Assembly: GCA_027315165.1 (NCBI GenBank)
Contig: DAHUYN010000005.1
Coordinates: forward strand, 62,001-126,000
DNA length: 64,000 nt
Reading direction: 5' to 3'
From: Thermoplasmata archaeon
GTDB taxonomy: Archaea; Thermoplasmatota; Thermoplasmata; Lutacidiplasmatales; UBA184
Shown: piece by piece, positions 1-64,000 of the stretch
How the letters are laid out: each line of letters begins with the position of its first letter
Numbering within the stretch: position 1 is the stretch's first letter
Notes under the pieces: model-generated
The model's database searches: none
Told to the model about the DNA's origin: nothing
The model's input: only the letters and a program-made list of their open reading frames with translations
Made by a program: the position numbers and the translations under genes

Positions 1-1028
1 CCACCGAGGACGAGACCGCCCGCGATCGCCCGGTCGAGGCCGACCTGGGCGATGTCCTGCGCATAGGCCACGGTCCGGTCGATCGACCGGAGGACGAGGC
101 CGAGCCCCGCGGCGGCGATCGGAGAGAGGCCCGGCGTCTCCGCGCGCACGAGGAACCGCTCCGTGAGGGTCGCGTGCGCCGCGAGCAGCGCCTCGCCGGT
201 GTCGATGAGCTCGTTGGCCCGGTCGACCTCCGGGGCGAGCGCGACCTCGAAGGCGCTCGCGAGGTAGTCGAGCGCCTGTCCGTGGTAGGCCCGAAGGGCC
301 GCGACGACCGGCTCCGGCACCGGACACTCCGAGAGCCGCTCGGCGTTCTCGCCGAGCGTGACGGCGTGGTCGGCGACGCGCTCGAGGGCGCGCGCGACGA
401 GGAGAGGCGAGAGCGGGTCCGCCTCGGCTCCCCCGGAGGGGTCGCGCGCCCGGGCCGCGTCGAGCTGCCGGGTCAGCGCGCGCTCGACGAGCCAGGCGTC
501 CCGGTCGACCTCGTCGTCGAGCCGGTCGAGCTCGCGAAGCTCCCCGCGAGGCTCGGGGCCGAGCCGGGCCCCGGCCGCCCGCTGCATGTCGCGGGCCGTC
601 GCGAACATCCGCTCGAGGAGGTCCTCGGGGGGCTCGCCGGAGCGGGGCTCCCCCTCCTCGAGGAGAAGCACCCCCGGGGCCTCGGCGATGCGGTTGTAGA
701 GGCCGGAGCGCCGCTGGAAGGTCGCGGCGATCGCACGGGTCTCGTTCGAGAGCCCGTGCGGCTCCTCGAGGACGATCCGCCCGGCCCCCGCGAGGTGTGC
801 CGCCACGAGCTGTCGGAACAGGTGCTCCGGAGGCGCGCCCTCCGCGACCGCCACGGTGCAGGATAGCTGCGCGCCGGCGCCACGAACCGTGGCGTCTCGA
901 GCCCGCTCGGACCCGTCTCTCTCTCGAAGGGTGGTCGCCTCTCGTTCCCCCGGGCCGGGCAAGGCCTCCCTCGGGGGGTCGGGCCGGTGCGCCTCGGCGC
1001 CCGGTCCCCTCTCTCGCTTCGCTGCCAT
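1..1028 (-). CDS. PhoU-like phosphate uptake regulator, 3' end outside window
   Basis: Open minus-strand frame running off the window start, so absent from the ORF track. Reads ...HLFRQLVAAHLAGAGRIVLEEPHGLSNETRAIAATFQRRSGLYNRIAEAPGVLLLEEGEPRSGEPPEDLLERMFATARDMQRAAG...ERVADHAVTLGENAERL. ATG at 1028 is preceded by an AT-rich promoter; GTG at 854 is an alternative start. Confidence 0.7.
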   Translation of the reverse strand, partial: MAAKRERGPGAEAHRPDPPREALPGPGEREATTLRERDGSERARDATVRGAGAQLSCTVAVAEGAPPEHLFRQLVAAHLAGAGRIVLEEPHGLSNETRAIAATFQRRSGLYNRIAEAPGVLLLEEGEPRSGEPPEDLLERMFATARDMQRAAGARLGPEPRGELRELDRLDDEVDRDAWLVERALTRQLDAARARDPSGGAEADPLSPLLVARALERVADHAVTLGENAERLSECPVPEPVVAALRAYHGQALDYLASAFEVALAPEVDRANELIDTGEALLAAHATLTERFLVRAETPGLSPIAAAGLGLVLRSIDRTVAYAQDIAQVGLDRAIAGGLVLG

Positions 1029-1041
1029 GGAAGAGGGGAGG

Positions 1042-1084
1042 GGTCGGAGAGAATATATAGATTCTGACTTTAGAATATATATCC
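1042..1084 (-). promoter_or_regulatory. AT-rich archaeal promoter region upstream of PhoU-like gene
   Basis: agaatatatagattctgactttagaatatatatcc, with agaatata present twice; lies about 20-50 bp upstream of ATG 1028 in a very GC-rich context. Confidence 0.5.
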
Positions 1085-1113
1085 ACCCGTAGGCTATAGT
1101 CCCCGAGAGCCGG

Positions 1114-1956
1114 TCACTCGACCTTGAGGTAGCGGCTCGCGACGAGCGTGCCGGCGACGAGCATCACGGCGGCGAACACCGCCAGGTAGCCGAGGTAGAG
1201 CCAGTGGACCTGCCCGTTGACGAGGATGTCGCGCCCGAACAGCGAGGCGTATCCGACGGGGTTCCAGTTGGCGATCACCTGCATCCAGGACGGGTAGTTC
1301 GACGAGGGGAACAGCGCCCCGCTCGCGAACATGAGCGGCATCGTGATGAAGTTCGAGATGACGCCCGGGGTCTGCCAGTCGGTGCTGGAGGCGGTGAGGG
1401 CGAGGAAGAACGCCGAGAAGCCGAGGCCCAGGAAGAGCAGCCCCAGGATCCAGCCGAGCCACATGATCGGGTCGCCCGCGAAGCGGACGCCGAAGACGTA
1501 GGCCGCCGCGATCATCACGGGGATCTGGACGAAGCCGCGCGTCGCGGAGCCGAGGGCCTTGGTGAGGTAGACCGTCGCCTTCGTCGTCGGCGTGAGCAGG
1601 ATGCGCTTCATGAAACCGAAGCGCTTGTCCTGGATGGTGCTCATCGACCCGAACATCCCGATCGAGAGCATCGAGGTCGCGAGGACCCCCGGCAGGAGGA
1701 AGGAGAGGTAGCCCGTCCCGGGGGGGGCGTGGAGGAGGGTGTCGAGCTGCGCCACCGGGACCGCGTCGAAGCTGCTTCCGAAGAAGGCGAGCCACATGAA
1801 CGGCTGGACGAGCGTGATGACGAGGACCCACGGATTGCGGAAGGTCTTGATCACCTCGCGCGCGTAGAGCCCGTAGAACTGGCTCCCCTGCGGGACCCAC
1901 GCATGCTCGGCCGCCGGGCGTGCCACGGTCGGCACGTGGGCCACCTCGGCGCTCAC
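1114..1956 (-). CDS. ABC-2 type transporter permease (DrrB-like)
   Basis: 280 aa with about 6 hydrophobic segments; overlaps the ATPase gene start-to-stop. Confidence 0.85.
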   Translation of the reverse strand: MSAEVAHVPTVARPAAEHAWVPQGSQFYGLYAREVIKTFRNPWVLVITLVQPFMWLAFFGSSFDAVPVAQLDTLLHAPPGTGYLSFLLPGVLATSMLSIGMFGSMSTIQDKRFGFMKRILLTPTTKATVYLTKALGSATRGFVQIPVMIAAAYVFGVRFAGDPIMWLGWILGLLFLGLGFSAFFLALTASSTDWQTPGVISNFITMPLMFASGALFPSSNYPSWMQVIANWNPVGYASLFGRDILVNGQVHWLYLGYLAVFAAVMLVAGTLVASRYLKVE

Positions 1957-2939
1957 TGCCGCGACCTCCGGACGTTGAGGTAGAACTTGCGGTAGTCGTG
2001 GACGTCGCTCCCGGCCTGATCGATCTTCTTTCCCGTCATCTCCAGGAACGCGGATTCGAGGCTCGGCTTCTCGACGTTGAGACGCCGGATCCTCTCAGGG
2101 CCGAGGGCCCGGAACAGGTGCGGGAGCGTCTCTTCCGAGTTCGCCACCTTGAGGATCCACGCCTTGCCCTGGGTCCGGACCTCGGCGACGCCCGGCACGC
2201 TCCGCAGGAGCTCCTCGGTGACGCCGTCGCTCGCCTCGAGCTCGATGAAGTCCGAGCGGACCCGGCCCTTGAGCTCGCTCGGCGTGCCGGTCGCGATGAA
2301 GCGCCCCTGGTCGATGATCGAGATGTTGTGGCAGAGCGCGTCGGCCTCCTCGATGTAGTGGGAGGTGAGGAGCACGGTGACGCCGAACTCCCGGTTGACG
2401 CCCGTGATGAGCTCCCAGAGCGAACGGCGCGTGCTCGCGTCGAGCCCGATCGTCGGCTCGTCCATGAAGATCACCTCGGGCTGGTGGAGCAGCGCGAGGG
2501 CGATCTCGAGCTTCTTGCGCATCCCCGTCGAGTAGGTCTTGACCTTGTCCTCGCGGCGGTCGGTGAGGCTGAAGTACCGCAGGAGCTCCTCCGCCCGGGG
2601 TTTCCAGTCGCCGAGCCGCTGGAGCTTGGCCTGCAGCCAGAGGTTCTCCCAGCCCGAGAGGTCGTCGTCGAGGATCACCTCCGCGGCGACCCAGCCGATC
2701 CGCTGCTTGACCTGCATCGGCTGGCGCACAACGTCGTAGCCCGCGACCGACGCCTGGCCGTCCGACAGGTCGCTGAGACCGGTGAGGAGCTTGATGATCG
2801 TCGTCTTCCCCGCACCGTTGGGGCCGAGGAGGCCGAAGATCGTCCCGGCCCGGACGTCCATGTCGACGTGGTCGACGGCGAGGAGCTTTCCGTAGAGCTT
2901 GGTGAGCCCGGTCGCCCGGATCGCGCTCGGCGCGCTCAT
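1953..2939 (-). CDS. ABC transporter ATP-binding protein
   Basis: MSAPSAIRATGLTKLYGKLLAVDHVDMDV..., Walker A GPNGAGKTT, YSTGMRKKLEIA signature, VIFMDEPTIGLD. Confidence 0.95.
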   Translation of the reverse strand: MSAPSAIRATGLTKLYGKLLAVDHVDMDVRAGTIFGLLGPNGAGKTTIIKLLTGLSDLSDGQASVAGYDVVRQPMQVKQRIGWVAAEVILDDDLSGWENLWLQAKLQRLGDWKPRAEELLRYFSLTDRREDKVKTYSTGMRKKLEIALALLHQPEVIFMDEPTIGLDASTRRSLWELITGVNREFGVTVLLTSHYIEEADALCHNISIIDQGRFIATGTPSELKGRVRSDFIELEASDGVTEELLRSVPGVAEVRTQGKAWILKVANSEETLPHLFRALGPERIRRLNVEKPSLESAFLEMTGKKIDQAGSDVHDYRKFYLNVRRSRQ

Positions 2940-3481
2940 CGCCCCACCCCCGGCGGCGTGTTCCGCGGCCCGTCCCGTGCCTCGGCCAACCTTGAGGCCC
3001 CACGACGCAGCTCCCGGATCGCCTCGCGCCGGACTCGCTCGAGGCCGGCGGCCGGCACTTCCGAATGGCCCAGGTGCAGTTCGAGCCCGTCGACCGCCCG
3101 CCGGAGCCGGACGAGCAGGAGCGTCCCCGGATCGCTGACGCCCATGACCTCCGACCAGAGCGCGCTCAGGTCGGGCGCGTTCCGCCGGAGAGGCGAGGCG
3201 CGGGCGCGGACGTGAGAGAGGAGCCGACGTCCCGCGGGAGTGATCGTGTGTACCATGCGGCGGCCCGCGCTCTTGCGATACGCCAGGCCCCTCGCGACGA
3301 GGCGGTCGAGCGCCGGATAGATCGCCCCCGGACCGGGTCGCCACGCCCCGCCGGTCCGCGCCTCGACTTCGGCCGAGAGTCCGTAGCCGTGGACGGGGCC
3401 GGCCCGCGCCATGCGCGCGAGCGCGAAGAGCGTGAGGGCCCCCCGGGTTCGCTCGTCGCCGCGCGAAGCCTGCCGAGTCAT
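2936..3481 (-). CDS. PadR-family transcriptional regulator
   Basis: HGYGLSAEVEARTGGAWRPGPGAIYPALDRLVARGL; ATGA overlap with the ABC ATPase gene. Confidence 0.85.
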   Translation of the reverse strand: MTRQASRGDERTRGALTLFALARMARAGPVHGYGLSAEVEARTGGAWRPGPGAIYPALDRLVARGLAYRKSAGRRMVHTITPAGRRLLSHVRARASPLRRNAPDLSALWSEVMGVSDPGTLLLVRLRRAVDGLELHLGHSEVPAAGLERVRREAIRELRRGASRLAEARDGPRNTPPGVGR

Positions 3482-3589
3482 CGCCGCGGTGTGGACCCGT
3501 GCCTATATGATTATTCTGTATTCGATGTATTGACGTCACCCCGCCGCGGTCCGCCGTCCCGAGGCTCTTGTCAAAGCCGCGGACCCGCG

Positions 3590-3990
3590 GCGCTCCGCGC
3601 CCACCTCCCTGCCGCCGGAGCGCCTTGTCGATCACCGCGGGGTCGGCCACCTCCCGGAGGGCCGTCCCGGTCGCAGCGAGGAGGTGGCCCGACCCAGCCC
3701 TCGCGAACCGGATCCGGCTCGCACCTGTACCGAAGAAGATCCCCCGGCGGGCAGACACGACCCTCCGCTCGCCGATCGTGACCGCTCCGATCCCTTGGTG
3801 ACGTCGTCGACGAGCCGCTCCCTTTCGGCGGCCTCGGCGGAGAGGCCCTCGAGCCCACCCATCGCCACCCCCACCGACGCCGCCGCGAGAGGCGCGGCCT
3901 CGTCGTCGCCGCCCCCCGCTGCACGGCACGGCGAGGACCACGAACGGATCGGCGACCGGACGCGACGGGTCGCGGAGGCAGCACCGTTTC
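3590..3990 (-). pseudogene. Possible coding region interrupted by two compensating frame changes, family unknown
   Basis: Minus-strand frames join as DPFVVLAVPCSGG / GDDEAAPLAAASVGVAMGGLEGLSAEAAERERLVDDVTKG / IGAVTIGERRVVSARRGIFFGTGASRIRFARAGSGHLLAATGTALREVADPAVIDKALRRQGG. Confidence 0.35.
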
Positions 3991-4181
3991 GGGCCTCCGA
4001 GCCCGAAGGCTCCGCGCCGGCGGGCGTGACGGGGTCGAGGGGCCGTCCCTCTACGCGATTGATGAGGACCGCGGCCGCTCGCGGCCCTCGTGCAGCACGG
4101 TTGACGGCATTCCTATTCGTCCCCACTCGAGTCCTCGTCCGGACGCCCGCGCCTCGTCGCGGGCGATCCCTAGGTGAAGCG

Positions 4182-4868
4182 ATGGCACCCGGTGCAGGCC
4201 GCGCGGCGGAGGATCCCGTTCCGGACGATCCTGCGCCGCCGGCGACGCACCGGGTACGCCTCGGGGCGCGCGCGCCTGCCGGCGCCGGTCGGGTGAGCGA
4301 AGGCCGTGCGGCCGCCGCGGTCGGAAGCGCGGAACTCCCGGCCCCGACGCCGGCGCTCCGCCTCGTCGAGAAGTTTGCGCACCACCGTCGGGATGCCGCA
4401 GCCTGGGGGTGGGGCATCTTCGGGACCGGCGCGCGCGAGCCCATCGTCCGGATCCACCACGGCTCGGTGCCGATCTTCGTGAGAGACCTCGGGAAGTGCC
4501 TGATGGTCGTCGGGGTCATCGACGTCCCGCCCGAGGTGCGGGAGAAGCTCGCCAAGGCCAGCGGCGCCGAGCAGGAGGCGTTCCTCTCCGGGCTGCGCGA
4601 GGAGCTGATGCAGTGTCCCCGCGTCGGCTTCGCCTTCGCACCCGGTCCGCTCCGCGGCGCGGAGACCCTCGAACGAATCGCGCTCGACCAGACGTTCCAG
4701 GTCGCCGAGAACGACGCCAGCTCGTTCAACCGATTCTGCGATGCCATCCAGGAGACCGAGACGATCCTCCTGAGGGCCGCCGAGTACCTGCGTCGGTTCC
4801 TCGTTCGGTCCGCGGAGACCGAGGTCTACTCGACGAACTCCTCGCCCCCGACGAGCCTCTACCTATAG
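4182..4868 (+). CDS. Conserved hypothetical protein (possibly DUF2299-like)
   Basis: C-terminal 170 aa look well ordered (RIHHGSVPIFVRDLGKCLMVVGVIDVPPEVREKL...); family assignment tentative. Confidence 0.55.
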   Translation: MAPGAGRAAEDPVPDDPAPPATHRVRLGARAPAGAGRVSEGRAAAAVGSAELPAPTPALRLVEKFAHHRRDAAAWGWGIFGTGAREPIVRIHHGSVPIFVRDLGKCLMVVGVIDVPPEVREKLAKASGAEQEAFLSGLREELMQCPRVGFAFAPGPLRGAETLERIALDQTFQVAENDASSFNRFCDAIQETETILLRAAEYLRRFLVRSAETEVYSTNSSPPTSLYL

Positions 4869-7463
4869 CCGGGGCCCCGTCGCGTGCCCACGACGGTGTT
4901 CGGCGCGCGCCCCGGAGGCGGCCGATACGAATCGTACCGGCTCGGCCAACGTCCGCTTCAGCGGGTCGAACCAGACCACGGAGCCGATCCCGGCCGCGAC
5001 AGCGATGAGAAGCTCTCGGACTCCGGGCGCGGAGAACGCGAAGACAGAGGCCGCCGACGGGACGTAGATGGCGAGGAGGAGCAGCACCGAGCCGAGGACC
5101 GTGACGCCGGCCGCGATGGGGTTGGGCGAGAGGATCGCCCGGTAGAACGGCCGGTCGTACGAGCGGTTCAGGTGAAGCAGCGTCAGGTTCGACACGACCA
5201 GCGTGGCGAAGCTCAGCGCCCGGGCCTCCTCGGCTCCGTAGCCGAGCGAGAGGGAGACGAAGTAGACCGCGAGCGTGGCCGCGGTCGCGCTGAGTCCGAC
5301 CGTCAGGCTCGCGGCGAGGGGCTTGGCGCTCACGAGCGGTTCCCCGGGGGGCCGAGGGGCGTGCCGCATCAGCCCGGTCTCCTCGGGCTCCCCCTCGAAG
5401 GCGAGCGACGAGGCCGGGTCGACGATCAGCTCGAGGAACACGATCTCGATCGGGAACAGGAGGATCGGCAGGCCGAGAAGGACCGGCAGCAGAGCCATGC
5501 CCGCGAGCGCAACGTGCACCGAGATCAGGTAGCCGATCGCCTTGCGCATGTTGCCGTGGATCCGCCGGCCCATGCCGATCGCCTCGACGATCGTCGGGAA
5601 CGCGTCGTCGAGGAGGACGAGCGAGGCGGCCTCGCGGGCCACGTCGGTGCCCCGCGAGCCCATCGCGATCCCGACGTCCGCGGCCCGGAGCGCCGGTGCG
5701 TCATTGACTCCGTCGCCGGTCATCGCGACGATCTCCCCCTCGCGGCAGAACGCCGAGACGACCCGGAGCTTTTCGTCGGGCGTGATGCGCGCGAAGACGC
5801 TCGTGGTCTCGAGGGCCCGGGTGAGCTCGTCGTCGGACATCGCGCCGAGTTCGGCGCCGGTGACGACCCGTCCCTGCGGGGGAAGACCGGCGGCGAGAGC
5901 GATCGCGCGCGCCGTCTCGGGGTGGTCGCCCGTCATCATGACCACGCGGATCCCGGCCTCTTGGCACTCTCGGACCGCCGCCGGCACTCCGGCGCGCAGC
6001 GGGTCGGCGAGCCCGACGAGGCCCACGAGCCTCGGGCGTTCCTGCGACCGCTCGGACGCGGTGACGGCGAGGACGCGGAGCCCCCTCGTGGAGAGCTCGC
6101 GGACCTGCGCCTCCCAGCGCGCGCGCTGCTCCGCGTCGGCGACATCGCGCCCGAGGACGGCCTCGGGCGCCCCCTTGCGGGCGAGGACCTCGCGGCCGTC
6201 CGGCGACGCGGCCCAGACGTTGGTGACGCTCAGGCTCTCGGGCGTGAACGGCTCGTGGCGGAGCCGGACGGGGGAGGGGCCGACCGACGCGGTCGCCTCC
6301 CGGGACCCGACCTGGGCGATCGCCTGCTCCATCGGGTCGTGCGACTCCGGCTCGCTCGCAAGGTGAGCGAACGCGGCCAGCGGCCGCACCGACGGGTCGA
6401 GCCCTCCGTCGGTGCCGTCGAGGTCGACGACGTGGCCCGGCGTATCGCAGAGCGCCACCACGCGCATCCGGTTCTCGGTGAGTGTCCCGGTCTTGTCGGT
6501 GAGGAGGACCGTCACCGCCCCGAGCGTGGGGATCGTGCCGAACTTGCGCGCAAGGGCGCGATGACGTGCCATGCGCCGGGCTCCGAGGACGGAGTAGAGC
6601 GTCAGGACGACCGGGATCTCCTCGGGCAGCAGACCGATGGCGAGCGCCGTTCCCGCGAGCAGCCCCTCGATCCATCCCCCCGTGCGGAGTCCGACGGCGA
6701 TGGCGACGACCGCCGTTCCGATGACGGCGAGGATCGCCATGGCCCGCACGAGCCCCGCGGTCTGCCGCCGCAGGAGCGGCGTCCCCGTCTCGAGCGTCGA
6801 CAGCGCGATCGCGATCCGACTCACCTCGGTCGCGGCACCGGTCGCCTCGACCTCGGCGAACCCCTGGCCCCGCACGACGAGCGTGCTCGCGAAGAGGAAC
6901 GGCTGGTCCTCCCCTCCGGGGCGCGCCCAGGGCGTCGCGTCGGTGTCCGGGAGCTTGCGGACCGGGACCGACTCGCCCGTGAGGAGCGACTCGTCGACGA
7001 GGAGGCCGGCCCCGGAACGGACTCGGGAATCGGCGGGCACCCGCTCGCCCTCGGCCACGAGGACCCAGTCCCCCCGAACGAGCTGGTCCGAGGGGAGGCG
7101 GCGAACGGCGCCCGCCCGTAGGACCCGAGCGGTCGGTTGCGAGAGGTCCCGGAGCGCTTCGAGGGTCCTCTCGGCGCGGTACTCCTGGACGACGTCGAGA
7201 GTGACGATCACGCCCACCGAGGCGGCGAGCAGGATGGCGTCGCGCGGCTCCCCGAAGAGGACGTAGAGCACCACGGCGCCCACGAGGAGGAAGACCATCG
7301 GCTCGCGCAGGACGTCGATCACGAGAGTGACCGGTGAGCGCGGCTTGCCCCGGGGCAGGTGGTTCGGCCCGTCGCGTGCGAGCCTTCGAGAGGCTTCCGC
7401 CTCGTCCAGCCCGGTCGCGCCTGGCGGCGGGGAGAGGAGAGGCGGAACACCCCCGTTCTGCAT
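4863..7463 (-). CDS. P-type cation-transporting ATPase (P2-like)
   Basis: 866 aa, DKTGTLTENRM, MTGDGVNDAPALRAADVGIAMG, LLTGES. Confidence 0.95.
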   Translation of the reverse strand: MQNGGVPPLLSPPPGATGLDEAEASRRLARDGPNHLPRGKPRSPVTLVIDVLREPMVFLLVGAVVLYVLFGEPRDAILLAASVGVIVTLDVVQEYRAERTLEALRDLSQPTARVLRAGAVRRLPSDQLVRGDWVLVAEGERVPADSRVRSGAGLLVDESLLTGESVPVRKLPDTDATPWARPGGEDQPFLFASTLVVRGQGFAEVEATGAATEVSRIAIALSTLETGTPLLRRQTAGLVRAMAILAVIGTAVVAIAVGLRTGGWIEGLLAGTALAIGLLPEEIPVVLTLYSVLGARRMARHRALARKFGTIPTLGAVTVLLTDKTGTLTENRMRVVALCDTPGHVVDLDGTDGGLDPSVRPLAAFAHLASEPESHDPMEQAIAQVGSREATASVGPSPVRLRHEPFTPESLSVTNVWAASPDGREVLARKGAPEAVLGRDVADAEQRARWEAQVRELSTRGLRVLAVTASERSQERPRLVGLVGLADPLRAGVPAAVRECQEAGIRVVMMTGDHPETARAIALAAGLPPQGRVVTGAELGAMSDDELTRALETTSVFARITPDEKLRVVSAFCREGEIVAMTGDGVNDAPALRAADVGIAMGSRGTDVAREAASLVLLDDAFPTIVEAIGMGRRIHGNMRKAIGYLISVHVALAGMALLPVLLGLPILLFPIEIVFLELIVDPASSLAFEGEPEETGLMRHAPRPPGEPLVSAKPLAASLTVGLSATAATLAVYFVSLSLGYGAEEARALSFATLVVSNLTLLHLNRSYDRPFYRAILSPNPIAAGVTVLGSVLLLLAIYVPSAASVFAFSAPGVRELLIAVAAGIGSVVWFDPLKRTLAEPVRFVSAASGARAEHRRGHATGPRL

Positions 7464-7826
7464 CCGATGCTCGTCTCCGTCGTGGCGGCCGGTCGTTCTC
7501 TCGAGGCCCGGCCGGTCTCAACGGGTAGCGCGACGGGCCCTATCCGACTTCCGTCTGCCCCGGCTGAGCGATCGGGACCGGACGATGGGCCCGTGGGGCC
7601 GGCGAGCCCGGGGCGGCGCCCACGGGTCAGGGGGGTAGGCGGACATCCTCCGCGCCAGCCCACCCGCGGGGATCCGGACCCGGATCGCCCGGCGGTCCGC
7701 CCCTTCTCGGCTCGGCCGACCGTCGAGTTCGAGTTCCCCGTACGGGGAGAGGGCTCTCCCGAAGAGTTCCGATCCCTTCGTGGGCGGGGTCGAGCCGATG
7801 GCGACGCGTCCCACCCTCGCCCGAAC

Positions 7827-8225
7827 CTAGTAGGACTCGACCTGCAGCCCGGGGACGCGCGCGAATCCACGATTGCGCGTAATCAGACGCTGCCCGTGAC
7901 GAAGGCTGATCGCGGCGATCAACAGGTCCCCCGCGCCCAGCGGCTCTCCCCTATCGATGAGCTCGGCGCCAATCCGCCCCGCCAATCGACAGGCCTCCTG
8001 ATCGAACTCGAGCCACTGGAGCGATCCCACCAATTCTCCCGCGACTCGCAGGGAACGGCCCCCAAGTACGTGAGCCCCGACCATGACCTCGGCGGCCGCC
8101 GGAGGGGTGATGAATCGCAACTCGCGGGAGGCCTCCAATCGATCGAGGTGGACTACGGCCCTCGGATCCCGGCGAAGGAGGTCGATCAGAAAGCTAGAGT
8201 CGAGACTGGCCATTGACGTGCTCAC
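7827..8225 (-). CDS. vapC: PIN-domain toxin VapC
   Basis: MASLDSSFLIDLLRRDPRAV...GAGDLLIAAISLRHGQRLITRNRGFARVPGLQV. GTG at 8225 overlaps the vapB stop; ATG at 8213 is an alternative start. Confidence 0.88.
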   Translation of the reverse strand: MSTSMASLDSSFLIDLLRRDPRAVVHLDRLEASRELRFITPPAAAEVMVGAHVLGGRSLRVAGELVGSLQWLEFDQEACRLAGRIGAELIDRGEPLGAGDLLIAAISLRHGQRLITRNRGFARVPGLQVESY

Positions 8226-8464
8226 CGTCGGCGGGCGAGCCGGGACATCTCGGAGCGAGAGGTCCGGTCGGTATCTTCCAACCAGGCTCCGAATCGGTCG
8301 AGCTTCGCGGTCGAGGCGTCCTGCCAACCTCCGACGAACTCCCTGAGGGACTGCTCCGACCGTGCGAGGCGGCGAACGACCTCGCTGAAACTCTCGCCCT
8401 CGCGCTTTCGCGAGGCCAACACGAGGTAGGCGTCCTCGGATAGCGTCACCGTCTTTACCGACAC
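8222..8464 (-). CDS. vapB: VapB-type antitoxin
   Basis: MSVKTVTLSEDAYLVLASRKREGESFSEVVRRL, immediately upstream of VapC. Confidence 0.85.
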   Translation of the reverse strand: MSVKTVTLSEDAYLVLASRKREGESFSEVVRRLARSEQSLREFVGGWQDASTAKLDRFGAWLEDTDRTSRSEMSRLARRR

Positions 8465-8484
8465 AAGTGTGTTTATACCAACAC
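8461..8484. promoter_or_regulatory. Candidate VapBC operator
   Basis: ACACaaGTGT (8461-8470) and GTGTT-N6-AACAC (8469-8484) inverted repeats upstream of vapB. Confidence 0.45.
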
Positions 8485-8725
8485 GCTACACATGAGTTTC
8501 CCTGCCGCGGTGGAAGGACGCCTTCTCTGCCTGAGGCGGGACCGCGGGGATCGGGCCCTGGCGTGTAGGGCCTCGCTAGACTCAGGGTGCCGGGAGAGAG
8601 CCTTCCTTGAAAGGTCCAATCCCTGTCCCTTCACCAGTCACCGCGGGGTCCGAGCGAGGCCGGTCGCATCTTCTCGATGGCTGCGCCGATAGGGATAAGT
8701 AAGATAACGCCCCGTATGCCCCGGC

Positions 8726-9163
8726 ATGACGCGACGCCAGGTTCGGTTGGGGCGATGCTACCGATGCGCCCACACCTGGCGCATGCGCCGTCGCTATCCC
8801 AGAACCTGTCCCGCGTGTAAGTCCCGGCTCTGGCGGGTGCCCAAGATCCGACCCCTCCGTATCGGATCGGGATTGGGCATCGACGACCTGCTCGCGCCCC
8901 ATCGGTCGGAGATCCTTCGGGTCGGACGCCGACACGGCGCCATCGGCTTCCGGGTCTTTGGTTCCGTGCGCCGGAGGGATGCGACCGACCTGAGCGACGT
9001 CGACCTCCTGGTCCGACTGCGGAAGTCGGCGTCCTGGCTGGACTTCTCTAGCCTGCACGCCGACCTAGAGACCATCCTGGGTCGCAAGGTGGACCTGATC
9101 GAAGAGGGGCAGCTGCCCTGGGCACTGCGCCCACAGGTCGAGGCGGAAGCGGTGGCCCTTTGA
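8726..9163 (+). CDS. MntA-type minimal nucleotidyltransferase antitoxin with N-terminal zinc-ribbon-like segment
   Basis: GSVRRRDATDLSDVD matches GSX10DXD; N-terminus CYRC...CPAC. Confidence 0.85.
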   Translation: MTRRQVRLGRCYRCAHTWRMRRRYPRTCPACKSRLWRVPKIRPLRIGSGLGIDDLLAPHRSEILRVGRRHGAIGFRVFGSVRRRDATDLSDVDLLVRLRKSASWLDFSSLHADLETILGRKVDLIEEGQLPWALRPQVEAEAVAL

Positions 9164-9525
9164 AAGAGGCCGACCGCCGAGACCGGTTCCTGGTCGCGGA
9201 AATGCTTCGGCACTGCGAAGTGATCGCTGAGAACGTCGCGAAGGGCCGCACCGCGTTCGAGAAGGACTCGTCCACGAAGTATGCGACGGAGCACGCGGTC
9301 GAACTCTTCTCGGAGGCGGCCGAGAAGCTAAGCTCCGAATTCGAGGCGGCGAATCCGTCGATTCCGTGGAAGGGCCTTCGGCCCCTCCGGCGCGAGGTGG
9401 CGCACTCGTACGACGCCGGCCGACCCCCCGTTGATCCAGAGCGGGTGTGGCGCTTTGTCCGAGACGACGTTCCGAAGATCGTTCGAAAACTCAAGGCGGC
9501 CGAGTACGGGAATCACTTGGATTAG
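9160..9525 (+). CDS. HEPN-domain toxin (HepT/DUF86)
   Basis: RREVAHSY matches RX4HXY; ATGA-type overlap with the nucleotidyltransferase gene. Confidence 0.88.
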   Translation: MKEADRRDRFLVAEMLRHCEVIAENVAKGRTAFEKDSSTKYATEHAVELFSEAAEKLSSEFEAANPSIPWKGLRPLRREVAHSYDAGRPPVDPERVWRFVRDDVPKIVRKLKAAEYGNHLD

Positions 9526-9603
9526 CCAGTGTTCAAGGGCGGCTCCGTGTTCTCGTGAGCTTCGTCCGATTGGTCGACCCGTGGTAGCGCCGCATCGCAA
9601 GAA

Positions 9604-9624
9604 GGTTCAGGTGCGGGGAGAGGG
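9604..9624. repeat. 21-bp direct repeat, distal copy (att-like)
   Basis: ggttcaggtgcggggagaggg, identical to 10231-10251, which covers the 3' end of tRNA-Leu. Confidence 0.85.
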
Positions 9625-9688
9625 CACGCTCGAATGGTTCCAATCCCAGGCAGCCGGCCCGGGGCACGCCTCCCCGCCCCCTTCCCGC

Positions 9689-9943
9689 CTAGCGGTAGAT
9701 CCGAGAACGGTGGTCCACGCGCTCGACCAGGATCGTCCGGGTCGCCGGGTCGAGGAGTGCGAGCAGTCGGTACTCGCCGATCCGGAGCTTCCGATCATCG
9801 GAAGCCACGAGGGCGAGAAAGTAGCGTGGCGGGTCCATCGCCGCGGTCTCCAACTTTCGGACGACCCGACGGGCGACGGACGGATCCAGGCGGCCCAAGT
9901 CTCGGGCGGCCGTTTCGGACCAGAGGATTGTCCAGGGCTTCAG
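9689..9943 (-). CDS. RelE/ParE-type toxin
   Basis: KPWTILWSETAARDLGRLDPSVARRVVRKLE...YFLALVASDDRKLRIGEYRLLALLDPATRTILVERVDHRSRIYR. No ATG; CTG at 9943 or TTG at 9898 are possible starts. Confidence 0.75.
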   Translation of the reverse strand: MKPWTILWSETAARDLGRLDPSVARRVVRKLETAAMDPPRYFLALVASDDRKLRIGEYRLLALLDPATRTILVERVDHRSRIYR

Positions 9944-10182
9944 AGGTTCAACCGGCGCTTGAGCTCCCGGTGCGCCACCGTGCGACCCGCTCGCAGGTCG
10001 AGTCGAGAGTTGAGCAAGCCAACCCGGAACGCCGCTCGGTAGACTCCCTCTTCGTCTCCGCTCGGCAGCAGGTCGAGCAGCTTGTTGAGCAGCTCATCGT
10101 AGGTCTCGCGCGGGGACTGTTTCAGCTGGGACAGACGATCGCGGGTCTCGGAGGATAGCTGGACGGTCGTGATCACGCCCAT
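9940..10182 (-). CDS. RelB/RHH-like antitoxin
   Basis: MGVITTVQLSSETRDRLSQLKQSPRETYDELLNKLLDLLP; ends at the RelE-type gene. Confidence 0.75.
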   Translation of the reverse strand: MGVITTVQLSSETRDRLSQLKQSPRETYDELLNKLLDLLPSGDEEGVYRAAFRVGLLNSRLDLRAGRTVAHRELKRRLNL

Positions 10183-10230
10183 ACATGGCTCATGGTGAGC
10201 ATATAGCTTGCCATATGCCAAGAGGTTGGG

Positions 10231-10251
10231 GGTTCAGGTGCGGGGAGAGGG
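10231..10251. repeat. 21-bp direct repeat, tRNA-Leu copy (att-like)
   Basis: ggttcaggtgcggggagaggg, identical to 9604-9624. Confidence 0.85.
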
Positions 10252-10323
10252 ATTTGAACCCACGAACTCCTACGAGACCAGACCCTGAATCTGGCGCCTT
10301 TGGCCAAGCTTGGCAATCCCCGC
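10239..10323 (-). tRNA. tRNA-Leu(CAG)
   Basis: GCGGGGA...CCAGA-TTCAGGG-TCTGG...GTGGG-TTCAAAT-CCCTC-TCCCCGC-A; long variable arm; T-stem has one T:T mismatch. Confidence 0.9.
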
Positions 10324-10375
10324 GCGGCCGCTTCGAACCGGGTCGGCCTAATGAACCCTTTGTCGGGAGCCGACG

Positions 10376-11179
10376 CTATCGAGCCTTCTCGGCGGCCTTC
10401 GCCTCGTTGAGGACGTCGAGCGCCTCTCCGACGGTCGCGCGCTCGTGGACGATCGCGCGGAGCGCCTCGAGCATCGGCACCGGGTGCTCCGACTGCCAGA
10501 TGTTCCGTCCCATGTCGACGCCGTGGGCCCCCTGGGCGATCGCGCCGTGCGCGAGCTCGAGGGCGGCTCGGTCGCTGTCGAGCTTCGGGCCGCCGGCGAC
10601 GACGATCGGAACAGGGCAGCCCTCGACGACCTTGTCGAAGCCGTCGCAATAGTAGGTCTTGACGAGGTGCGCCCCGAGCTCCGCCGAGACCCGGCAGGCC
10701 AGAGCGAGGTAGCGCTGGTCCCGCTTCTCGAGCTCCTTGCCGACGGCGGTGATCGCCATCACGGGCATGCCGACCTCCTCGCCCTCGTCGACGAGGCGGC
10801 CGAGGTTGACGAGCGACTCGTGCTCGTGGGGGGCTCCGACGAACACCGAGAGCGCGACGGCGCTCACGTTGAGGCGCACGGCCTCGCGCATCGAGACCGT
10901 CGTCGCCTCGTTGGAGAGGTCCTCCTTGAGGACCGTCGCGCCGCCCGAGACGCGGAGCACGATCGGCACCCTCGCCTCGGGCGGGACCGAGGTCCGGAGG
11001 ACGCCCCGGGTCAGCGCGAGCGCGTCCGCGTGGTCGAGGAGCGGGGCGATCGTCGCGCGCGCGTTCTCGAGCCGCCGGGTCGGGCCCATGAAGTAGCCGT
11101 GGTCGACGGCGAGCATCACGGTGTTGTGGGAGCGGGGCGAGATCATCCGCGCGACGCGATTCTGCAGTCCCCAGTCCAT
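10376..11179 (-). CDS. LsrF/FbaB/DeoC-family aldolase or thiolase
   Basis: HNTVMLAVDHGYFMGPTRRLE, ALTRGVLRTSVPP, HLVKTYYCDGFDKVVEGCPVPIVVAGGPKL, GAHGVDMGRNIWQSEHPVPM; closely follows remembered LsrF sequence. Confidence 0.85.
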   Translation of the reverse strand: MDWGLQNRVARMISPRSHNTVMLAVDHGYFMGPTRRLENARATIAPLLDHADALALTRGVLRTSVPPEARVPIVLRVSGGATVLKEDLSNEATTVSMREAVRLNVSAVALSVFVGAPHEHESLVNLGRLVDEGEEVGMPVMAITAVGKELEKRDQRYLALACRVSAELGAHLVKTYYCDGFDKVVEGCPVPIVVAGGPKLDSDRAALELAHGAIAQGAHGVDMGRNIWQSEHPVPMLEALRAIVHERATVGEALDVLNEAKAAEKAR

Positions 11180-11241
11180 GGCCGAACCTCTCGAGCGCGA
11201 CGACCGGCAGGGCTCTTAGCCGTTGCCGAGGGACCCGCGCC

Positions 11242-11733
11242 TCAGTCGGCGCCGGGTACCTCCCCGCCCCGTAGGGTCACCGGCACGCGGGGGTCCTCCT
11301 TGACGCGGTTGAGCACGACCTGCGTGTTGGACCGCTCGACGTACGGGTCCTGGAGGGCGCGCTTCACGAACCGGTCGAGGTCCCGCCGGTCCCGAAAGCG
11401 CCCGATGAGGAGGGCGTCGTAGTCGCCGGTCACGTCGTAGATCGCGTAGGCCCGGGGGTCCCGAGAGAGCCGCTCCTCGACCTCGCGGAGCTTGCCCTTC
11501 GAGATCCGGATCCCGATCGTCGCCCAGAGGTCCCAGCCGAGCTGCTCGTCGTCGAGGAGCGGCACGTAGCCCTTGATGACGCCGTCCCGCTCGAGCCGCG
11601 CGACGCGCGCGCTCACCGTCGTCGGCGAGACCTTGAGCCGCTGCGCGATCTCGCGATGGCTGCGGCGTGCGTCGATGTTGAGCTCCTGGAGGATGGCCCG
11701 GTCGAGCTCGTCGAGGCTGGACGTTCGCCGCAT
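11242..11733 (-). CDS. Lrp/AsnC-family transcriptional regulator
   Basis: LDELDRAILQELNIDARRSHREIAQRLKVSPTTVSARVARLERDGVIKGY plus RAM-like domain; divergent from glnA. Confidence 0.92.
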   Translation of the reverse strand: MRRTSSLDELDRAILQELNIDARRSHREIAQRLKVSPTTVSARVARLERDGVIKGYVPLLDDEQLGWDLWATIGIRISKGKLREVEERLSRDPRAYAIYDVTGDYDALLIGRFRDRRDLDRFVKRALQDPYVERSNTQVVLNRVKEDPRVPVTLRGGEVPGAD

Positions 11734-11769
11734 GCTGTAAAGAATACTGGGACAAGAATAAGGTCTTCT

Positions 11770-11779
11770 GTTTCGAAAC
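11770..11779. promoter_or_regulatory. Palindrome in lrp-glnA intergenic region
   Basis: gtttcgaaac perfect 10-bp palindrome, plus duplicated aagaata nearby. Confidence 0.4.
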
Positions 11780-11849
11780 TGGACAATCGGCCTGTCCGCG
11801 GGCCCGAGGGTTGAAGTAGGCCGGGCGGGTCGGAAGCGCGGGGACGGCG

Positions 11850-13325
11850 ATGGCGGTCGCGAGCGGGGCGGGGGAGTCGCGGGAGCGGGCCGAGCTGGGC
11901 GCGGAAGCGCTCGCGCGGATCAAGGAAGAGCGGCTCCGTTGGGTCGAGCTGTTCTACACCGACCTGCTCGGCGGGTTCAACCACATCCACCTGCCGGCCG
12001 ACACGATCGACGCCGAGGCGTTCGCCTCGGGAGTGCCGAAGCTCGACGGCTCCTCGGTCAAGGGGTTCCGCGAGATCTACGAATCCGACATGATCCTCAA
12101 GCCGGACCCGACGACGTTCGCCTCGATCCCCTGGGGCGCCGCACACGGAGGCTCGGCGCGGTTCATCTGCGACATCCTCGTCGGCGCCTCGAAGCAGCCG
12201 TACGGCCACGACCCGCGCGGGATCGCCCGCCGGGCCTCCGCGGTGCTGGAGAGCGCCGGCTACGACCGCTCCTACTGGGGCCCGGAGATCGAGTTCTTCG
12301 TCTTCGACGCCGTTCGCCTGGTCCCGTCGGCCGACTCGGTGAGGGACGCCTGGGGCGGCGCCGGCTACCTCATCGATAGCGCCGAAGCGCCCTGGCAGGC
12401 CCAGGACGGCCACGGCTCGATCCGGTTCAAGGAGGGCTACCACAGGGCCGGTCCGGCCGACGCCCTCGAGGGGATGCGCAGCGAGGTGTGCAACATCCTC
12501 GCCGACGACTTCCACATCCGCATGGACGCCCACCACCACGAGGTCGCGACCGCCGGCCAGGGAGAGATCAACATCCGGTTCGACGACCTGATCCCCGCGG
12601 CCGACCATGTCCAGGACGTCCACTACGTGCTCAAGAACGTGGCCCGACAGCACGGGAAGGTCGCCTCGTTCATGCCGAAGCCGGTCTTCGGGGACAACGG
12701 GATCGGGATGCACATGAACCAGTCGATCTGGACGGGCGGCCAGAACGCGTTCTACGACGCGAACGACGCCTACGCCGAGGTGAGCCAGACCTGCCGCTAC
12801 TACGTGGGCGGGCTGCTCAACCACGCTCGCGCCCTCTGCGCGATCACGAATCCGACGACGAACTCCTACCGCCGCCTGGTCCCGGGCTACGAGGCGCCGG
12901 TCTTCATCGCGTGGAGCCGGTCGAACCGCTCGGCCAACGTCCGCATCCCGTTCTACCACCGGGGCCGACCGGAGGCCAAGCGCGTCGAGTACCGGACCCC
13001 CGACTCCGCGGCGAACATCTACCTCACCGAGGCGGCCCTCGCGCTCGCCGGGCTCGACGGGATCAAGCACAAGATGGAGCCGCCACCGCCCGTCGACCAG
13101 GACATCTACAAGCTCACGCCCGCGCGCCGGAAGGAGCTCGGTGTGCGGGAGCTGCCGGGCTCGCTGGGGGAGGCGCTCGAGTGCCTCCGCTCCGACGACG
13201 GCTTCCTCAAGGGGGTCTTCGAGAGCTCGGTGCTCGACGTCTGGCACGAGATGAAGCACGACGAGCAGCTCCAGCTGAACCTCCGGCCGCACCCCTACGA
13301 GTTCTACCGGTACCTCGACGTCTAG
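11850..13325 (+). CDS. glnA: Glutamine synthetase
   Basis: YWGPEIEFFVFD, GQGEINIRFDDL, PKPVFGDNGIGMHMNQSIW, NPTTNSYRRLVPGYEAPV. Confidence 0.95.
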   Translation: MAVASGAGESRERAELGAEALARIKEERLRWVELFYTDLLGGFNHIHLPADTIDAEAFASGVPKLDGSSVKGFREIYESDMILKPDPTTFASIPWGAAHGGSARFICDILVGASKQPYGHDPRGIARRASAVLESAGYDRSYWGPEIEFFVFDAVRLVPSADSVRDAWGGAGYLIDSAEAPWQAQDGHGSIRFKEGYHRAGPADALEGMRSEVCNILADDFHIRMDAHHHEVATAGQGEINIRFDDLIPAADHVQDVHYVLKNVARQHGKVASFMPKPVFGDNGIGMHMNQSIWTGGQNAFYDANDAYAEVSQTCRYYVGGLLNHARALCAITNPTTNSYRRLVPGYEAPVFIAWSRSNRSANVRIPFYHRGRPEAKRVEYRTPDSAANIYLTEAALALAGLDGIKHKMEPPPPVDQDIYKLTPARRKELGVRELPGSLGEALECLRSDDGFLKGVFESSVLDVWHEMKHDEQLQLNLRPHPYEFYRYLDV

Positions 13326-13384
13326 GCCCGGACCGCGAGAGCGCCAACCGTTTCCCCCCTCCCCGCTAGCGTGACGGCGGGCCG

Positions 13385-14932
13385 ATGGCATCGACTCGAG
13401 CGGTCGCGTTCGTCAACGGCCGGGTCTTCACGGGCCGGCGATGGGTCGAGGCGGTCGGGATCTCCGACGGGGTCGTCGACGCCGTCGGCGACGGGGCCGC
13501 CGTGCGCCGGGCCTCTCCGACGGGGACCGAGGTCGTCGACCTCGCGGGCGACTGGCTCGTGCCGGGGCTCGTCGACGCCCACCTCCACCTGGCCGGCTCC
13601 GTCCTCGCGCTCGACGGCCCCGACCTTCGCGGCGCGCGCTCCTTCTCCGAGCTCGAGCAACGTCTCCGGGGAGCGGCCCCGGGACGTCGCGCCGTCCTCG
13701 CGAGGGGGTGGGACGACACCCTCCTCGCCGAGCGTCGCTACCCCGGCCGGGACGACCTCGACCGATGGGACCTCGGGCTCCCCGCCGTCCTCTACCGGGT
13801 CTGCGAGCACGTCGCGACGCTGAACTCGCTCGCGCTCGACGCGCTCGGGCTCGAGGAGCGGTCGTCGGATCCACCGGGAGGCCGCCTCGGCCGCTCGAAC
13901 GGTCGGCTCGACGGCCGGCTCTACGACGGGGCGCTCGCCCTCACCGCGCCGCTCGTCGGGGCCGCCTACGCAACGGCGGCGGCGACGACCGCTCGGTTCC
14001 TTCGGTCGCTCGGGGCGCTCGGGCTCACGACGGTCGCCCCGATGGCCGTCGACCCTATCGAGGTCGCGCAGGCCGTGTCGTCGATCTCGGGCGAGCCGAT
14101 GCCGGTCCGGCTCCGCCCCTACGTGGGGCGGCGGTTCCTCGGGGGAGGCGGTCCGTCGCTCCCGAGCCCGACTCCAGCGCTTCGCTACGCCGGCGTCAAG
14201 CTGTTCGCCGACGGCTCGCTCGGGGCGCGGACCGCCTGGCTCTTGGAGCCGTACGCCGACGCGCCCGGCTCCTCGGGGTCCCCTCCGTACCCCACTGCGG
14301 ACCTCGACGAGTCCCTCGAAGCCGCCGACGAGGCCGGGCTCGCCGTCGCCGTCCATGCGATCGGCGACGGCGCCATCGCCGCGGTCCTCGAGGCGTTCGC
14401 GGCCCGGCCTCCTCGCCTCCGACCCCGCCTCGAGCACGCGTCGGTGACGCCCCCGGGCCTGATCCGGCGCCTCGCCGCTTGTCGCCCGTCGCTCGTCGTC
14501 CAGCCCCGTTTCGCCGTGAGCGACACGTGGCTCTCCGAGCGGCTCGGGCCGGACCGGGCCCGCTGGACCTACGCGCTACGCAGCCTTCGCTCGGCCGGGC
14601 TCGTGCTCGCCGGGTCCAGCGACGCCCCCATCGAGCCGGTCGACCCGTGGACGGGGCTCCGGGCCGCGGCGTCGTCGAGGCCCTCGAGCCCGGGCGAGGC
14701 GCTCTCGGCGCCCGAGGCGTTCGGTCTCTATACGACCGGGGCCGCTCAGGCCCTCGGGGAACCCAGGCTCGGCTCCCTCGAGGCCGGTGCCCTCGGTGAC
14801 GCCGTGCGCGTCTCCGGGCGTTCGTGGGAGAGCCTCCTCGAGCTCGGTGCCGGAGGCGTCCTCGCGACGTACGTGGGCGGCCTGCCGGTCTTCGAGCGCG
14901 GGCCCGCGGGCCGCGACCCGCAAAGGCGCTAA
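13385..14932 (+). CDS. Amidohydrolase (YtcJ-like)
   Basis: DLAGDWLVPGLVDAHLHLAGS, ARGWDDT, GVKLFADGSLGARTAWL, LAGSSDAPIEPVDPWTGLRAA. Confidence 0.88.
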   Translation: MASTRAVAFVNGRVFTGRRWVEAVGISDGVVDAVGDGAAVRRASPTGTEVVDLAGDWLVPGLVDAHLHLAGSVLALDGPDLRGARSFSELEQRLRGAAPGRRAVLARGWDDTLLAERRYPGRDDLDRWDLGLPAVLYRVCEHVATLNSLALDALGLEERSSDPPGGRLGRSNGRLDGRLYDGALALTAPLVGAAYATAAATTARFLRSLGALGLTTVAPMAVDPIEVAQAVSSISGEPMPVRLRPYVGRRFLGGGGPSLPSPTPALRYAGVKLFADGSLGARTAWLLEPYADAPGSSGSPPYPTADLDESLEAADEAGLAVAVHAIGDGAIAAVLEAFAARPPRLRPRLEHASVTPPGLIRRLAACRPSLVVQPRFAVSDTWLSERLGPDRARWTYALRSLRSAGLVLAGSSDAPIEPVDPWTGLRAAASSRPSSPGEALSAPEAFGLYTTGAAQALGEPRLGSLEAGALGDAVRVSGRSWESLLELGAGGVLATYVGGLPVFERGPAGRDPQRR

Positions 14933-14956
14933 GAAGCGGCCCGCCTCCTCCCGCGC

Positions 14957-15598
14957 GTGTCGGACGCCCCCGAGGTCCCGCCGTTCCGCGCCTTCTCCGC
15001 GACGATGCGGGTCGACGCGCTCATCTCCGACTGGCGCGCCGCCCTCGAACCCGAGCACTCCACCGAAGAGAAGGAGCGCGAGCTCTACGGCCAGGCCTTC
15101 GAGGCGTACCTCGAGGGGGACTACGGCTTCGGCGTCTGGTGCTGGCACGAGTGCGACCGCCTCACCAACGCCTTCTCGGGCAGCGTTCGGGAGGTGACGA
15201 GGGTCCTCGGCCCGGGGCGGTACTTCGGCTTCAGCCACCGGCGCGCGGTCGCCGATCGTGTCCAGCTCGACCGGGTCTACCGCCCGCGAAAGGGGGACAT
15301 GAGCACGCCGAGGACCGACGCGGTCATCCTCCCCCAGTACCAGCTCCTCTGCGCCTACCTCGTCCGGGCCCGCGCGGGCGACGCGAAGGCGAAGGCCCAG
15401 CTCGAGATCGCGATCGGAGAGCAGGCGGACCGTCGCCGCGCCGACGCGTTCTTCCGGCACTTCGAGACGTTCCAGCGGTTGCTCGAGCGGCCTGCGGCCC
15501 CCGCGATCCCGCCGGTCGCGGCAGCGCCGACGGCGGCGGCGACCGCGACGGCCCCGGCCGACCCCCCCGCGCGTCCTCGGCGCCGCAAGAGCTCATAG
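14957..15598 (+). CDS. Conserved hypothetical protein
   Basis: 214-codon ORF with ordered aromatic-rich central region (DYGFGVWCWHECDRLTNAFSGSVREV); Ala/Pro-rich tail. Confidence 0.65.
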   Translation: MSDAPEVPPFRAFSATMRVDALISDWRAALEPEHSTEEKERELYGQAFEAYLEGDYGFGVWCWHECDRLTNAFSGSVREVTRVLGPGRYFGFSHRRAVADRVQLDRVYRPRKGDMSTPRTDAVILPQYQLLCAYLVRARAGDAKAKAQLEIAIGEQADRRRADAFFRHFETFQRLLERPAAPAIPPVAAAPTAAATATAPADPPARPRRRKSS

Positions 15599-15626
15599 CG
15601 CCTGCCGGGGTCGGGGGCGCACGGCG

Positions 15627-16442
15627 CGCTGGCTCCTACGCTTCGGCTACGACGGCGCCGGCTTTGCGGGCTGGGCGCGACAGCCCGGCCTCAGGACGGT
15701 CGAGGGCGAGATCCTCCGGGCCCTGCCGAGGCTCGGCATCGCGCCGTCGGCCGAAGCCGCCCACCTCCAGGTGGCGAGCCGGACCGACCGCGGGGTCCAC
15801 GCTCGGGGCAACGCGCTCGCCCTCAACTCGCCGCTGGACCCGGGGCCCCTCCTGCGCGCGATCAACGGAGTCGCGCCGGACCTCTTCTTCACCCGCCTCC
15901 GGCAGGTGCCGGAGCGGTTCAACCCGAGAGCCGCCGTCTCGAGGAGCTACCGCTACTTCGAGCCGTCGGAGGGCCGTTTCCCGGACCGGTGGCGCGAGCT
16001 GCTCGAGGGGTTCGTCGGGCCGGTCGACGTCCGCTCCTTCGGGCGGGGGGTCCCGAGCGCGGCGCCGGTCTTCCGCGAGGTCGAGGCCGCCTCCCTGCGC
16101 GTCGAGGGGCCGCTCCTCGTCGTCGAGCTCCGCGCCCGGTCGTTCGTCTGGGGGATGGTCCGGAAGATCGTCGCGGCGGTGCGTGCGGCCGCCTCGGGGG
16201 AGCTCGAGGAGTCGGCGCTCCGCGACGCGATCGCGGGCCGCCGTCGGGTCACGCTGCCGCTCGCCGAGCCGGAGCGCCTCGTGCTGTGGTCCGTCGACTT
16301 CGACGAGCCGTTCGACGACGGCCTCGAGAGGGTGTCGCGGCGGCAGTCCCGTCGAGGTCGCGAGTCGCTCGAGGCGGCGCTCGTCCGGGCCGCCGTCGTC
16401 CGCGTGCTCACGGCCGAGGTCGCGAGCGCTCCCGGTGGGTGA
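15627..16442 (+). CDS. truA: tRNA pseudouridine synthase A, start codon uncertain
   Basis: RWLLRFGYDGAGFAGWARQPGLRTVEGEI...VASRTDRGVHARGNALAL...SRSYRYFEP; ORF track begins only at internal GTG 15771. Confidence 0.88.
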   Translation, partial: RWLLRFGYDGAGFAGWARQPGLRTVEGEILRALPRLGIAPSAEAAHLQVASRTDRGVHARGNALALNSPLDPGPLLRAINGVAPDLFFTRLRQVPERFNPRAAVSRSYRYFEPSEGRFPDRWRELLEGFVGPVDVRSFGRGVPSAAPVFREVEAASLRVEGPLLVVELRARSFVWGMVRKIVAAVRAAASGELEESALRDAIAGRRRVTLPLAEPERLVLWSVDFDEPFDDGLERVSRRQSRRGRESLEAALVRAAVVRVLTAEVASAPGG

Positions 16443-16499
16443 GCGGACGCCCCGTCGGAGGGGCCGGCTCGAGCTGCGCCGTCCCGGAGCGTCGGGAGC

Positions 16500-16802
16500 C
16501 TATCGCGCGCCGCGCGGCTCGACCGGCAGCCGGTTCCGGGTCATGTCGAACGTCGACCACTTGTGGCAGAGCGGGCAGGCCATGTACCGCGAGCGGCCGA
16601 GCCGGAACGCCGTCACGGCCGCGCCGGGGACGTAGTCGAGGTCGAACGTCCCCCCGCACTTCGGGCAGGTGAGTCGGACCCTCGAGATGACGCCGGGGGT
16701 GCCGAGCGCCGAGTTCCGTCGGTAGACCCACGCGTAGTAGACGACGAGGAGCACGAGGACGACCGCGGCGATCGCCAACCCCAGGAGCGAGGCGAGGCTC
16801 AT
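16500..16802 (-). CDS. Single-TM protein with zinc-ribbon
   Basis: MSLASLLGLAIAAVVLVLLVVYYAWVYRR...CPKCGGTFDLDYV...CPLCHKW. Confidence 0.7.
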   Translation of the reverse strand: MSLASLLGLAIAAVVLVLLVVYYAWVYRRNSALGTPGVISRVRLTCPKCGGTFDLDYVPGAAVTAFRLGRSRYMACPLCHKWSTFDMTRNRLPVEPRGAR

Positions 16803-17155
16803 CGTCCCCTCCGCCCGGAGGCGCGCGGCCCCGTCGTCGTCGCGGAGGACCGGCGGGGCGACCGGGTGACGAGCGCCTGCAGCCCCCGGAGCATCGTGAC
16901 GAGCGGCTCCTCGACGAGGAGGGGTGGGGGCGCCGCTTTCGAGCCCGGCAGGACCTTCTCCTCGACGAGGGCCGCGGCCGCATACCGCTGCCAGTCGACC
17001 GCGGCGTCGGCCGCCTTGCGGCGGATCCCCCAAAGGAGCTTCCGGCGGTAGGCAGGGTTCGGGAACGCGGAGACGAGCGCCCGCCGTCCCGTCTCCGGGT
17101 CGTCAGAGCTCCGCGCCACGAGATCGAGGTAGAGCCTCTCTCTCTCGCTGAACAT
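16799..17155 (-). CDS. Hypothetical protein
   Basis: MFSERERLYLDLVARSSDDPETGRRALVSAFPNPAYRRKLLWGIRRKA; overlaps the downstream gene by 4 bp. Confidence 0.6.
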   Translation of the reverse strand: MFSERERLYLDLVARSSDDPETGRRALVSAFPNPAYRRKLLWGIRRKAADAAVDWQRYAAAALVEEKVLPGSKAAPPPLLVEEPLVTMLRGLQALVTRSPRRSSATTTGPRASGRRGR

Positions 17156-17184
17156 GGTCCGCGGAGGCCTCGAGCGGAGATAGG

Positions 17185-17204
17185 CGTTACTGTATTCGGT
17201 AACG
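17185..17204. promoter_or_regulatory. Inverted repeat, candidate operator
   Basis: CGTTAC-tgtattcg-GTAACG, 6-bp perfect arms, upstream of the 16799-17155 gene. Confidence 0.4.
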
Positions 17205-17362
17205 GGCCCCGCGATCGAACCCGTTCGCCTCGCGCGGCCCCCGCAGACCCGGCTCGGGCTCGCCGCCCGGGGCGGCCCCTGTCGGCTCGACGCCCCCCGA
17301 CGAGGGCGAACGTCCACGAGGGCACGCGGCCCGTGTTCCCTCGTCGCGGCCTCCTCGCGGCG

Positions 17363-17908
17363 ATGGCCGCACCGGTCGCGCGGGTCCGCGCCGCGCGGTC
17401 CTCCGACGAGCCCGCCGTCGACGGCCTCTACCGGCACTACGTCCGGCATTCGTCCGCGACCGTCGGCATCGCGCCGCTCGACCCCGAGGTCCGGCACGCC
17501 GGGTGGCGCGACCCCGCGCGCGGCGGCCCGCACCGACTCCTCCTCGCGGAGTCGGAACCGGGGGCGCTCCTCGGCTGGGCGGCGAGCGGGCCGTTCCGAC
17601 CCCGGGCCGCCTACGTGACGATGGTCGAGACGTCGGTCGATACGTCGGCCTACTGCCACCCCGACTCGCTCGGACAACAGGTGGGCCCGAGGCGGTACGG
17701 GGCCCTCTTCGCCGAGCTCGCCGACGAGGCGATCGAACGGGTCGTCGCCGACGTCACGCTGCCGAACCCGGCGTCGATGGCGCTCCACGAGCGCTTCGGG
17801 TTCCGGCGCGTCGGCGTCTTCACGAGGGTCGGCCGGAAGTTCGATCGGTTCTGGGACGTCGCCTGGCTCGAGCGACCCCTCCGCCTCGGGGCCGATCCCG
17901 ACGGCTGA
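17363..17908 (+). CDS. GNAT-family N-acetyltransferase
   Basis: VTLPNPASMALHERFGFRRVGVFTRVGRKFDRFWDVAWLERPL. Confidence 0.85.
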   Translation: MAAPVARVRAARSSDEPAVDGLYRHYVRHSSATVGIAPLDPEVRHAGWRDPARGGPHRLLLAESEPGALLGWAASGPFRPRAAYVTMVETSVDTSAYCHPDSLGQQVGPRRYGALFAELADEAIERVVADVTLPNPASMALHERFGFRRVGVFTRVGRKFDRFWDVAWLERPLRLGADPDG

Positions 17909-17953
17909 CGAGCCTCGGACCCGACGCGCGAGCGTCCCCGAGACGGGCGCGCC

Positions 17954-20194
17954 TCAGCCCGTTCGGGTCCGTTGGCGGAGCCTCGCGATCGAGAGGGCGA
18001 GCGCCGCGCCCGCGGCGACGCCGAGCGGTCCCCAGAGCCACGCCGAGCCGAGCCACCCGTTCCCCGAGCTGCTGTTGTTCGCTCCCGGAGCCGGCCGGGA
18101 GAGGTCGGGGTTGTACGAGACCGCGAGCGTTCCGTTGCCGCTGACGACGAGGCTCACGCCGCTCGCGCTGACGTTCCCCGTGGCCGTCCACGCGCCGAAG
18201 CTCTCCCCGACGCACGAGGCCCCGGAGAGCGTGTGCGGCCCCGCGGGCAAGAGCCCGCGGGTCCCGTTCGCGTAGGCGACCCCGTCGACGAGGATCGCGG
18301 CGCCGCAGGTGGCCGGGGTCACGAGGAATCGAACGGTGAACGGCAGCGTCGTCGAGATCGTGTAGACCGCCGCGACGCTCCCCGAGCCGCTCACGACGAG
18401 CTGCGTCGAGGGCCCGGCGCCCGAGGTGGCGACGCCGCCCTCGGCGATCCAGTCGGAGAAGTCGTAGCCCGAGCAACTGCCGGCGATCAGCGGGACGGTG
18501 GCCGGCGCCATCGTCAGCGACGCGCCGTCCCCGACCTGGCTCCCGTCGACGAGGAGGGGACCGCACCCGGCGGGGAGCACGCGGACCGAGACATTGGCCT
18601 CGGTGAGGGACGGGGCGTACAACGGCTCGACGCTGCCGTTCCCCGAGACGGTGAGGGAGGTCGTCGCCGAGAGGGCGGCACCGACCGAGGCGCCACCGGC
18701 GACGACCCACCGGGAGAAGCTCTCCGTCCCACAGCTCGCGGCGGCGATCGCGTAGGTCCCGAGGGCGAGCGAGCGAGCGGTGTTCGGCGAGACCGTCACG
18801 CCATCGAGCGTGCCGAACGGGCAGCTCCCGGGCGCGAGGAACTCGACGGTGGCGTTCGCGGGCCCGGGGGTCGTCGTCGTGAACCGCGCCACGACGGAGC
18901 CGCTCGCGCCGACCGCCACCGTCGCGGAGGCGGCGTTGTAGCGCACGCCACCGCCGGTCGAGATCGAGGTGGTCGCGTAGCCAACGCAGGGGGTCGCCGT
19001 GACGTTGTAGCTCCCGGCGGGCAGCGAGAGCGTGAACCCGTTCGGGTACGGCACGCCGTTGACCGACACGGTGCCGCACGAGAACGGCGAGGTCACGAGG
19101 GTGACGAGCGGGACCCTCGGTGCCACGGGGGTCGGCACGGGATAGAGGCCGGTGTAGAGGCCCGGGCCCACGGACCCCGAGAAGAAGGCGAAGAGGTCCG
19201 TGGCGTTGAGCTGGCTGTAGTCGTGGACCCCGTTCGGCTCGTAGACGTAGCGGAAGGAGAAGTTCGCGGGGTCGAGGGCGGCGTAGGCCGCGAGGGGCGT
19301 CGTGCACGAGGGGCTCTCGTTCCAGCCGGAGATGTAGAGGCAGCTGGTCTGGAGCAGGGAGTCGTTCGCCTCGAGATACGGCCACACCGACGGGTTGTTC
19401 GGGATCGCGAGGTCGCTGCCGCCGGCCGTGAAGTACAGGCGGAGACCCTTCGCGGCCTCTGGCTGCAGCCGAAGCATCGAGAGCGACTGCCAGACGGAGG
19501 CCGCGATCGAGGAGGCGTTCGGGTAGCCTCCCGAGGTGTTGAGGAGGGCGTTGACGTCGGGCCCGGAGCGGATGGAGAGGCCGTAGCTGGTGAGCTCGTA
19601 GATGTCCGACTCCGTCGCGATCGCGCCGAGACCGGCAAAGAGGCCCGGGTGCGCGAGCCCGATCGCCAGCGTGCCCATGCCGCCCATCGAGAAGCCGAAG
19701 AGGTAGAGGCGGGAGACGTTGCGCAGGCTCTCCTCGTGCGTGATCGCGTCGAGGATGTCCTGCGCCTGCGGGCCGGTGTAGGGGGAATCGGTGTAGTAGC
19801 CGTCCCCGGTCCTCGTGTTCGGCACGATGAGGAGGTAGCCGGCGGCGGAGGCGGCGGCGATCGTCCTTCCGTCCTCCGACGTGTTGTAGCCGCCGGCCTT
19901 CGGGGCGTTCTCGGTCGGGTTGATGCCGTGGAGCTCGACCGCGAGCGGGTAGGCGAGGCGGGGGTCGTACCCGGAGGGGAGGTACTCCTGGTAGCTCAGC
20001 TGGAACCCGTCGATCGAGCTCGTGTAGTTGACGATCGACACGGCGGGGCGCGTCACGCTCGCGTGGGCCGTCGAGAGCCCGGCCGGGGCGACCGGGGGCG
20101 ACCCGCTCGCGACCGGCCCGGCGCCGAGCCACGCGGCGAGAAGGAGGACGAGCCCGAGGCCGACGGCGAGCGCGGCCGCCCTCCTCTCGAGCAC
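17954..20194 (-). CDS. Secreted/surface-anchored alpha/beta-hydrolase (esterase-like) with C-terminal tandem repeats and TM anchor
   Basis: Signal-like N-terminus, GFSMGGMGTLAIG (GxSxG), four or so repeats with paired Cys and LPAGxxxxxxxxC motifs, C-terminal LGPLGVAAGAALALSIARLRQR. Confidence 0.8.
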   Translation of the reverse strand: MLERRAAALAVGLGLVLLLAAWLGAGPVASGSPPVAPAGLSTAHASVTRPAVSIVNYTSSIDGFQLSYQEYLPSGYDPRLAYPLAVELHGINPTENAPKAGGYNTSEDGRTIAAASAAGYLLIVPNTRTGDGYYTDSPYTGPQAQDILDAITHEESLRNVSRLYLFGFSMGGMGTLAIGLAHPGLFAGLGAIATESDIYELTSYGLSIRSGPDVNALLNTSGGYPNASSIAASVWQSLSMLRLQPEAAKGLRLYFTAGGSDLAIPNNPSVWPYLEANDSLLQTSCLYISGWNESPSCTTPLAAYAALDPANFSFRYVYEPNGVHDYSQLNATDLFAFFSGSVGPGLYTGLYPVPTPVAPRVPLVTLVTSPFSCGTVSVNGVPYPNGFTLSLPAGSYNVTATPCVGYATTSISTGGGVRYNAASATVAVGASGSVVARFTTTTPGPANATVEFLAPGSCPFGTLDGVTVSPNTARSLALGTYAIAAASCGTESFSRWVVAGGASVGAALSATTSLTVSGNGSVEPLYAPSLTEANVSVRVLPAGCGPLLVDGSQVGDGASLTMAPATVPLIAGSCSGYDFSDWIAEGGVATSGAGPSTQLVVSGSGSVAAVYTISTTLPFTVRFLVTPATCGAAILVDGVAYANGTRGLLPAGPHTLSGASCVGESFGAWTATGNVSASGVSLVVSGNGTLAVSYNPDLSRPAPGANNSSSGNGWLGSAWLWGPLGVAAGAALALSIARLRQRTRTG

Positions 20195-20397
20195 GTCCTT
20201 CCAAGCCGTCGCACCCCTATATGACGCTGGTCGGCCGTTACTCTCTCGGGTCGGTCACGGGGGAGGCGGTGGCGCCGCCCTCGAGGGGCTCGCGTCCCCG
20301 GCGTCGACGGAGGGGTCGGTGCGGGCGCGTTGACAACAACGCCTTGTAGCCACGGCGACCGCCGGGAGATGCGGACGGTCGAGGGGGGTCGGAGCGG

Positions 20398-20841
20398 GTG
20401 GGGTGGTTGTCGAACCTGTGGCGCCGCGGAGGGACGGCGGAGGCGCTCGAGGAGCCCTCCCGAGAGGAGGTCGAGGGGGAGGCGACCCGAGGCGCTCGTC
20501 GCACCCCCTCCCCGACGCGGCTGACGACCCTCAACTTCGACCGGTTCCTTCGAGAGCATCCGGCCGCCGTCGTCGACGTCTGGGCTCCGTGGTGTGGCCC
20601 GTGCCGGGCGTTCGCCCCCGTGTTCGCGCAGGCCGCGGCCCGCTGGGGGGATCAGGTGGGATTCGGCAAGGTCCACGCCGACCACGAGCCGTCCCTCGTC
20701 TCCCGGTTCGGGGTCCGGTCGATCCCTTCCCTTCTCTTCTTCCGGGACGGCGAGCTCGTGCGGACCGAGGTCGGCGTGGTCCCGCCCGAGCGGCTCGCCC
20801 GGCACCTCCGAAGGACGTTCGGTACCGCCCTTCGAGGGTAG
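20398..20841 (+). CDS. Thioredoxin
   Basis: AAVVDVWAPWCGPCRAFAPVF...VRSIPSLLFFRDGE; GTG start. Confidence 0.92.
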   Translation: MGWLSNLWRRGGTAEALEEPSREEVEGEATRGARRTPSPTRLTTLNFDRFLREHPAAVVDVWAPWCGPCRAFAPVFAQAAARWGDQVGFGKVHADHEPSLVSRFGVRSIPSLLFFRDGELVRTEVGVVPPERLARHLRRTFGTALRG

Positions 20842-20859
20842 ACGGCCCGTCCGTGCGAG

Positions 20860-21136
20860 CGATGGGTCTATCCGCGCCGACCGCTTCCCGGCCGGCGTGC
20901 GGTTCCGGCGGGCGAAGCCGAAAGCCCCGGCACCGGCGCCGGTGCCGACCCCCGCGCTCGACTCGAGGCCGTCGACCGCCGCCGGGGCCGGCGCTGGCGT
21001 GAGCCACGGCCTGCTCGGCGCCTACGTCGGCGCCGCCGGGCTGACCTGGAAGTGTCCGGGCTGCTCCCGGGACGTGCCCAACTGGCTCGAGAACTGCCCC
21101 GGCTGCGGAGCCCCTGTGCCTTCGGACCCTCCCTGA
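20860..21136 (+). CDS. Small zinc-ribbon protein, start uncertain
   Basis: [31 protein letters not shown]; no clear in-frame start codon. Confidence 0.45.
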
Positions 21137-21252
21137 CGGGGGGGTCGGCGGCGCGCGGGTCGCGACGCCGGCACGCCGCGCTCACGCGCGTGTGCCCTCG
21201 TCGGTCCCGGCGGGGGAGAGCGCCTATCCCGAACGGCGGCCTGGGCGGTGGC

Positions 21253-22659
<1,407 letters not shown>

Positions 22660-22677
22660 GGGGCCCCTTCGCCTGGG

Positions 22678-24105
22678 CTAGGCGCCCGTCGGAGGGTCGT
22701 GGCGGGGTGCGGGGGTCTCCGAGCGCCCCCATCGACGCACCTCGGCGGAGGTGAGGAGGACGAGGTTGCAGACAACGACCCCGAGTCCCGCGAGGATGTA
22801 CGTCCAGCCGACCCCGACGTAGAGCACGATCAGGCCGCCCGCCGCGAGCCCGGCCGGTATCATCGCGAAGCTGCCCGCCTCATCGGTGGCGAAGTAGCGG
22901 CCGAGGTACTCGTCCGGCACGGTGCGCTGAACACCGGAGAGCCAGGTGGTGTTCCCGAGGGAGAGGCAGGCGCCCGCGCCGAACTCCGCGACGAGGGCCA
23001 CGAGGAGGGAGTGCGTGAGCCCGAGGGCGATCAGGAAGAAGCCGGCAGCTCCCCACGCGAGGGTCGTCCACAACCCGGCGGCCCGCTCGGTGTGGAGTCG
23101 GCCGGGGAGGAGCGCGCCCGCGGCGAACCCCGCGGTCGTCGCGGCGACGATCAACCCGAACCCCGTGGCGCCCTCGCGGAGGCGCTCGGAGACGTAGACG
23201 ACGGTGAACCCGCCCCAGATCGAGAGGAAGAAGTTCGCCGCCATCGCGGTCAGCGTGATCACGAGCAGGGCGCGCTGGGAGGCGAGGTAGCCCACGCCAG
23301 CCCGCACCTCCGCCAACAGCGAGGCGCCCGGCTCCTTCGAGGCCGCCGCGGCGCGGGCCGCGGGGAATACCATCGCCAGGATGAGGATCCCCGACACGGC
23401 GAAGGTGAGCGAGTTCACGGCGAGCCCGACGACGGCGAGGTTGGCCGCGAGGAAGAGTCCGCCGAGAGGGCTCCCCACGAACGAGGCGATCGTCGATCCG
23501 CCCTGGAGGAGGCCGTTGCCCTCGGTCGTCTGGTCTGCGCTCAGGATCCGGGGGATCGTCGCGTTCGTGGCCGGCCGGAACACCGTGCTGAACGACGCGA
23601 CGACGAGGACGGCGACCAGGAGCAGGACCGAGCTCACGCCGGCCACGAGCACGTATCCCGCGAGGACGGCGAAGGTCGCGGCTCGAGCGAGGTCGCAAGC
23701 GACCATGAGGCGACGCCGGTCCCAGCGGTCGATCAGCGCACCGGCCAGGAGACCGAACGCGAGCGTCGGCAGGAACTGGAGGATGCCGAGGAGGGAGATG
23801 GCGAGCGGTGAGTGGGTCTGGTTATAGACGAGCCACGTGATGATGATCGTCCCTACCGCGGTGCCGGCCGACGAGGTGACGGCCCCGGTCCAGAGCCGCC
23901 GGAAGTTCGGGTTGCCGAACGGCCGGGCCCGTTCCGGCAAGGCTCCTCCCGGCGACGCTACGGGCGCGGTGGGCAGCGGGGTCGGGGTTGGATCGGTCAC
24001 GTCGAGCGGGTCACACCGGTCCGAGAAAAGGCCCATTCCGGCACCGTGGATGAAGGCAGCGCTCGGGAGGAGAGCGCGCATCGTCCGCCTCGGCCACGGC
24101 CCCAT
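22678..24105 (-). CDS. MFS transporter (TMR/effluxer type)
   Basis: FRRLWTGAVTSSAGTAVGTIIITWLVYNQTHSPLAISLLGILQFLPTLAFGLLAGALIDRWDRRRLM; about 12 hydrophobic segments. Confidence 0.9.
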   Translation of the reverse strand: MGPWPRRTMRALLPSAAFIHGAGMGLFSDRCDPLDVTDPTPTPLPTAPVASPGGALPERARPFGNPNFRRLWTGAVTSSAGTAVGTIIITWLVYNQTHSPLAISLLGILQFLPTLAFGLLAGALIDRWDRRRLMVACDLARAATFAVLAGYVLVAGVSSVLLLVAVLVVASFSTVFRPATNATIPRILSADQTTEGNGLLQGGSTIASFVGSPLGGLFLAANLAVVGLAVNSLTFAVSGILILAMVFPAARAAAASKEPGASLLAEVRAGVGYLASQRALLVITLTAMAANFFLSIWGGFTVVYVSERLREGATGFGLIVAATTAGFAAGALLPGRLHTERAAGLWTTLAWGAAGFFLIALGLTHSLLVALVAEFGAGACLSLGNTTWLSGVQRTVPDEYLGRYFATDEAGSFAMIPAGLAAGGLIVLYVGVGWTYILAGLGVVVCNLVLLTSAEVRRWGRSETPAPRHDPPTGA

Positions 24106-24772
24106 GACGTCCCTTCGTTTCGTCGAGTCGAACGCCCGGTCGCCTCGTTCCGTACTGCATCGAGGACCTGTCGTCCGTCGCTCTCGTGCGCGCGTGTCGC
24201 CGGGCCGCGAGTTCTCCGACCCGCCTCGAGGCGGCGATGGACGTGAGCTCGGGAATGCGGATCACGCGTACGGCCTTGACCTCGGAGAACGGCAGAGCCG
24301 CCGCGTACCGGTCGAGGCCGAGCGTTCCCGGGTCGGCGAGAGGGCGGAACCGTCGTGTGCGATGCGCTCCGGCAGCTACGGCCTACCGGTCGGCCGCGAA
24401 TCGATGGGCGACGTACGCAGTCGCTTGAGGCCGGCCGGTTCAGCGGCACGTGGATCGGGGCCCGGTACCCGGGGCTGACCGACCCGTCCTCGTTCGGGTT
24501 CTACTCGGAAGGCTCGCTCGGATCTGCCATGCTCGAGACGCGGTCCCTCCGAGGGCGCCGGTCACGATCGCGGTGTCCGGAAGCCCTCCGGGCCCGCGTG
24601 ATCCGACGGATCCTCGCGGAGCTCGAGGAGAAGGCGCTCGCCCGCAACCCGCTCCGCGGGAGGCTGCGGACGCGGAGGGGAGCACCGCCTTTGCCGAAGC
24701 CGGCCCGGTCGAGGCGATCCTACGCGGATCGGCCATTCCCGGTCCGACCGGGTCGGGGCGAGCGGGGCCGGG

Positions 24773-25222
24773 TCACGACAGCCCGATCTGTTTCAGGAAG
24801 GTCACGAGATCGTAGAACAGCCGCTCCTCGGTGATCTCGCCCTTCTCGTTCCAGGTCGCCACGGTGCAGAACTCGATGTGGAAGCTCTTGCCCGTCGGCG
24901 GGATCACCTTGCCCCCGGCGACCTTCATGGGGCCCTTCATGGTCCCGGTGAAGTCCGCCACGGAGCAGGTGTGGTTGCCCGAGGCGAAGAAGAGCTTGTA
25001 CGGCCGGTTGACGAGTCGTTGGTCGGGGAAGGTCTTGAAGAACTCGACGGCCTCGGCGTCGTGATTGTGCCGGCCGCGGGTCGGCTCGGGCTGGCCGGGC
25101 CAGTAGACCGCGACGTCCTCCGTGTGCCGCTTTCGGAAGGTCTCCCACTGCGGGCTTCCCGGTCCCGCGTTCCAGGCGTCGTCCAGCGTCTGCATCAGCT
25201 CCGCGAGCTTCTTTGCGTCCAT
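24773..25222 (-). CDS. SnoaL-like/polyketide cyclase-type protein
   Basis: DDVAVYWPGQPEPTRGRHNHDAEAVEFFKTFPD...EITEERLFYDLVTFLKQIGL. Confidence 0.8.
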   Translation of the reverse strand: MDAKKLAELMQTLDDAWNAGPGSPQWETFRKRHTEDVAVYWPGQPEPTRGRHNHDAEAVEFFKTFPDQRLVNRPYKLFFASGNHTCSVADFTGTMKGPMKVAGGKVIPPTGKSFHIEFCTVATWNEKGEITEERLFYDLVTFLKQIGLS

Positions 25223-25295
25223 CCTCGTCGCCCCCCTCGGGGCCTCCGCCGACCGGAACGCCCCCTGTCAGATATAGGTGCCAGGGCCGCCCGGG

Positions 25296-25514
25296 GTGAG
25301 CTGGCACAACAATCTCGCGGAGAACCGCGTGCGGCAGGGCGTGCTCTCCCGGGAGATCAGCGGCGGCCGACGGTCATGGAAGGGGGCGCGGATCCTGGAG
25401 CGGCTGACGTCGGTCTATCGGACCTGCCGGGTCCGGGGACTGAAGTTCGTCGAAGTGGTGCGGGACGCGCGGCGAGGGAGGGGCTACCCGGCCTTTGCCG
25501 CGCCGTCAGCTTGA
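25296..25514 (+). pseudogene. Transposase C-terminal remnant (IS66-like)
   Basis: WHNNLAENRVRQGVLSREISGGRRSWKGARILERLTSVYRTCRVRGLKFVEVV resembles IS66-type NxxE...KISGGxRSxxGA tail; no N-terminus or terminal repeats seen. Confidence 0.6.
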
Positions 25515-25715
25515 CCCGAAAGCGGAATGCCTACGACCTTCGGGAGTCTGACTCGCGAGGTGGCAGAACAGCCGGAGCGAGCGCGCGTAGACGTCAGCCG
25601 TGATCCGCGAGCCGCGCGCGACGTTCGCGTGCCACGCGGCCCGCCCGGGCCGGGCGAGGAAGGTCTGGATCGTGACGCCGTCGATGGAGGCGCGGGGCGC
25701 GTCCGCCCCATGGTC
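25506..25715 (-). pseudogene. Tyrosine recombinase (integrase) N-terminal fragment
   Basis: Open minus frame without start: DHGADAPRASIDGVTIQTFLARPGRAAWHANVARGSRITADVYARSLRLFCHLASQTPEGRRHSAFGSS*; resembles the SAM-like core-binding region of archaeal integrases. Confidence 0.5.
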
Positions 25716-25743
25716 CTACCAGGGTCTTAGACCAAGGTTGGGA

Positions 25744-25818
25744 TGCTCCCGGCGGGATTCGAACCCGCGTTGTCGGGTCGAAGGCCCGATATCCTTGACC
25801 GGACTAGACTACGGGAGC
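25744..25818 (-). tRNA. tRNA-Glu(TTC)
   Basis: GCTCCCGTAGTCTAGTCCGGTCAAGGATATCGGGCCTTCGACCCGACAACGCGGGTTCGAATCCCGCCGGGAGC-A. Confidence 0.95.
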
Positions 25819-25957
25819 GGGGTCCCCTTGGGGTCCGCGCAAGTAAAGCCTTTCGCGGGACCGGCGCCCGCTAGGCCCCCAAGGCCCGCGCGAGACCGCC
25901 ACGGGTGGGGAGCGGGAAGCTTGATGCGCCGGCCCGCTCCCTCGACCTTCGGAGCCC

Positions 25958-26122
25958 GTGTGCGCTCGTTGTGCTGACGTCGACCGCTCCCGACGCGGGG
26001 ACTGCCGCTGCCCGTGCCGTTCCTACTCGCTGTTCGTCGTCGATGCCCGGGCGCTCTCGGTCCGGTGCTGGAAGTGCCGGCATCCGCTGGCTCCGGTCGC
26101 GCAGACCCCGGCCGCCGAGTAG
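25958..26122 (+). CDS. Very small Cys-rich (zinc-ribbon-like) protein
   Basis: 54-aa GTG ORF below the track cutoff: VCARCADVDRSRRGDCRCPCRSYSLFVVDARALSVRCWKCRHPLAPVAQTPAAE*. Confidence 0.45.
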   Translation: MCARCADVDRSRRGDCRCPCRSYSLFVVDARALSVRCWKCRHPLAPVAQTPAAE

Positions 26123-26707
26123 CGCGCTGGGAATGGGTTGCCCCGGCCCCTCGCGGAGCCGGGGTCCGACGTCCGGGCCGGCTCACGCCGGCGCGGCGTC
26201 GGGGGTGGACTCGGGATCGGCCGCACCCTCCGCGGGGGCTCGGAACCACGCGCGTAGCCGGGCGAGGGGCCCGCCGGACGGGGACCGCTGGGATTCCGTC
26301 GGACGGGTCGCCCGAGCGACCCAGTGGTAGTCCTCGCGGGGAAACTCGAGCGAGGCGAATTCCCTAACGCGATAGCCCCCGGGAAGGGAGCTTCCGAGCC
26401 GGTCGGCTCTGTCGATCTGAGCCGGCCTCAAGGTCTCCCTCCTCGGTCATGGATACCGTCCCGTACGACGGGTGCCCGGTATATAGCCCCGCCTTCCGAG
26501 CCGAGGCGGCCGGACGACGTGGCGTCTCACGGGGCACGGTCTCGATGCGACGAGGTGACGTATAACTCGCGGGGACCGCCGGCTCCTCGCGACACGGTCG
26601 AGCCGTGCGCGAAGGCGTTCCCCGCCCGTGGACCCGCCGGGGACTCTGACCGGCCCTCGGTGAGGCCGTCGCGGCGCGCGCGACACCGATCGGGAGGAGC
26701 GACCGGG

Positions 26708-28012
26708 TCAGCCGACGCGCTCCCAGCGCTCGAGCCGCTGGACCTTCCCGAGCGTCGAGCCGCGCTTGATCTCCTCGCGGACCCGGTTCTCGTGCTCGAG
26801 GACGTCCAGGGCGCGGTTGGCGATCTCCGCGGCCCGCTCCCTCGGCACGACGACGAGCCCGCTCAGGTCGCCGACGACCCAGTCGCCGGGCCGGACCCTC
26901 TGTCCCCCGACGACGACCTCGACGCCGATCTCGCCGTGACCCTTCGGCTCGCCGGCGTTCGGGGACACCGAGCGGCTGAACAGCGGGAAGCCGAGCTCGA
27001 GGATCGCGTCGACGTCGCGCGCCGCCCCCTCGATCACGACGGCGACGACGCCGCGGCCGTGGGCGCTCCAGCTCGCGAGCTCCCCCCACACGGCGGTCGT
27101 GCCGCCGCCCGCGTCGACGACGAGGACGTCGCCGCGCGCGGCCCGGTCGATCGCCTCGACGGGCTTGGCCCAGTCGCCGTCCCGCGTGACGACGGTCACC
27201 GCCGGCCCCGCAAAGCGGGTCGTCGGGGTCGGCAGGTGCGCCGAGAGGCCGTGCATCGCCCCCTGGCGCTGCATCGCGTCCGAGAGGTTCGGCGTCGAGA
27301 CCTTGAGGAACGCCTCGCGGAGCTCCCCCTCGCCGTAGCGCTTGAACAGGTCGGTCGGGACCGCCGTGCCGGTGTCGATCGCGGTCCGGATCCGTCGCGT
27401 CGCCTCGCGGATGTCCGGGCTCTTCGTGATCGCCCCTCCGACGATGAGGATCCGCGCGCCGGCCTTCGCGGCCTCGGCGACGGTCTCCGAGTTGAGGCCG
27501 CCGGCGACGGCGACGGGGAGCGGGGACTCGCGCACGAGCTCGCCCAGGACCTCGAACGGGGTCCGTCCGGTCATCTGCATGTCGATGCCGACGTGCCAGC
27601 AGACGGCCGCGGCGCCGAGCTCGGCGGCCCGTCGCGCCCTCGCGACGGGGTCGGCGACGTTGAGGAGGTCGACGACGACCTCGGCGCCGTACTTCTCGCC
27701 GCCCCGGACCGCGTCGGCGATCGTCTCGTCGTCCGCGGTGCCGAGGACCGTCACGAGGTCGGCGCCCGCCTTCGCGGCGATCTCGACCTCGAAGGCGCCG
27801 GTGTCCATCACCTTCATGTCGGCGACGACCCGCTTGTCCCGGAACGCCTTCTTCAGCTCCCGCACGGCGTCGAGCCCCTCGCTCTTGATGAGCGGGGTCC
27901 CGGCCTCGACCCAGTCGGCGCCGCCCTCGACGGCCTCGCGCGCCGCGTCGAGCGCCCGCGGGAGGTTCTCGAAGTCGAGCGCGACCTGGAGGACCGGGCG
28001 GTCGAGCCGCAT
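26708..28012 (-). CDS. 3-hexulose-6-phosphate synthase fused to RraA-like domain
   Basis: LQVALDFENLPRALDAAREAVEGGADWVEAGTPLIKSEG...VADMKVMDTGAFEVEIAAKAGAD then RraA-like ISxxNLSDAMQRQGAMHGL...VVIEGAARDVDAILELGFPLFSR. Confidence 0.9.
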   Translation of the reverse strand: MRLDRPVLQVALDFENLPRALDAAREAVEGGADWVEAGTPLIKSEGLDAVRELKKAFRDKRVVADMKVMDTGAFEVEIAAKAGADLVTVLGTADDETIADAVRGGEKYGAEVVVDLLNVADPVARARRAAELGAAAVCWHVGIDMQMTGRTPFEVLGELVRESPLPVAVAGGLNSETVAEAAKAGARILIVGGAITKSPDIREATRRIRTAIDTGTAVPTDLFKRYGEGELREAFLKVSTPNLSDAMQRQGAMHGLSAHLPTPTTRFAGPAVTVVTRDGDWAKPVEAIDRAARGDVLVVDAGGGTTAVWGELASWSAHGRGVVAVVIEGAARDVDAILELGFPLFSRSVSPNAGEPKGHGEIGVEVVVGGQRVRPGDWVVGDLSGLVVVPRERAAEIANRALDVLEHENRVREEIKRGSTLGKVQRLERWERVG

Positions 28013-28074
28013 GGGGTTCGTACGGGTGGGGGCCGTATTAACCCTCCCCGGCTGGCCGCGTGGGGCACCGCCCG

Positions 28075-28914
28075 ATGCCGGTCCGGATCCTCGAGGGCGA
28101 CGCGCGCGTCGTCGACGGGGTCGCTCGCGCGTCGGTCCAGCTCGTCGTCACCTCCCCGCCGTACCCGATGATCCCCCAGTGGGACGGGCTGTTCTCCCAG
28201 CTCGGCGCCCACGACTACGGCGCGCAGCACCGGGTGCTCGCCGAGGTCTGGGCGCGCTGCGCCGACGCGCTCGTGCCGGGGGGGCTCTTGGCGATCAACA
28301 TCGGCGACGCCCTCCGGTCGAACGCGGCGGGGTTCCGGCTCTTCCCCAACCATGTCGACACGACGAACGCGTGCACGGCCCTCGGCCTCGTGCCGCTCCC
28401 CTACCTCCTCTGGAAGAAGCCGACGAACCGGCCGAACGCCTTCCTCGGCTCCGGCTTCCTGCCGCCGAACGCCTACGTGACGCTCGACTGCGAGTACATC
28501 CTGCTGTTCCGCAAGGGCTCCCTGCGCCGGCTCCCGCCGCACGACCCCGCCCGGCTCGCGAGCCGGTTCACCAAGGCCGAGAGGGACCGCTGGTTCTCCC
28601 AGGTCTGGAGCGACATCCGGGGCGTCCGTCAGGGCCCCGACGGGCGCCGGACCGGCGCCTTCCCCGCCGAGGTCCCGGAACGCCTCATCCGGATGTTCTC
28701 CTGCGTCGGCGAGACCGTCCTCGACCCGTTCGCGGGGACCGGGACGACGCTCTGGGCGGCCCACCGCTGGGGACGCGAGGCGATCGGGATCGAGATCGAC
28801 GCCGGCGCCGCGGCGCGTCTCAGGGCGCGGGCTCTCGCGCTCGCGCCTCCGACGGAGGCTCCGCGACGGCCTGCGCCTCGCGTTGCTGCAGCTCCTCGTC
28901 GACCGCCTGCCTGA
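28075..28914 (+). CDS. DNA methyltransferase (N4/N6 amino-MTase, beta-like order)
   Basis: VVTSPPYPMIPQWDG... and VLDPFAGTGTTLWAAHRWGREAIGIEID. Confidence 0.9.
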   Translation: MPVRILEGDARVVDGVARASVQLVVTSPPYPMIPQWDGLFSQLGAHDYGAQHRVLAEVWARCADALVPGGLLAINIGDALRSNAAGFRLFPNHVDTTNACTALGLVPLPYLLWKKPTNRPNAFLGSGFLPPNAYVTLDCEYILLFRKGSLRRLPPHDPARLASRFTKAERDRWFSQVWSDIRGVRQGPDGRRTGAFPAEVPERLIRMFSCVGETVLDPFAGTGTTLWAAHRWGREAIGIEIDAGAAARLRARALALAPPTEAPRRPAPRVAAAPRRPPA

Positions 28915-29362
28915 GGTAGCGGAGCGCCGGCTCGTGGAGCCGGTCCAGGTGGAGCAGGAGGTAGTGCAGGTAGACGCGCTCCGGCCGTTGCGACGGGCCC
29001 GGGGCGCGGGCGGGGTGCGCCGCAGCGACGCTCGCCAACGTCGGAGCGTGGTGCTCAAGACCCGGTCCGTGGAGCGCGCGGCCCGTGGCGCCGGTCAGCG
29101 GCGGGGAGATCCGATCGACCGGATCGGTCGTCCCGTCCTCGACGGCCGGGTCGTCTGGGGGGGCGAGCGTGGCGGGGCCGCTGTGCCCGTGCACCGCGTG
29201 CGCGCCCGGTCCGAGCTTGGCCTTGAGGTAGGGGTGGACCGGGCGGGCCGGATCCTGGAAGTCGGAGATCGGACGGCCCGAGAGGTCCTCGACGATGGTC
29301 TTGAGGCTCCAGCTCTCGCGCCGACGGGGCGGGCCGTCGGGGGTCGCGACGATCTCCGCCAC
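28820..29362 (-). CDS. Hypothetical protein at end of T4SS-like operon
   Basis: SWSLKTIVEDLSGRPISDFQDPARPVHPYLKAKLGPGAHAVHG...; downstream of VirB4-like gene; 3' end overlaps the convergent MTase by about 95 bp. Confidence 0.6.
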   Translation of the reverse strand: MAEIVATPDGPPRRRESWSLKTIVEDLSGRPISDFQDPARPVHPYLKAKLGPGAHAVHGHSGPATLAPPDDPAVEDGTTDPVDRISPPLTGATGRALHGPGLEHHAPTLASVAAAHPARAPGPSQRPERVYLHYLLLHLDRLHEPALRYLRQAVDEELQQREAQAVAEPPSEARAREPAP

Positions 29363-29414
29363 GCGCCACGCTCCCTTTCACGACAGATAAACCTGAGGTT
29401 CCACGGGTGCGGCG

Positions 29415-31106
29415 CTACGGCGGTGCGGGGCGACGGGCGCCTCCTTCGGGCGCCTCTTGCGGCCGGCCGAGCGCGTGCGAGAGCAGCTCGAACTCGGGCG
29501 TCGCGGCGACGAGCGCGAGCGGCAGGTGCGCCGGGCCGAAGCGGAGGAGCGCTTCCGAGTAGCCGGCCTCGCGCGGGAGCCGCGCGCGCGGCAGCCAGTC
29601 GGCCTCGACCTCCGTGAGCCCGAAGAAGCTCCGGGCCGCGGCCGAGACCTCGGGCAGTCGCAGGAGGAACGTCGCCCGGAGGTTGCGGAGCATCGACCGC
29701 CCCGACTCGGTCGCGAGGAAGTCGTCGGGCTGCTGGCTCAGGAGGAGCACGCCCGCCTCGTAGTGGCGGAGACGTCGCACGAGCGTGTCGAGGTAGGCGG
29801 CCGTCCCGGGGTCGCGCGCGAGCAGGTACGCCTCGTCGAGCACGACGAGCTTCGGGCCCGGCCGCTCTCGGCACCGGCCCTGGACCGCATCGAGGAGGTA
29901 GGCCAGGTGGAACGGCAGGTGCCCCTCGGGGACCCCCGTGAGGTCGACGACGGTGAGCGAGGCGTCCCAGCCCGCGGTCGTCGGTCCGTTGAGATAGCTC
30001 AGCGACCCGCTCCGGAACACCTCGAGCAGGGAGCGGAGGCGCTCGAGGGAGCGCGAGGCCGGGTCGATCGCCTCGAGGAGGTCGGAGAAGACCGGCACCG
30101 CGGGGCCGTCGCGATAGAGCCGGCGGAGCGCGGCGTCGAGCGCGCTCACCTCCTCGTCGAGCAGGCTCGGGAACAGCGCCCGGAGCACGAGGCCGACCCG
30201 CCCGGCCTTCTCCGCCCGGTCCCCTCCCGTCGTCGCCGGGTCGAGCGGGTTCCACCGTCCTCCGCGCCCCTCGGCGACGCCGACGACCGCGCCCCCGAGG
30301 CTTCGCGCGAGGCCGGCGAACTCCCCGAGCGGGTCGAGGACGATCACTTCGAGCTCGGGCCGCATCCACAGGGAGCGGAGCACGGTGAGCGCCGTGAAGA
30401 ACGACTTGCCCGAGCCGGTCGCGCCGAAGACGCCCCAGGAGTAGCTCGCGTGGGCCCAGCGGTCCAGGAGGACGGGGCTCGCGTCCTCGAGGAGGAGTCC
30501 GACGAGGACGCCCCCCGGCTCCGCGACGGTCTCGTCGACGAACGGGAAGAACGCGGCGACGCCGTCGCTCGGCAGCGTGTGCCAGTAGCCGGGGGGCCGC
30601 CGCTCGGTCCCGAGGAGGTCCGGCGCCGACGCGGCCGGGCGGGCCTCGAACGTCGGCACCCGGGGCCGGAAGCCGACGCTCCGCAGTCGCCTCGAGACCT
30701 CGGCGCGGATCCGCTCGGCGCGGGCGACGGTCGCCGCGACCCCGTGGACCGAGAGGCCGACCCGCCACAGGTCCTGTTCGCGGGCGGCGACGCGCGCGGC
30801 GATCGCCTTCGCCCCCTCCGCCTCGCGCTCGAGCTGGGCCGGTCGCGCCCCCTCGACGCCCGCCTCTTGCGCGAGCTCCGCCTCGGCGACGGCGCGCGCC
30901 CGGTCGAGGAGCCCGAGCGCCTGGTCCGAGGGGAGTCGGTGGAGCTGCATCCGGAGCTCCGCGCTCATCGTCGTGGGCAAGAGCTTGCCCGCGAACCCGA
31001 AGGCGACCTCCGACGGGAGCTCGGGGAGGAGGAGCGGTGCGTCGACGCGCGTGCCGCGCCGCGCCCAGCCCGGCCCCTCGGCGTCGGGCCGTTCGGTCGC
31101 GGCCAT
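29415..31106 (-). CDS. VirB4/TraC/CedB-like conjugation-type ATPase
   Basis: YSWGVFGATGSGKSFFTALTVLRSLWMRPELEVIVLDPLGEFAGLARSLGG, PKLVVLDEAYLLARDPGTAAYLDTLVRRLRHYEAGVLLLSQQPDDFL. Confidence 0.9.
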   Translation of the reverse strand: MAATERPDAEGPGWARRGTRVDAPLLLPELPSEVAFGFAGKLLPTTMSAELRMQLHRLPSDQALGLLDRARAVAEAELAQEAGVEGARPAQLEREAEGAKAIAARVAAREQDLWRVGLSVHGVAATVARAERIRAEVSRRLRSVGFRPRVPTFEARPAASAPDLLGTERRPPGYWHTLPSDGVAAFFPFVDETVAEPGGVLVGLLLEDASPVLLDRWAHASYSWGVFGATGSGKSFFTALTVLRSLWMRPELEVIVLDPLGEFAGLARSLGGAVVGVAEGRGGRWNPLDPATTGGDRAEKAGRVGLVLRALFPSLLDEEVSALDAALRRLYRDGPAVPVFSDLLEAIDPASRSLERLRSLLEVFRSGSLSYLNGPTTAGWDASLTVVDLTGVPEGHLPFHLAYLLDAVQGRCRERPGPKLVVLDEAYLLARDPGTAAYLDTLVRRLRHYEAGVLLLSQQPDDFLATESGRSMLRNLRATFLLRLPEVSAAARSFFGLTEVEADWLPRARLPREAGYSEALLRFGPAHLPLALVAATPEFELLSHALGRPQEAPEGGARRPAPP

Positions 31107-31107
31107 C

Positions 31108-31482
31108 TCAGACCCCCCCGAACGGGACGCGGTGGCGGAAGCGCCACCACAGCGGGAACGCGGCGAGCGCGACCGTGAGCCCGCGCCACGGCGCGAGCGC
31201 CTCGGGCAGCAGCGGGAGCGCGGCCCACCCCGCGAGCGCGAGCGCGAACGGGAGCGGGCGTCGCGCGCCGCTCCCTCGGGCCGGGGCCGGCGGCGGGCCT
31301 CGACGCCCCTCGCGGAGCGCGGCGAGGGCGAGGAGGAGGCCGGCGAGCGCAAGCGTGAGCCCGAGGAAGTAGGGGAGCAAGAGCGCGAGCGCCCCGCCGA
31401 GCAGCGCGAACGCCCCCGCGGCCTCGACCGGGTCCATCTCGAGCGGCATCGGGGCCCGGCGACGACGCGTCGGCGGGCGCAT
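31108..31482 (-). CDS. Small membrane protein in T4SS-like operon
   Basis: AAGAFALLGGALALLLPYFLGLTLALAGLLLALAALREG...GLTVALAAFPLWWRFRHRVPF. Confidence 0.65.
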   Translation of the reverse strand: MRPPTRRRRAPMPLEMDPVEAAGAFALLGGALALLLPYFLGLTLALAGLLLALAALREGRRGPPPAPARGSGARRPLPFALALAGWAALPLLPEALAPWRGLTVALAAFPLWWRFRHRVPFGGV

Positions 31483-32261
31483 CAGCCGCCTCCGAGGGCG
31501 ATCCCGAGCCGATCGGCCTCGCCCCGCAGGGCGGCGCCCGTGAGCCGCGTCGCGGGGACGCCGAGCTGCTCGAGCGCTTCGAGGAGGCGGCGGACCGCCC
31601 GCTCGAGCCTCGGGCCCTCCTCGTCGGCCGGGCCGGGGCTCCACAGCACGATCGTGACGCGGCGGCGGGCGCGCCGTCGGCAGACGACCCCGAGGAGCTC
31701 GTCGTAGGCGGCCCGGGCGGCGGCCTCGACGCCGACCCCCGGCACCGACGGAGCGCTCGGCCGGTAGAGCCCGTCGTGCATGGGCGTGAGCCCCGAGACG
31801 AGGTAGAGCCCCGCCTCGGTGCCGTCCAGGAGCCGCCGGAACCCCTCGAAGAGACGGCGCGCGTCGGCGGGTGGGAGGAAGGCGACCGGGACGCCGCCGG
31901 CAACGAGGACGGCGAGCCGCAGGCCCGACGCGCTCGGGACCGTGCCCGCGGACGGGATCGCCGCGCCTCGGGACGGCCCCGAGGGAGATCGCCGTCGACG
32001 GAGGCGGAAGGCGAGGTAGTCGGCCAGGTGCTCGTCCGGCGACCTCCCCTCGCGACGGTAGGTCGCGGCGAGCAGGCCGACGCCGACGAACGGCAGCCAG
32101 CCGACGGGTCCGACGAGCGCCGCCGCGGCCGCGCCGACGCCGGCGTACCCCGCGAACTTGAGGGCCTGCCCGACGGAGGGGAACGGACCGAGGCGCATCC
32201 TCCGGTCGAACGGCTCGGGCAGCTCGATGCGCACCGGGCCCTCGCCCGCCGCCTCCGTCAT
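31482..32261 (-). CDS. PrgI/VirB3-like membrane protein with soluble C-terminal domain
   Basis: FDRRMRLGPFPSVGQALKFAGYAGVGAAAAALVGPVGWLPFVGVGLLAATYRREGRSPDEHLADYLAFRLRRR. Confidence 0.6.
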   Translation of the reverse strand: MTEAAGEGPVRIELPEPFDRRMRLGPFPSVGQALKFAGYAGVGAAAAALVGPVGWLPFVGVGLLAATYRREGRSPDEHLADYLAFRLRRRRSPSGPSRGAAIPSAGTVPSASGLRLAVLVAGGVPVAFLPPADARRLFEGFRRLLDGTEAGLYLVSGLTPMHDGLYRPSAPSVPGVGVEAAARAAYDELLGVVCRRRARRRVTIVLWSPGPADEEGPRLERAVRRLLEALEQLGVPATRLTGAALRGEADRLGIALGGG

Positions 32262-33388
32262 GACGGGCCTCCCCGAGAGCCCGCCGCGCCTTTCGGGACG
32301 AACCGGTCGGTCACACCGGCGTGCCCTCGCGTGAGATGGCTCACGAGGTGGCTCGCGCCGCGGCCGAGGAAGTCCCCCGCCAGGAGCGGGATCGACGCGG
32401 GGAAGGCGGCGCGGCCGAGGGTCCGACCCGCCGAGCCGGCGGCGCCCTGGAGCGGCTTGGCGAGCCCCGGGACCTGCTCGAGCGGGCGGACGACCCCGCC
32501 CGCGGCCATCGAGGCGGCGCCGAGCCCGCGCTGGAGGGCGCCGCCGACGGCGGCCCCGGCGTTGCCGAAGCCGACGCTCGAGAGCGACGAGCCCGCGACG
32601 TTGACGATCGCCGGCGCCCCGACGGCGACGGTGAGGTAGCCGAGGAGCATCAGGATGTTCGGCGCGCCGACGGCGAGCTCGAGCGGGATCACGACGACGC
32701 ACGGGAGGAACGCGAGCTCGCCGAACCACAGCCACGCGCGCCGCGCCGCGGGCGCGAACGTGGGGATCGGCCAGAGGATCGTGAGGACCGGGAGCAGGAC
32801 GAGGAGGACGGCGAGGAGCGCGTCCCGCAGCGCGACGGCGGCGGCGAGCGCCATCACGAGCGCGAACAGGGCGAAGGTGAGCACGAAGGCGAGCGCCCCG
32901 TTGTCCCAGGAGAACGACAGCTCCCCGACGCCGGCGAGGGCCATCCAGTGCTGCCAGGCCCCGCCGTCCCACGAGGCGATCATCGGGTAGGTGGCGGCGG
33001 CGAGGCCGAGGATCGCCCCGGCGACGGGGAGCGTGAAGTTGGCGAGCAGGACGGCGACGACGAGACGGCCGAGGAGCGGCTCGAGGCGGCCCCGCCAGGC
33101 GCCGAAGAAGGCGCGGGCCAGGAAGACGAGCGCGACGCCGACGGCGACGAGGGCGATCGCCGGGTCGACGAGGTTCGAGATGAGGTAGCCGCTGAACGCG
33201 GTGGCGCCCGCCAGGAACGACGTCGACCCGGCCGGTGGAGGGAACGACGGGAACAGCGCCCCCGGCGCGAGCTCCGGCACGAGGAGGTTGTCGTAGGTCG
33301 GGCCGATCACGGCGGCGAGGATCGCCGTGAGGCCGGCGAACAGCGTGAAGAGGAACGCCTGGATCGCCGGCCCCGTCCAGTCCGTCAC
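32258..33388 (-). CDS. Polytopic VirB6/TrbL/CedA-like membrane protein
   Basis: 377 codons, about 7-8 hydrophobic segments then Gly/Ala-rich tail (GNAGAAVGGALQRGLGAASMAAGGVV). Confidence 0.65.
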   Translation of the reverse strand: MTDWTGPAIQAFLFTLFAGLTAILAAVIGPTYDNLLVPELAPGALFPSFPPPAGSTSFLAGATAFSGYLISNLVDPAIALVAVGVALVFLARAFFGAWRGRLEPLLGRLVVAVLLANFTLPVAGAILGLAAATYPMIASWDGGAWQHWMALAGVGELSFSWDNGALAFVLTFALFALVMALAAAVALRDALLAVLLVLLPVLTILWPIPTFAPAARRAWLWFGELAFLPCVVVIPLELAVGAPNILMLLGYLTVAVGAPAIVNVAGSSLSSVGFGNAGAAVGGALQRGLGAASMAAGGVVRPLEQVPGLAKPLQGAAGSAGRTLGRAAFPASIPLLAGDFLGRGASHLVSHLTRGHAGVTDRFVPKGAAGSRGGPS

Positions 33389-33401
33389 GGTGCCTCCTCG
33401 C

Positions 33402-33764
33402 TCAGGTGCCCGTGATCACCCAGTGGGCGAGCCCCCACAGGAGACCCGACAACGCCGCGACGAACAGCAGCGTGCCGATCAGCGCGTCCCGGGCCCGGTC
33501 CTTGGCCTGCACCTTCTTGGTGACGTCATTGGAGAACCAGCTCAGCGCGACCCGGGTCCAGACGACGGCGAGGAGGCCGCTGCCCGAGAGGCCGAGCAGC
33601 GTGACGATGCGCTGGATGGCGGCCGTGAAGTTCTCGACGGGCGTCGACGACGCGTCCCCGGTGAGCCCGGCCGGCGCGTGGCCGAACGGCAGCGGCGCCG
33701 GCGGCGCCCCGGGGACGAGCAGGAGCAGGCCGAGGAGGACCCCGACGGCGGGACCGAGGCTCAC
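33402..33764 (-). CDS. VirB2/TrbC-like small two-TM protein with signal-like N-terminus
   Basis: VSLGPAVGVLLGLLLLVPGAPPAPLPFG...FTAAIQRIVTLLGLSGSGLLAVVWTRVALSWFSNDVTKKVQAKDRARDALIGTLLFVAALSGLLWGLAHWVITGT. Confidence 0.6.
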   Translation of the reverse strand: MSLGPAVGVLLGLLLLVPGAPPAPLPFGHAPAGLTGDASSTPVENFTAAIQRIVTLLGLSGSGLLAVVWTRVALSWFSNDVTKKVQAKDRARDALIGTLLFVAALSGLLWGLAHWVITGT

Positions 33765-35431
33765 GGGACCTCCTCGAGGGCGTCGCCCGCCTCCTCGGCG
33801 GGGCTCCAGGAGAGGGTCTCGGCCCCCTCGCTCCCGCGCTCGAGCCGGACCCGGCCCGCGCGGAGCCACCGCGAGAGCGCCTCCTCGGCCGCAGGACGCG
33901 CGACGCCGGCGTCCTCGGCGAGGAAGACGAGCGTCTCCCGGTCGAGCGTGCCCCCGTCCCGAAGGAGCCGACGGACCTCGTCGAGGGCCCGGCGGCTCGC
34001 GGTCCCGTCCGGGCCCGCCGTGGGACCGGGGCGCGACCGTCGGACGAGGAGGTACCCGACTCCCACGAGGGCCGGCACGAGCGCGAGGAGGGCGAGCGAC
34101 GAGAGCCCCGGGCCTCCTGCGGACGCCGGTGCCTCGACCGGGGCCGAGCGGTTCACATCGACGACGGTGACCTCGGCGACCGAGCGGAGCGGGTCGCCGA
34201 ACCCGTCGACGACCTCGAGCGTGAGGAGGATCGGGCCGGCCGCCGTCGGCGAGAGGCTCGCATTGACCGACCCCGGCCCCGTGAGGTTCCCGGTCTCCGC
34301 CTCGCCATCGGAGCCGAAGAGGACCCACGCGTACGGGGCGGCCCCGCCGGCGATCGTCGCGCGCAGTCGCAGCGGGGTCGAGGGCGACGGAGCGGGCGTG
34401 AGCACCGCCAAGAAGCCGACGAGCGCGGGCGCGACGCGGACGGAGACGTTCTCGACCGCGGAGCGTCCGGCGCCGTCGGTGGCCGAGACGACGACGGTGA
34501 CGTTCCCCGGGCTCGAGAACGTGCCCGTCCAGGCGACGGTCCCGTTCGTCGTCACCGGGGGGCTCCCGAGGGACTCGTTCCCGACAAAGGCCGTCGCGTC
34601 GACCGAGCAGGCGAGGGGCGGGACCCCCCCGTCCAGGCGGAGCAGCAGGTGCAGCGGCTCGCCGACGTCGACCGCGGCGACCGTCGGCGACACGACGAGC
34701 GAGAAGGCGGGCAGCCCGATCGCCGCGAGCGGCGCGGTCGCGTTCGCGACGGCGCCGACGGCGTCACGCACGACGAGCGTCGCGCTCGCGTTGGCGCCGG
34801 TCGGCGACCCGGTCGGGACCGTGAAGCGGCCGTCCGCGCCGAGCGGGAACGACGTCGCGTAGCCGCTCGGGTGGATCGTGAGGTTCGCCAAGAACGGCGG
34901 CGTCCCCCCGGTGAGCGCGCCGTCGACGAGGAGCCCGGCGCCCGCGGCCGTGTCGGCCGACGCGCCGTCCAGCTCCGCGGCCGGGGGCGGGTTCACCGAG
35001 ACCGTCGCGACGGCCGCCGCCCTCTCGCCCAGGGGGTCGGTCACCGCGGCCGTCAGGACGAGGCTTCCCGAGGCCGTCGGCACCACGCGCCAGGTGGGAC
35101 CCGTCGCGTGGCCGCCCTCGGAGTCGATCCAGAGGACGTCGTAGGGAGGGGTCCCGCCCCCCGGCAGCGCCGTCGCGACGACGGCCTGGCCGAGGTCGGT
35201 CGCGGACGGAGAGACGGTGACGACGAGCGTGAGGGGGAGCACGCCGACGCTCGGCGCCTCGTCGAGGCCGAGAGACGCCCCGGTCGCGGCCCGCGCGGGC
35301 AGCTCCCACAAGAGCGGGGCGAGGCCGGGCACGAGCCCGCCGAGCGGGATCGCGGCGACCACGAGGACGATCGACGTTCGCGCCAGGTCGAGGCTCACGC
35401 GCGGGAGTTCGGACTGCTTCACGAGGGCCAC
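33761..35431 (-). CDS. PKD/Ig-like surface protein with TM and cytoplasmic winged-helix-like tail
   Basis: Repeats GGTPPYDVLWIDSEGG..., LALLALVPALVGVGYLLVRRSRP, then RRALDEVRRLLRDGGTLDRETLVFLAEDAGVARPAAEEALSRWLRAGRVRLERG. Confidence 0.75.
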   Translation of the reverse strand: MALVKQSELPRVSLDLARTSIVLVVAAIPLGGLVPGLAPLLWELPARAATGASLGLDEAPSVGVLPLTLVVTVSPSATDLGQAVVATALPGGGTPPYDVLWIDSEGGHATGPTWRVVPTASGSLVLTAAVTDPLGERAAAVATVSVNPPPAAELDGASADTAAGAGLLVDGALTGGTPPFLANLTIHPSGYATSFPLGADGRFTVPTGSPTGANASATLVVRDAVGAVANATAPLAAIGLPAFSLVVSPTVAAVDVGEPLHLLLRLDGGVPPLACSVDATAFVGNESLGSPPVTTNGTVAWTGTFSSPGNVTVVVSATDGAGRSAVENVSVRVAPALVGFLAVLTPAPSPSTPLRLRATIAGGAAPYAWVLFGSDGEAETGNLTGPGSVNASLSPTAAGPILLTLEVVDGFGDPLRSVAEVTVVDVNRSAPVEAPASAGGPGLSSLALLALVPALVGVGYLLVRRSRPGPTAGPDGTASRRALDEVRRLLRDGGTLDRETLVFLAEDAGVARPAAEEALSRWLRAGRVRLERGSEGAETLSWSPAEEAGDALEEVP

Positions 35432-35470
35432 CCGCGCGAGCGAGGTGGGGCGGGGTACTTCGCCGGTCCG

Positions 35471-36151
35471 CTACCGCTGAACGCTGGGAGCTGGCCGCGG
35501 GCCCACTTCGAGGGCGACGTGCTGTCGCGAGAACGGAGCCAGGTCGGTCTGGGCGACGACGGGTCGGCCCCGACCGGCGAGCTCGTGGCGCGCCTCGTCG
35601 ACGATCGCACGGGGCGCGCGGGTCTGGGTCACCGAGCGGACCTTGAGCATGAGCAGGCCGCGGCCGCCCCGGCGGAGCGTCGCGTCCGCGTTCTCGAGGA
35701 AGATCCGCGCCTGGCCCCGCTGGGCGACGTCCTGGTAGATCAGGTCGACGCTGCCGACGTCGGCGGCGTACCGCTCCGGGAGCTGCGCGTCCGCGAGGAT
35801 CGGCAGCACGTTCGGCCGGAGCCGCGAGAGCTCGAGGAGCGGGGCGAAGGCGACCGGGCTCTTCTCGACGACGAAGAGGTCGGCCTCGGGCAGAAGGTCC
35901 GAGAGGTGGCTCACCGTCGTCCCGTGGGCGCCGCCGAGGTAGAGGACCGACGTCGCGCCGTCCCAGGGCGCGCGGGCGGCCCCGCGAAGGAGGAGCGCGG
36001 CGAGCTTCGACCGGAACGGGTCCCAGTGGCGGTACTCGACGCCTCCGACCTCGCGAAGCTCCTCGCCGTAGACGCGGTGGCCCGGCCGAAGGTTCTCGGT
36101 GTAGAGCTCCCGCCCGTCCCGCCAGACCCCCGGCCACGCCGTCGCCTCCAC
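35471..36151 (-). CDS. flpA: Fibrillarin-like rRNA/tRNA 2'-O-methyltransferase
   Basis: YRHWDPFRSKLAALLLRGA...VLYLGGAHGTTVSHLSDLL...DLIYQDVAQRGQARIFLENADATLRRGGRGLLMLKVRSV. Confidence 0.93.
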   Translation of the reverse strand: MEATAWPGVWRDGRELYTENLRPGHRVYGEELREVGGVEYRHWDPFRSKLAALLLRGAARAPWDGATSVLYLGGAHGTTVSHLSDLLPEADLFVVEKSPVAFAPLLELSRLRPNVLPILADAQLPERYAADVGSVDLIYQDVAQRGQARIFLENADATLRRGGRGLLMLKVRSVTQTRAPRAIVDEARHELAGRGRPVVAQTDLAPFSRQHVALEVGPRPAPSVQR

Positions 36152-36157
36152 GTGGGC

Positions 36158-36622
36158 CTACCCGATCTCCACGAGGAGTTCGACCTCGACCGGGGCGTTC
36201 TTGGGGAGCCTGGCGACGCCGACGGCGGCCCGGGCGGGTCGCCCGTCCTCGCCGAACACCGACACGAGCAGGTCGGTCGCGCCGTCGGCGACCTCGTGGG
36301 CCCGGTCGAACCCCTCGGAGGAGGCGACGAAGACCCCGACGCGCACGACACGGCGCACCCGGTCGACGCCCCCGAGCTCGGCGGCGAGCGCGCTCAGCGC
36401 CTGGAGCGTCGCCGAGCGCGCGAGCTCCTTCGCCTTCGACGACGGGACGTCCCGGTCGACGAGGCCGGCGTCGACGGCGGCGCCCTCCTTCGTGACGATC
36501 TGCCCCGAGACGAACGCGAGGCTCCCCGAGACCGCCACGGGCGCGTAGGAGCCGACCGGTCTCGGCGGTGCCGGGAGCTCGACCCCGAGCGCTCGAAGCC
36601 TCTCGCTCGGTCGGGCCGGCAT
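36158..36622 (-). CDS. RidA/YjgF-like protein
   Basis: VGSYAPVAVSGSLAFVSGQIVTKEG...VVRVGVFVASSEGFDRAHEVADGATDLLVSVFGEDGRPARAAVGVARLPKNAPVEVELLVEI. Confidence 0.9.
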   Translation of the reverse strand: MPARPSERLRALGVELPAPPRPVGSYAPVAVSGSLAFVSGQIVTKEGAAVDAGLVDRDVPSSKAKELARSATLQALSALAAELGGVDRVRRVVRVGVFVASSEGFDRAHEVADGATDLLVSVFGEDGRPARAAVGVARLPKNAPVEVELLVEIG

Positions 36623-36722
36623 CGGCCGCCGAAGCAGGGCGGCGGGAAAACGGTGCCGTGCCGGGAGAGGGTCGAGGCCGGTCGCCGAAGGGTTAAGCCG
36701 CCGTCCCGCCTTGACCGAGCCG

Positions 36723-37097
36723 ATGGCCGGGCTCTTCCGACGCCGCCGTCGCTCGAAGAAGGGGTCGGAGGAGCCTGAGGGGTCGGCCCCGGAGCCCGCC
36801 ATCGAGGAGGGCGAGGCCTCTCCGGCGACCGAGGTCGAGACGGCTCCGGCGCCCGAGGCAGGGGCGCTGCCCGCGGCCGCGGAGAGCCCGACCTCCCGCG
36901 CGCGAGAGCCGGCGGCCCCGCTGGCGGGACCCTCCGCGCCGGAGGTCGGGGCCTCGCCACCGCCGCTCCCCGAAGCCGACCGCGAGGCGGCCCGCAGCTC
37001 CGTCGCGCGACGCCGGCCCCAGACCCAGTGCTTCCTCTGCAGCAGTCCGCTCGTCGGGGCGTGGTGCCCCACGTGCCGGATGGAATGGATCGAGTAG
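36723..37097 (+). CDS. Pro/Ala/Glu-rich protein with C-terminal zinc-ribbon
   Basis: CFLCSSPLVGAWCPTCRMEWIE tail preceded by low-complexity region. Confidence 0.55.
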   Translation: MAGLFRRRRRSKKGSEEPEGSAPEPAIEEGEASPATEVETAPAPEAGALPAAAESPTSRAREPAAPLAGPSAPEVGASPPPLPEADREAARSSVARRRPQTQCFLCSSPLVGAWCPTCRMEWIE

Positions 37098-37177
37098 CCC
37101 CGATCCCGGTCCGCCGTCGCGCGGGAGGCGTGCGCCGTCCGCCATGAGCTTATAGCGAGCGGCCCGCTCGACCGGCG

Positions 37178-38851
37178 ATGTCGACGCGACCGGCCCCCTC
37201 GCTCCCCGAGGTGGGACCCCGCGACGCGCTCCGGCCCCTCGAGGAGGAGGTCCTCCGCCACGTCTTCGAGCTGTCGCCGGGGTACGCCGTGTTCCTCGGG
37301 ATCCACGGCTACGACGGCCGGCTTCCCGACCTCACCCCTCCGGCGACCGACGCCTGGGTCGCGAGGGCGCGGAGCCTCCTCGAGAGGTTGCGCGGCCCGG
37401 AGCTCGCGAGCCTCGCGCCGGACCGGGCGTTCGACCGCCAGCTCCTCGAGCTCCTTGTCGAGAGCCCGCTGTTCGACCTCACCGAGTCGCGGGACCTCGA
37501 GCGGAACCCGATGTCGTACGTCGGCGCCGTCTCGCTCACCCCCTACATGGTGCGCGCCTACGCGCCGGCCCCCGCGCGGGTCGCCGCGATGCGCCGCGTC
37601 CTCGAGGGGGTCCCCTGGCTGCTCGAGACGGGTCGACGGCGGCTCGACGAGCGCCTCCCCGACCCGTTCGTCCGCCTCTCGATCGCCATCGCCTCGGGCC
37701 TTCGGGCCCACTTCGAGGAGGCGGAACAGTACGCGAGGGCCGCGGGCGCCGACCTCGGTGAGGAGGTCGCGGCGGCCCGGCCGCACGCCGAGAAGGCCGT
37801 CGACGAGCTTCTCGAGCGCCTCAAGGGCGACTACCTTCCCCACGCGACCCCCGACTTTGCCCTCGGCCCCGAGCGGTACCAGCGCCTCCTCTGGGTCCGG
37901 GAGGGGAGCCGGACGCCCGTCGCCGATGTGCTGGCCCAAGGGCGCGCGGACCTCGAGCGCAACCAGCGCCGGCTCGCCGAGCTCGCCTCCCGGCGGCATC
38001 CCGGTCTCCCGCCGTCGGAGGCCGTCGCCGCCGCCTTCGGGGCGCTCTACCGAGAGCACCCGACGGCTGAGCGGCTCGTCCCCCGGGCCGCGGAGTTCGT
38101 CGAGGAGGCGCGTCGCTTCCTCACCGAGAAGGACCTCGTCAGCCTCCCGGAGCCGGCGGTCTGCCGGGTCGAGGAGACCCCCGTCTACGGTCGAGCCCTC
38201 TCGACGGCGAGCATGAACCCGCCGGGCCCGTTCGACCTTGTCGGCGACGAGGGGATCTACTACGTCACGCCCGTCGACGCCTCCTGGCCGGCCGAGCGGC
38301 AGGAGGAGTGGCTGCGCTCCCTCAACGACGCGATGCTCCGCAACATCACGGTCCACGAGGTCTACCCGGGCCACTACCTCCAGTTCCTCCACTTCCGCCG
38401 GACCGCGTCGACGCTCGCGCGCTCGACGTTCCTCTCCGCGTCGTTCTCCGAGGGCTGGGCGCACTACTGCGAGCAGCTCGCCATCGAGGCGGGTCTCGGC
38501 GCCGGCGGCGACGCGGCCGAGCTCGCGCAGGTCCACGACGCCCTGCTCCGCGACTGCCGCCTGATCGCCTCGGTCGGGCTCCACACGAAGGGCTGGACGC
38601 TCGAGCAGGCGACGCAGCTGTTCGAGCGCGAGGCGCACTTCGAGCGGCTCCCCGCCGAGCGCGAGGCGATCCGCGGGACGTTCAACCCCGAGTACTTCTG
38701 CTACACGCTGGGCAAGCTCGCGATCCTCGACGCGCGCCGAAAGCTCCTCGCGACCCGGTTCGGCGGCTCCCTCAAGCGCTTCCACGACACCCTCCTCGGC
38801 TTCGGGTGCCCCCCGGTCGGGGCCCTCGACGGGCTCCTCAACGGCGCGTAG
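37178..38851 (+). CDS. DUF885-family predicted metallopeptidase
   Basis: NITVHEVYPGHYLQFLHFRR, SFSEGWAHYCEQLAIEAG, YTLGKLAILDARRK. Confidence 0.9.
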   Translation: MSTRPAPSLPEVGPRDALRPLEEEVLRHVFELSPGYAVFLGIHGYDGRLPDLTPPATDAWVARARSLLERLRGPELASLAPDRAFDRQLLELLVESPLFDLTESRDLERNPMSYVGAVSLTPYMVRAYAPAPARVAAMRRVLEGVPWLLETGRRRLDERLPDPFVRLSIAIASGLRAHFEEAEQYARAAGADLGEEVAAARPHAEKAVDELLERLKGDYLPHATPDFALGPERYQRLLWVREGSRTPVADVLAQGRADLERNQRRLAELASRRHPGLPPSEAVAAAFGALYREHPTAERLVPRAAEFVEEARRFLTEKDLVSLPEPAVCRVEETPVYGRALSTASMNPPGPFDLVGDEGIYYVTPVDASWPAERQEEWLRSLNDAMLRNITVHEVYPGHYLQFLHFRRTASTLARSTFLSASFSEGWAHYCEQLAIEAGLGAGGDAAELAQVHDALLRDCRLIASVGLHTKGWTLEQATQLFEREAHFERLPAEREAIRGTFNPEYFCYTLGKLAILDARRKLLATRFGGSLKRFHDTLLGFGCPPVGALDGLLNGA

Positions 38852-38890
38852 CGGAGCCCTCGAGGAGGAGAGCCCGCTCGCGCGAGGACG

Positions 38891-39349
38891 ATGACGGACG
38901 CCTTCCTCCTCTCGCCCGGCATCACGCCGCTCCTCACAGACCTGGTCCTCGTCGAGTTCGTCCTGCTCTCGGGCGCCCTCTACCGGCTCGCGGGCCCGCG
39001 GGGCTTCGAGGCGGCCGTCGCGCTCAACGCGCTCCTCCTCGGCGCCATCAAGCTCGCCACCGACTACACCGACCTCCTCGACCTGCCGGTGGCCCTCGCC
39101 GGGCTCGTGGGCGGGCTCTTCTGCCTCGTGGGGCTCGCGGGGCGTCCCCGGCGGCCGCGCCTGCCCAAAGGCCTCGTGCGGACCCTCGCCCTCGTTCTCG
39201 GGGCGGTCGGGCTCCTCAAGGCAGGGCTCGACTTCTACGACCCGTTCGACCTGCTCCTCAGCGCCGTCGTGATGGTCCTCGCCTTCTGGTGGCTCGTGCC
39301 CGGACGGCCCCGGGGCGCCGACCCGCTCGCCGCGGTCGGTCCGCCTTGA
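38891..39349 (+). CDS. Integral membrane hypothetical protein
   Basis: Four or so hydrophobic segments. Confidence 0.6.
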   Translation: MTDAFLLSPGITPLLTDLVLVEFVLLSGALYRLAGPRGFEAAVALNALLLGAIKLATDYTDLLDLPVALAGLVGGLFCLVGLAGRPRRPRLPKGLVRTLALVLGAVGLLKAGLDFYDPFDLLLSAVVMVLAFWWLVPGRPRGADPLAAVGPP

Positions 39350-39395
39350 CCCGACGGCTACGTCGGGCCCCGCCGTCGCCCGGCGGAGCACGACG

Positions 39396-39923
39396 ATGTC
39401 CGCCACCGCCGCACGCCGATCGAAGACCGCCGACGCGCCGCTCGAGCTCCGCCTGAGGGAGATCCCCCCGGAGGACGTGTTCGAGCCGTTCCGCCGTGAC
39501 CTGAGGACCCTCGGACTCGACCTCGAGAGGTTCGAGAGCCGGATGGGCCGCCTCCTCGACCTCGGGCCGGCGTTGAGCCTGCCGCCGCTCCTTGTCGAGG
39601 GAACGTTCGGCCCCGTCGACCTCGAGGACGCGGGGAGCCAGTACCTCGTCCGGGTCGAGCTCCCCGGGAGCCGGAAGGAGGAGGTCACCGTGAACCTCCA
39701 GGACCAGGCGCTCGAGATCCGGACCGAGGCAACGCGGACGGAGGAGACCGCGCGGAAGAACTTCGTCTACCGCGGCCGCGCCTCGTCGTCGAGGCATCGC
39801 CGCGTCGTCTTTCCGACGGCCGTCGTCCCCGAGCGAGCGATTGCCCAGCTCGAGAACGGCGTCCTCACGGTCACCGTGCCGAAGGGCCGGCCCGACAAGG
39901 AGCGGAAGGTCCCGGTGACGTAG
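39396..39923 (+). CDS. Hsp20/alpha-crystallin-type small heat-shock protein
   Basis: YLVRVELPGSRKEEVTVNLQDQALEIRTEATR...RRVVFPTAVVPERAIAQLENGVLTVTVPKG. Confidence 0.88.
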   Translation: MSATAARRSKTADAPLELRLREIPPEDVFEPFRRDLRTLGLDLERFESRMGRLLDLGPALSLPPLLVEGTFGPVDLEDAGSQYLVRVELPGSRKEEVTVNLQDQALEIRTEATRTEETARKNFVYRGRASSSRHRRVVFPTAVVPERAIAQLENGVLTVTVPKGRPDKERKVPVT

Positions 39924-39956
39924 GGCGCCGCGCCGCCCGGACCCCGGGCCCGACGG

Positions 39957-40712
39957 TCACGGCCTCGGGCGCAGCGTGACGCGGGCGGAGGTCGCGTCGA
40001 CGACCACGCGCTGTCGGCCGAACGACGGTCGCACGCCGCGGAGCTCGAGGCCCGCCGCGTCGCGGCGCACGGCGATCTCGGCGCTGGCGAGGCTCCGCAG
40101 CGCCGGCGCGGTCGCGAGGCCCGGGCGCACGAGGCCGAGCACGAGGTTGCCGACGCCCTGCGCCCGCTTGACCCCGTGGAGGAACATCCTCGAGGCGGCC
40201 TCCGGGCCGGCCACGATCTCGCCGACCTCGAAGGCGTTGAGCTCGAGGAACTGCCGGCTCCGCGAGCCGCGCGCGGCCCGCTCGGCCGAGGCCATCCGCT
40301 CCATGCTCCGCGTGCGGCCGGCCGGAGTGCGGTGCGCGCGGAGGCTGACCACGTAGGGCGCCTCCTCGTCCTGGCCGACGTAGTCGACGATCCGCACGCG
40401 CGCGTCGAACCGGCGCCGCGTCGTGTGCACGAGCAGACGGTCCCGGAACGCATGCGGGGCGTCCCGCGCCGGCAGGATGGCGATCGTGCCTCGGGACTGG
40501 TAGAGGAAGTTGAGGACCGTGGGAAAGAGCAGCGCGTCGAGGTCGGCCGTGGTCACGAAGGCGTCGACGTCGAGGAGCGAGAGGCCGGCCCTCGGGTACC
40601 CGCCACCGAGGAGCTTGTCAAGGTCCTCGATGCCGGTCGAGAAGGCGCTCTCGCTGTCCGGGGTGGGGGTCCACTCGTAGAGGCCCGGTGAGGCTCGGGG
40701 TCGGTCGGCCAT
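39957..40712 (-). CDS. KaiC/RecA-superfamily protein lacking a canonical Walker A
   Basis: FSTGIEDLDKLLGGGYPRAGLSLLDVDAFVTTADLDALLFPTVLNFLYQSRGTIAIL; GxxGxGKT expected after GLSLL is replaced. Confidence 0.7.
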   Translation of the reverse strand: MADRPRASPGLYEWTPTPDSESAFSTGIEDLDKLLGGGYPRAGLSLLDVDAFVTTADLDALLFPTVLNFLYQSRGTIAILPARDAPHAFRDRLLVHTTRRRFDARVRIVDYVGQDEEAPYVVSLRAHRTPAGRTRSMERMASAERAARGSRSRQFLELNAFEVGEIVAGPEAASRMFLHGVKRAQGVGNLVLGLVRPGLATAPALRSLASAEIAVRRDAAGLELRGVRPSFGRQRVVVDATSARVTLRPRP

Positions 40713-40851
40713 GGCCGGACGTTGGGGGCGCGGGGTTCTTAGAGGCGCCGAACGGCTCGACCGGATCGCCAGCGGTGCACCGGCCCCCACCTCCGGTCGG
40801 CGTCGGGCGCGCGACCGGCTCGAGACCCCGCGGGCCGGGACGGTGGGACCG

Positions 40852-41610
40852 CTACCGCGTTCCGGAGCGCGTCTCAGTTTCGTTACGCTTGTGAGACGTC
40901 GAGTGCCCTCCGGCCGTCGGCGCGGGGGCGGCCTCGGTCCCACCCCTCGCGGCGCTCGGCCGGTCGGCCGGGCGCGCGCCCTTCTCGAGGAAGGTGAACA
41001 GCCGGACCCCGGGCCGGAACGGGCGGGGCTCGGTCGCGAGGCGGGCCGCCCCGACCGAGGCGGTCGATCCGGGGACGGTGTCGAACGAGAGCTCGGCGAA
41101 CCCCGACTCGACGAACCAGGCGCGGAGGCGCGGCGTGAGGTCCGGCGCGAACCGCCCTCGCGTCCAGACGACCGTGGCCCCGCGCGCGCAGAGCTCGGGG
41201 AGGTGCGCGATCGTCGTCCGCACGTCGTCGTCGGAGACGTTGCCGAAGATGCCGCAGGCCAGAACGAGGTCGGCCGGGACCGCGCCCTCGAGGGCGGTCG
41301 TCGTCGAGGCGTCGGCCGTGCGGACCTCGATCGCGTCGAGGCCCAGTCGATGCACCTCCGCGCGCGCGCTCTCGGTGAGCTCGGCGGTGATGTCGACGAG
41401 CCGGGCCCGGACGTCGCGGGCCCTCGGATGCTCTGCGAGGACGCCGAGGAGGTCCCGGCCGTCGCCGGCGCAGAGGCTGACGACGCGGATCGGCCCGGGC
41501 GGGGCGGCGGAGAGCGCCTCGCGGATCCGGGCCTGGACGACGCGGAGGCGCCCCGCGTGGGAGCGGCCCCCGCCGTAGCCGCGGTGCCACTCGACCCATT
41601 CGTCCGTCAT
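40852..41610 (-). CDS. SAM-dependent methyltransferase
   Basis: RVVSLCAGDGRDLLGVLAEHPRARDVRARLVDI...ADLVLACGIFGNVSDDDVRTT. Confidence 0.82.
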   Translation of the reverse strand: MTDEWVEWHRGYGGGRSHAGRLRVVQARIREALSAAPPGPIRVVSLCAGDGRDLLGVLAEHPRARDVRARLVDITAELTESARAEVHRLGLDAIEVRTADASTTTALEGAVPADLVLACGIFGNVSDDDVRTTIAHLPELCARGATVVWTRGRFAPDLTPRLRAWFVESGFAELSFDTVPGSTASVGAARLATEPRPFRPGVRLFTFLEKGARPADRPSAARGGTEAAPAPTAGGHSTSHKRNETETRSGTR

Positions 41611-41872
41611 GCGGGCGGTCGTCGGGACGCGCGCGCAGGATAAATCCGCCCCCCGGGGGAGGCGTCCCTGGACGTGGCTCGCCCGCCGGGGCTCACCGGC
41701 TCGAGCCTACTCGAAGCGGCCGATGCCGGAGTCTCCCTGGGAGCGCCCCGCATCGAACTTCGAGGTCTGGACGCCCGACTTCGCCGCGATCTGGACCGAA
41801 GACCCCTTGTTTGAGGAGTTGAACCCCCCGGGGAGGTGTCGGGGGGGTGAGCCGCAGGAATGTTCAAATCCG

Positions 41873-42196
41873 TTACTTGGCGGGAGCGACCGGCCGTCGC
41901 CTCCCTCGAATACGGTCAACTCTTCGATAGAATCCCGGTCGTGATCCAACGCCGAAGAGGATGAGCGTCTCGCCGTCGACTACGTAGAGGAGTCGATACG
42001 CGTCGTCCGAGAAGTGCGCGCTCCATGCTTCGGTCGGAGCGATGCGACGAAGTCGCTCGACTCGGAACCCCGCACCGGGGGAGAACGGCCGGCGTCGTAA
42101 CGAGGCAATCACTCGCCAGCACTCGTCTCGAACCTCGGTGCTGAGCGCGAGGAACTCTCCGTCAAATCGGGGGTCCCGAAGGACCGTGCGGATCAT
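41873..42196 (-). CDS. RelE/ParE-like toxin
   Basis: MIRTVLRDPRFDGEFLALSTEVRDECWRVIASLRRRPFSPGAGFRVERLRRI...YRLLYVVDGETLILFGVGSRPGFYRR. Confidence 0.72.
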   Translation of the reverse strand: MIRTVLRDPRFDGEFLALSTEVRDECWRVIASLRRRPFSPGAGFRVERLRRIAPTEAWSAHFSDDAYRLLYVVDGETLILFGVGSRPGFYRRVDRIRGRRRPVAPAK

Positions 42197-42426
42197 CGAG
42201 GGGACTTCCGGGCGCGCTGGTCTTTCTCCAGGAGAGTCTCGATGGGCTCGAGCTTAATCTTGCCCTGCTTCCAGTCGGAGATGCGCTGCTCCATCTCCGC
42301 GAACCAGGGATCCCGCTCCTCGAGCTCCTCAAGGATTGCGCGGATGACCTCATCGTAGCTCTGGCCTCCGGTCTTCAGCCTCTCGAGTTCCGCCCGAGTC
42401 GATGCTCGAACGGAGATGGTAGTCAT
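42193..42426 (-). CDS. Antitoxin (RHH/DUF7557-like)
   Basis: MTTISVRASTRAELERLKTGGQSYDEVIRAILEELEERDPW; ATGA overlap with toxin. Confidence 0.72.
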   Translation of the reverse strand: MTTISVRASTRAELERLKTGGQSYDEVIRAILEELEERDPWFAEMEQRISDWKQGKIKLEPIETLLEKDQRARKSPR

Positions 42427-42484
42427 AGGGTCCACGGCCATACTGTGTCTCGTATGGCGCGCATAGCATTAATGGCTTCTATGG

Positions 42485-42588
42485 TGTCGGGGGGGGGATT
42501 TGAACCCCCGGCCCCAGGATCTCTCCAGGAACGGCCCCCGGCCGCCCCTCTATGAGTCCCGTGCTCTACCGGGCTGAGCCACCCCGAC
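42485..42588 (-). tRNA. tRNA-Met(CAT), elongator type, with about 30-nt intron
   Basis: GTCGGGGTGGCTCAGCCCGGTAGAGCACGGGACTCATA [gaggggcggccgggggccgttcctggagag] ATCCTGGGGCCGGGGGTTCAAATCCCCCCCCCGAC-A; intron at 37/38. Confidence 0.9.
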
Positions 42589-42624
42589 GTGCCGGCGCGG
42601 GGGCCAGTCATCACGGCCTTTAGC

Positions 42625-43350
42625 CTATGCGCTCGGGACGACCCCGCTCTCGGGGGACGGCGCGGAGAGGTCGGACCCGGGGGGCGCCTCGCCCTCCGCC
42701 GGGGTCGCGCCGGGGACTTGAGGGACCTCGTCGGCGATCGCGCCGAGGACGATCGAGCTTCGGATCTCGATCTTCTTGAGCGGGTAGAGGGTCTTGAGGC
42801 CGTGGGCGAGAAGCTTGCCCAGCTCGCCCTGGAGCATCTCGCGGACGAACTCGGGGGCGGTCCGCTGCGCCGCCTCCTCCGTCAGGAGGGAGCGGAGCTT
42901 GGCCCGCAGCTCGGCGCGCAGCCGCGTCTGGAGACGCTGCTCCCCGACGGCGACGGGCTTGAGGATGATCTCGACCCCGTCCTTGGTCGTGACCCTGAGC
43001 GAGGTGTCGATCTTCGAGCGCTTGCGGCGGGCCAAGCGGCGGACGTAGTCGGAGGTGAGGTCGTGGCCGATGAAGCGGCTCTCCGCGACGTTCTCGCCGG
43101 AGACCCGGTCGATCTGGAAGCGGAGCTTGATGTGGGCCTTGCCGATGTCGGCGCCGCCCGAGACCTCCTGGAGCGTGAGCTCGAGGGTGCGGCCGACGAC
43201 CTGCTCCGGCTCGGAGGCCATCGTCTCGCCGATCTCGGCGTGGTTGAACAGGCCCGGCGCCCGCACCTTGTACCAGTGCTTGGAGCGCCACTTGTCCTTG
43301 ACCGTGCGGGCCAGCGTCGTCTTCTTCGGCTGGCCCTCCTTCTCCGCCAT
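42625..43350 (-). CDS. rps3ae: 30S ribosomal protein S3Ae
   Basis: DKWRSKHWYKVRAPGLFNHAEIGETMASEPEQVVGRTLELTLQEVSG...IGHDLTSDYVRRLARRKRSKIDT. Confidence 0.96.
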   Translation of the reverse strand: MAEKEGQPKKTTLARTVKDKWRSKHWYKVRAPGLFNHAEIGETMASEPEQVVGRTLELTLQEVSGGADIGKAHIKLRFQIDRVSGENVAESRFIGHDLTSDYVRRLARRKRSKIDTSLRVTTKDGVEIILKPVAVGEQRLQTRLRAELRAKLRSLLTEEAAQRTAPEFVREMLQGELGKLLAHGLKTLYPLKKIEIRSSIVLGAIADEVPQVPGATPAEGEAPPGSDLSAPSPESGVVPSA

Positions 43351-43490
43351 GGTGGGTGGGGCCGCTCACCGGGCCCCCCTACATAAGCGTAAGCCTCGGG
43401 CGCCGGTCCCCCAGAGGGCTCGCGGAGGCGCCAGGCTCTACCGGCCGCGCGGGCCCTCGTGTCCACGCCGACCGGCGGCCCAAACTACAT

Positions 43491-45065
43491 ATGGAGAACG
43501 CGGGTGGCGGCGCCGTGGCGTCCTCGACCCCGACGACCGCGCGGGCCCCGCCTCCGACCGGCACACGCTCGACGGCCGCGAAGCTGCGCGAGGCCGGTGT
43601 CAAGGTCGAGAGCCCCTCCGAGCGGTTCCGGGGCGAGATCCTCCGTCTGCTCGAAGGGCTTCGCGGCAAGGGGCTCTCGCGTGACGAGGCCGTCACCGCG
43701 CTGTTCCCCTCGACGGTGCTCCCCGGATCGGCCTACGAGGACGTCGTCACGGCGCTGCTCTCCGGCGCCCACCTCCTCTTCTTCGGACCCTCCGGGGCGG
43801 GGAAGACGAGCCTCGCCAAGGAGCTCTGGGACCTCTATCCGAAGGGGGCCTGGGTCGTCTCCGGCTGCCCGGTCCTCGACGACCCGCTGTGCCTGTGCGA
43901 CCCCGCGCTCGCGGCGCGGTATCCACCGTGCCCGATCTGCCAGCGACGGTTCGCCCCCGGCAACGACGTCACCCGCTTCGATCCCGCGGGGATCGACATG
44001 GCGACGGTCCCGGTCGAGTACGTCCGGCTTCGCGAGGGCTACGGGTTCGCCCGTGTCCAGGGCAGCAGCGAGGTCTTCCCGGACCACCTGACGGGGAACA
44101 TCAACCTCCGCAAGCTCGAGGAGGTCGGCGACCCGATGAGCCCGCTCGTCCTCGAGCCCGGCAAGCTCCTCCAGGCGAACCGGGGCGTCCTGCTCGTCGA
44201 CGAGATCGGCAAGCTCCCGCTCGGCACGCAGAACGTGCTCCTCCAGGCGCTCCAGGAGGGGACGGTCACGCCCGCGAAGTCCCGGGAGAGCTTCCCCGGG
44301 GCGTTCGTCGCGGTCTGCACGTCGAACCTCTCCGACCTCGACAACATCAACGACCCCCTCTCCGACCGCCTCACGAGCCTCCACATCGGGTTCAACCCGC
44401 GGCACGCCGAGAACCGCCGGATCGTCGACCTCGCGAGGAGCGGGGCCGCGCTCCCGTACGTCCCCGAGATCCTCGTTGACGGCGGGGTCCGCGTGATCGA
44501 GACCTGGCGCCTGAAGATGTCCGACGACAACCCGGACATCGGTGAGGTCGGCTCGAACCGCACGCTCATCGACGTCGCGGCCCGGACCGCCGCGGTCGCC
44601 GAGCTCAAGGGCCACTCCTCCCCGACGGCCGACGACCTCAAGGGCGGTCTCCTCCACGCCATGCGCGGGCGGATCCGGGCGCGCAGCGGCGACTCCTTCG
44701 CGCAGAACGAGCGGCGCGTCTCCGAGTTCGTCGAGCGGTACGCCGAAGGGTCGCTCAAGCGCTCGGCGGGCGTCTACTGGTGCCGGTTCTACACAGGGGT
44801 CCTCAAGGAGAACAAGAACGAGGCGGAGGCGCTCGTCGCCGAGGGCCGCCGGCTCCTCCAGGACGCCGAGCTCCAGGCGAAGGCGACGCCCTCGTCCGGG
44901 CTGTTCCCGAGGTTCCAGACGTTCGTGACGTTCGTCGCCGAGCGCGAGCGCCCGCCGACGTCGGGCCGGCCCCTCGACGCCGCGCTCTCCGTCTTCGGCC
45001 TGTTGGACCGGTTCTCGCTGTTCGCGTGCGGACAGGGGGAAGGCGACGACGACGTCCCCCTCTAG
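43491..45065 (+). CDS. MoxR/Mg-chelatase-like AAA+ ATPase with Cys-rich insertion
   Basis: LLFFGPSGAGKTSLAKELWDLYPKGAWVVSGCPVLDDPLCLCDPALAARYPPCPICQRR...GVLLVDEIGKLPLGTQNVLLQALQEG. Confidence 0.85.
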   Translation: MENAGGGAVASSTPTTARAPPPTGTRSTAAKLREAGVKVESPSERFRGEILRLLEGLRGKGLSRDEAVTALFPSTVLPGSAYEDVVTALLSGAHLLFFGPSGAGKTSLAKELWDLYPKGAWVVSGCPVLDDPLCLCDPALAARYPPCPICQRRFAPGNDVTRFDPAGIDMATVPVEYVRLREGYGFARVQGSSEVFPDHLTGNINLRKLEEVGDPMSPLVLEPGKLLQANRGVLLVDEIGKLPLGTQNVLLQALQEGTVTPAKSRESFPGAFVAVCTSNLSDLDNINDPLSDRLTSLHIGFNPRHAENRRIVDLARSGAALPYVPEILVDGGVRVIETWRLKMSDDNPDIGEVGSNRTLIDVAARTAAVAELKGHSSPTADDLKGGLLHAMRGRIRARSGDSFAQNERRVSEFVERYAEGSLKRSAGVYWCRFYTGVLKENKNEAEALVAEGRRLLQDAELQAKATPSSGLFPRFQTFVTFVAERERPPTSGRPLDAALSVFGLLDRFSLFACGQGEGDDDVPL

Positions 45066-45249
45066 CGGCGCGATCGAGCTCCCCGACTGCGCGACGTACC
45101 ACGACGACGTCACGACGGACGACCTCGCGGACCTCCTCGACCGCGCCTCGCTCGTTCGGGCCCTCGCCGAGGAGGGGTTCGAGGGGGCCCGGTCCCTCCT
45201 CCGGTCCCAGCTCGCGAACGACCCGAGGCTCCAGCAGCGGCTCGAGGAG

Positions 45250-46854
45250 ATGCGGGCCCGGCTCGCGCGCCAGGCCTCGCGACGGGTCGGCCGGCTCCTC
45301 GAGGAGTACGACCGTCGCGGCCTCGAGCTCGAGCTCGTCGGCCGCCAGGAGCAGGACCGGATCGAGGCCGACCTCGCCGCGCTGCGCGCGCGGGCGGCGG
45401 GCCGTCGGATCGACCTCTCGCGGCTCGGCGACGGGGCCCTCCTGGACGAGGTCCGCTCCGCCCTCCTCCTCCCCGACTCCTCGTGGCTCACCCCCGAGCG
45501 CCCGCGGGGGTTCCTCGCCCGCCTCCGGGCGTTCTTCGCCCGAGTCGCCGCCTGGTTCCGCCGGCTCCTCGGGCGGCCGCGTCGCGCGCGCGCGCGCCCC
45601 GAGGGGCGCCCGCTGCACCTGGCGATCGCCACCGACGCGGGCCGCAACCTCGGCGCCTCGCAGATCGGGGACCTCCTCGCGCGGATGACCCCCGAGCAGG
45701 AGCGGGAGCTCGGCGAGAACCTCCAGCGGACACAGGAGGGCCGGGCCCGGGAGCTCCAGCGCGAGGCGGAGGCAAAGCGCCGCGACACCGAGGCCCAGCG
45801 TAGAGCGCTCGAGGCAGAGCGTGAGGAGGCGCGACGGCGCGCCGAGCGGGAGGCCGGCGACCGCGTGAAGGAAGCGAGCGACGCGCGCCTCAAGCAAGAG
45901 CTCACCGAGCGGGGGTTCCTGGCCGAGCGCGAGGGCCAGCTCGCCGTCACCTACGGCCTCATCGAGCGGTTCGCGCACCTGGTCCTCGAGGAGGAGACGC
46001 GCGCGCTGCCGAGCGACGTCCGCCTCTCCCTCAAGGGAGGCGGCTCGACGGGCGTCTACGAGAAGACGCGGCTGCGCCAGGCCGAGGAGGTCGCGCACCT
46101 CGACATCCCGTCGTCGCTCCTGGCCGCCCGTCTGGAAGGGTCGCGCCACATCGACGAGGCGTCGAGCTACGTCTATCGCGAGGTGACGAGCGAGCGCGTC
46201 CACGTCGTGATGATGTTCGACAAGTCGGGGAGCATGAGCGAGTCGTCGAAGCTCCCCGCGGCGAAGAAGGCGCTCCTCGCGCTCTACATCGCGATCCGTC
46301 GGCGGCATCCCGACGCCACGATCGACGTCGTCGCCTTCGACAACGAGGTCCGCCTCCTGGACCTCCTCGAGCTCTGGGAGTGCGAGCCCGGCTCGTTCAC
46401 GAACACCGCCGAGGCGCTCCGGACGGCGCACCAGCTCCTCCGCGCCTCCCGCGCGACCCGCAAGGACGTCTACCTGATCACCGACGGGCTCCCCGAGTCG
46501 TACACGGACCCCACCGGCCGGGTCCGCTCGGGGAACCTCGAGGCGGCGATGCAGGCGGCCGTCGCGCGCTCGGAGGAGCTGCGGACCGTGACGCCGCTCA
46601 GCTTCTCGATGATCCTCCTGCGCTCCGAGCACCCCGAGTACGAGGTGGCGGCGCGCGAGATCACCCGCCTCCTCGGCGGCTCGCTCGTCATCACCGACCC
46701 GGCCCACCTCGGCGTCGAGCTCCTCGTACGGTGGGCTCGTGGGACCGAGACGACCCACAAGGCCGCGGGCGCGCCCCCGCCCTCGACGTCGCCGCCCGCG
46801 TCGGCGGCGGGGGGCCGGCGCCGCCGCAAGGCCGACCGCCGGATGGGCGGCTGA
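45250..46854 (+). CDS. Coiled-coil protein with C-terminal VWA domain
   Basis: VHVVMMFDKSGSMSESSKLPAAKKALLALYIAIRRR...KDVYLITDGLPESY. Frame stays open upstream to about 45050, so true start may be non-canonical. Confidence 0.82.
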   Translation: MRARLARQASRRVGRLLEEYDRRGLELELVGRQEQDRIEADLAALRARAAGRRIDLSRLGDGALLDEVRSALLLPDSSWLTPERPRGFLARLRAFFARVAAWFRRLLGRPRRARARPEGRPLHLAIATDAGRNLGASQIGDLLARMTPEQERELGENLQRTQEGRARELQREAEAKRRDTEAQRRALEAEREEARRRAEREAGDRVKEASDARLKQELTERGFLAEREGQLAVTYGLIERFAHLVLEEETRALPSDVRLSLKGGGSTGVYEKTRLRQAEEVAHLDIPSSLLAARLEGSRHIDEASSYVYREVTSERVHVVMMFDKSGSMSESSKLPAAKKALLALYIAIRRRHPDATIDVVAFDNEVRLLDLLELWECEPGSFTNTAEALRTAHQLLRASRATRKDVYLITDGLPESYTDPTGRVRSGNLEAAMQAAVARSEELRTVTPLSFSMILLRSEHPEYEVAAREITRLLGGSLVITDPAHLGVELLVRWARGTETTHKAAGAPPPSTSPPASAAGGRRRRKADRRMGG

Positions 46855-46890
46855 CCCCCCGTCGACCCCCCTTTCCGCTCCGCGATGAGC

Positions 46891-46897
46891 TTTATAC
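46891..46897 (+). promoter_or_regulatory. TATA-box-like element
   Basis: tttatac about 35-41 bp upstream of ATG 46932 in GC-rich background. Confidence 0.45.
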
Positions 46898-46931
46898 GCC
46901 CCCTCGCGCGAATTCCTCCCGGGTCCTGTTC

Positions 46932-47354
46932 ATGACCGATACCCCCGAGCAAGCCCAGCTCCGCCAGCACCTCTCCGAGATGCGCCACGCCGCCCGAGGA
47001 CTCGGGACCGACTTCGCCGTCGAGTTCCGGACGCTCGACGACAAGATCACCCGCCTCGGCAACGTGACCGCGAAGGAGCTCAAGTACGACCTCCGCGACA
47101 TCCAGGACGACTTCTCCCGCCTCGGGCACCGCATCGACACCGGGCTCGCCGCCCTCCCCCAGAACCTCAAGGGGGCGGCGACGGCCGCCGGCTCGGCGAT
47201 CGCCGACGGAGCCGTCCGCCTCGGCGGCGCCACGCGCGACGCGTTCGAGACGGCCGGCCACAAGGCGAGCGAGGGCACGAAGAACGCCTTCGCGGCCGCC
47301 GCCGGCGTCAACCGCAAGCCGATCAAGGAGTGGAGCACGCCGGACGACCGGTAG
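46932..47354 (+). CDS. Helical hypothetical protein
   Basis: MTDTPEQAQLRQHLSEMRHAARGLGTDFAVEFRTLDDKITRLGNVTAKELKYDLRDIQDDFSRLGHRIDTGLAAL... Confidence 0.65.
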   Translation: MTDTPEQAQLRQHLSEMRHAARGLGTDFAVEFRTLDDKITRLGNVTAKELKYDLRDIQDDFSRLGHRIDTGLAALPQNLKGAATAAGSAIADGAVRLGGATRDAFETAGHKASEGTKNAFAAAAGVNRKPIKEWSTPDDR

Positions 47355-47442
47355 CGCCACCGAGAGCCGGCCTCTCGGCCGGGCCTCCGACACCGGTGGG
47401 CCGGCCCCTGCTCGACCCGATCGCCGGGCCTCCGCGGCCGGA

Positions 47443-48333
47443 TCATCCGGTCGGAGGCGCGAGGAGCCCCGCGCGTTCGAGCCGCCGTCGCGCGGTCTCG
47501 AGGTAGCTCCGCTCGACCTCGAAGCCGACGAACGGGATCCCGAGCCGGCCGGCGGCGACCGCGGAGGCGCCGATGCCGAGGAACGGGTCGACGGCGAGGC
47601 CGACGCGGTCGACCCCGTGCAGCTTGAGGCACCAGGCCGGGAGCTCCTCGGGGAACGTCGCCGGGTGGGGTCGGTCCGTCGCGCGCCGCCGGATCGTCCC
47701 GTAGGGGAGGAACCAGGTGTTCCCCCGGCAGCGCACGTCGCGGCCCGCCCGGGCCCAGCGTGCGATGTTCGACTTGTCCTGGTAGGCGACCCCGATGGCG
47801 AGCCGGTCGAGCGCGACGTCGCCCGAGCGCGTGAAGTGGAAGACGTACTCGTGGGCGCCGTGGAGGAACCGCTCGGAGCCGACCGGCTTGTAGTGGCCGA
47901 GCGCGAGGTCGTTCGCGAGCCCCGCGGCGCGGCCGGCGTGTGCGCGCTCGATCGCGATCGACTTCACCCAGTGGATCACGTTCTGCAGCTCGAAGCGACG
48001 CCCGACCTCGCGCGCGACGTCCCAGGGCAGCCACGGGTCCTTCGGAGGGCCTCCGACGTTGAGGAAGAACGAGCCCCGGTCCGCGAGGACGGCGTCGACG
48101 GAGGCGGCGACGCGGCCGATCCAGGCGAGGTACTCCGCGCGTGGCCGGTCGTCGTCGTAGCTCTCGTAGCGGACGCGGAGGTTGTACGGCGGCGAGGTGA
48201 CGACGACCCCGACGCTCCGCCGGGCGAGGCGCCGTCGGAGCCCCGCGACGCACTCCTCGAGCCAGAGCGTGAGGCGGCTGCCCGACGGCGTGGCCGCGTC
48301 GAGGAACGGGTCCGTCGCCGCCGTCGGGCTCAC
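47443..48333 (-). CDS. DNA methyltransferase (amino-MTase)
   Basis: VGVVVTSPPYNLRVRYESYDDDRPRAEYLAWI...VGLAVDPFLGIGASAVAAGRLGIPFVGFEVERSYL; GTG start overlaps stop of upstream ATPase gene (GTGA). Confidence 0.88.
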   Translation of the reverse strand: MSPTAATDPFLDAATPSGSRLTLWLEECVAGLRRRLARRSVGVVVTSPPYNLRVRYESYDDDRPRAEYLAWIGRVAASVDAVLADRGSFFLNVGGPPKDPWLPWDVAREVGRRFELQNVIHWVKSIAIERAHAGRAAGLANDLALGHYKPVGSERFLHGAHEYVFHFTRSGDVALDRLAIGVAYQDKSNIARWARAGRDVRCRGNTWFLPYGTIRRRATDRPHPATFPEELPAWCLKLHGVDRVGLAVDPFLGIGASAVAAGRLGIPFVGFEVERSYLETARRRLERAGLLAPPTG

Positions 48334-50057
48334 GCGACCTTGGGGGCCCGGAACCGCTCCATGTCGGCCCGCGCCTCGGCGAGGGCCGCCTGGGGCTCCT
48401 TGATGTAGAAGGCGACGAGCCGGCCCACGTCGCGGTGGGTGAACGGGTGCTGCCGCGTCGCCTGCGACTCTTTCCACTTCATGTACTCGAGCATCTCGAC
48501 GCGGTTGTGGACCTCCCGCTCCATGTCGCGCATCGTGAGGTTCTTCATGATCGCGACGCGCTCGTAGATGTAGGAGTGGCCCGAGAAGAGGAACGTGTCG
48601 TCGCCCGGGTTCCACGAGTAGACCGAGTTCGTGATGAGCTCGTTCGTCTCGGGGTCGAGGCCGACGATCTCCGTGAGCGAGGAGACGCGCCGCGTCATCT
48701 TCGTCCCGACCTTGACCTGCCGCTGGAGCAGCACGAGGTTGAGCGCGCTCACGAGCGAGCGCGGGAGGCTGATCGGCGGGTTCTCCATCCGGTGGACCAT
48801 CGCGCTGACCGACTCGGCGTGGAAGGTCGTGTAGCACGTCTTCCCGGTCGCCATCGCCTGGAAGACGATGAACGCCTCGGCCCCACGCACCTCGCCGACC
48901 ATCAGGTACTGGGGGCGCTGCCGGAGCGCCGCGGCCAGGAGGTCGAACATGTCGATCTCCCCCGGGGCCTTGCCGGAGACGACGTTCTTGGCGCCGAACC
49001 CCGCCCGCGTGAGCGACGGGACCCAGTTCTCGTGGGGGAGGTTCAGCTCCCGCGTGTCCTCGATCGAGACGATCTTCATCTGGGGCGGGATGAACAGCAG
49101 CGTCGCGTTGAGGGTCGTCGTCTTCCCCGACGCCGTCCCGCCGCAGACCATCATCGACTGGCCCGTCTCGATGGCGATCCAGAGGTACGCCATCATCTCG
49201 GGGCTCATCGTCTTGAACTTGAGGAGGTCCACGGGCGTGAACGGGTTGTCGCGGAACCGCCGGATCGTGAACGAGCTGCCGCGCTTGGTGACGTGCGTCC
49301 CGAGGGTCGCCTGCAGACGAGAGCCGTCCGGGATCGTCGCGTCGAGCATCGGGCTCGCCACGGAGATGTGCTTGCCCGAGCGCTGCGCGAGCCAGACGAC
49401 GTAGTCGTCGACCTCCTTCGCGCTCGTGAACTTCAGGTTCGAGCGGATCGAGCCGTACTTGCGGTGGTAGATGTACAGCGGGATGCCGACCCCGTCGCAC
49501 GAGATGTCCTCGACCTCGCTGTCGGTCATCGGCACGTCGACGACCCCGTAGCCGATGAAGTCCCGCTCGAGGTAGTACAAGATCCGCCCCTTCGTCGTCG
49601 GGCTCGGGGAGAGCTCCCAGGCCTGGAGCTGCTCGTCGACCATCCGGCGCAGCTCGTGCCGCCGCGTCTCGGGGTCGGTGTCGGCGAGAGGCTCGAACCG
49701 GTCGATGAGGACCCCCCGCAGCCGCTCGAGGAGCTCGGACTCGATCGCGGAGAGCGGCGGCTCGATCACCTCGTAGAGGTGCTCGTTCCGCGCGTTCTGG
49801 TAGGTGACCCGGACGAAGGAGAATCCCTCGCGGATCGGGGCGATCTCGAGCTGGGTCATCTGCGGGTCGGTGATCGGGGGGATCGGCGTCGCGGGTCCCT
49901 CGCTCCCCTGGCCCGAGACCCCGAGCCGGGCCAGCTTGATCGCCCGCGGGTCGTGGGTCCCCTTGCGCAGGGCCGCGCCGACGCGCAGCCACGGCGAGAA
50001 GATGTGGCGCTCGCCCCGTCTCGAGACCTCGGTCGCCTCCTCAGGTGTCGTCGCCAT
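48330..50057 (-). CDS. GspE/FlaI/TadA-type secretion ATPase, copy 1
   Basis: SMMVCGGTASGKTTTLNATLLFIPPQMKIVSIEDTRELNLPHENWVPSLTR...DLLAAALRQRPQYLMVGEVRGAEAFIVFQAMATGKTCYTTFHAES. Confidence 0.94.
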   Translation of the reverse strand: MATTPEEATEVSRRGERHIFSPWLRVGAALRKGTHDPRAIKLARLGVSGQGSEGPATPIPPITDPQMTQLEIAPIREGFSFVRVTYQNARNEHLYEVIEPPLSAIESELLERLRGVLIDRFEPLADTDPETRRHELRRMVDEQLQAWELSPSPTTKGRILYYLERDFIGYGVVDVPMTDSEVEDISCDGVGIPLYIYHRKYGSIRSNLKFTSAKEVDDYVVWLAQRSGKHISVASPMLDATIPDGSRLQATLGTHVTKRGSSFTIRRFRDNPFTPVDLLKFKTMSPEMMAYLWIAIETGQSMMVCGGTASGKTTTLNATLLFIPPQMKIVSIEDTRELNLPHENWVPSLTRAGFGAKNVVSGKAPGEIDMFDLLAAALRQRPQYLMVGEVRGAEAFIVFQAMATGKTCYTTFHAESVSAMVHRMENPPISLPRSLVSALNLVLLQRQVKVGTKMTRRVSSLTEIVGLDPETNELITNSVYSWNPGDDTFLFSGHSYIYERVAIMKNLTMRDMEREVHNRVEMLEYMKWKESQATRQHPFTHRDVGRLVAFYIKEPQAALAEARADMERFRAPKVA

Positions 50058-50065
50058 CGTCCCCT

Positions 50066-51028
50066 CTAGCCCAGGAGCGGAACGGCGAACCGCATGAACG
50101 CCCATCCGACCACGAGCATGACCGTCGCGTGCTGGAGCCCCTCGGCGATCTTCCCGTTGAACAGGACCCCCGCCATGATCCCGTCCCCGACGGCGTGCAC
50201 GATGACCGCGACCATGAAGGCGAGGAAGAGGACGGGGACGTACTGGAACGAGAGGCTCACGGCCCCCGAGCCCGCGAGGCTCGAGGAGGCGATCCCCTGC
50301 CCCGCCGTCACCATCTGCGGCAGGAACACCGCCGCCATGATGTAGATCGTGACGAGGAAGACGAAGAACGAGATGTAGATGACCGTCACGTAGGTCAGCA
50401 TCGAGTTCTTCCGCTCCTCGCCCGCGAACTGGACCTCGCGCGTGTCGTGGGCGACCATCGTGAGGACGTCGGCGACGTTGCCGCCCGCCTCGTTCGCGCG
50501 CGTGATGATCGAGACGACGCGGCGCACGAGGGGCGTCGGGACGCGCTCTTCGAAGAGCCGGAGCGCCGTCGCGACCGGGACGCCCCACTCGAGCTGGCTC
50601 GCCATCTTCTTGATCTCCTCGGTGAGGAGGCCGTAGCGGCCGCGGCTCGCGACCACGATGGCGTCCGGGAGCGTCATGCCGAACCGGCCCGCCTCGGCGA
50701 CGTCGCGCAGGAAGTCGGGCAACCGCTTCTCGATCGCGGCGATCCGCCGGAGCTTCGCGCTCATGACGATGCCGTAGGGGCCGATCAGCGCGACGAGCCC
50801 GAGCACGAAGAAGTCGAGCGCCGGGTTGGTGCCGCTCCCCTCGCCGGGCCGCACCTCGAGGTCGATGGACCCGATCGCGTTGAGGACCCCGAGGACGACG
50901 AGGACCGCCGCGACGGCGGCGCCGGCCAGGAGGACGAGGGTCTCGCGAGAGAGCCCCTTCTCCTCGGTCTTCGCGCCGACGCGCGAGGTGAGGACGCGCT
51001 TCGCAGCCGAGCTCGAGACCGCCGCCAT
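50066..51028 (-). CDS. TadB/C-FlaJ-like secretion membrane protein, copy 1
   Basis: KRLPDFLRDVAEAGRFGMTLPDAIVVASRGRYGLLTEEIKKMASQLEWGVPVATALRLFEERV...NEAGGNVADVL. Confidence 0.88.
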   Translation of the reverse strand: MAAVSSSAAKRVLTSRVGAKTEEKGLSRETLVLLAGAAVAAVLVVLGVLNAIGSIDLEVRPGEGSGTNPALDFFVLGLVALIGPYGIVMSAKLRRIAAIEKRLPDFLRDVAEAGRFGMTLPDAIVVASRGRYGLLTEEIKKMASQLEWGVPVATALRLFEERVPTPLVRRVVSIITRANEAGGNVADVLTMVAHDTREVQFAGEERKNSMLTYVTVIYISFFVFLVTIYIMAAVFLPQMVTAGQGIASSSLAGSGAVSLSFQYVPVLFLAFMVAVIVHAVGDGIMAGVLFNGKIAEGLQHATVMLVVGWAFMRFAVPLLG

Positions 51029-51993
51029 CACAGCTCCTGGGCCATCGTCCACATGAAGTAGATGAACGCGAACTGGGAGAGCGGGATCATCGCGCCGACG
51101 ATCCCCCAGAGGACGTTGATCATGAACTGGCCGCCCCCGCCGATGATCGCGAAGATCGCGATGATGATCACGAGGAACAGGGGGAACGCGACGACGACGG
51201 TGACGAACGTCTCCGCCATCAGCCCCATCGTCTCGACGCGCTTCTGGCGGTCGAGCTTGTTCTCGCGCTCGTACTGCTCGGCCTTGACGAGGAAGTAGGG
51301 CTTGAGGAGCCCGCCCGAGGTCGCCGTCGTGACGACGCCCTGGAGGAAGTCCTGGAACCGCTTGGACGGCGTGCGCGTCGCGCCCGTCTTGATCGCCGTG
51401 AGGATATCGACGCCGAGGAGCTCGGTGTCGCGGGTGATCCAGGCCGCCTCCTCGGCGACCTGGCCGTAGACGTCCTGCCGCGCGAGCTCCTTGAAGATCT
51501 GGTCGACGTTGACGTCGGCCGAGGCCATCGCGCTCACGAAGCTCATCGCGGGCGAGATCCGCTGGTCGATCAGCTTGCCCCGGGTCTTCGCCGTCGACCC
51601 CGGCAGGGCGCCGAGGACGACGAACGTCGCGGGGATCCCGCCGACGGGGAGGAGCACGCCGACCACGAGCCCGGTCATCTCCGACCCGCTGAGCGCGAGG
51701 AGGAACCCGAGGACGAGGCCCGCGGCGACGAGCCCGACCCCGACGAGGAGCGTCGCGCCGTAGACGAAGGCGAGGTACTCGTCGGCGCGGATCCGGAGGT
51801 GGGCCTTGAGGAGGTTCTCCTCGAGCACGGGGTCGGTCGCCTTCCGGGAGACGCGGTCGCGGAACATCCGCCACGACCAGCGCTGGAGAGGGGTGAGCGA
51901 CGAGTGCGTCGGCTGCGCGCCCTTCTTCACGCGGATGGGGCGCACCTCCTCCAACGGCGCGGGGCGGGCCTTCGAGACGGTCGCCGTCGCCAT
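51028..51993 (-). CDS. TadB/C-FlaJ-like secretion membrane protein, copy 2
   Basis: ISPAMSFVSAMASADVNVDQIFKELARQDVYGQVAEEAAWITRDTELLGVDILTAIKTGATRTPSKRFQDFLQGVVTTATSGG. Confidence 0.88.
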   Translation of the reverse strand: MATATVSKARPAPLEEVRPIRVKKGAQPTHSSLTPLQRWSWRMFRDRVSRKATDPVLEENLLKAHLRIRADEYLAFVYGATLLVGVGLVAAGLVLGFLLALSGSEMTGLVVGVLLPVGGIPATFVVLGALPGSTAKTRGKLIDQRISPAMSFVSAMASADVNVDQIFKELARQDVYGQVAEEAAWITRDTELLGVDILTAIKTGATRTPSKRFQDFLQGVVTTATSGGLLKPYFLVKAEQYERENKLDRQKRVETMGLMAETFVTVVVAFPLFLVIIIAIFAIIGGGGQFMINVLWGIVGAMIPLSQFAFIYFMWTMAQEL

Positions 51994-53664
51994 CTACGAC
52001 TCCTCCCCGCCCGACGTCGCGGTCGGCACCTCGGGGGCGCCGATGCGCCGAAGCACCTCGGTCGGGTCCTTGTAGTAGCCCGAGACGAGCCGCCAGAGCT
52101 GGCGGTGGTCGTTGATCCGGTTCGCGACGAGGTAGTGGATCACCGCGCACCGGCGCTGGAACTCCGTCTCCATCTCGTCGTGGGTGTAGTTGCGGACCTC
52201 CATGATCTTGTCAAAGAGGAACGAGTGGCCCTTGAACGTGAACTTGTCCGAGGCCGCCTCCCACTCGTAGACGGTGTTCGTGATCAGCTCGTTCGTCTCG
52301 GGCTCGAACCCGACGATCTCGAGGACCTGCTTGAGGCGCCGGACGACGCCCTTCTCGGTGCGGGCCTGGACCTGGATGATCACCTCGTTCAGCGCGGAGA
52401 GGAGGATCCGGGGCGTGTTGATCGGCGGGTTCTCCAAGCGGTTGACCATCGACTTCACGCTGTCGGCGTGCATGGTCGAGTAGGTCGTGTGGCCCGTCGC
52501 CATCGCCTGGAACATCGTGTAGGTCTCCTTGCCGCGGACCTCGCCGACGATGATGTAGTTCGGCCGCTGCCGCAGGGCGGCGCGCACGAGGTCGAACATG
52601 TCGACCTCGCCGGCGGCCTTCCCGTCGGGCCCGCGGTCGCCCGTCCCGCTCCGGGTGGCGCCCGGGATCCAGTTCTCGTGGGGGAGGTTCACCTCGCGCG
52701 TGTCCTCGATCGAGACGATCTTGGCCGTCGGCGGGATGAACAGCGCGATCGCATTGAGCGTGCTCGTCTTGCCCGCCGCGGGTCCGCCGCAGATGATGAG
52801 CGACTCCCCCTGCTCGGCGGCGAGCCAGAAGTAGGCGATCATCTCCTCGGAGGCGCTCCCCGTGAGGACGAGGTCGACGGGCGTGAACGGCTTCTCTTTG
52901 AAGCGACGGATCGTGAAGCTCGCGCCGCGCGTCGTGATCTCCCTCGCGTACGTCGCCTGGACGCGGTGTCCCTCGGGGGTCGTCCCGTCGAGGATCGGCG
53001 CCGAGACGCTGACGGCCTTCCCGCACCGCTGGCCGAGCGAGACGATGAACGAGTTGAGCGACTCCTCGTCGTCGAACTGGACGTTCGTCCGGATCGACTC
53101 GTACGTTCCGTGGAAGACGAACAGCGGGACCCCGACGCCGTCGCACGAGATGTCCTCGACCTTCGGGTCAAGGATCATCGCGTCGATCGGCCCGTAGCCG
53201 ACGTAGTCGCGCTGGATGTAGTAGATCACCCGCTCGGTCGAGAGCGGGCTCAGCGCGATCTGGCGGGTGCGCAGGTACTCCTCGACCTCGCCGCGCAGGT
53301 ACGTCCGCTTGTCGGAGGCGGAGAGGTTCGAGACCTCGCTCCCCATGATCCGCGACAGGGTCGACTTGAGGTGCTCGACGACCTCGCGCTCGTGGCGCGA
53401 GAGCTGGGGCTCGATCACCTCGTAGAGGTGCTCCTTCTTCTTGTCGTGGTAGCTCACGCGGGCGTAGGAGTACGGGGTGTTGACGCCCGAGACCTCCAGC
53501 TCGCGCATCTCGGCGTCCGCGAGCGGGGGCATCGCGGTGATGAACGTCCCGGGCAGGTCGGCCGTCCCGGCGTCCTCGGAATAGCGGGCCTTTGCGGGGG
53601 CGAGCGGGTTCGCCTCGCCGGCGGGGGCGCGAGGGATCTTGACGCGGACCGTCGAGGCGCTCAT
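51994..53664 (-). CDS. GspE/FlaI/TadA-type secretion ATPase, copy 2
   Basis: SLIICGGPAAGKTSTLNAIALFIPPTAKIVSIEDTREVNLPHENWIPGATR...DLVRAALRQRPNYIIVGEVRGKETYTMFQAMATGHTTYSTMHADS. Confidence 0.94.
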   Translation of the reverse strand: MSASTVRVKIPRAPAGEANPLAPAKARYSEDAGTADLPGTFITAMPPLADAEMRELEVSGVNTPYSYARVSYHDKKKEHLYEVIEPQLSRHEREVVEHLKSTLSRIMGSEVSNLSASDKRTYLRGEVEEYLRTRQIALSPLSTERVIYYIQRDYVGYGPIDAMILDPKVEDISCDGVGVPLFVFHGTYESIRTNVQFDDEESLNSFIVSLGQRCGKAVSVSAPILDGTTPEGHRVQATYAREITTRGASFTIRRFKEKPFTPVDLVLTGSASEEMIAYFWLAAEQGESLIICGGPAAGKTSTLNAIALFIPPTAKIVSIEDTREVNLPHENWIPGATRSGTGDRGPDGKAAGEVDMFDLVRAALRQRPNYIIVGEVRGKETYTMFQAMATGHTTYSTMHADSVKSMVNRLENPPINTPRILLSALNEVIIQVQARTEKGVVRRLKQVLEIVGFEPETNELITNTVYEWEAASDKFTFKGHSFLFDKIMEVRNYTHDEMETEFQRRCAVIHYLVANRINDHRQLWRLVSGYYKDPTEVLRRIGAPEVPTATSGGEES

Positions 53665-53665
53665 C

Positions 53666-54589
53666 CTACTCGACCCCCACGCCCGCCACGATCGAGACCT
53701 CGGCGACGAGGAGCGTGAAGGAGGTGAGCCCTGTGTAGCTCACCCGAACGACGGAGGCGGCGCTGCCCGTCGAGCACGCCGAGGGGGAGATCGCCGCGTG
53801 GCCGCCGAGCCCGGCGGTGGCGAACTGGCCCGAGAGGAACGCCATCCAGGCGCAGGAGTAGTGGGTCCCGAGGACGAACGACGCGGAGAGCCCTCCCGCG
53901 CTCGCGTTGCTCTGGAACGTCTGGGCGAACAGGAAGTGCGAGTAGACCTCCTGCGAGCCGGTCGAGACGATCTGGGTCGCGTTGCCGAGGAGCTGGAGAA
54001 GCTCCATCGTCACCGAGACCTGGCTGCCCGTGACGTTGAGGGAGAGGGCGGGCGGGTACATCACGAGCTGCTGGGTAGACGACTGGCTCTGGACGACGGC
54101 GTCGTCCTCGAAGGAGAAGTACTGGGGCGTGTAGTAGCGGTTGGGCAGCGTCATCGTGAGCGCGCCCAGCGAGAAGTTCTGGTAGAACGAGGGGCTTCCG
54201 CCAGGACCGGGGGTCATCGAGACGTTGGCGAAGATCCCCGTGCTCCGCGGCACGAAGTTGAGGACACCCGCGGTCGGCTGGGCCAGCACGGGAACGGCGT
54301 CGGAGCTCATCGTGAAGGGCGTCGCGTAGACCGGGGGGCCTCGAAGCACCGTCTGCAGGTCGATGTTCGACTTCAGGTCGGCGAAGGAGGTCTGGGTCTG
54401 CGCCGTGAACTGGGACTCGTTGTCGGTCATCCAGAGCGGGAGGTACTGCTCGAGGAAGATCCCGAACAGCGAGAGGAAGACGAGGAGCGAGAGGAGCGTG
54501 CCGACGACCGAGACGACCGCGCGGCGGTTCCCCCGCCAGGAGCGGCCGCGACGTCGCCGCCGGGACCCTCGGGTACAGAATTCTGCCAT
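53666..54589 (-). CDS. Pilin/FlaG-like membrane-anchored extracellular protein
   Basis: RRAVVSVVGTLLSLLVFLSLFGIFLEQYLPLWMTDNESQF near N-terminus; large Ser/Thr/Asn-rich ectodomain; first gene of the secretion operon. Confidence 0.7.
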   Translation of the reverse strand: MAEFCTRGSRRRRRGRSWRGNRRAVVSVVGTLLSLLVFLSLFGIFLEQYLPLWMTDNESQFTAQTQTSFADLKSNIDLQTVLRGPPVYATPFTMSSDAVPVLAQPTAGVLNFVPRSTGIFANVSMTPGPGGSPSFYQNFSLGALTMTLPNRYYTPQYFSFEDDAVVQSQSSTQQLVMYPPALSLNVTGSQVSVTMELLQLLGNATQIVSTGSQEVYSHFLFAQTFQSNASAGGLSASFVLGTHYSCAWMAFLSGQFATAGLGGHAAISPSACSTGSAASVVRVSYTGLTSFTLLVAEVSIVAGVGVE

Positions 54590-54642
54590 GCCGCGACCGA
54601 CCCCGGGGCTTGCGGCCCTGGGCAGAGAAATTAGCCGACTTC

Positions 54643-54653
54643 CAGTATAAATA
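54643..54653 (-). promoter_or_regulatory. TATA-box-like promoter of secretion operon
   Basis: agtataaatac on plus; tttatac on minus, about 55-60 bp before ATG 54589. Confidence 0.45.
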
Positions 54654-54797
54654 CGTAGGCTGCCGAGGGGCGCCCACGCCTCTCCGGCGACCTCCCGGCC
54701 GCGTTGTGGGGGCCTCGGTCGGCGCGCCCCGGAACGGAGGAAAGGCCGGTGCGGGTCTGACGGAATCCTTTTCCCGCGGGACGGTGCTCGGGGGCCG

Positions 54798-55286
54798 ATG
54801 GTCCTCCAGGAGCTGGCCCTCGAGCTCCCGAACCGACCGGGGGCCCTCGCCGGCGTCGCCCGGATCCTCACGAAGGAGCGGATCAACGTCGCCGCCCTCT
54901 CCGTCGACTCGACCGCCCGCCGCGGCCACGTCCGGCTCGTGGCGAGCGATACGACCCGGGCGCGGGCGCTCCTGCAGGAGGCCGGGTTCCGCGTCGAGAC
55001 CCACGAGCTCATCGCCGTCCGGCTCGAGGACCGGTCCGGAAGCTTCCTCCAGGTCCTCGAGGCGCTCGCTCGAGAGAAGGTCAACGTCACGTCCGTCGCG
55101 ATCCTCGTCGTCCGCGAGGGGGCCCAGAGCCTCGTCGCGCTCACCTCGGACGACCTGCCCCGCGCCCGCCAGGTGCTTCGACAGGGCGGCTTCATCTCCG
55201 AGTCGGCCGAGCGGCTCGTCAGCAACAAGGACCTCCTCGCCGCGGCGCCGACGATCCCGTCCGAGACGGTCGGGCTTCTCCTGTAG
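54798..55286 (+). CDS. Tandem ACT-domain protein
   Basis: ELALELPNRPGALAGVARILTKERINVAALSVDS... and LIAVRLEDRSGSFLQVLEALAREKVNVTSVAILV. Confidence 0.88.
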   Translation: MVLQELALELPNRPGALAGVARILTKERINVAALSVDSTARRGHVRLVASDTTRARALLQEAGFRVETHELIAVRLEDRSGSFLQVLEALAREKVNVTSVAILVVREGAQSLVALTSDDLPRARQVLRQGGFISESAERLVSNKDLLAAAPTIPSETVGLLL

Positions 55287-55332
55287 GGCCGGCCACAACG
55301 CTATTGAATCCGGCCCCCTCCCCCCGGCTCGC

Positions 55333-55404
55333 GCGGTTGTGGTCTAGCGGTTAGGACGGTAGCTTCCCAAGCTACCTACTCGGGTTCGAATCCCGACAAC
55401 CGCA
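55333..55404 (+). tRNA. tRNA-Gly(CCC)
   Basis: GCGGTTGTGGTCTAGCGGTTAGGACGGTAGCTTCCCAAGCTACCTACTCGGGTTCGAATCCCGACAACCGC-A. Confidence 0.95.
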
Positions 55405-55476
55405 TCGTCGAGCCGGCGGGGGCTCGCCCCCGGGGGGGTCGACCGGGTCCCCGGTCCGCCCGAGCGGGCCGGCCCC

Positions 55477-58086
55477 CTAGGGTGGCGGGCCCGCCGGAGG
55501 CGCCGAGGGCGGCGCGCTCCCGACGGCTCCCGAGGGGGGCGTCGAGGGCCTCAAGGCCCCGCGGCCCCGGCGCCGTCGCACGAGGAGGGCCACCGCGGCG
55601 ATCGCGGCGATGGCGACGACCGCGAGGAGCGCCCAGAGGGTCCAGGACGGGAGCGCGCCGCCGTTCCCGGCGGTCCCTCCGCCCGGAGGGCTCGTCACGG
55701 TGACGGTAACCGAGCGCAGGACGGAGGCGCCGACCGAGTCGTTGACCCACACGAGGGCGGTGTAGGTCCCGGCGGTCGCGTAGTGGTGCTCGACCGACGC
55801 GGTCGTGCCGGTGCCGCCGTCCCCGAGCGCCCAGGCGTAGTGGTAGGCGGGGGTCCCGCCGGAGGCCGTCGCGTTGAACCAGAGGCTCGTCCCGGCGACG
55901 ACCGTCGTGACGCTCGAGGAGGCCGAGGCGGCGAGGGCGGGGTTGACCTCGACATTCGCCGAGGCGGTCGCGACGAGGCCCGCGGCATCGGTGAGGGTGA
56001 GGTTGACGAGGAACTTCCCCGCCGCGGCGTAGCTGTGGGACGGGGTCGGGAGCGTCGAGCTCGCCCCGTCGCCGAGGCTCCAGGCGTAGGTATACGGCGA
56101 GATCCCGCCGTGGACCGACGAGGAGAGCGTGACGCTGAGGCCGACGTCGGTCACCTTCGGGGTCGCGCCGATCGACACGGAGGGTCCGGCGACGATCGTC
56201 ACGGGGGTCGTGAGGTTGAGCGTGATCCCGGTGGCGTCGGTGACGGTGAGGTTCACGGCGTAGCTCCCGACGACGGTGTAGACGTGGGGGAACACGGCCC
56301 CCCAACCGGCGGTGCCGTCCCCGAAGCTCCACGTGTAGTTGTACGGGGCCGTCCCGCCGGTGGCCGCCGTCGCCGAGAAGACGATCGCGGCGCCGACGTC
56401 GGTCCGCGGAGGGCTCGCCGAGATCGCGGACGAGAGCGCCGTGACCGTCACGGTCGTCTCGCGCGTCACCGTCGCGCCCCAGCGGTCCCAGGTGTACAGG
56501 CTCGCGTTGTAGAGCCCGGGCGCCGAGTAGTTGTGCGTCCCGTTCAGGGCGTAGAGGGAGCTGCCGTCCCCGAGGTTCCAGTAGCCGTAGTAGGGGGCCT
56601 GGCCGCCGCCGACGCTCGCGTTGAAGGAGACCGCGGTGCGGGGGGGCACGACGACCGGTGCGACGCTCGAGCTCACCGAGACCTCGAGCTCGTAGACCCA
56701 GGTGGCGCTCGACCGGGGACCGGGCCCCGTCGCGCCGACGCGATAGCCGCCCTGGAGGAGCGGCGGGTACGGGCCGCTCACCTCGGGCATCGCGAAGCCG
56801 TAGTAGGGGGCCGGCAGGTCGAGGGCGTTGCTCATGTTGTACCAGCCGCAGAAGAACGGGCAGGCCCACGCCCAGGTGTCGTTGAAGTAGGCCGTGTCGT
56901 TGAACCCGCCGACGAGCAGCACCTCGTTGAGCGCGGCGTCGTACTCCATGCCGGCCATCGCCCGGCCGGCCGGGTTCGCGAAGCCGAACAGCGCGAGATA
57001 GCCGGTCTCGTTCGACCACGTGCTGTTCTGGAACAGCCAGGTGTCGTTGAGGTCGCACGAGCCGAGGGCGTCGCAGCCGCCAAAGAGGAGGACGCCCTCT
57101 CCCGGCATCGACGCGGCCGCCGCCCAGCCGCGGGGGCTCGGGGCGGTCGAGGTCGTCACGGGGACCCAGGCCGCGAGCGGCCCGTACCACTCGTAGGTCT
57201 GGTTCGACGGCGTTAGGCACAGCGCGTCGGTGCAGCCGCCGAAGAGCACGGTGATGTTGTCGAGGGAGTCGTTCGCGAAGACCATCGAGGCGCCGTACCT
57301 CGGCGAGGGGGCCCAGAGGCAGGTGAACGGGCAGTACGGCGCCGAGAGGTTGAACCACGTCCCGCCCCGGTACTCCCACGTCTCGTTCATCGGGCAGGTG
57401 ACGACGCCGCAGCCGCCGAACAGGACGACCGACTGCACCGTCGGGTCGAAGCTCATCGAGGCCGCGTCGACCGCCGGCGGCGTGTCGGCGTAGTTCGTGA
57501 CGTTGAACCAGATCCCGTTCGAGTAGACCCAGGTCTGGTTGTCGGGACAGACCACGTCGCAGCCGCCGTAGTAGACGACGTAGCCGTCGAAGGCGTCCCA
57601 CGCCATCGACGCCCCGAAGCTCGCGGCCGGGCCGCCGAAGGCGGAGTGGGAGCCGTAGGTCGCGTTGAGCCAGCCGGTGAGCCCGACGCTCGGTGCCGAC
57701 GTGGCGGGGCGCGACGACGCCGGGGCGGCGCAGTGGCCCGTCAGCGCCGAGGCGGAAACGCACCGCTCGTCGGCGCCCCGGGCGGGACCGGCGCCGTTGG
57801 CGAGGGAGCCGACCGCTCGCGAGAGCATCGCGGCGCCGTCGGAGCCGGGGAGGGGGGCCGCGAGGGGGGCCGCTCTAGGTTCGGCGTTGCGCGCGAGAGC
57901 GGCGTGCGCGGCCGGCGCCGCGGCGGGGAGAGCGGCGGCGGTCCGGAGCGCGGCCGTCGAGGCAGGGTGGGAGGAGAGCTCCCCCGGAGCGACGAGCCCG
58001 CCCGTCGGCGCCGCGACCAGCGCGACGAGGGCGACGACGAGGGCGATCGGAACGGCCCGGGCGGCCGGGGGGGTCGGGAGGTGCAT
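55477..58086 (-). CDS. Kelch-repeat plus PKD-repeat surface protein with C-terminal TM
   Basis: Repeats of VLFGGC...NETWEYRGGTWFNLS and PYxYxWSFGDGTxG; signal-like N-terminus and LLAVVAIAAIAAVALLVRRRRG. Confidence 0.85.
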   Translation of the reverse strand: MHLPTPPAARAVPIALVVALVALVAAPTGGLVAPGELSSHPASTAALRTAAALPAAAPAAHAALARNAEPRAAPLAAPLPGSDGAAMLSRAVGSLANGAGPARGADERCVSASALTGHCAAPASSRPATSAPSVGLTGWLNATYGSHSAFGGPAASFGASMAWDAFDGYVVYYGGCDVVCPDNQTWVYSNGIWFNVTNYADTPPAVDAASMSFDPTVQSVVLFGGCGVVTCPMNETWEYRGGTWFNLSAPYCPFTCLWAPSPRYGASMVFANDSLDNITVLFGGCTDALCLTPSNQTYEWYGPLAAWVPVTTSTAPSPRGWAAAASMPGEGVLLFGGCDALGSCDLNDTWLFQNSTWSNETGYLALFGFANPAGRAMAGMEYDAALNEVLLVGGFNDTAYFNDTWAWACPFFCGWYNMSNALDLPAPYYGFAMPEVSGPYPPLLQGGYRVGATGPGPRSSATWVYELEVSVSSSVAPVVVPPRTAVSFNASVGGGQAPYYGYWNLGDGSSLYALNGTHNYSAPGLYNASLYTWDRWGATVTRETTVTVTALSSAISASPPRTDVGAAIVFSATAATGGTAPYNYTWSFGDGTAGWGAVFPHVYTVVGSYAVNLTVTDATGITLNLTTPVTIVAGPSVSIGATPKVTDVGLSVTLSSSVHGGISPYTYAWSLGDGASSTLPTPSHSYAAAGKFLVNLTLTDAAGLVATASANVEVNPALAASASSSVTTVVAGTSLWFNATASGGTPAYHYAWALGDGGTGTTASVEHHYATAGTYTALVWVNDSVGASVLRSVTVTVTSPPGGGTAGNGGALPSWTLWALLAVVAIAAIAAVALLVRRRRGRGALRPSTPPSGAVGSAPPSAPPAGPPP

Positions 58087-58173
58087 AGGAAGAGACTCGC
58101 GTGCACGGGCTATATGAATCTCGGCGCAGCGGCGAAGACGCGGCCGGCGGCGGGGGCCCCGAGGTAGAGCAGG

Positions 58174-58279
58174 TCCCGGCTGCCTGACTCGAACAGGCGA
58201 CCTGAGGATATCCACGGGGGCCGCCGGTGACCGGCGGTCTCGCCTACAGTCCCCCGCTCTACCACTGAGCTAAGCCGGG
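58174..58279 (-). tRNA. tRNA-Tyr(GTA) with intron of about 33 nt
   Basis: CCCGGCTTAGCTCAGTGGTAGAGCGGGGGACTGTAG [gcgagaccgccggtcaccggcggcccccgtggat] ATCCTCAGGTCGCCTGTTCGAGTCAGGCAGCCGGG-A; C1-G72 typical of archaeal tRNA-Tyr. Confidence 0.9.
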
Positions 58280-58339
58280 ACGGTCGACCGAGCGGGGCGA
58301 GGCCTATAAGCCTTCGGAGGAGCCCCGAGGGGGGGGCGC

Positions 58340-58867
58340 ATGCGGTCGGTCGAGCTGAGGCGCCACAGCCATCGCGAGGGAGGCGCGGCGCACTTGAGCC
58401 GCCTCGGTCGGCAGATGGCCGAGCACGTCGGGCGCTCGGCGCCGCCGTTCGACCGCGTCCTCACCTCGCCCGTGCCGAGGGCCGTCGAGACGGCGGAGGC
58501 GATGGGCCAGCGGATCGACGCGCGGGACCCGGCCCTCGCGACGCTCGACGCGAGCGCGGAGTCGGCGCTCGGCCCCGTCGTCACCTGGGCGGAGGTCGCT
58601 CTCGGGTTCGTCCGACTTCCCCCCGTCGCCCGGAACGGGGCCCTCCTCGCCGAGGTGTTCGAGCGGCTCGCCGCGTCGTTGCCCGAGGGGGGGCGTGGGC
58701 TCGTCGTCTCCCACTCCGTCGTCGTCGAGCTCGGCGCCGTCGCGGCGTTCCCGTCGGCGCCGACGGTCTCGTGGGGGCCGCTCGCCGGGTACCTCGAGGG
58801 GGTCCGGCTGGTCCACGACGGGAGCCGTTTCGTCTCGGCCGAGCTCCTTCGCGTCGGCGGGCCCTAG
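58340..58867 (+). CDS. Histidine phosphatase (phosphoglycerate mutase-like) family protein
   Basis: VELRRHSHREGGAAHLSRLGRQMAEHVG...DRVLTSPVPRAVETAEAMG...LVVSHSVVVEL. Confidence 0.8.
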   Translation: MRSVELRRHSHREGGAAHLSRLGRQMAEHVGRSAPPFDRVLTSPVPRAVETAEAMGQRIDARDPALATLDASAESALGPVVTWAEVALGFVRLPPVARNGALLAEVFERLAASLPEGGRGLVVSHSVVVELGAVAAFPSAPTVSWGPLAGYLEGVRLVHDGSRFVSAELLRVGGP

Positions 58868-59499
58868 GCGCGCGAGAGGGACGCCTCGATCCGCGCGCGG
58901 ACCTCCGACGGGGTCCCGGTCGCGTCGACGGTCACGAGCAGGCCGAGGTCCCGGTAGTAGGCGACGAGCGGGGCCGTCTGCTCGAGGTACACCTTGAGCC
59001 GGGTCCGCACCGCCGAGGGTCGGTCATCCGAGCGCTGCTCGAGCGGGCTCTGGTCGTCGTCGCAGCGGCCCGCGACCCGCGGCGGGCTCGTCGCGAGGTT
59101 GTAGATCCGGCGGCAGTTGGGACAGTGTCGCCGCTGCGTGAGCCGCTCGAGGAGCATCGCCTCGGGGATCTCGAACGCGACGACGCGGTCGAGCGCCGTC
59201 ACGCGGCCGAGCGCCTCGGCCTGGGCGACGGTCCTCGGAAACCCGTCGAGGAGGAAGCCTCCACGAGCGTCGGGCCGCTCGAGCCTCTCCCCGAGGACTC
59301 GGAGGACCAACGGGTCGGGGACGAGATGGCCGGCCCGGATGTAGCCGTCGGCCTCGACGCCGAGCGGGCTCTGCTCGGCCGCCGCGCTCCGGAGCAGCTC
59401 GCCGGTGGAGAGGTGCGGGATCCCGAGGCGTCGCGCGACCTCCGCCGCCTGCGTGCCCTTTCCCGCGCCGGGGGGGCCGAGGAAGACGATCCGGTGCAT
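58864..59499 (-). CDS. adk: Adenylate kinase (AK with LID zinc-finger-like Cys)
   Basis: MHRIVFLGPPGAGKGTQAAEVARRLGIPHLSTGELLRSAAA...GFLLDGFPRTVAQAEAL...RRHCPNCRRIYNLA. Confidence 0.95.
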   Translation of the reverse strand: MHRIVFLGPPGAGKGTQAAEVARRLGIPHLSTGELLRSAAAEQSPLGVEADGYIRAGHLVPDPLVLRVLGERLERPDARGGFLLDGFPRTVAQAEALGRVTALDRVVAFEIPEAMLLERLTQRRHCPNCRRIYNLATSPPRVAGRCDDDQSPLEQRSDDRPSAVRTRLKVYLEQTAPLVAYYRDLGLLVTVDATGTPSEVRARIEASLSRA

Positions 59500-59523
59500 C
59501 GCCGTGGGGCGACCGCGGCGGGG

Positions 59524-60258
59524 CTAAAGCGATTGTTGGCCCTCGGCCTCGCCGACGGCGGTGCCGACGCAGGCGAGCCCGCGGAGGGCCCGTCCGAGGT
59601 TCTCGAGGTCGAGACCCCCGACGATCGTGATCGGGATCCGGGCGCGGGCGAGGGTCTCGGCGCCGAGGCGGTCGAAGACGAACTCCTGGCCGGCGCTCGA
59701 GTCCGTCGACGCCCGGACCTTGGCCAGGAACGGCTCCCACGCGATCCGGTCGATCCGACGGGCCCCGGGGTGCGTCCTCGGGTCCGCGTCATACAGCCCG
59801 TCGACGCGCGTCGCGTTGACGACGCGCAGGGCCCGGAGGCGGACGGCGAGCATCGCCGCGACGCCGTCGGTCGTGTGGCCCGGCTCGGTGCCGCCGAGGA
59901 CGACGAGGCGCGACCGGTGGCTGTCGTGGACCGCCTCCGCGAGCGTGGTCGGCGGGCGGTGGGGCGCGGGCGGCCCGACGCGGGCCGCGAGGAGCCGCGC
60001 GTGCAGGCGCGTCACGTCGATCCCGACCTCGTCGAGCTCGACCTCGGTGAGCCCGAGGCGGCGGCCGAGGTGGATGTACTCGCGGGCCGTCCGGCCACCG
60101 CCGGTCGTGACGACGAGCGGGTGCTCTAGCGACACCTCCGTAAGCAGCGTCGCGAGCTGCGTGTAGTAGGCGACCGGATCCTCGGCGGTCGTGAGGACCG
60201 ACCCTCCGACCGAGAGGACGACGGGGCGGCCGGCGGCGGCGGACGGGCCCGGGGACAT
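59524..60258 (-). CDS. pyrH: Archaeal-type UMP kinase
   Basis: PVVLSVGGSVLTT...LVVTTGGGRTAREYIHLGRRLGLTEVELDEVGIDVTRLHARLL...ATRVDGLYDADPRTHPGARRI. Confidence 0.9.
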   Translation of the reverse strand: MSPGPSAAAGRPVVLSVGGSVLTTAEDPVAYYTQLATLLTEVSLEHPLVVTTGGGRTAREYIHLGRRLGLTEVELDEVGIDVTRLHARLLAARVGPPAPHRPPTTLAEAVHDSHRSRLVVLGGTEPGHTTDGVAAMLAVRLRALRVVNATRVDGLYDADPRTHPGARRIDRIAWEPFLAKVRASTDSSAGQEFVFDRLGAETLARARIPITIVGGLDLENLGRALRGLACVGTAVGEAEGQQSL

Positions 60259-60346
60259 CGGTCGGGGGAGGCGGCGGCGGGGCTTGTTGGTTTCGCTTCG
60301 GCGCGCGCAAAGGGGTTATGAGGCGGGTCCGCCCCCGGTGCTCACG

Positions 60347-61045
60347 ATGGCGGAGGACCCGCTCGCCGCCGAGAAGGAGCTCGCGGCCCGCGCCGCCGTG
60401 CGCCACGTTCGCGCCGGCCAGCGGCTCGCGCTCGGGACCGGCACGACCGCCGCGCACGCGGTCCGCGCCCTCGCCGAGCGGTTCCCGAGCGGGGACGTCG
60501 AGACCGTGGCGAGCTCGGAGGCGACCGAAACGCTCGCGCGCGCGCTCGGGCTCCACGTGCGGCCCCTCGCCGCCGGGGACCGGTTCGACGTGATGCTCGA
60601 CGGGGCCGACGAGGTGACGCCCCGACTCGACCTCACCAAGGGCGGCGGGGGGGCGCTGTTCCGCGAGAAGTTCCTGGCCCGGCTCTCCGACGAGGTCGTG
60701 ATCCTGGTCGATCACACCAAGCTCGTCCCCGAGCTCGGCACCCGGTCGGCGATCCCGGTCGAGGTCGTCCCGTTCGCGCGCCCGGTCGTCGCGCACCTTC
60801 TCGAGGCGCGCCGGTTCGGCGTGCGCCTGCGGGGCGCCTCCGCGGACGGCCGGGGCACGAGGACCGACAACGGCAACGAGATCCTCGACCTGAGGCCGCC
60901 CACGCCGGTCTCCGACCCGGCGGCGCTCGAGCGAGAGCTCCGCGCGATGCCCGGGGTCGTCGACACCGGCCTGTTCGTCGGGATCGCGCGCCGTGTCTAC
61001 GTCGGCCTGCCCGACGGGACCGTCCAAGAGGTCGTCCGGCCGTAG
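60347..61045 (+). CDS. rpiA: Ribose-5-phosphate isomerase A
   Basis: LALGTGTTAAHAVRALAER...DVMLDGADEVTPRLDLTKGGGGALFREKFLA...TDNGNEILDL. Confidence 0.95.
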   Translation: MAEDPLAAEKELAARAAVRHVRAGQRLALGTGTTAAHAVRALAERFPSGDVETVASSEATETLARALGLHVRPLAAGDRFDVMLDGADEVTPRLDLTKGGGGALFREKFLARLSDEVVILVDHTKLVPELGTRSAIPVEVVPFARPVVAHLLEARRFGVRLRGASADGRGTRTDNGNEILDLRPPTPVSDPAALERELRAMPGVVDTGLFVGIARRVYVGLPDGTVQEVVRP

Positions 61046-61107
61046 GCCGCCAGCGCCATCTTTATCGACCTCGCGTGAGTGGGGCGCGCCACGCCTTGGG
61101 AGCGACC

Positions 61108-61890
61108 ATGCAGGGGAAGTTCGTTCGGACCCGGATCGACGATCACGTCGGCTACATCGAGATCGCCAAGGGGAAGGCGAACACCTACGACCTCGACATG
61201 ATGCAGGAGCTCGACCAGGCGATCACCGAGATGCGGTTCGCCGACGAGGCGCGCGTGCTCGTCGTCACCTCGGGGCTCCCCGGCTTCTTCAGCGCGGGCG
61301 CCGACATCGAGATGCTCAAGCGGAGCCAGCCCGACTTCAAGGCGATGTTCTGCCTCCACTGCCAGGAGACGCTCAACAAGCTCGCCTCGACCCCGAAGGT
61401 CGTCATCGCGGCCCTGAACGGGCACACCGTCGGCGGCGGCCTCGAGATCGCCCTCGCCTGCGACCTCCGGATGATGGCCGCGGGCGGCGGCAAGATCGGC
61501 CTCCCCGAGGTGACGCTCGGCGTCCTCCCCGGCACCGGGGGGACCCAGCGGCTGCCCCGCCTCATCGGGTCGGCGCGCGCCCTCGACATGATGATCACCG
61601 GCAAGCTCCTCACCCCCGAGGAGGCGCTCGCCCTCGGCCTCGTCAACTACGTCTTCCCGAAGGAGGCGTTCGCGCAAGAGGTCCAGCGCTACGCCGCCCA
61701 GCTCGCGCACGGCCCCGCCCGCGCCGTGAGCCTGATCAAGCGCTCCGTCGCCGAGGGGATCGAGATGCCCCTCGGGGCCGGCCTCGCCCTCGAGCGGGAG
61801 CTGCAGAACCGGCTGTTCATCACCGACGACGCGAAGGAGGGCCTCGCCGCCTTCGTTGAGAAGCGGAAGCCCACCTTTAAGGGCCACTGA
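61108..61890 (+). CDS. Enoyl-CoA hydratase/isomerase
   Basis: GFFSAGADIEMLKRSQPDF...AALNGHTVGGGLEIALACDLRMMAAGGGKIGLPEVTLGVLPGTGGTQRLPRLIG. Confidence 0.93.
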   Translation: MQGKFVRTRIDDHVGYIEIAKGKANTYDLDMMQELDQAITEMRFADEARVLVVTSGLPGFFSAGADIEMLKRSQPDFKAMFCLHCQETLNKLASTPKVVIAALNGHTVGGGLEIALACDLRMMAAGGGKIGLPEVTLGVLPGTGGTQRLPRLIGSARALDMMITGKLLTPEEALALGLVNYVFPKEAFAQEVQRYAAQLAHGPARAVSLIKRSVAEGIEMPLGAGLALERELQNRLFITDDAKEGLAAFVEKRKPTFKGH

Positions 61891-61909
61891 GGTCCTAGCG
61901 AACGAGCCC

Positions 61910-62767
61910 ATGGCCCGCGCTCCCGATTCCGAGGCGCCTTCGCCCCCGACGACGTCGACCCCGGCGCCGGCCGCGTCCAAGAGCCTGCGCGAGGGCGGCA
62001 CCGTCGAGCCGATCCGCGAGATCCTCTGGGGGACCTCCGCCGGCGTCCGCAAGCTCGAGACGATCGAGGAGATGCCGACCGAGATGCGGGAGCTCGTCGT
62101 GCGGCTGATGGTCGTCCAGGCGGACACCGAGTTCGCCTCGATCCAGCAGCACCGGCCCTGGCTCGACAACGCCCCGACGCTCGAGGACCGGTGGATCGAG
62201 GCCCGCATCGTCGCGGACGAGGCACGCCACGGCCTGCAGGCGTGCAAGATCCTGCGCGAGTTCGGCGAGGAGGGCCAGGGGATGATCGACGACCTCCTCA
62301 AGCGGCGCGAGGGCGAGCACAAGCTCGACGCCTTCAACATGAAGTTCGACACGTGGGCCGATGTCGGCGCCTTCACCTGCTTCGTCGACCGGGTGGGCGT
62401 CTATCAGCTCCGCGCGTTCCAGGAGTGCGCCTACGGCCCCCTCGCCCGGTCGATCCCGCTGATGCTCTCGGAGGAGCAGCTCCACCTCAACTTCGGCTAC
62501 AACGTCCTCAAGCGGATGGTCAAGGAGGGCGGCCACTACGCCGGCAGCGCCGAGGAGGCGCAGCGGGCGGTCCTCCGATGGTACCCGCGCGCCCTGGACA
62601 TGTTCGGCCACTCGCACTCGAAGACGAGCCAGCGGGCCATCGACCTCGGGATCAAGCGCTGGACGAACGAGGAGGCGCGGGCCCGCTACATCCAGGAGAT
62701 CACGCCGCTCGTCGCCAAGATCGGCCTCGAGCTCCCTCGAGAGGACTTCGACCGCCGCATCCCGTAG
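61910..62767 (+). CDS. PaaA-like ferritin-fold diiron oxygenase component
   Basis: LMVVQADTEFASIQQHRPWLDNAPTLEDRWIEARIVADEARHGLQACKILREFG...LSEEQLHLNFGYNVLKRMV. Confidence 0.82.
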   Translation: MARAPDSEAPSPPTTSTPAPAASKSLREGGTVEPIREILWGTSAGVRKLETIEEMPTEMRELVVRLMVVQADTEFASIQQHRPWLDNAPTLEDRWIEARIVADEARHGLQACKILREFGEEGQGMIDDLLKRREGEHKLDAFNMKFDTWADVGAFTCFVDRVGVYQLRAFQECAYGPLARSIPLMLSEEQLHLNFGYNVLKRMVKEGGHYAGSAEEAQRAVLRWYPRALDMFGHSHSKTSQRAIDLGIKRWTNEEARARYIQEITPLVAKIGLELPREDFDRRIP

Positions 62768-62777
62768 CCGCTCGGCC

Positions 62778-63827
62778 TCACGCCGAACGGCGGACGAGCC
62801 GTCCCCCGGGCCCGGCGCGCAGCAGGAGCGTCCGCGCGACGCCCGGGACCTGGGCGAGGCGACGGCGGAGGCGCGCCGCGTCCCGCTCGAGGACGAAGAC
62901 GTGAACGTGGGCCCCCGCGTCGTGCGTGTAGCCCGCGACCGCCCGACCGGCCTCGAGGTTGACCCGGCGGACCTCCTCGAGCACGGCCCTCGAGGCCGGC
63001 GTGAGGTAGTCGAGCGGGGGCCGGGTCGTCTCGCAGACGTCGCGGAAATCGTCGCACTCCTCCATCACGAGCGGGAACAGTGCCTCGGCGTCGCGCCCGG
63101 CGATGGCGCGCTTGAGGGCGGCGAGGCGGCCGGGAAGGGCGCGCTGGCGCGCCGCGAATCTCGGGGAGGTGCGGACCGTCGCCTGCATCGCGACCGCCGA
63201 GCGGACCGCCTTCTCGGGAGCCCCCTCGATCAGGACGACGACGTCGCGGAGCTCGGGCCAGTGCTGGGGGCCGAAGAGGGGCCGGGCGTAGCAGTCGCGC
63301 CCGTCGGGGCGCCGCCCCGCGCGCCACTCGACGAAGCCGCCGAACACCGACCGGGAGGCGCTGCCCGAGCCGAACCGGGCGAGCTTTGAGAGGGCGCGCG
63401 GAGAGAGCTCGAGCCCGGCGGCCGCCGTCGCGGCCCCGGCGAGCGCCGCGAAGCCGCTCGCGCTCGACGCGAGGCCGCTCGCGGTGGGAAAGTTGTTGCG
63501 CGTGCGCACGCGCGCGTGGGCGGTGAGGCCCGAGCGCGCGCGGACCCGGTCCAAGAGCGCGCTCACGCTGCGCCGGGCCTTCTCGGGGGCCTTGCGGCCG
63601 TTGAGGAGGAGCTCGTCGCGGTCGAGCGACGCGTCGAACGCGACGGTCGTGACCGTCCGGAGGCCGTCGAGCGTGACGGAGACCGAGGAGTTGTAGGGTA
63701 GGCCGAGCCGCTCGTCGCGGACGCCCCAGTACTTGACGAGCGCGATGTTCGGCGCCGCCTCGTACGTCGCCCGGCCCGCTGCGTCTCCCGCCACGGCCTC
63801 CGACCCGCGCGCGGAGCCTAGGGACAC
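62778..63827 (-). CDS. Diphosphomevalonate decarboxylase-family GHMP enzyme
   Basis: YEAAPNIALVKYWGVRDERLGLPYNSSVSVTLD...NNFPTASGLASSASGFAALAGAA...GSGSASRSVFGGFVEW...THDAGAHVHVF. Confidence 0.9.
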   Translation of the reverse strand: MSLGSARGSEAVAGDAAGRATYEAAPNIALVKYWGVRDERLGLPYNSSVSVTLDGLRTVTTVAFDASLDRDELLLNGRKAPEKARRSVSALLDRVRARSGLTAHARVRTRNNFPTASGLASSASGFAALAGAATAAAGLELSPRALSKLARFGSGSASRSVFGGFVEWRAGRRPDGRDCYARPLFGPQHWPELRDVVVLIEGAPEKAVRSAVAMQATVRTSPRFAARQRALPGRLAALKRAIAGRDAEALFPLVMEECDDFRDVCETTRPPLDYLTPASRAVLEEVRRVNLEAGRAVAGYTHDAGAHVHVFVLERDAARLRRRLAQVPGVARTLLLRAGPGGRLVRRSA

Positions 63828-63858
63828 TACTTATCCTCCGCGGCGCGTCCCGCGCCCG

Positions 63859-64000
63859 TGCCCCGCGCGAGGAGACCGGCGGGCGGCCCGTCCCGGGACC
63901 CGCGTCCGATCCGGCCGCCGAGCACCTGGCGGGCGATCGGCCGGCTCGAGGGGTTCCACAAGGAGAGCGGGTTCACGATCGAGCCCGACGCGAGCGGCGA
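63859..64000 (+). CDS. Partial CDS, product unknown
   Basis: GTG-initiated open frame to window end: VPRARRPAGGPSRDPRPIRPPSTWRAIGRLEGFHKESGFTIEPDASG... Confidence 0.4.

Follow-up and report, generated by a model that had tools for sequence, protein, structure and literature searches.

In Crenarchaeota, domesticated conjugation machinery moves chromosomal DNA (PMC9905601, PMC11868833). A set of seven co-directional, mostly overlapping ORFs on the minus strand of a 64-kb stretch of DNA from a Thermoplasmata archaeon (hereafter the window; locus at positions 28820-35431; Table 1) raises the question of whether another archaeal phylum possesses such a machine, and of what it would move. A reading made from the sequence alone had proposed an analogous DNA import/export machine, and all seven ORFs were found where it had placed them. 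We consider it reasonably probable that these genes specify a type IV secretion machine that was domesticated and is now a fixed part of the chromosome in Ca. Lutacidiplasmatales and related Thermoplasmata; its most likely role is to pass single-stranded DNA from cell to cell within a population.

Table 1. Features of the locus and its convergent neighbour (positions in the window).
Feature	Position	Strand	Evidence
P0001, secreted/membrane protein with PKD/Ig-like repeats and one TM helix	33761..35431	-	sub-threshold Big_9/PKD matches
P0002, VirB2-like pilin	33402..33764	-	signal peptide and two TM helices, charged loop KKVQAKDRARDA
P0003, VirB6-like channel protein, polytopic, with a tail rich in Gly/Ala	32258..33388	-	hhalign
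P0004, PrgI/VirB3-like membrane domain fused to first part of VirB4 N-terminal domain	31482..32261	-	
P0005, small two-TM protein	31108..31482	-	position, hydropathy, BLAST
P0006, second part of VirB4 N-terminal domain and VirB4 ATPase domain	29415..31106	-	hhalign, NCBIfam, profile
P0007, cytoplasmic protein of unknown family	28820..29362	-	orthologues in 23 loci
N6/N4 DNA methyltransferase, convergent neighbour	28060..28914	+	PF01555, 9.7e-32

P0001 and P0002 overlap by GTGA (33761-33764), P0003 and P0004 by ATGA (32258-32261) and P0004 and P0005 by TGATG (about 31482), and P0005 is spaced 1-2 bases from P0006. The seven genes had been taken as a single run; they are all present and co-directional, but P0007 is set off by a gap of 52 bases containing the TATA-like GTTTATCT and, judging from this gap, may have its own transcription, separate from the other six genes. 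A gene-neighbourhood survey, which the sequence-only reading had suggested, revealed a conserved unit whose order is kept in 7 genera of one family, and the seven-gene arrangement is more than chance. The location between fibrillarin and HPS-RraA genes holds in three genera, where about 15 fetched loci keep the core order with fibrillarin on one side and the DNA methyltransferase and HPS-RraA on the other. Four further genera of the family have the core without the fibrillarin/HPS-RraA neighbours, and the core recurs in five families of the class Thermoplasmata besides this one; the loci compared come mostly from MAGs. The methyltransferase is kept in syntenic loci of genera g1, g6 and g7, and a VirD4-like gene occupies its position in three genomes (G029, G056 and G064); it is a conserved neighbour with a putative functional tie to the secretion system.

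Such a fixed position bears on whether the locus is an integrative conjugative element, decaying or resident, that has been stable at one site by chance. Sister genera do have element-like loci (fused PrgI-VirB4, VirB6, pilin and VirD4, some with a recombinase-like gene), as this explanation would have it. The housekeeping neighbours of our locus, however, are the same genes across the three genera, its frames are intact, and dN/dS values of 0.12-0.35 indicate purifying selection in all six genes tested. Distances of the locus genes track those of their neighbours (Mantel r of 0.64 for ATPase-HPS and 0.68 for ATPase-fibrillarin, with 0.66 for HPS-fibrillarin), and in the VirB4 tree the chromosomal ATPases form one clade (support 100) apart from the element-borne homologues. 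The window locus is also without VirD4, no integrase-like gene was found among the seven, and the genome has no PF03432 relaxase. We regard a resident element as largely refuted and very improbable; the locus is chromosomal and vertically inherited.

The locus was found in 85 of 103 family genomes, where 85.4 would be expected if it were universal and missing through assembly incompleteness alone. Five of the 38 genomes at least 90% complete are without it, against 2.6 expected. Five high-completeness genus-mates without the locus are also without HPS-RraA, with only a divergent fibrillarin paralogue seen; since the total count fits incompleteness, real loss was rejected as the default reading, and a few true losses are possible. 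The earlier preference for a domesticated system over a conjugative plasmid is supported by the fixed synteny, by an ATPase that tracks the flanking housekeeping genes and by the agreement of the observed and expected counts.

The ATPase, P0006, is of the VirB4 type, as had been claimed. It matched the NCBIfam VirB4 model CD1110 (E 2.6e-33), its family profile matched TVirB4 (4ag5; E 4e-36), and a HerA/FtsK identity was rejected because HerA/FtsK models were far weaker than VirB4 models. The motifs GATGSGKS and LVVLDEAYLLA are invariant or nearly so in 25 orthologues. When a fused PrgI-VirB4, taken from loci in sister genera that resemble conjugative elements, served as the hhalign reference, P0006 aligned with residues 304-902 (100%, E 2e-104) and the P0004 family with residues 1-302 (98.3%, E 9e-14). 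VirB4 is therefore split inside its N-terminal domain and divided between two genes, with one clean break. P0004 had been described as PrgI/VirB3-like; the VirB3/PrgI membrane domain stands, but the gene is not that alone, as it also encodes the initial portion of the VirB4 N-terminal domain. The PrgI model itself matched 3 of 21 P0004 orthologues (best 0.01) and the N-terminus of the fused PrgI-VirB4 at 2.7e-4, under the curated cut-off, and the P0004 profile found no T4SS relative among PDB sequences. The top-probability Foldseek matches of the P0004 structure model (pLDDT 82) were to R388 TrwK/VirB4 (0.96 and 0.94), but with E > 0.01; as no match reached E 0.001, we take this result as no more than supportive. 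Between P0004 and P0006, 19 of 21 family loci have an ORF with two to four TM helices by hydropathy, and the other two have a BLAST match to P0005; P0005-type ORFs are also present in families f15 and f27. In genome G190 a P0005-type protein is fused to the VirB4 N-terminus (L085, 647 aa, TM at 13, 33 and 56). P0005 is probably a membrane anchor or partner of the VirB4 ATPase.

P0002 resembles VirB2; its Pfam matches, its architecture and its place in the operon are the basis for this assignment. PF18895 (T4SS_pilin) matched 11 of 24 orthologues (best 2.5e-5), with the window protein itself below the cut-off (E 0.045). By hhalign P0002 matched the pilins encoded in the operons of f31 and f19, two other families (99%), and the f11 pilin, which holds the same operon position, passes PF04956 (TrbC/VirB2). 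Comparison of the P0002 family with the element-borne pilin and with the f11 pilin by hhalign gave no signal, and PDB sequence searches with the P0002 profile and a class-wide pilin profile returned no T4SS relative and no Ced/Ted protein. P0003 is, in turn, like a VirB6-type channel protein, with hhalign matches to the VirB6-like protein encoded by the conjugative-element-like loci (96.8%) and to operon counterparts in five families (97-99%). Its f11 counterparts reached 2.5e-4 with PF04610 (TrbL/VirB6), below the cut-off; P0003 had no direct match to named VirB6 families, its profile found no T4SS relative among PDB sequences, and Foldseek with its poor structure model (pLDDT 66) gave no PDB match. 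Across 243 genomes of the phylum, matches to the VirB6-like profile were confined to the class Thermoplasmata.

P0001 is order-specific, with none in the other families examined. Its orthologues range from about 370 to 1790 aa, and a cytoplasmic winged-helix-like tail is conserved in 18 of them; the protein probably serves the system as a surface adhesin or as a sensor. The orthologues of P0007, probably an accessory protein, include genes of genera g3-g5 that lie downstream of the core, and none was found in other families of the class. An adhesin-like P0001 and a highly conserved pilin would also suit a pilus apparatus for attachment alone, in which VirB4 extrudes pilin without any cargo. 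We think this improbable, as attachment would need neither a VirB6-like pore nor the linked VirD4-like ATPases.

The earlier statement that there is no VirD4-like coupling protein holds within the window, but the source genome (G000) has two VirD4/TraG-like ATPases elsewhere, and a VirD4-like gene directly follows virB4 in 8 of 8 f31 genomes. Companion genes outside the window were sought by specific searches only; the search for PF03432, the sole relaxase family covered, was empty throughout the genome, in agreement with the lack of a relaxase noted before. This result is in keeping with a T4SS core co-opted for the export of proteins (contact-dependent effectors or surface proteins) and not DNA, as are the long, variable surface protein P0001 and the comparable case of Patescibacteria, whose chromosomal T4SSs lack a relaxase and are judged to have been co-opted for non-conjugative purposes (PMC12102498). 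Yet neither the seven genes nor their conserved neighbours include a recognisable effector-like or toxin/immunity gene, and DNA is what known archaeal homologues move (PMC9905601, PMC11868833). We therefore judge protein export unlikely and continue to favour a machine for DNA.

Like our locus, Ted of Thermoproteales (TedA/TedB/TedC; PMC9905601) has a chromosomal signal-peptide VirB2-like pilin, a VirB6-like pore, a true VirB4-type ATPase and no relaxase identified. By its description Ted is set apart from the present system, in which VirB4 is split, its first piece bearing the PrgI/VirB3 domain. The present locus also has P0007 and a protein with Ig repeats, includes no HerA-, ParA- or Rad50-like gene among its seven, and comes from hosts of another phylum that live in moderate-temperature soils. 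Ced of Sulfolobales (CedA, CedA1, CedB, CedD) is likewise domesticated and has its VirB4 N-domain shared out between CedB and CedD; the two proteins carry different parts of it and both are full ATPases (PMC9905601, PMC11868833), whereas the first piece here, a membrane protein of the VirB3 type, has no ATPase domain. The CedD model matched P0006 at 1.4e-4 (20.7 bits, cut-off 600) and CedB was not listed; membership in Ced was rejected, as P0006 fits VirB4 far better. Of the analogous machine first proposed, the relation to type IV secretion thus stands, while the likeness to Ced and Ted is one of mode: chromosomal, fixed and without a PF03432 relaxase.

In the same family, four loci that resemble conjugative elements (L056, L058, L061 and L062) share PrgI, VirB4, VirB6 and pilin homologues with our locus. 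They differ in having a fused PrgI-VirB4 of 860-950 aa and an adjoining VirD4-like ATPase, with a recombinase-like gene present in some; their distribution is patchy and their VirB4 forms a separate clade. The T4SSs of Patescibacteria are similarly relaxase-poor, chromosomal and FATA-type, with VirB2 pilins, PrgI and a coupling protein mostly away from virB4; they differ in being bacterial, with virB3/virB4 unfused and no VirB4 split described there, and in being tied to epibiotic life (PMC12102498). The Cuniculiplasma (Thermoplasmatales) 'type IV secretion components', namely VirB4, three membrane proteins and a distant VirD4 (PMC5155288), probably represent the same class-wide core, published there as annotation only, without VirB2/VirB3/VirB6 assignment, a split VirB4 or an argument for domestication.

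In the working that we infer, covering pilus, motor assembly, DNA as substrate and direction of transfer, P0002 would be exported via its signal peptide and polymerise into a thin mating pilus. P0003 would form a membrane pore, under which P0004 (VirB3 and the first VirB4 N-domain part), P0005 (TM anchor) and P0006 (the rest of VirB4) would build a hexameric motor. The Ig-type domains of P0001 would project for contact, with signalling via the cytoplasmic winged helix, and DNA would probably be delivered by a VirD4/TraG-like ATPase encoded elsewhere. Given no PF03432 relaxase, cellular enzymes that process DNA ends would presumably supply the transferred strand, a route that has been proposed for Ced/Ted.

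Because related archaea across the class keep the core set, it is a strong and testable candidate for their DNA exchange. If the system is conserved and vertical across Thermoplasmata, domesticated conjugation extends to another phylum, including culturable genera. The VirB3-fused split seen here, set beside CedB/CedD, suggests that splitting of the VirB4 N-domain recurs upon domestication of conjugation machines, and such recurrent division would be a test of the way VirB3, VirB4 and the pore are joined. More tentatively, and at somewhat less than even chances, the ancestor of Thermoplasmata may have domesticated a conjugation machine that much of the class still uses for DNA exchange, which would be a second independent archaeal domestication and the mechanism behind the recombination reported in acidophilic Thermoplasmatales such as Ferroplasma. 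The kit in this ancestral reading comprises a pilin, VirB6, a VirB4 that is split within its N-terminal domain and has VirB3 on the first piece, a dedicated TM anchor, and a VirD4 encoded apart from the rest. Recombination has been reported in Ferroplasma populations and, if the reading is true, would gain a concrete, deletable machine.

The seven co-directional genes of the locus (P0001–P0007) were present at the positions given by the sequence-only reading, and the ATPase P0006 proved, as that reading had it, to be of the VirB4 type: VirB4 models came first (CD1110 family, 2.6e-33; VirB4_CagE, 1e-13), ahead of CedD (1.4e-4) and HerA (0.055), and a profile from 25 orthologues matched the solved TVirB4 structure at 4e-36. 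In another genome (L066, G049:C4:153936-155587) the ATPase match falls in two reading frames, through either a sequencing error or a real pseudogene. The genes had been called mostly overlapping; overlaps of a few bases occur at three of the six junctions, and P0005 and P0006 almost touch, the usual mark of a single transcript, but P0007 comes after a gap of 52 bases and is preceded by a TATA-like element. The P0007 family is conserved (SWSLKTIVED and YLHYLLLHLDRL) and matched nothing in Pfam or NCBIfam. Orthologues of P0001, which lies at 33761-35431, span ∼370–1790 aa depending on the number of Ig/PKD repeats, and keep the cytoplasmic winged-helix-like tail. Both expected neighbours were found, a fibrillarin upstream (PF01269, 3e-58) and an HPS-RraA fusion downstream. 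A conserved orphan methyltransferase, replaced by a VirD4-like gene in three genomes, might serve as a marker of self DNA. Two tRNA genes in the window, of 104–106 bases, probably contain introns.

Features of the window and of the source genome (G000)
Feature	Position	Strand	Remark
P0001–P0007	28820-35431	-	transfer locus
P0007	28820-29362	-	last gene
N6/N4 DNA methyltransferase	28060-28914	+	downstream, convergent with the seven genes
tRNA gene	42485-42588	-	Rfam match, missed by ARAGORN
tRNA gene	58174-58279	-	Rfam match, missed by ARAGORN
VirD4/TraG-like ATPase	G000 C11:187572-189983		in L104 (G000:C11:180000-199900); next to two ATPases of the KaiC type and to a second NOP5-fibrillarin pair
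VirD4/TraG-like ATPase	L127, window's own contig, ∼11 kb before window start		

Besides their chromosomal core, two sister genera (g2 and g4) have conjugative-element-like loci that encode a PrgI-VirB4 fusion of 860–950 aa, VirB6-like and pilin proteins and a VirD4-like ATPase; some of these loci also contain a recombinase-like gene. In profile alignments with the fused protein, the P0004 family as a whole fell on residues 1–302 (98.3%, E 9e-14) and the P0006 family as a whole on residues 304–902 (100%, E 2e-104); the two therefore represent one VirB4 with VirB3 in front and a single break inside the N-terminal domain. The description of P0004 as PrgI/VirB3-like thus holds for its front part, but the protein also carries the start of the VirB4 N-terminal domain. 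Its predicted model (pLDDT 82) shows a membrane hairpin followed by an alternating strand-helix pattern; R388 TrwK/VirB4 chains were the fold matches of highest probability, with E >0.01 however. Between the two pieces, all loci examined in the source family, and those of families f15 and f27, encode a small protein with at least two TM helices. Since such a protein is fused to the VirB4 N-terminus in one genome (G190), it is suggested to work together with the ATPase. In Crenarchaea the VirB4 N-domain is divided over CedB and CedD (PMC11868833), but there, unlike here, both N-domain-bearing pieces are ATPases. Among the element-like loci of sister genera (L056, L058, L061, L062, L110 and L111), which hold a fused PrgI-VirB4 and/or a VirD4-like ATPase, some have a tyrosine-recombinase-like gene without a Pfam match.

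P0002 has a signal, two TM helices and an invariant charged loop; 11 of 24 orthologues matched the T4SS pilin family (best 2.5e-5), and the gene at its operon position in f11 scored above the TrbC/VirB2 cut-off. For P0003 the structure prediction was of too low quality to inform, while its profile showed homology to the VirB6-like protein encoded by the element-like loci (96.8%) and to its operon counterparts in five other families (97–99%), three f11 counterparts matching TrbL/VirB6 below cut-off. In f15 a pilin-like hairpin forms the C-terminus of large proteins (L080:12826-17703; L082:12901-14076), several in tandem in L080, which are possibly pilins with big heads.

The ATPase was present in 85 of the 106 genomes of the order. 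Within the source family (f1) it occurred in 85 of 103, against 85.4 expected from summed completeness if universal. In the five ATPase-less genus-mates tested for both flanks, HPS-RraA was also missing and the only fibrillarin was a divergent paralogue, so that absences are more likely assembly gaps than losses, with a few true losses possible. The locus is conserved as a unit: all seven genera keep the core, and g1, g6 and g7 the order fibrillarin, transfer genes, methyltransferase, HPS-RraA, these neighbours being missing in g2–g5. ATPase distances correlated with the HPS distances (r 0.64) and the fibrillarin distances (0.68) about as well as these two did with each other (0.66); pilin correlations were weak (0.26–0.29). 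Chromosomal VirB4s formed one fully supported clade separate from element-borne ones, and dN/dS was 0.12–0.35 in all six genes tested, dS being hard to estimate at the host's G+C. Named relatives of the ATPase were Thermoplasmata MAGs, including AcS5-107 and SubAcS15-31, assigned to Ca. Lutacidiplasmatales in PMC9287336; a word search of that text found neither secretion, conjugation nor competence.

At 1e-12 the ATPase profile matched 134 of 350 genomes drawn from the class, in families f1, f11, f15, f19, f27 and f31; two of the genomes consist of a single contig (1,486,778 and 1,826,943 bp). Loci read across families share the order pilin, VirB6-like, PrgI/NTD, VirB4; the TM gene is missing from f11, f31 and f19, and in two f19 loci PrgI is seemingly re-fused to VirB4. 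With the exception of one f31 sequence the VirB4s group by family, which suits one old domestication and is also compatible with several. T4SS components of such a cluster were already listed in Cuniculiplasma, without a domestication reading (PMC5155288), and a 2011 survey (PMC3158045) reported that chromosomal VirB4s are numerous in archaea and that Aciduliprofundum boonei has an ICE.

As to the absence of a relaxase, a search for one relaxase family, PF03432, found no member. The absence of VirD4 applies to the window only, as G000 encodes two VirD4/TraG-like ATPases elsewhere; its two fibrillarins each lie close to part of the transfer system. Such genes occur in most genomes of the order, adjoin the transfer locus in three genus-mates and directly follow virB4 in all eight f31 genomes matching both. 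Outside f1 they were found in 34 of 67 VirB4-positive and 7 of ∼205 VirB4-negative genomes (relatedness uncorrected). In the mechanism we propose, P0002 would form the pilus, P0003 the pore and P0004–P0006 the motor, fed by the VirD4-like ATPase, with P0001 providing contact and signal. This VirD4 link and the analogy to Ced/Ted, the crenarchaeal DNA-transfer systems, lead us to infer DNA as the substrate, whether imported or exported. The main rival is a machine that exports protein, as likewise suggested for Patescibacteria (PMC12102498). As a T4SS the system is ordinary in category; what is new is the variant, a probably domesticated, class-wide archaeal T4SS whose VirB4 is divided between a piece that carries VirB3 and one that carries the ATPase.
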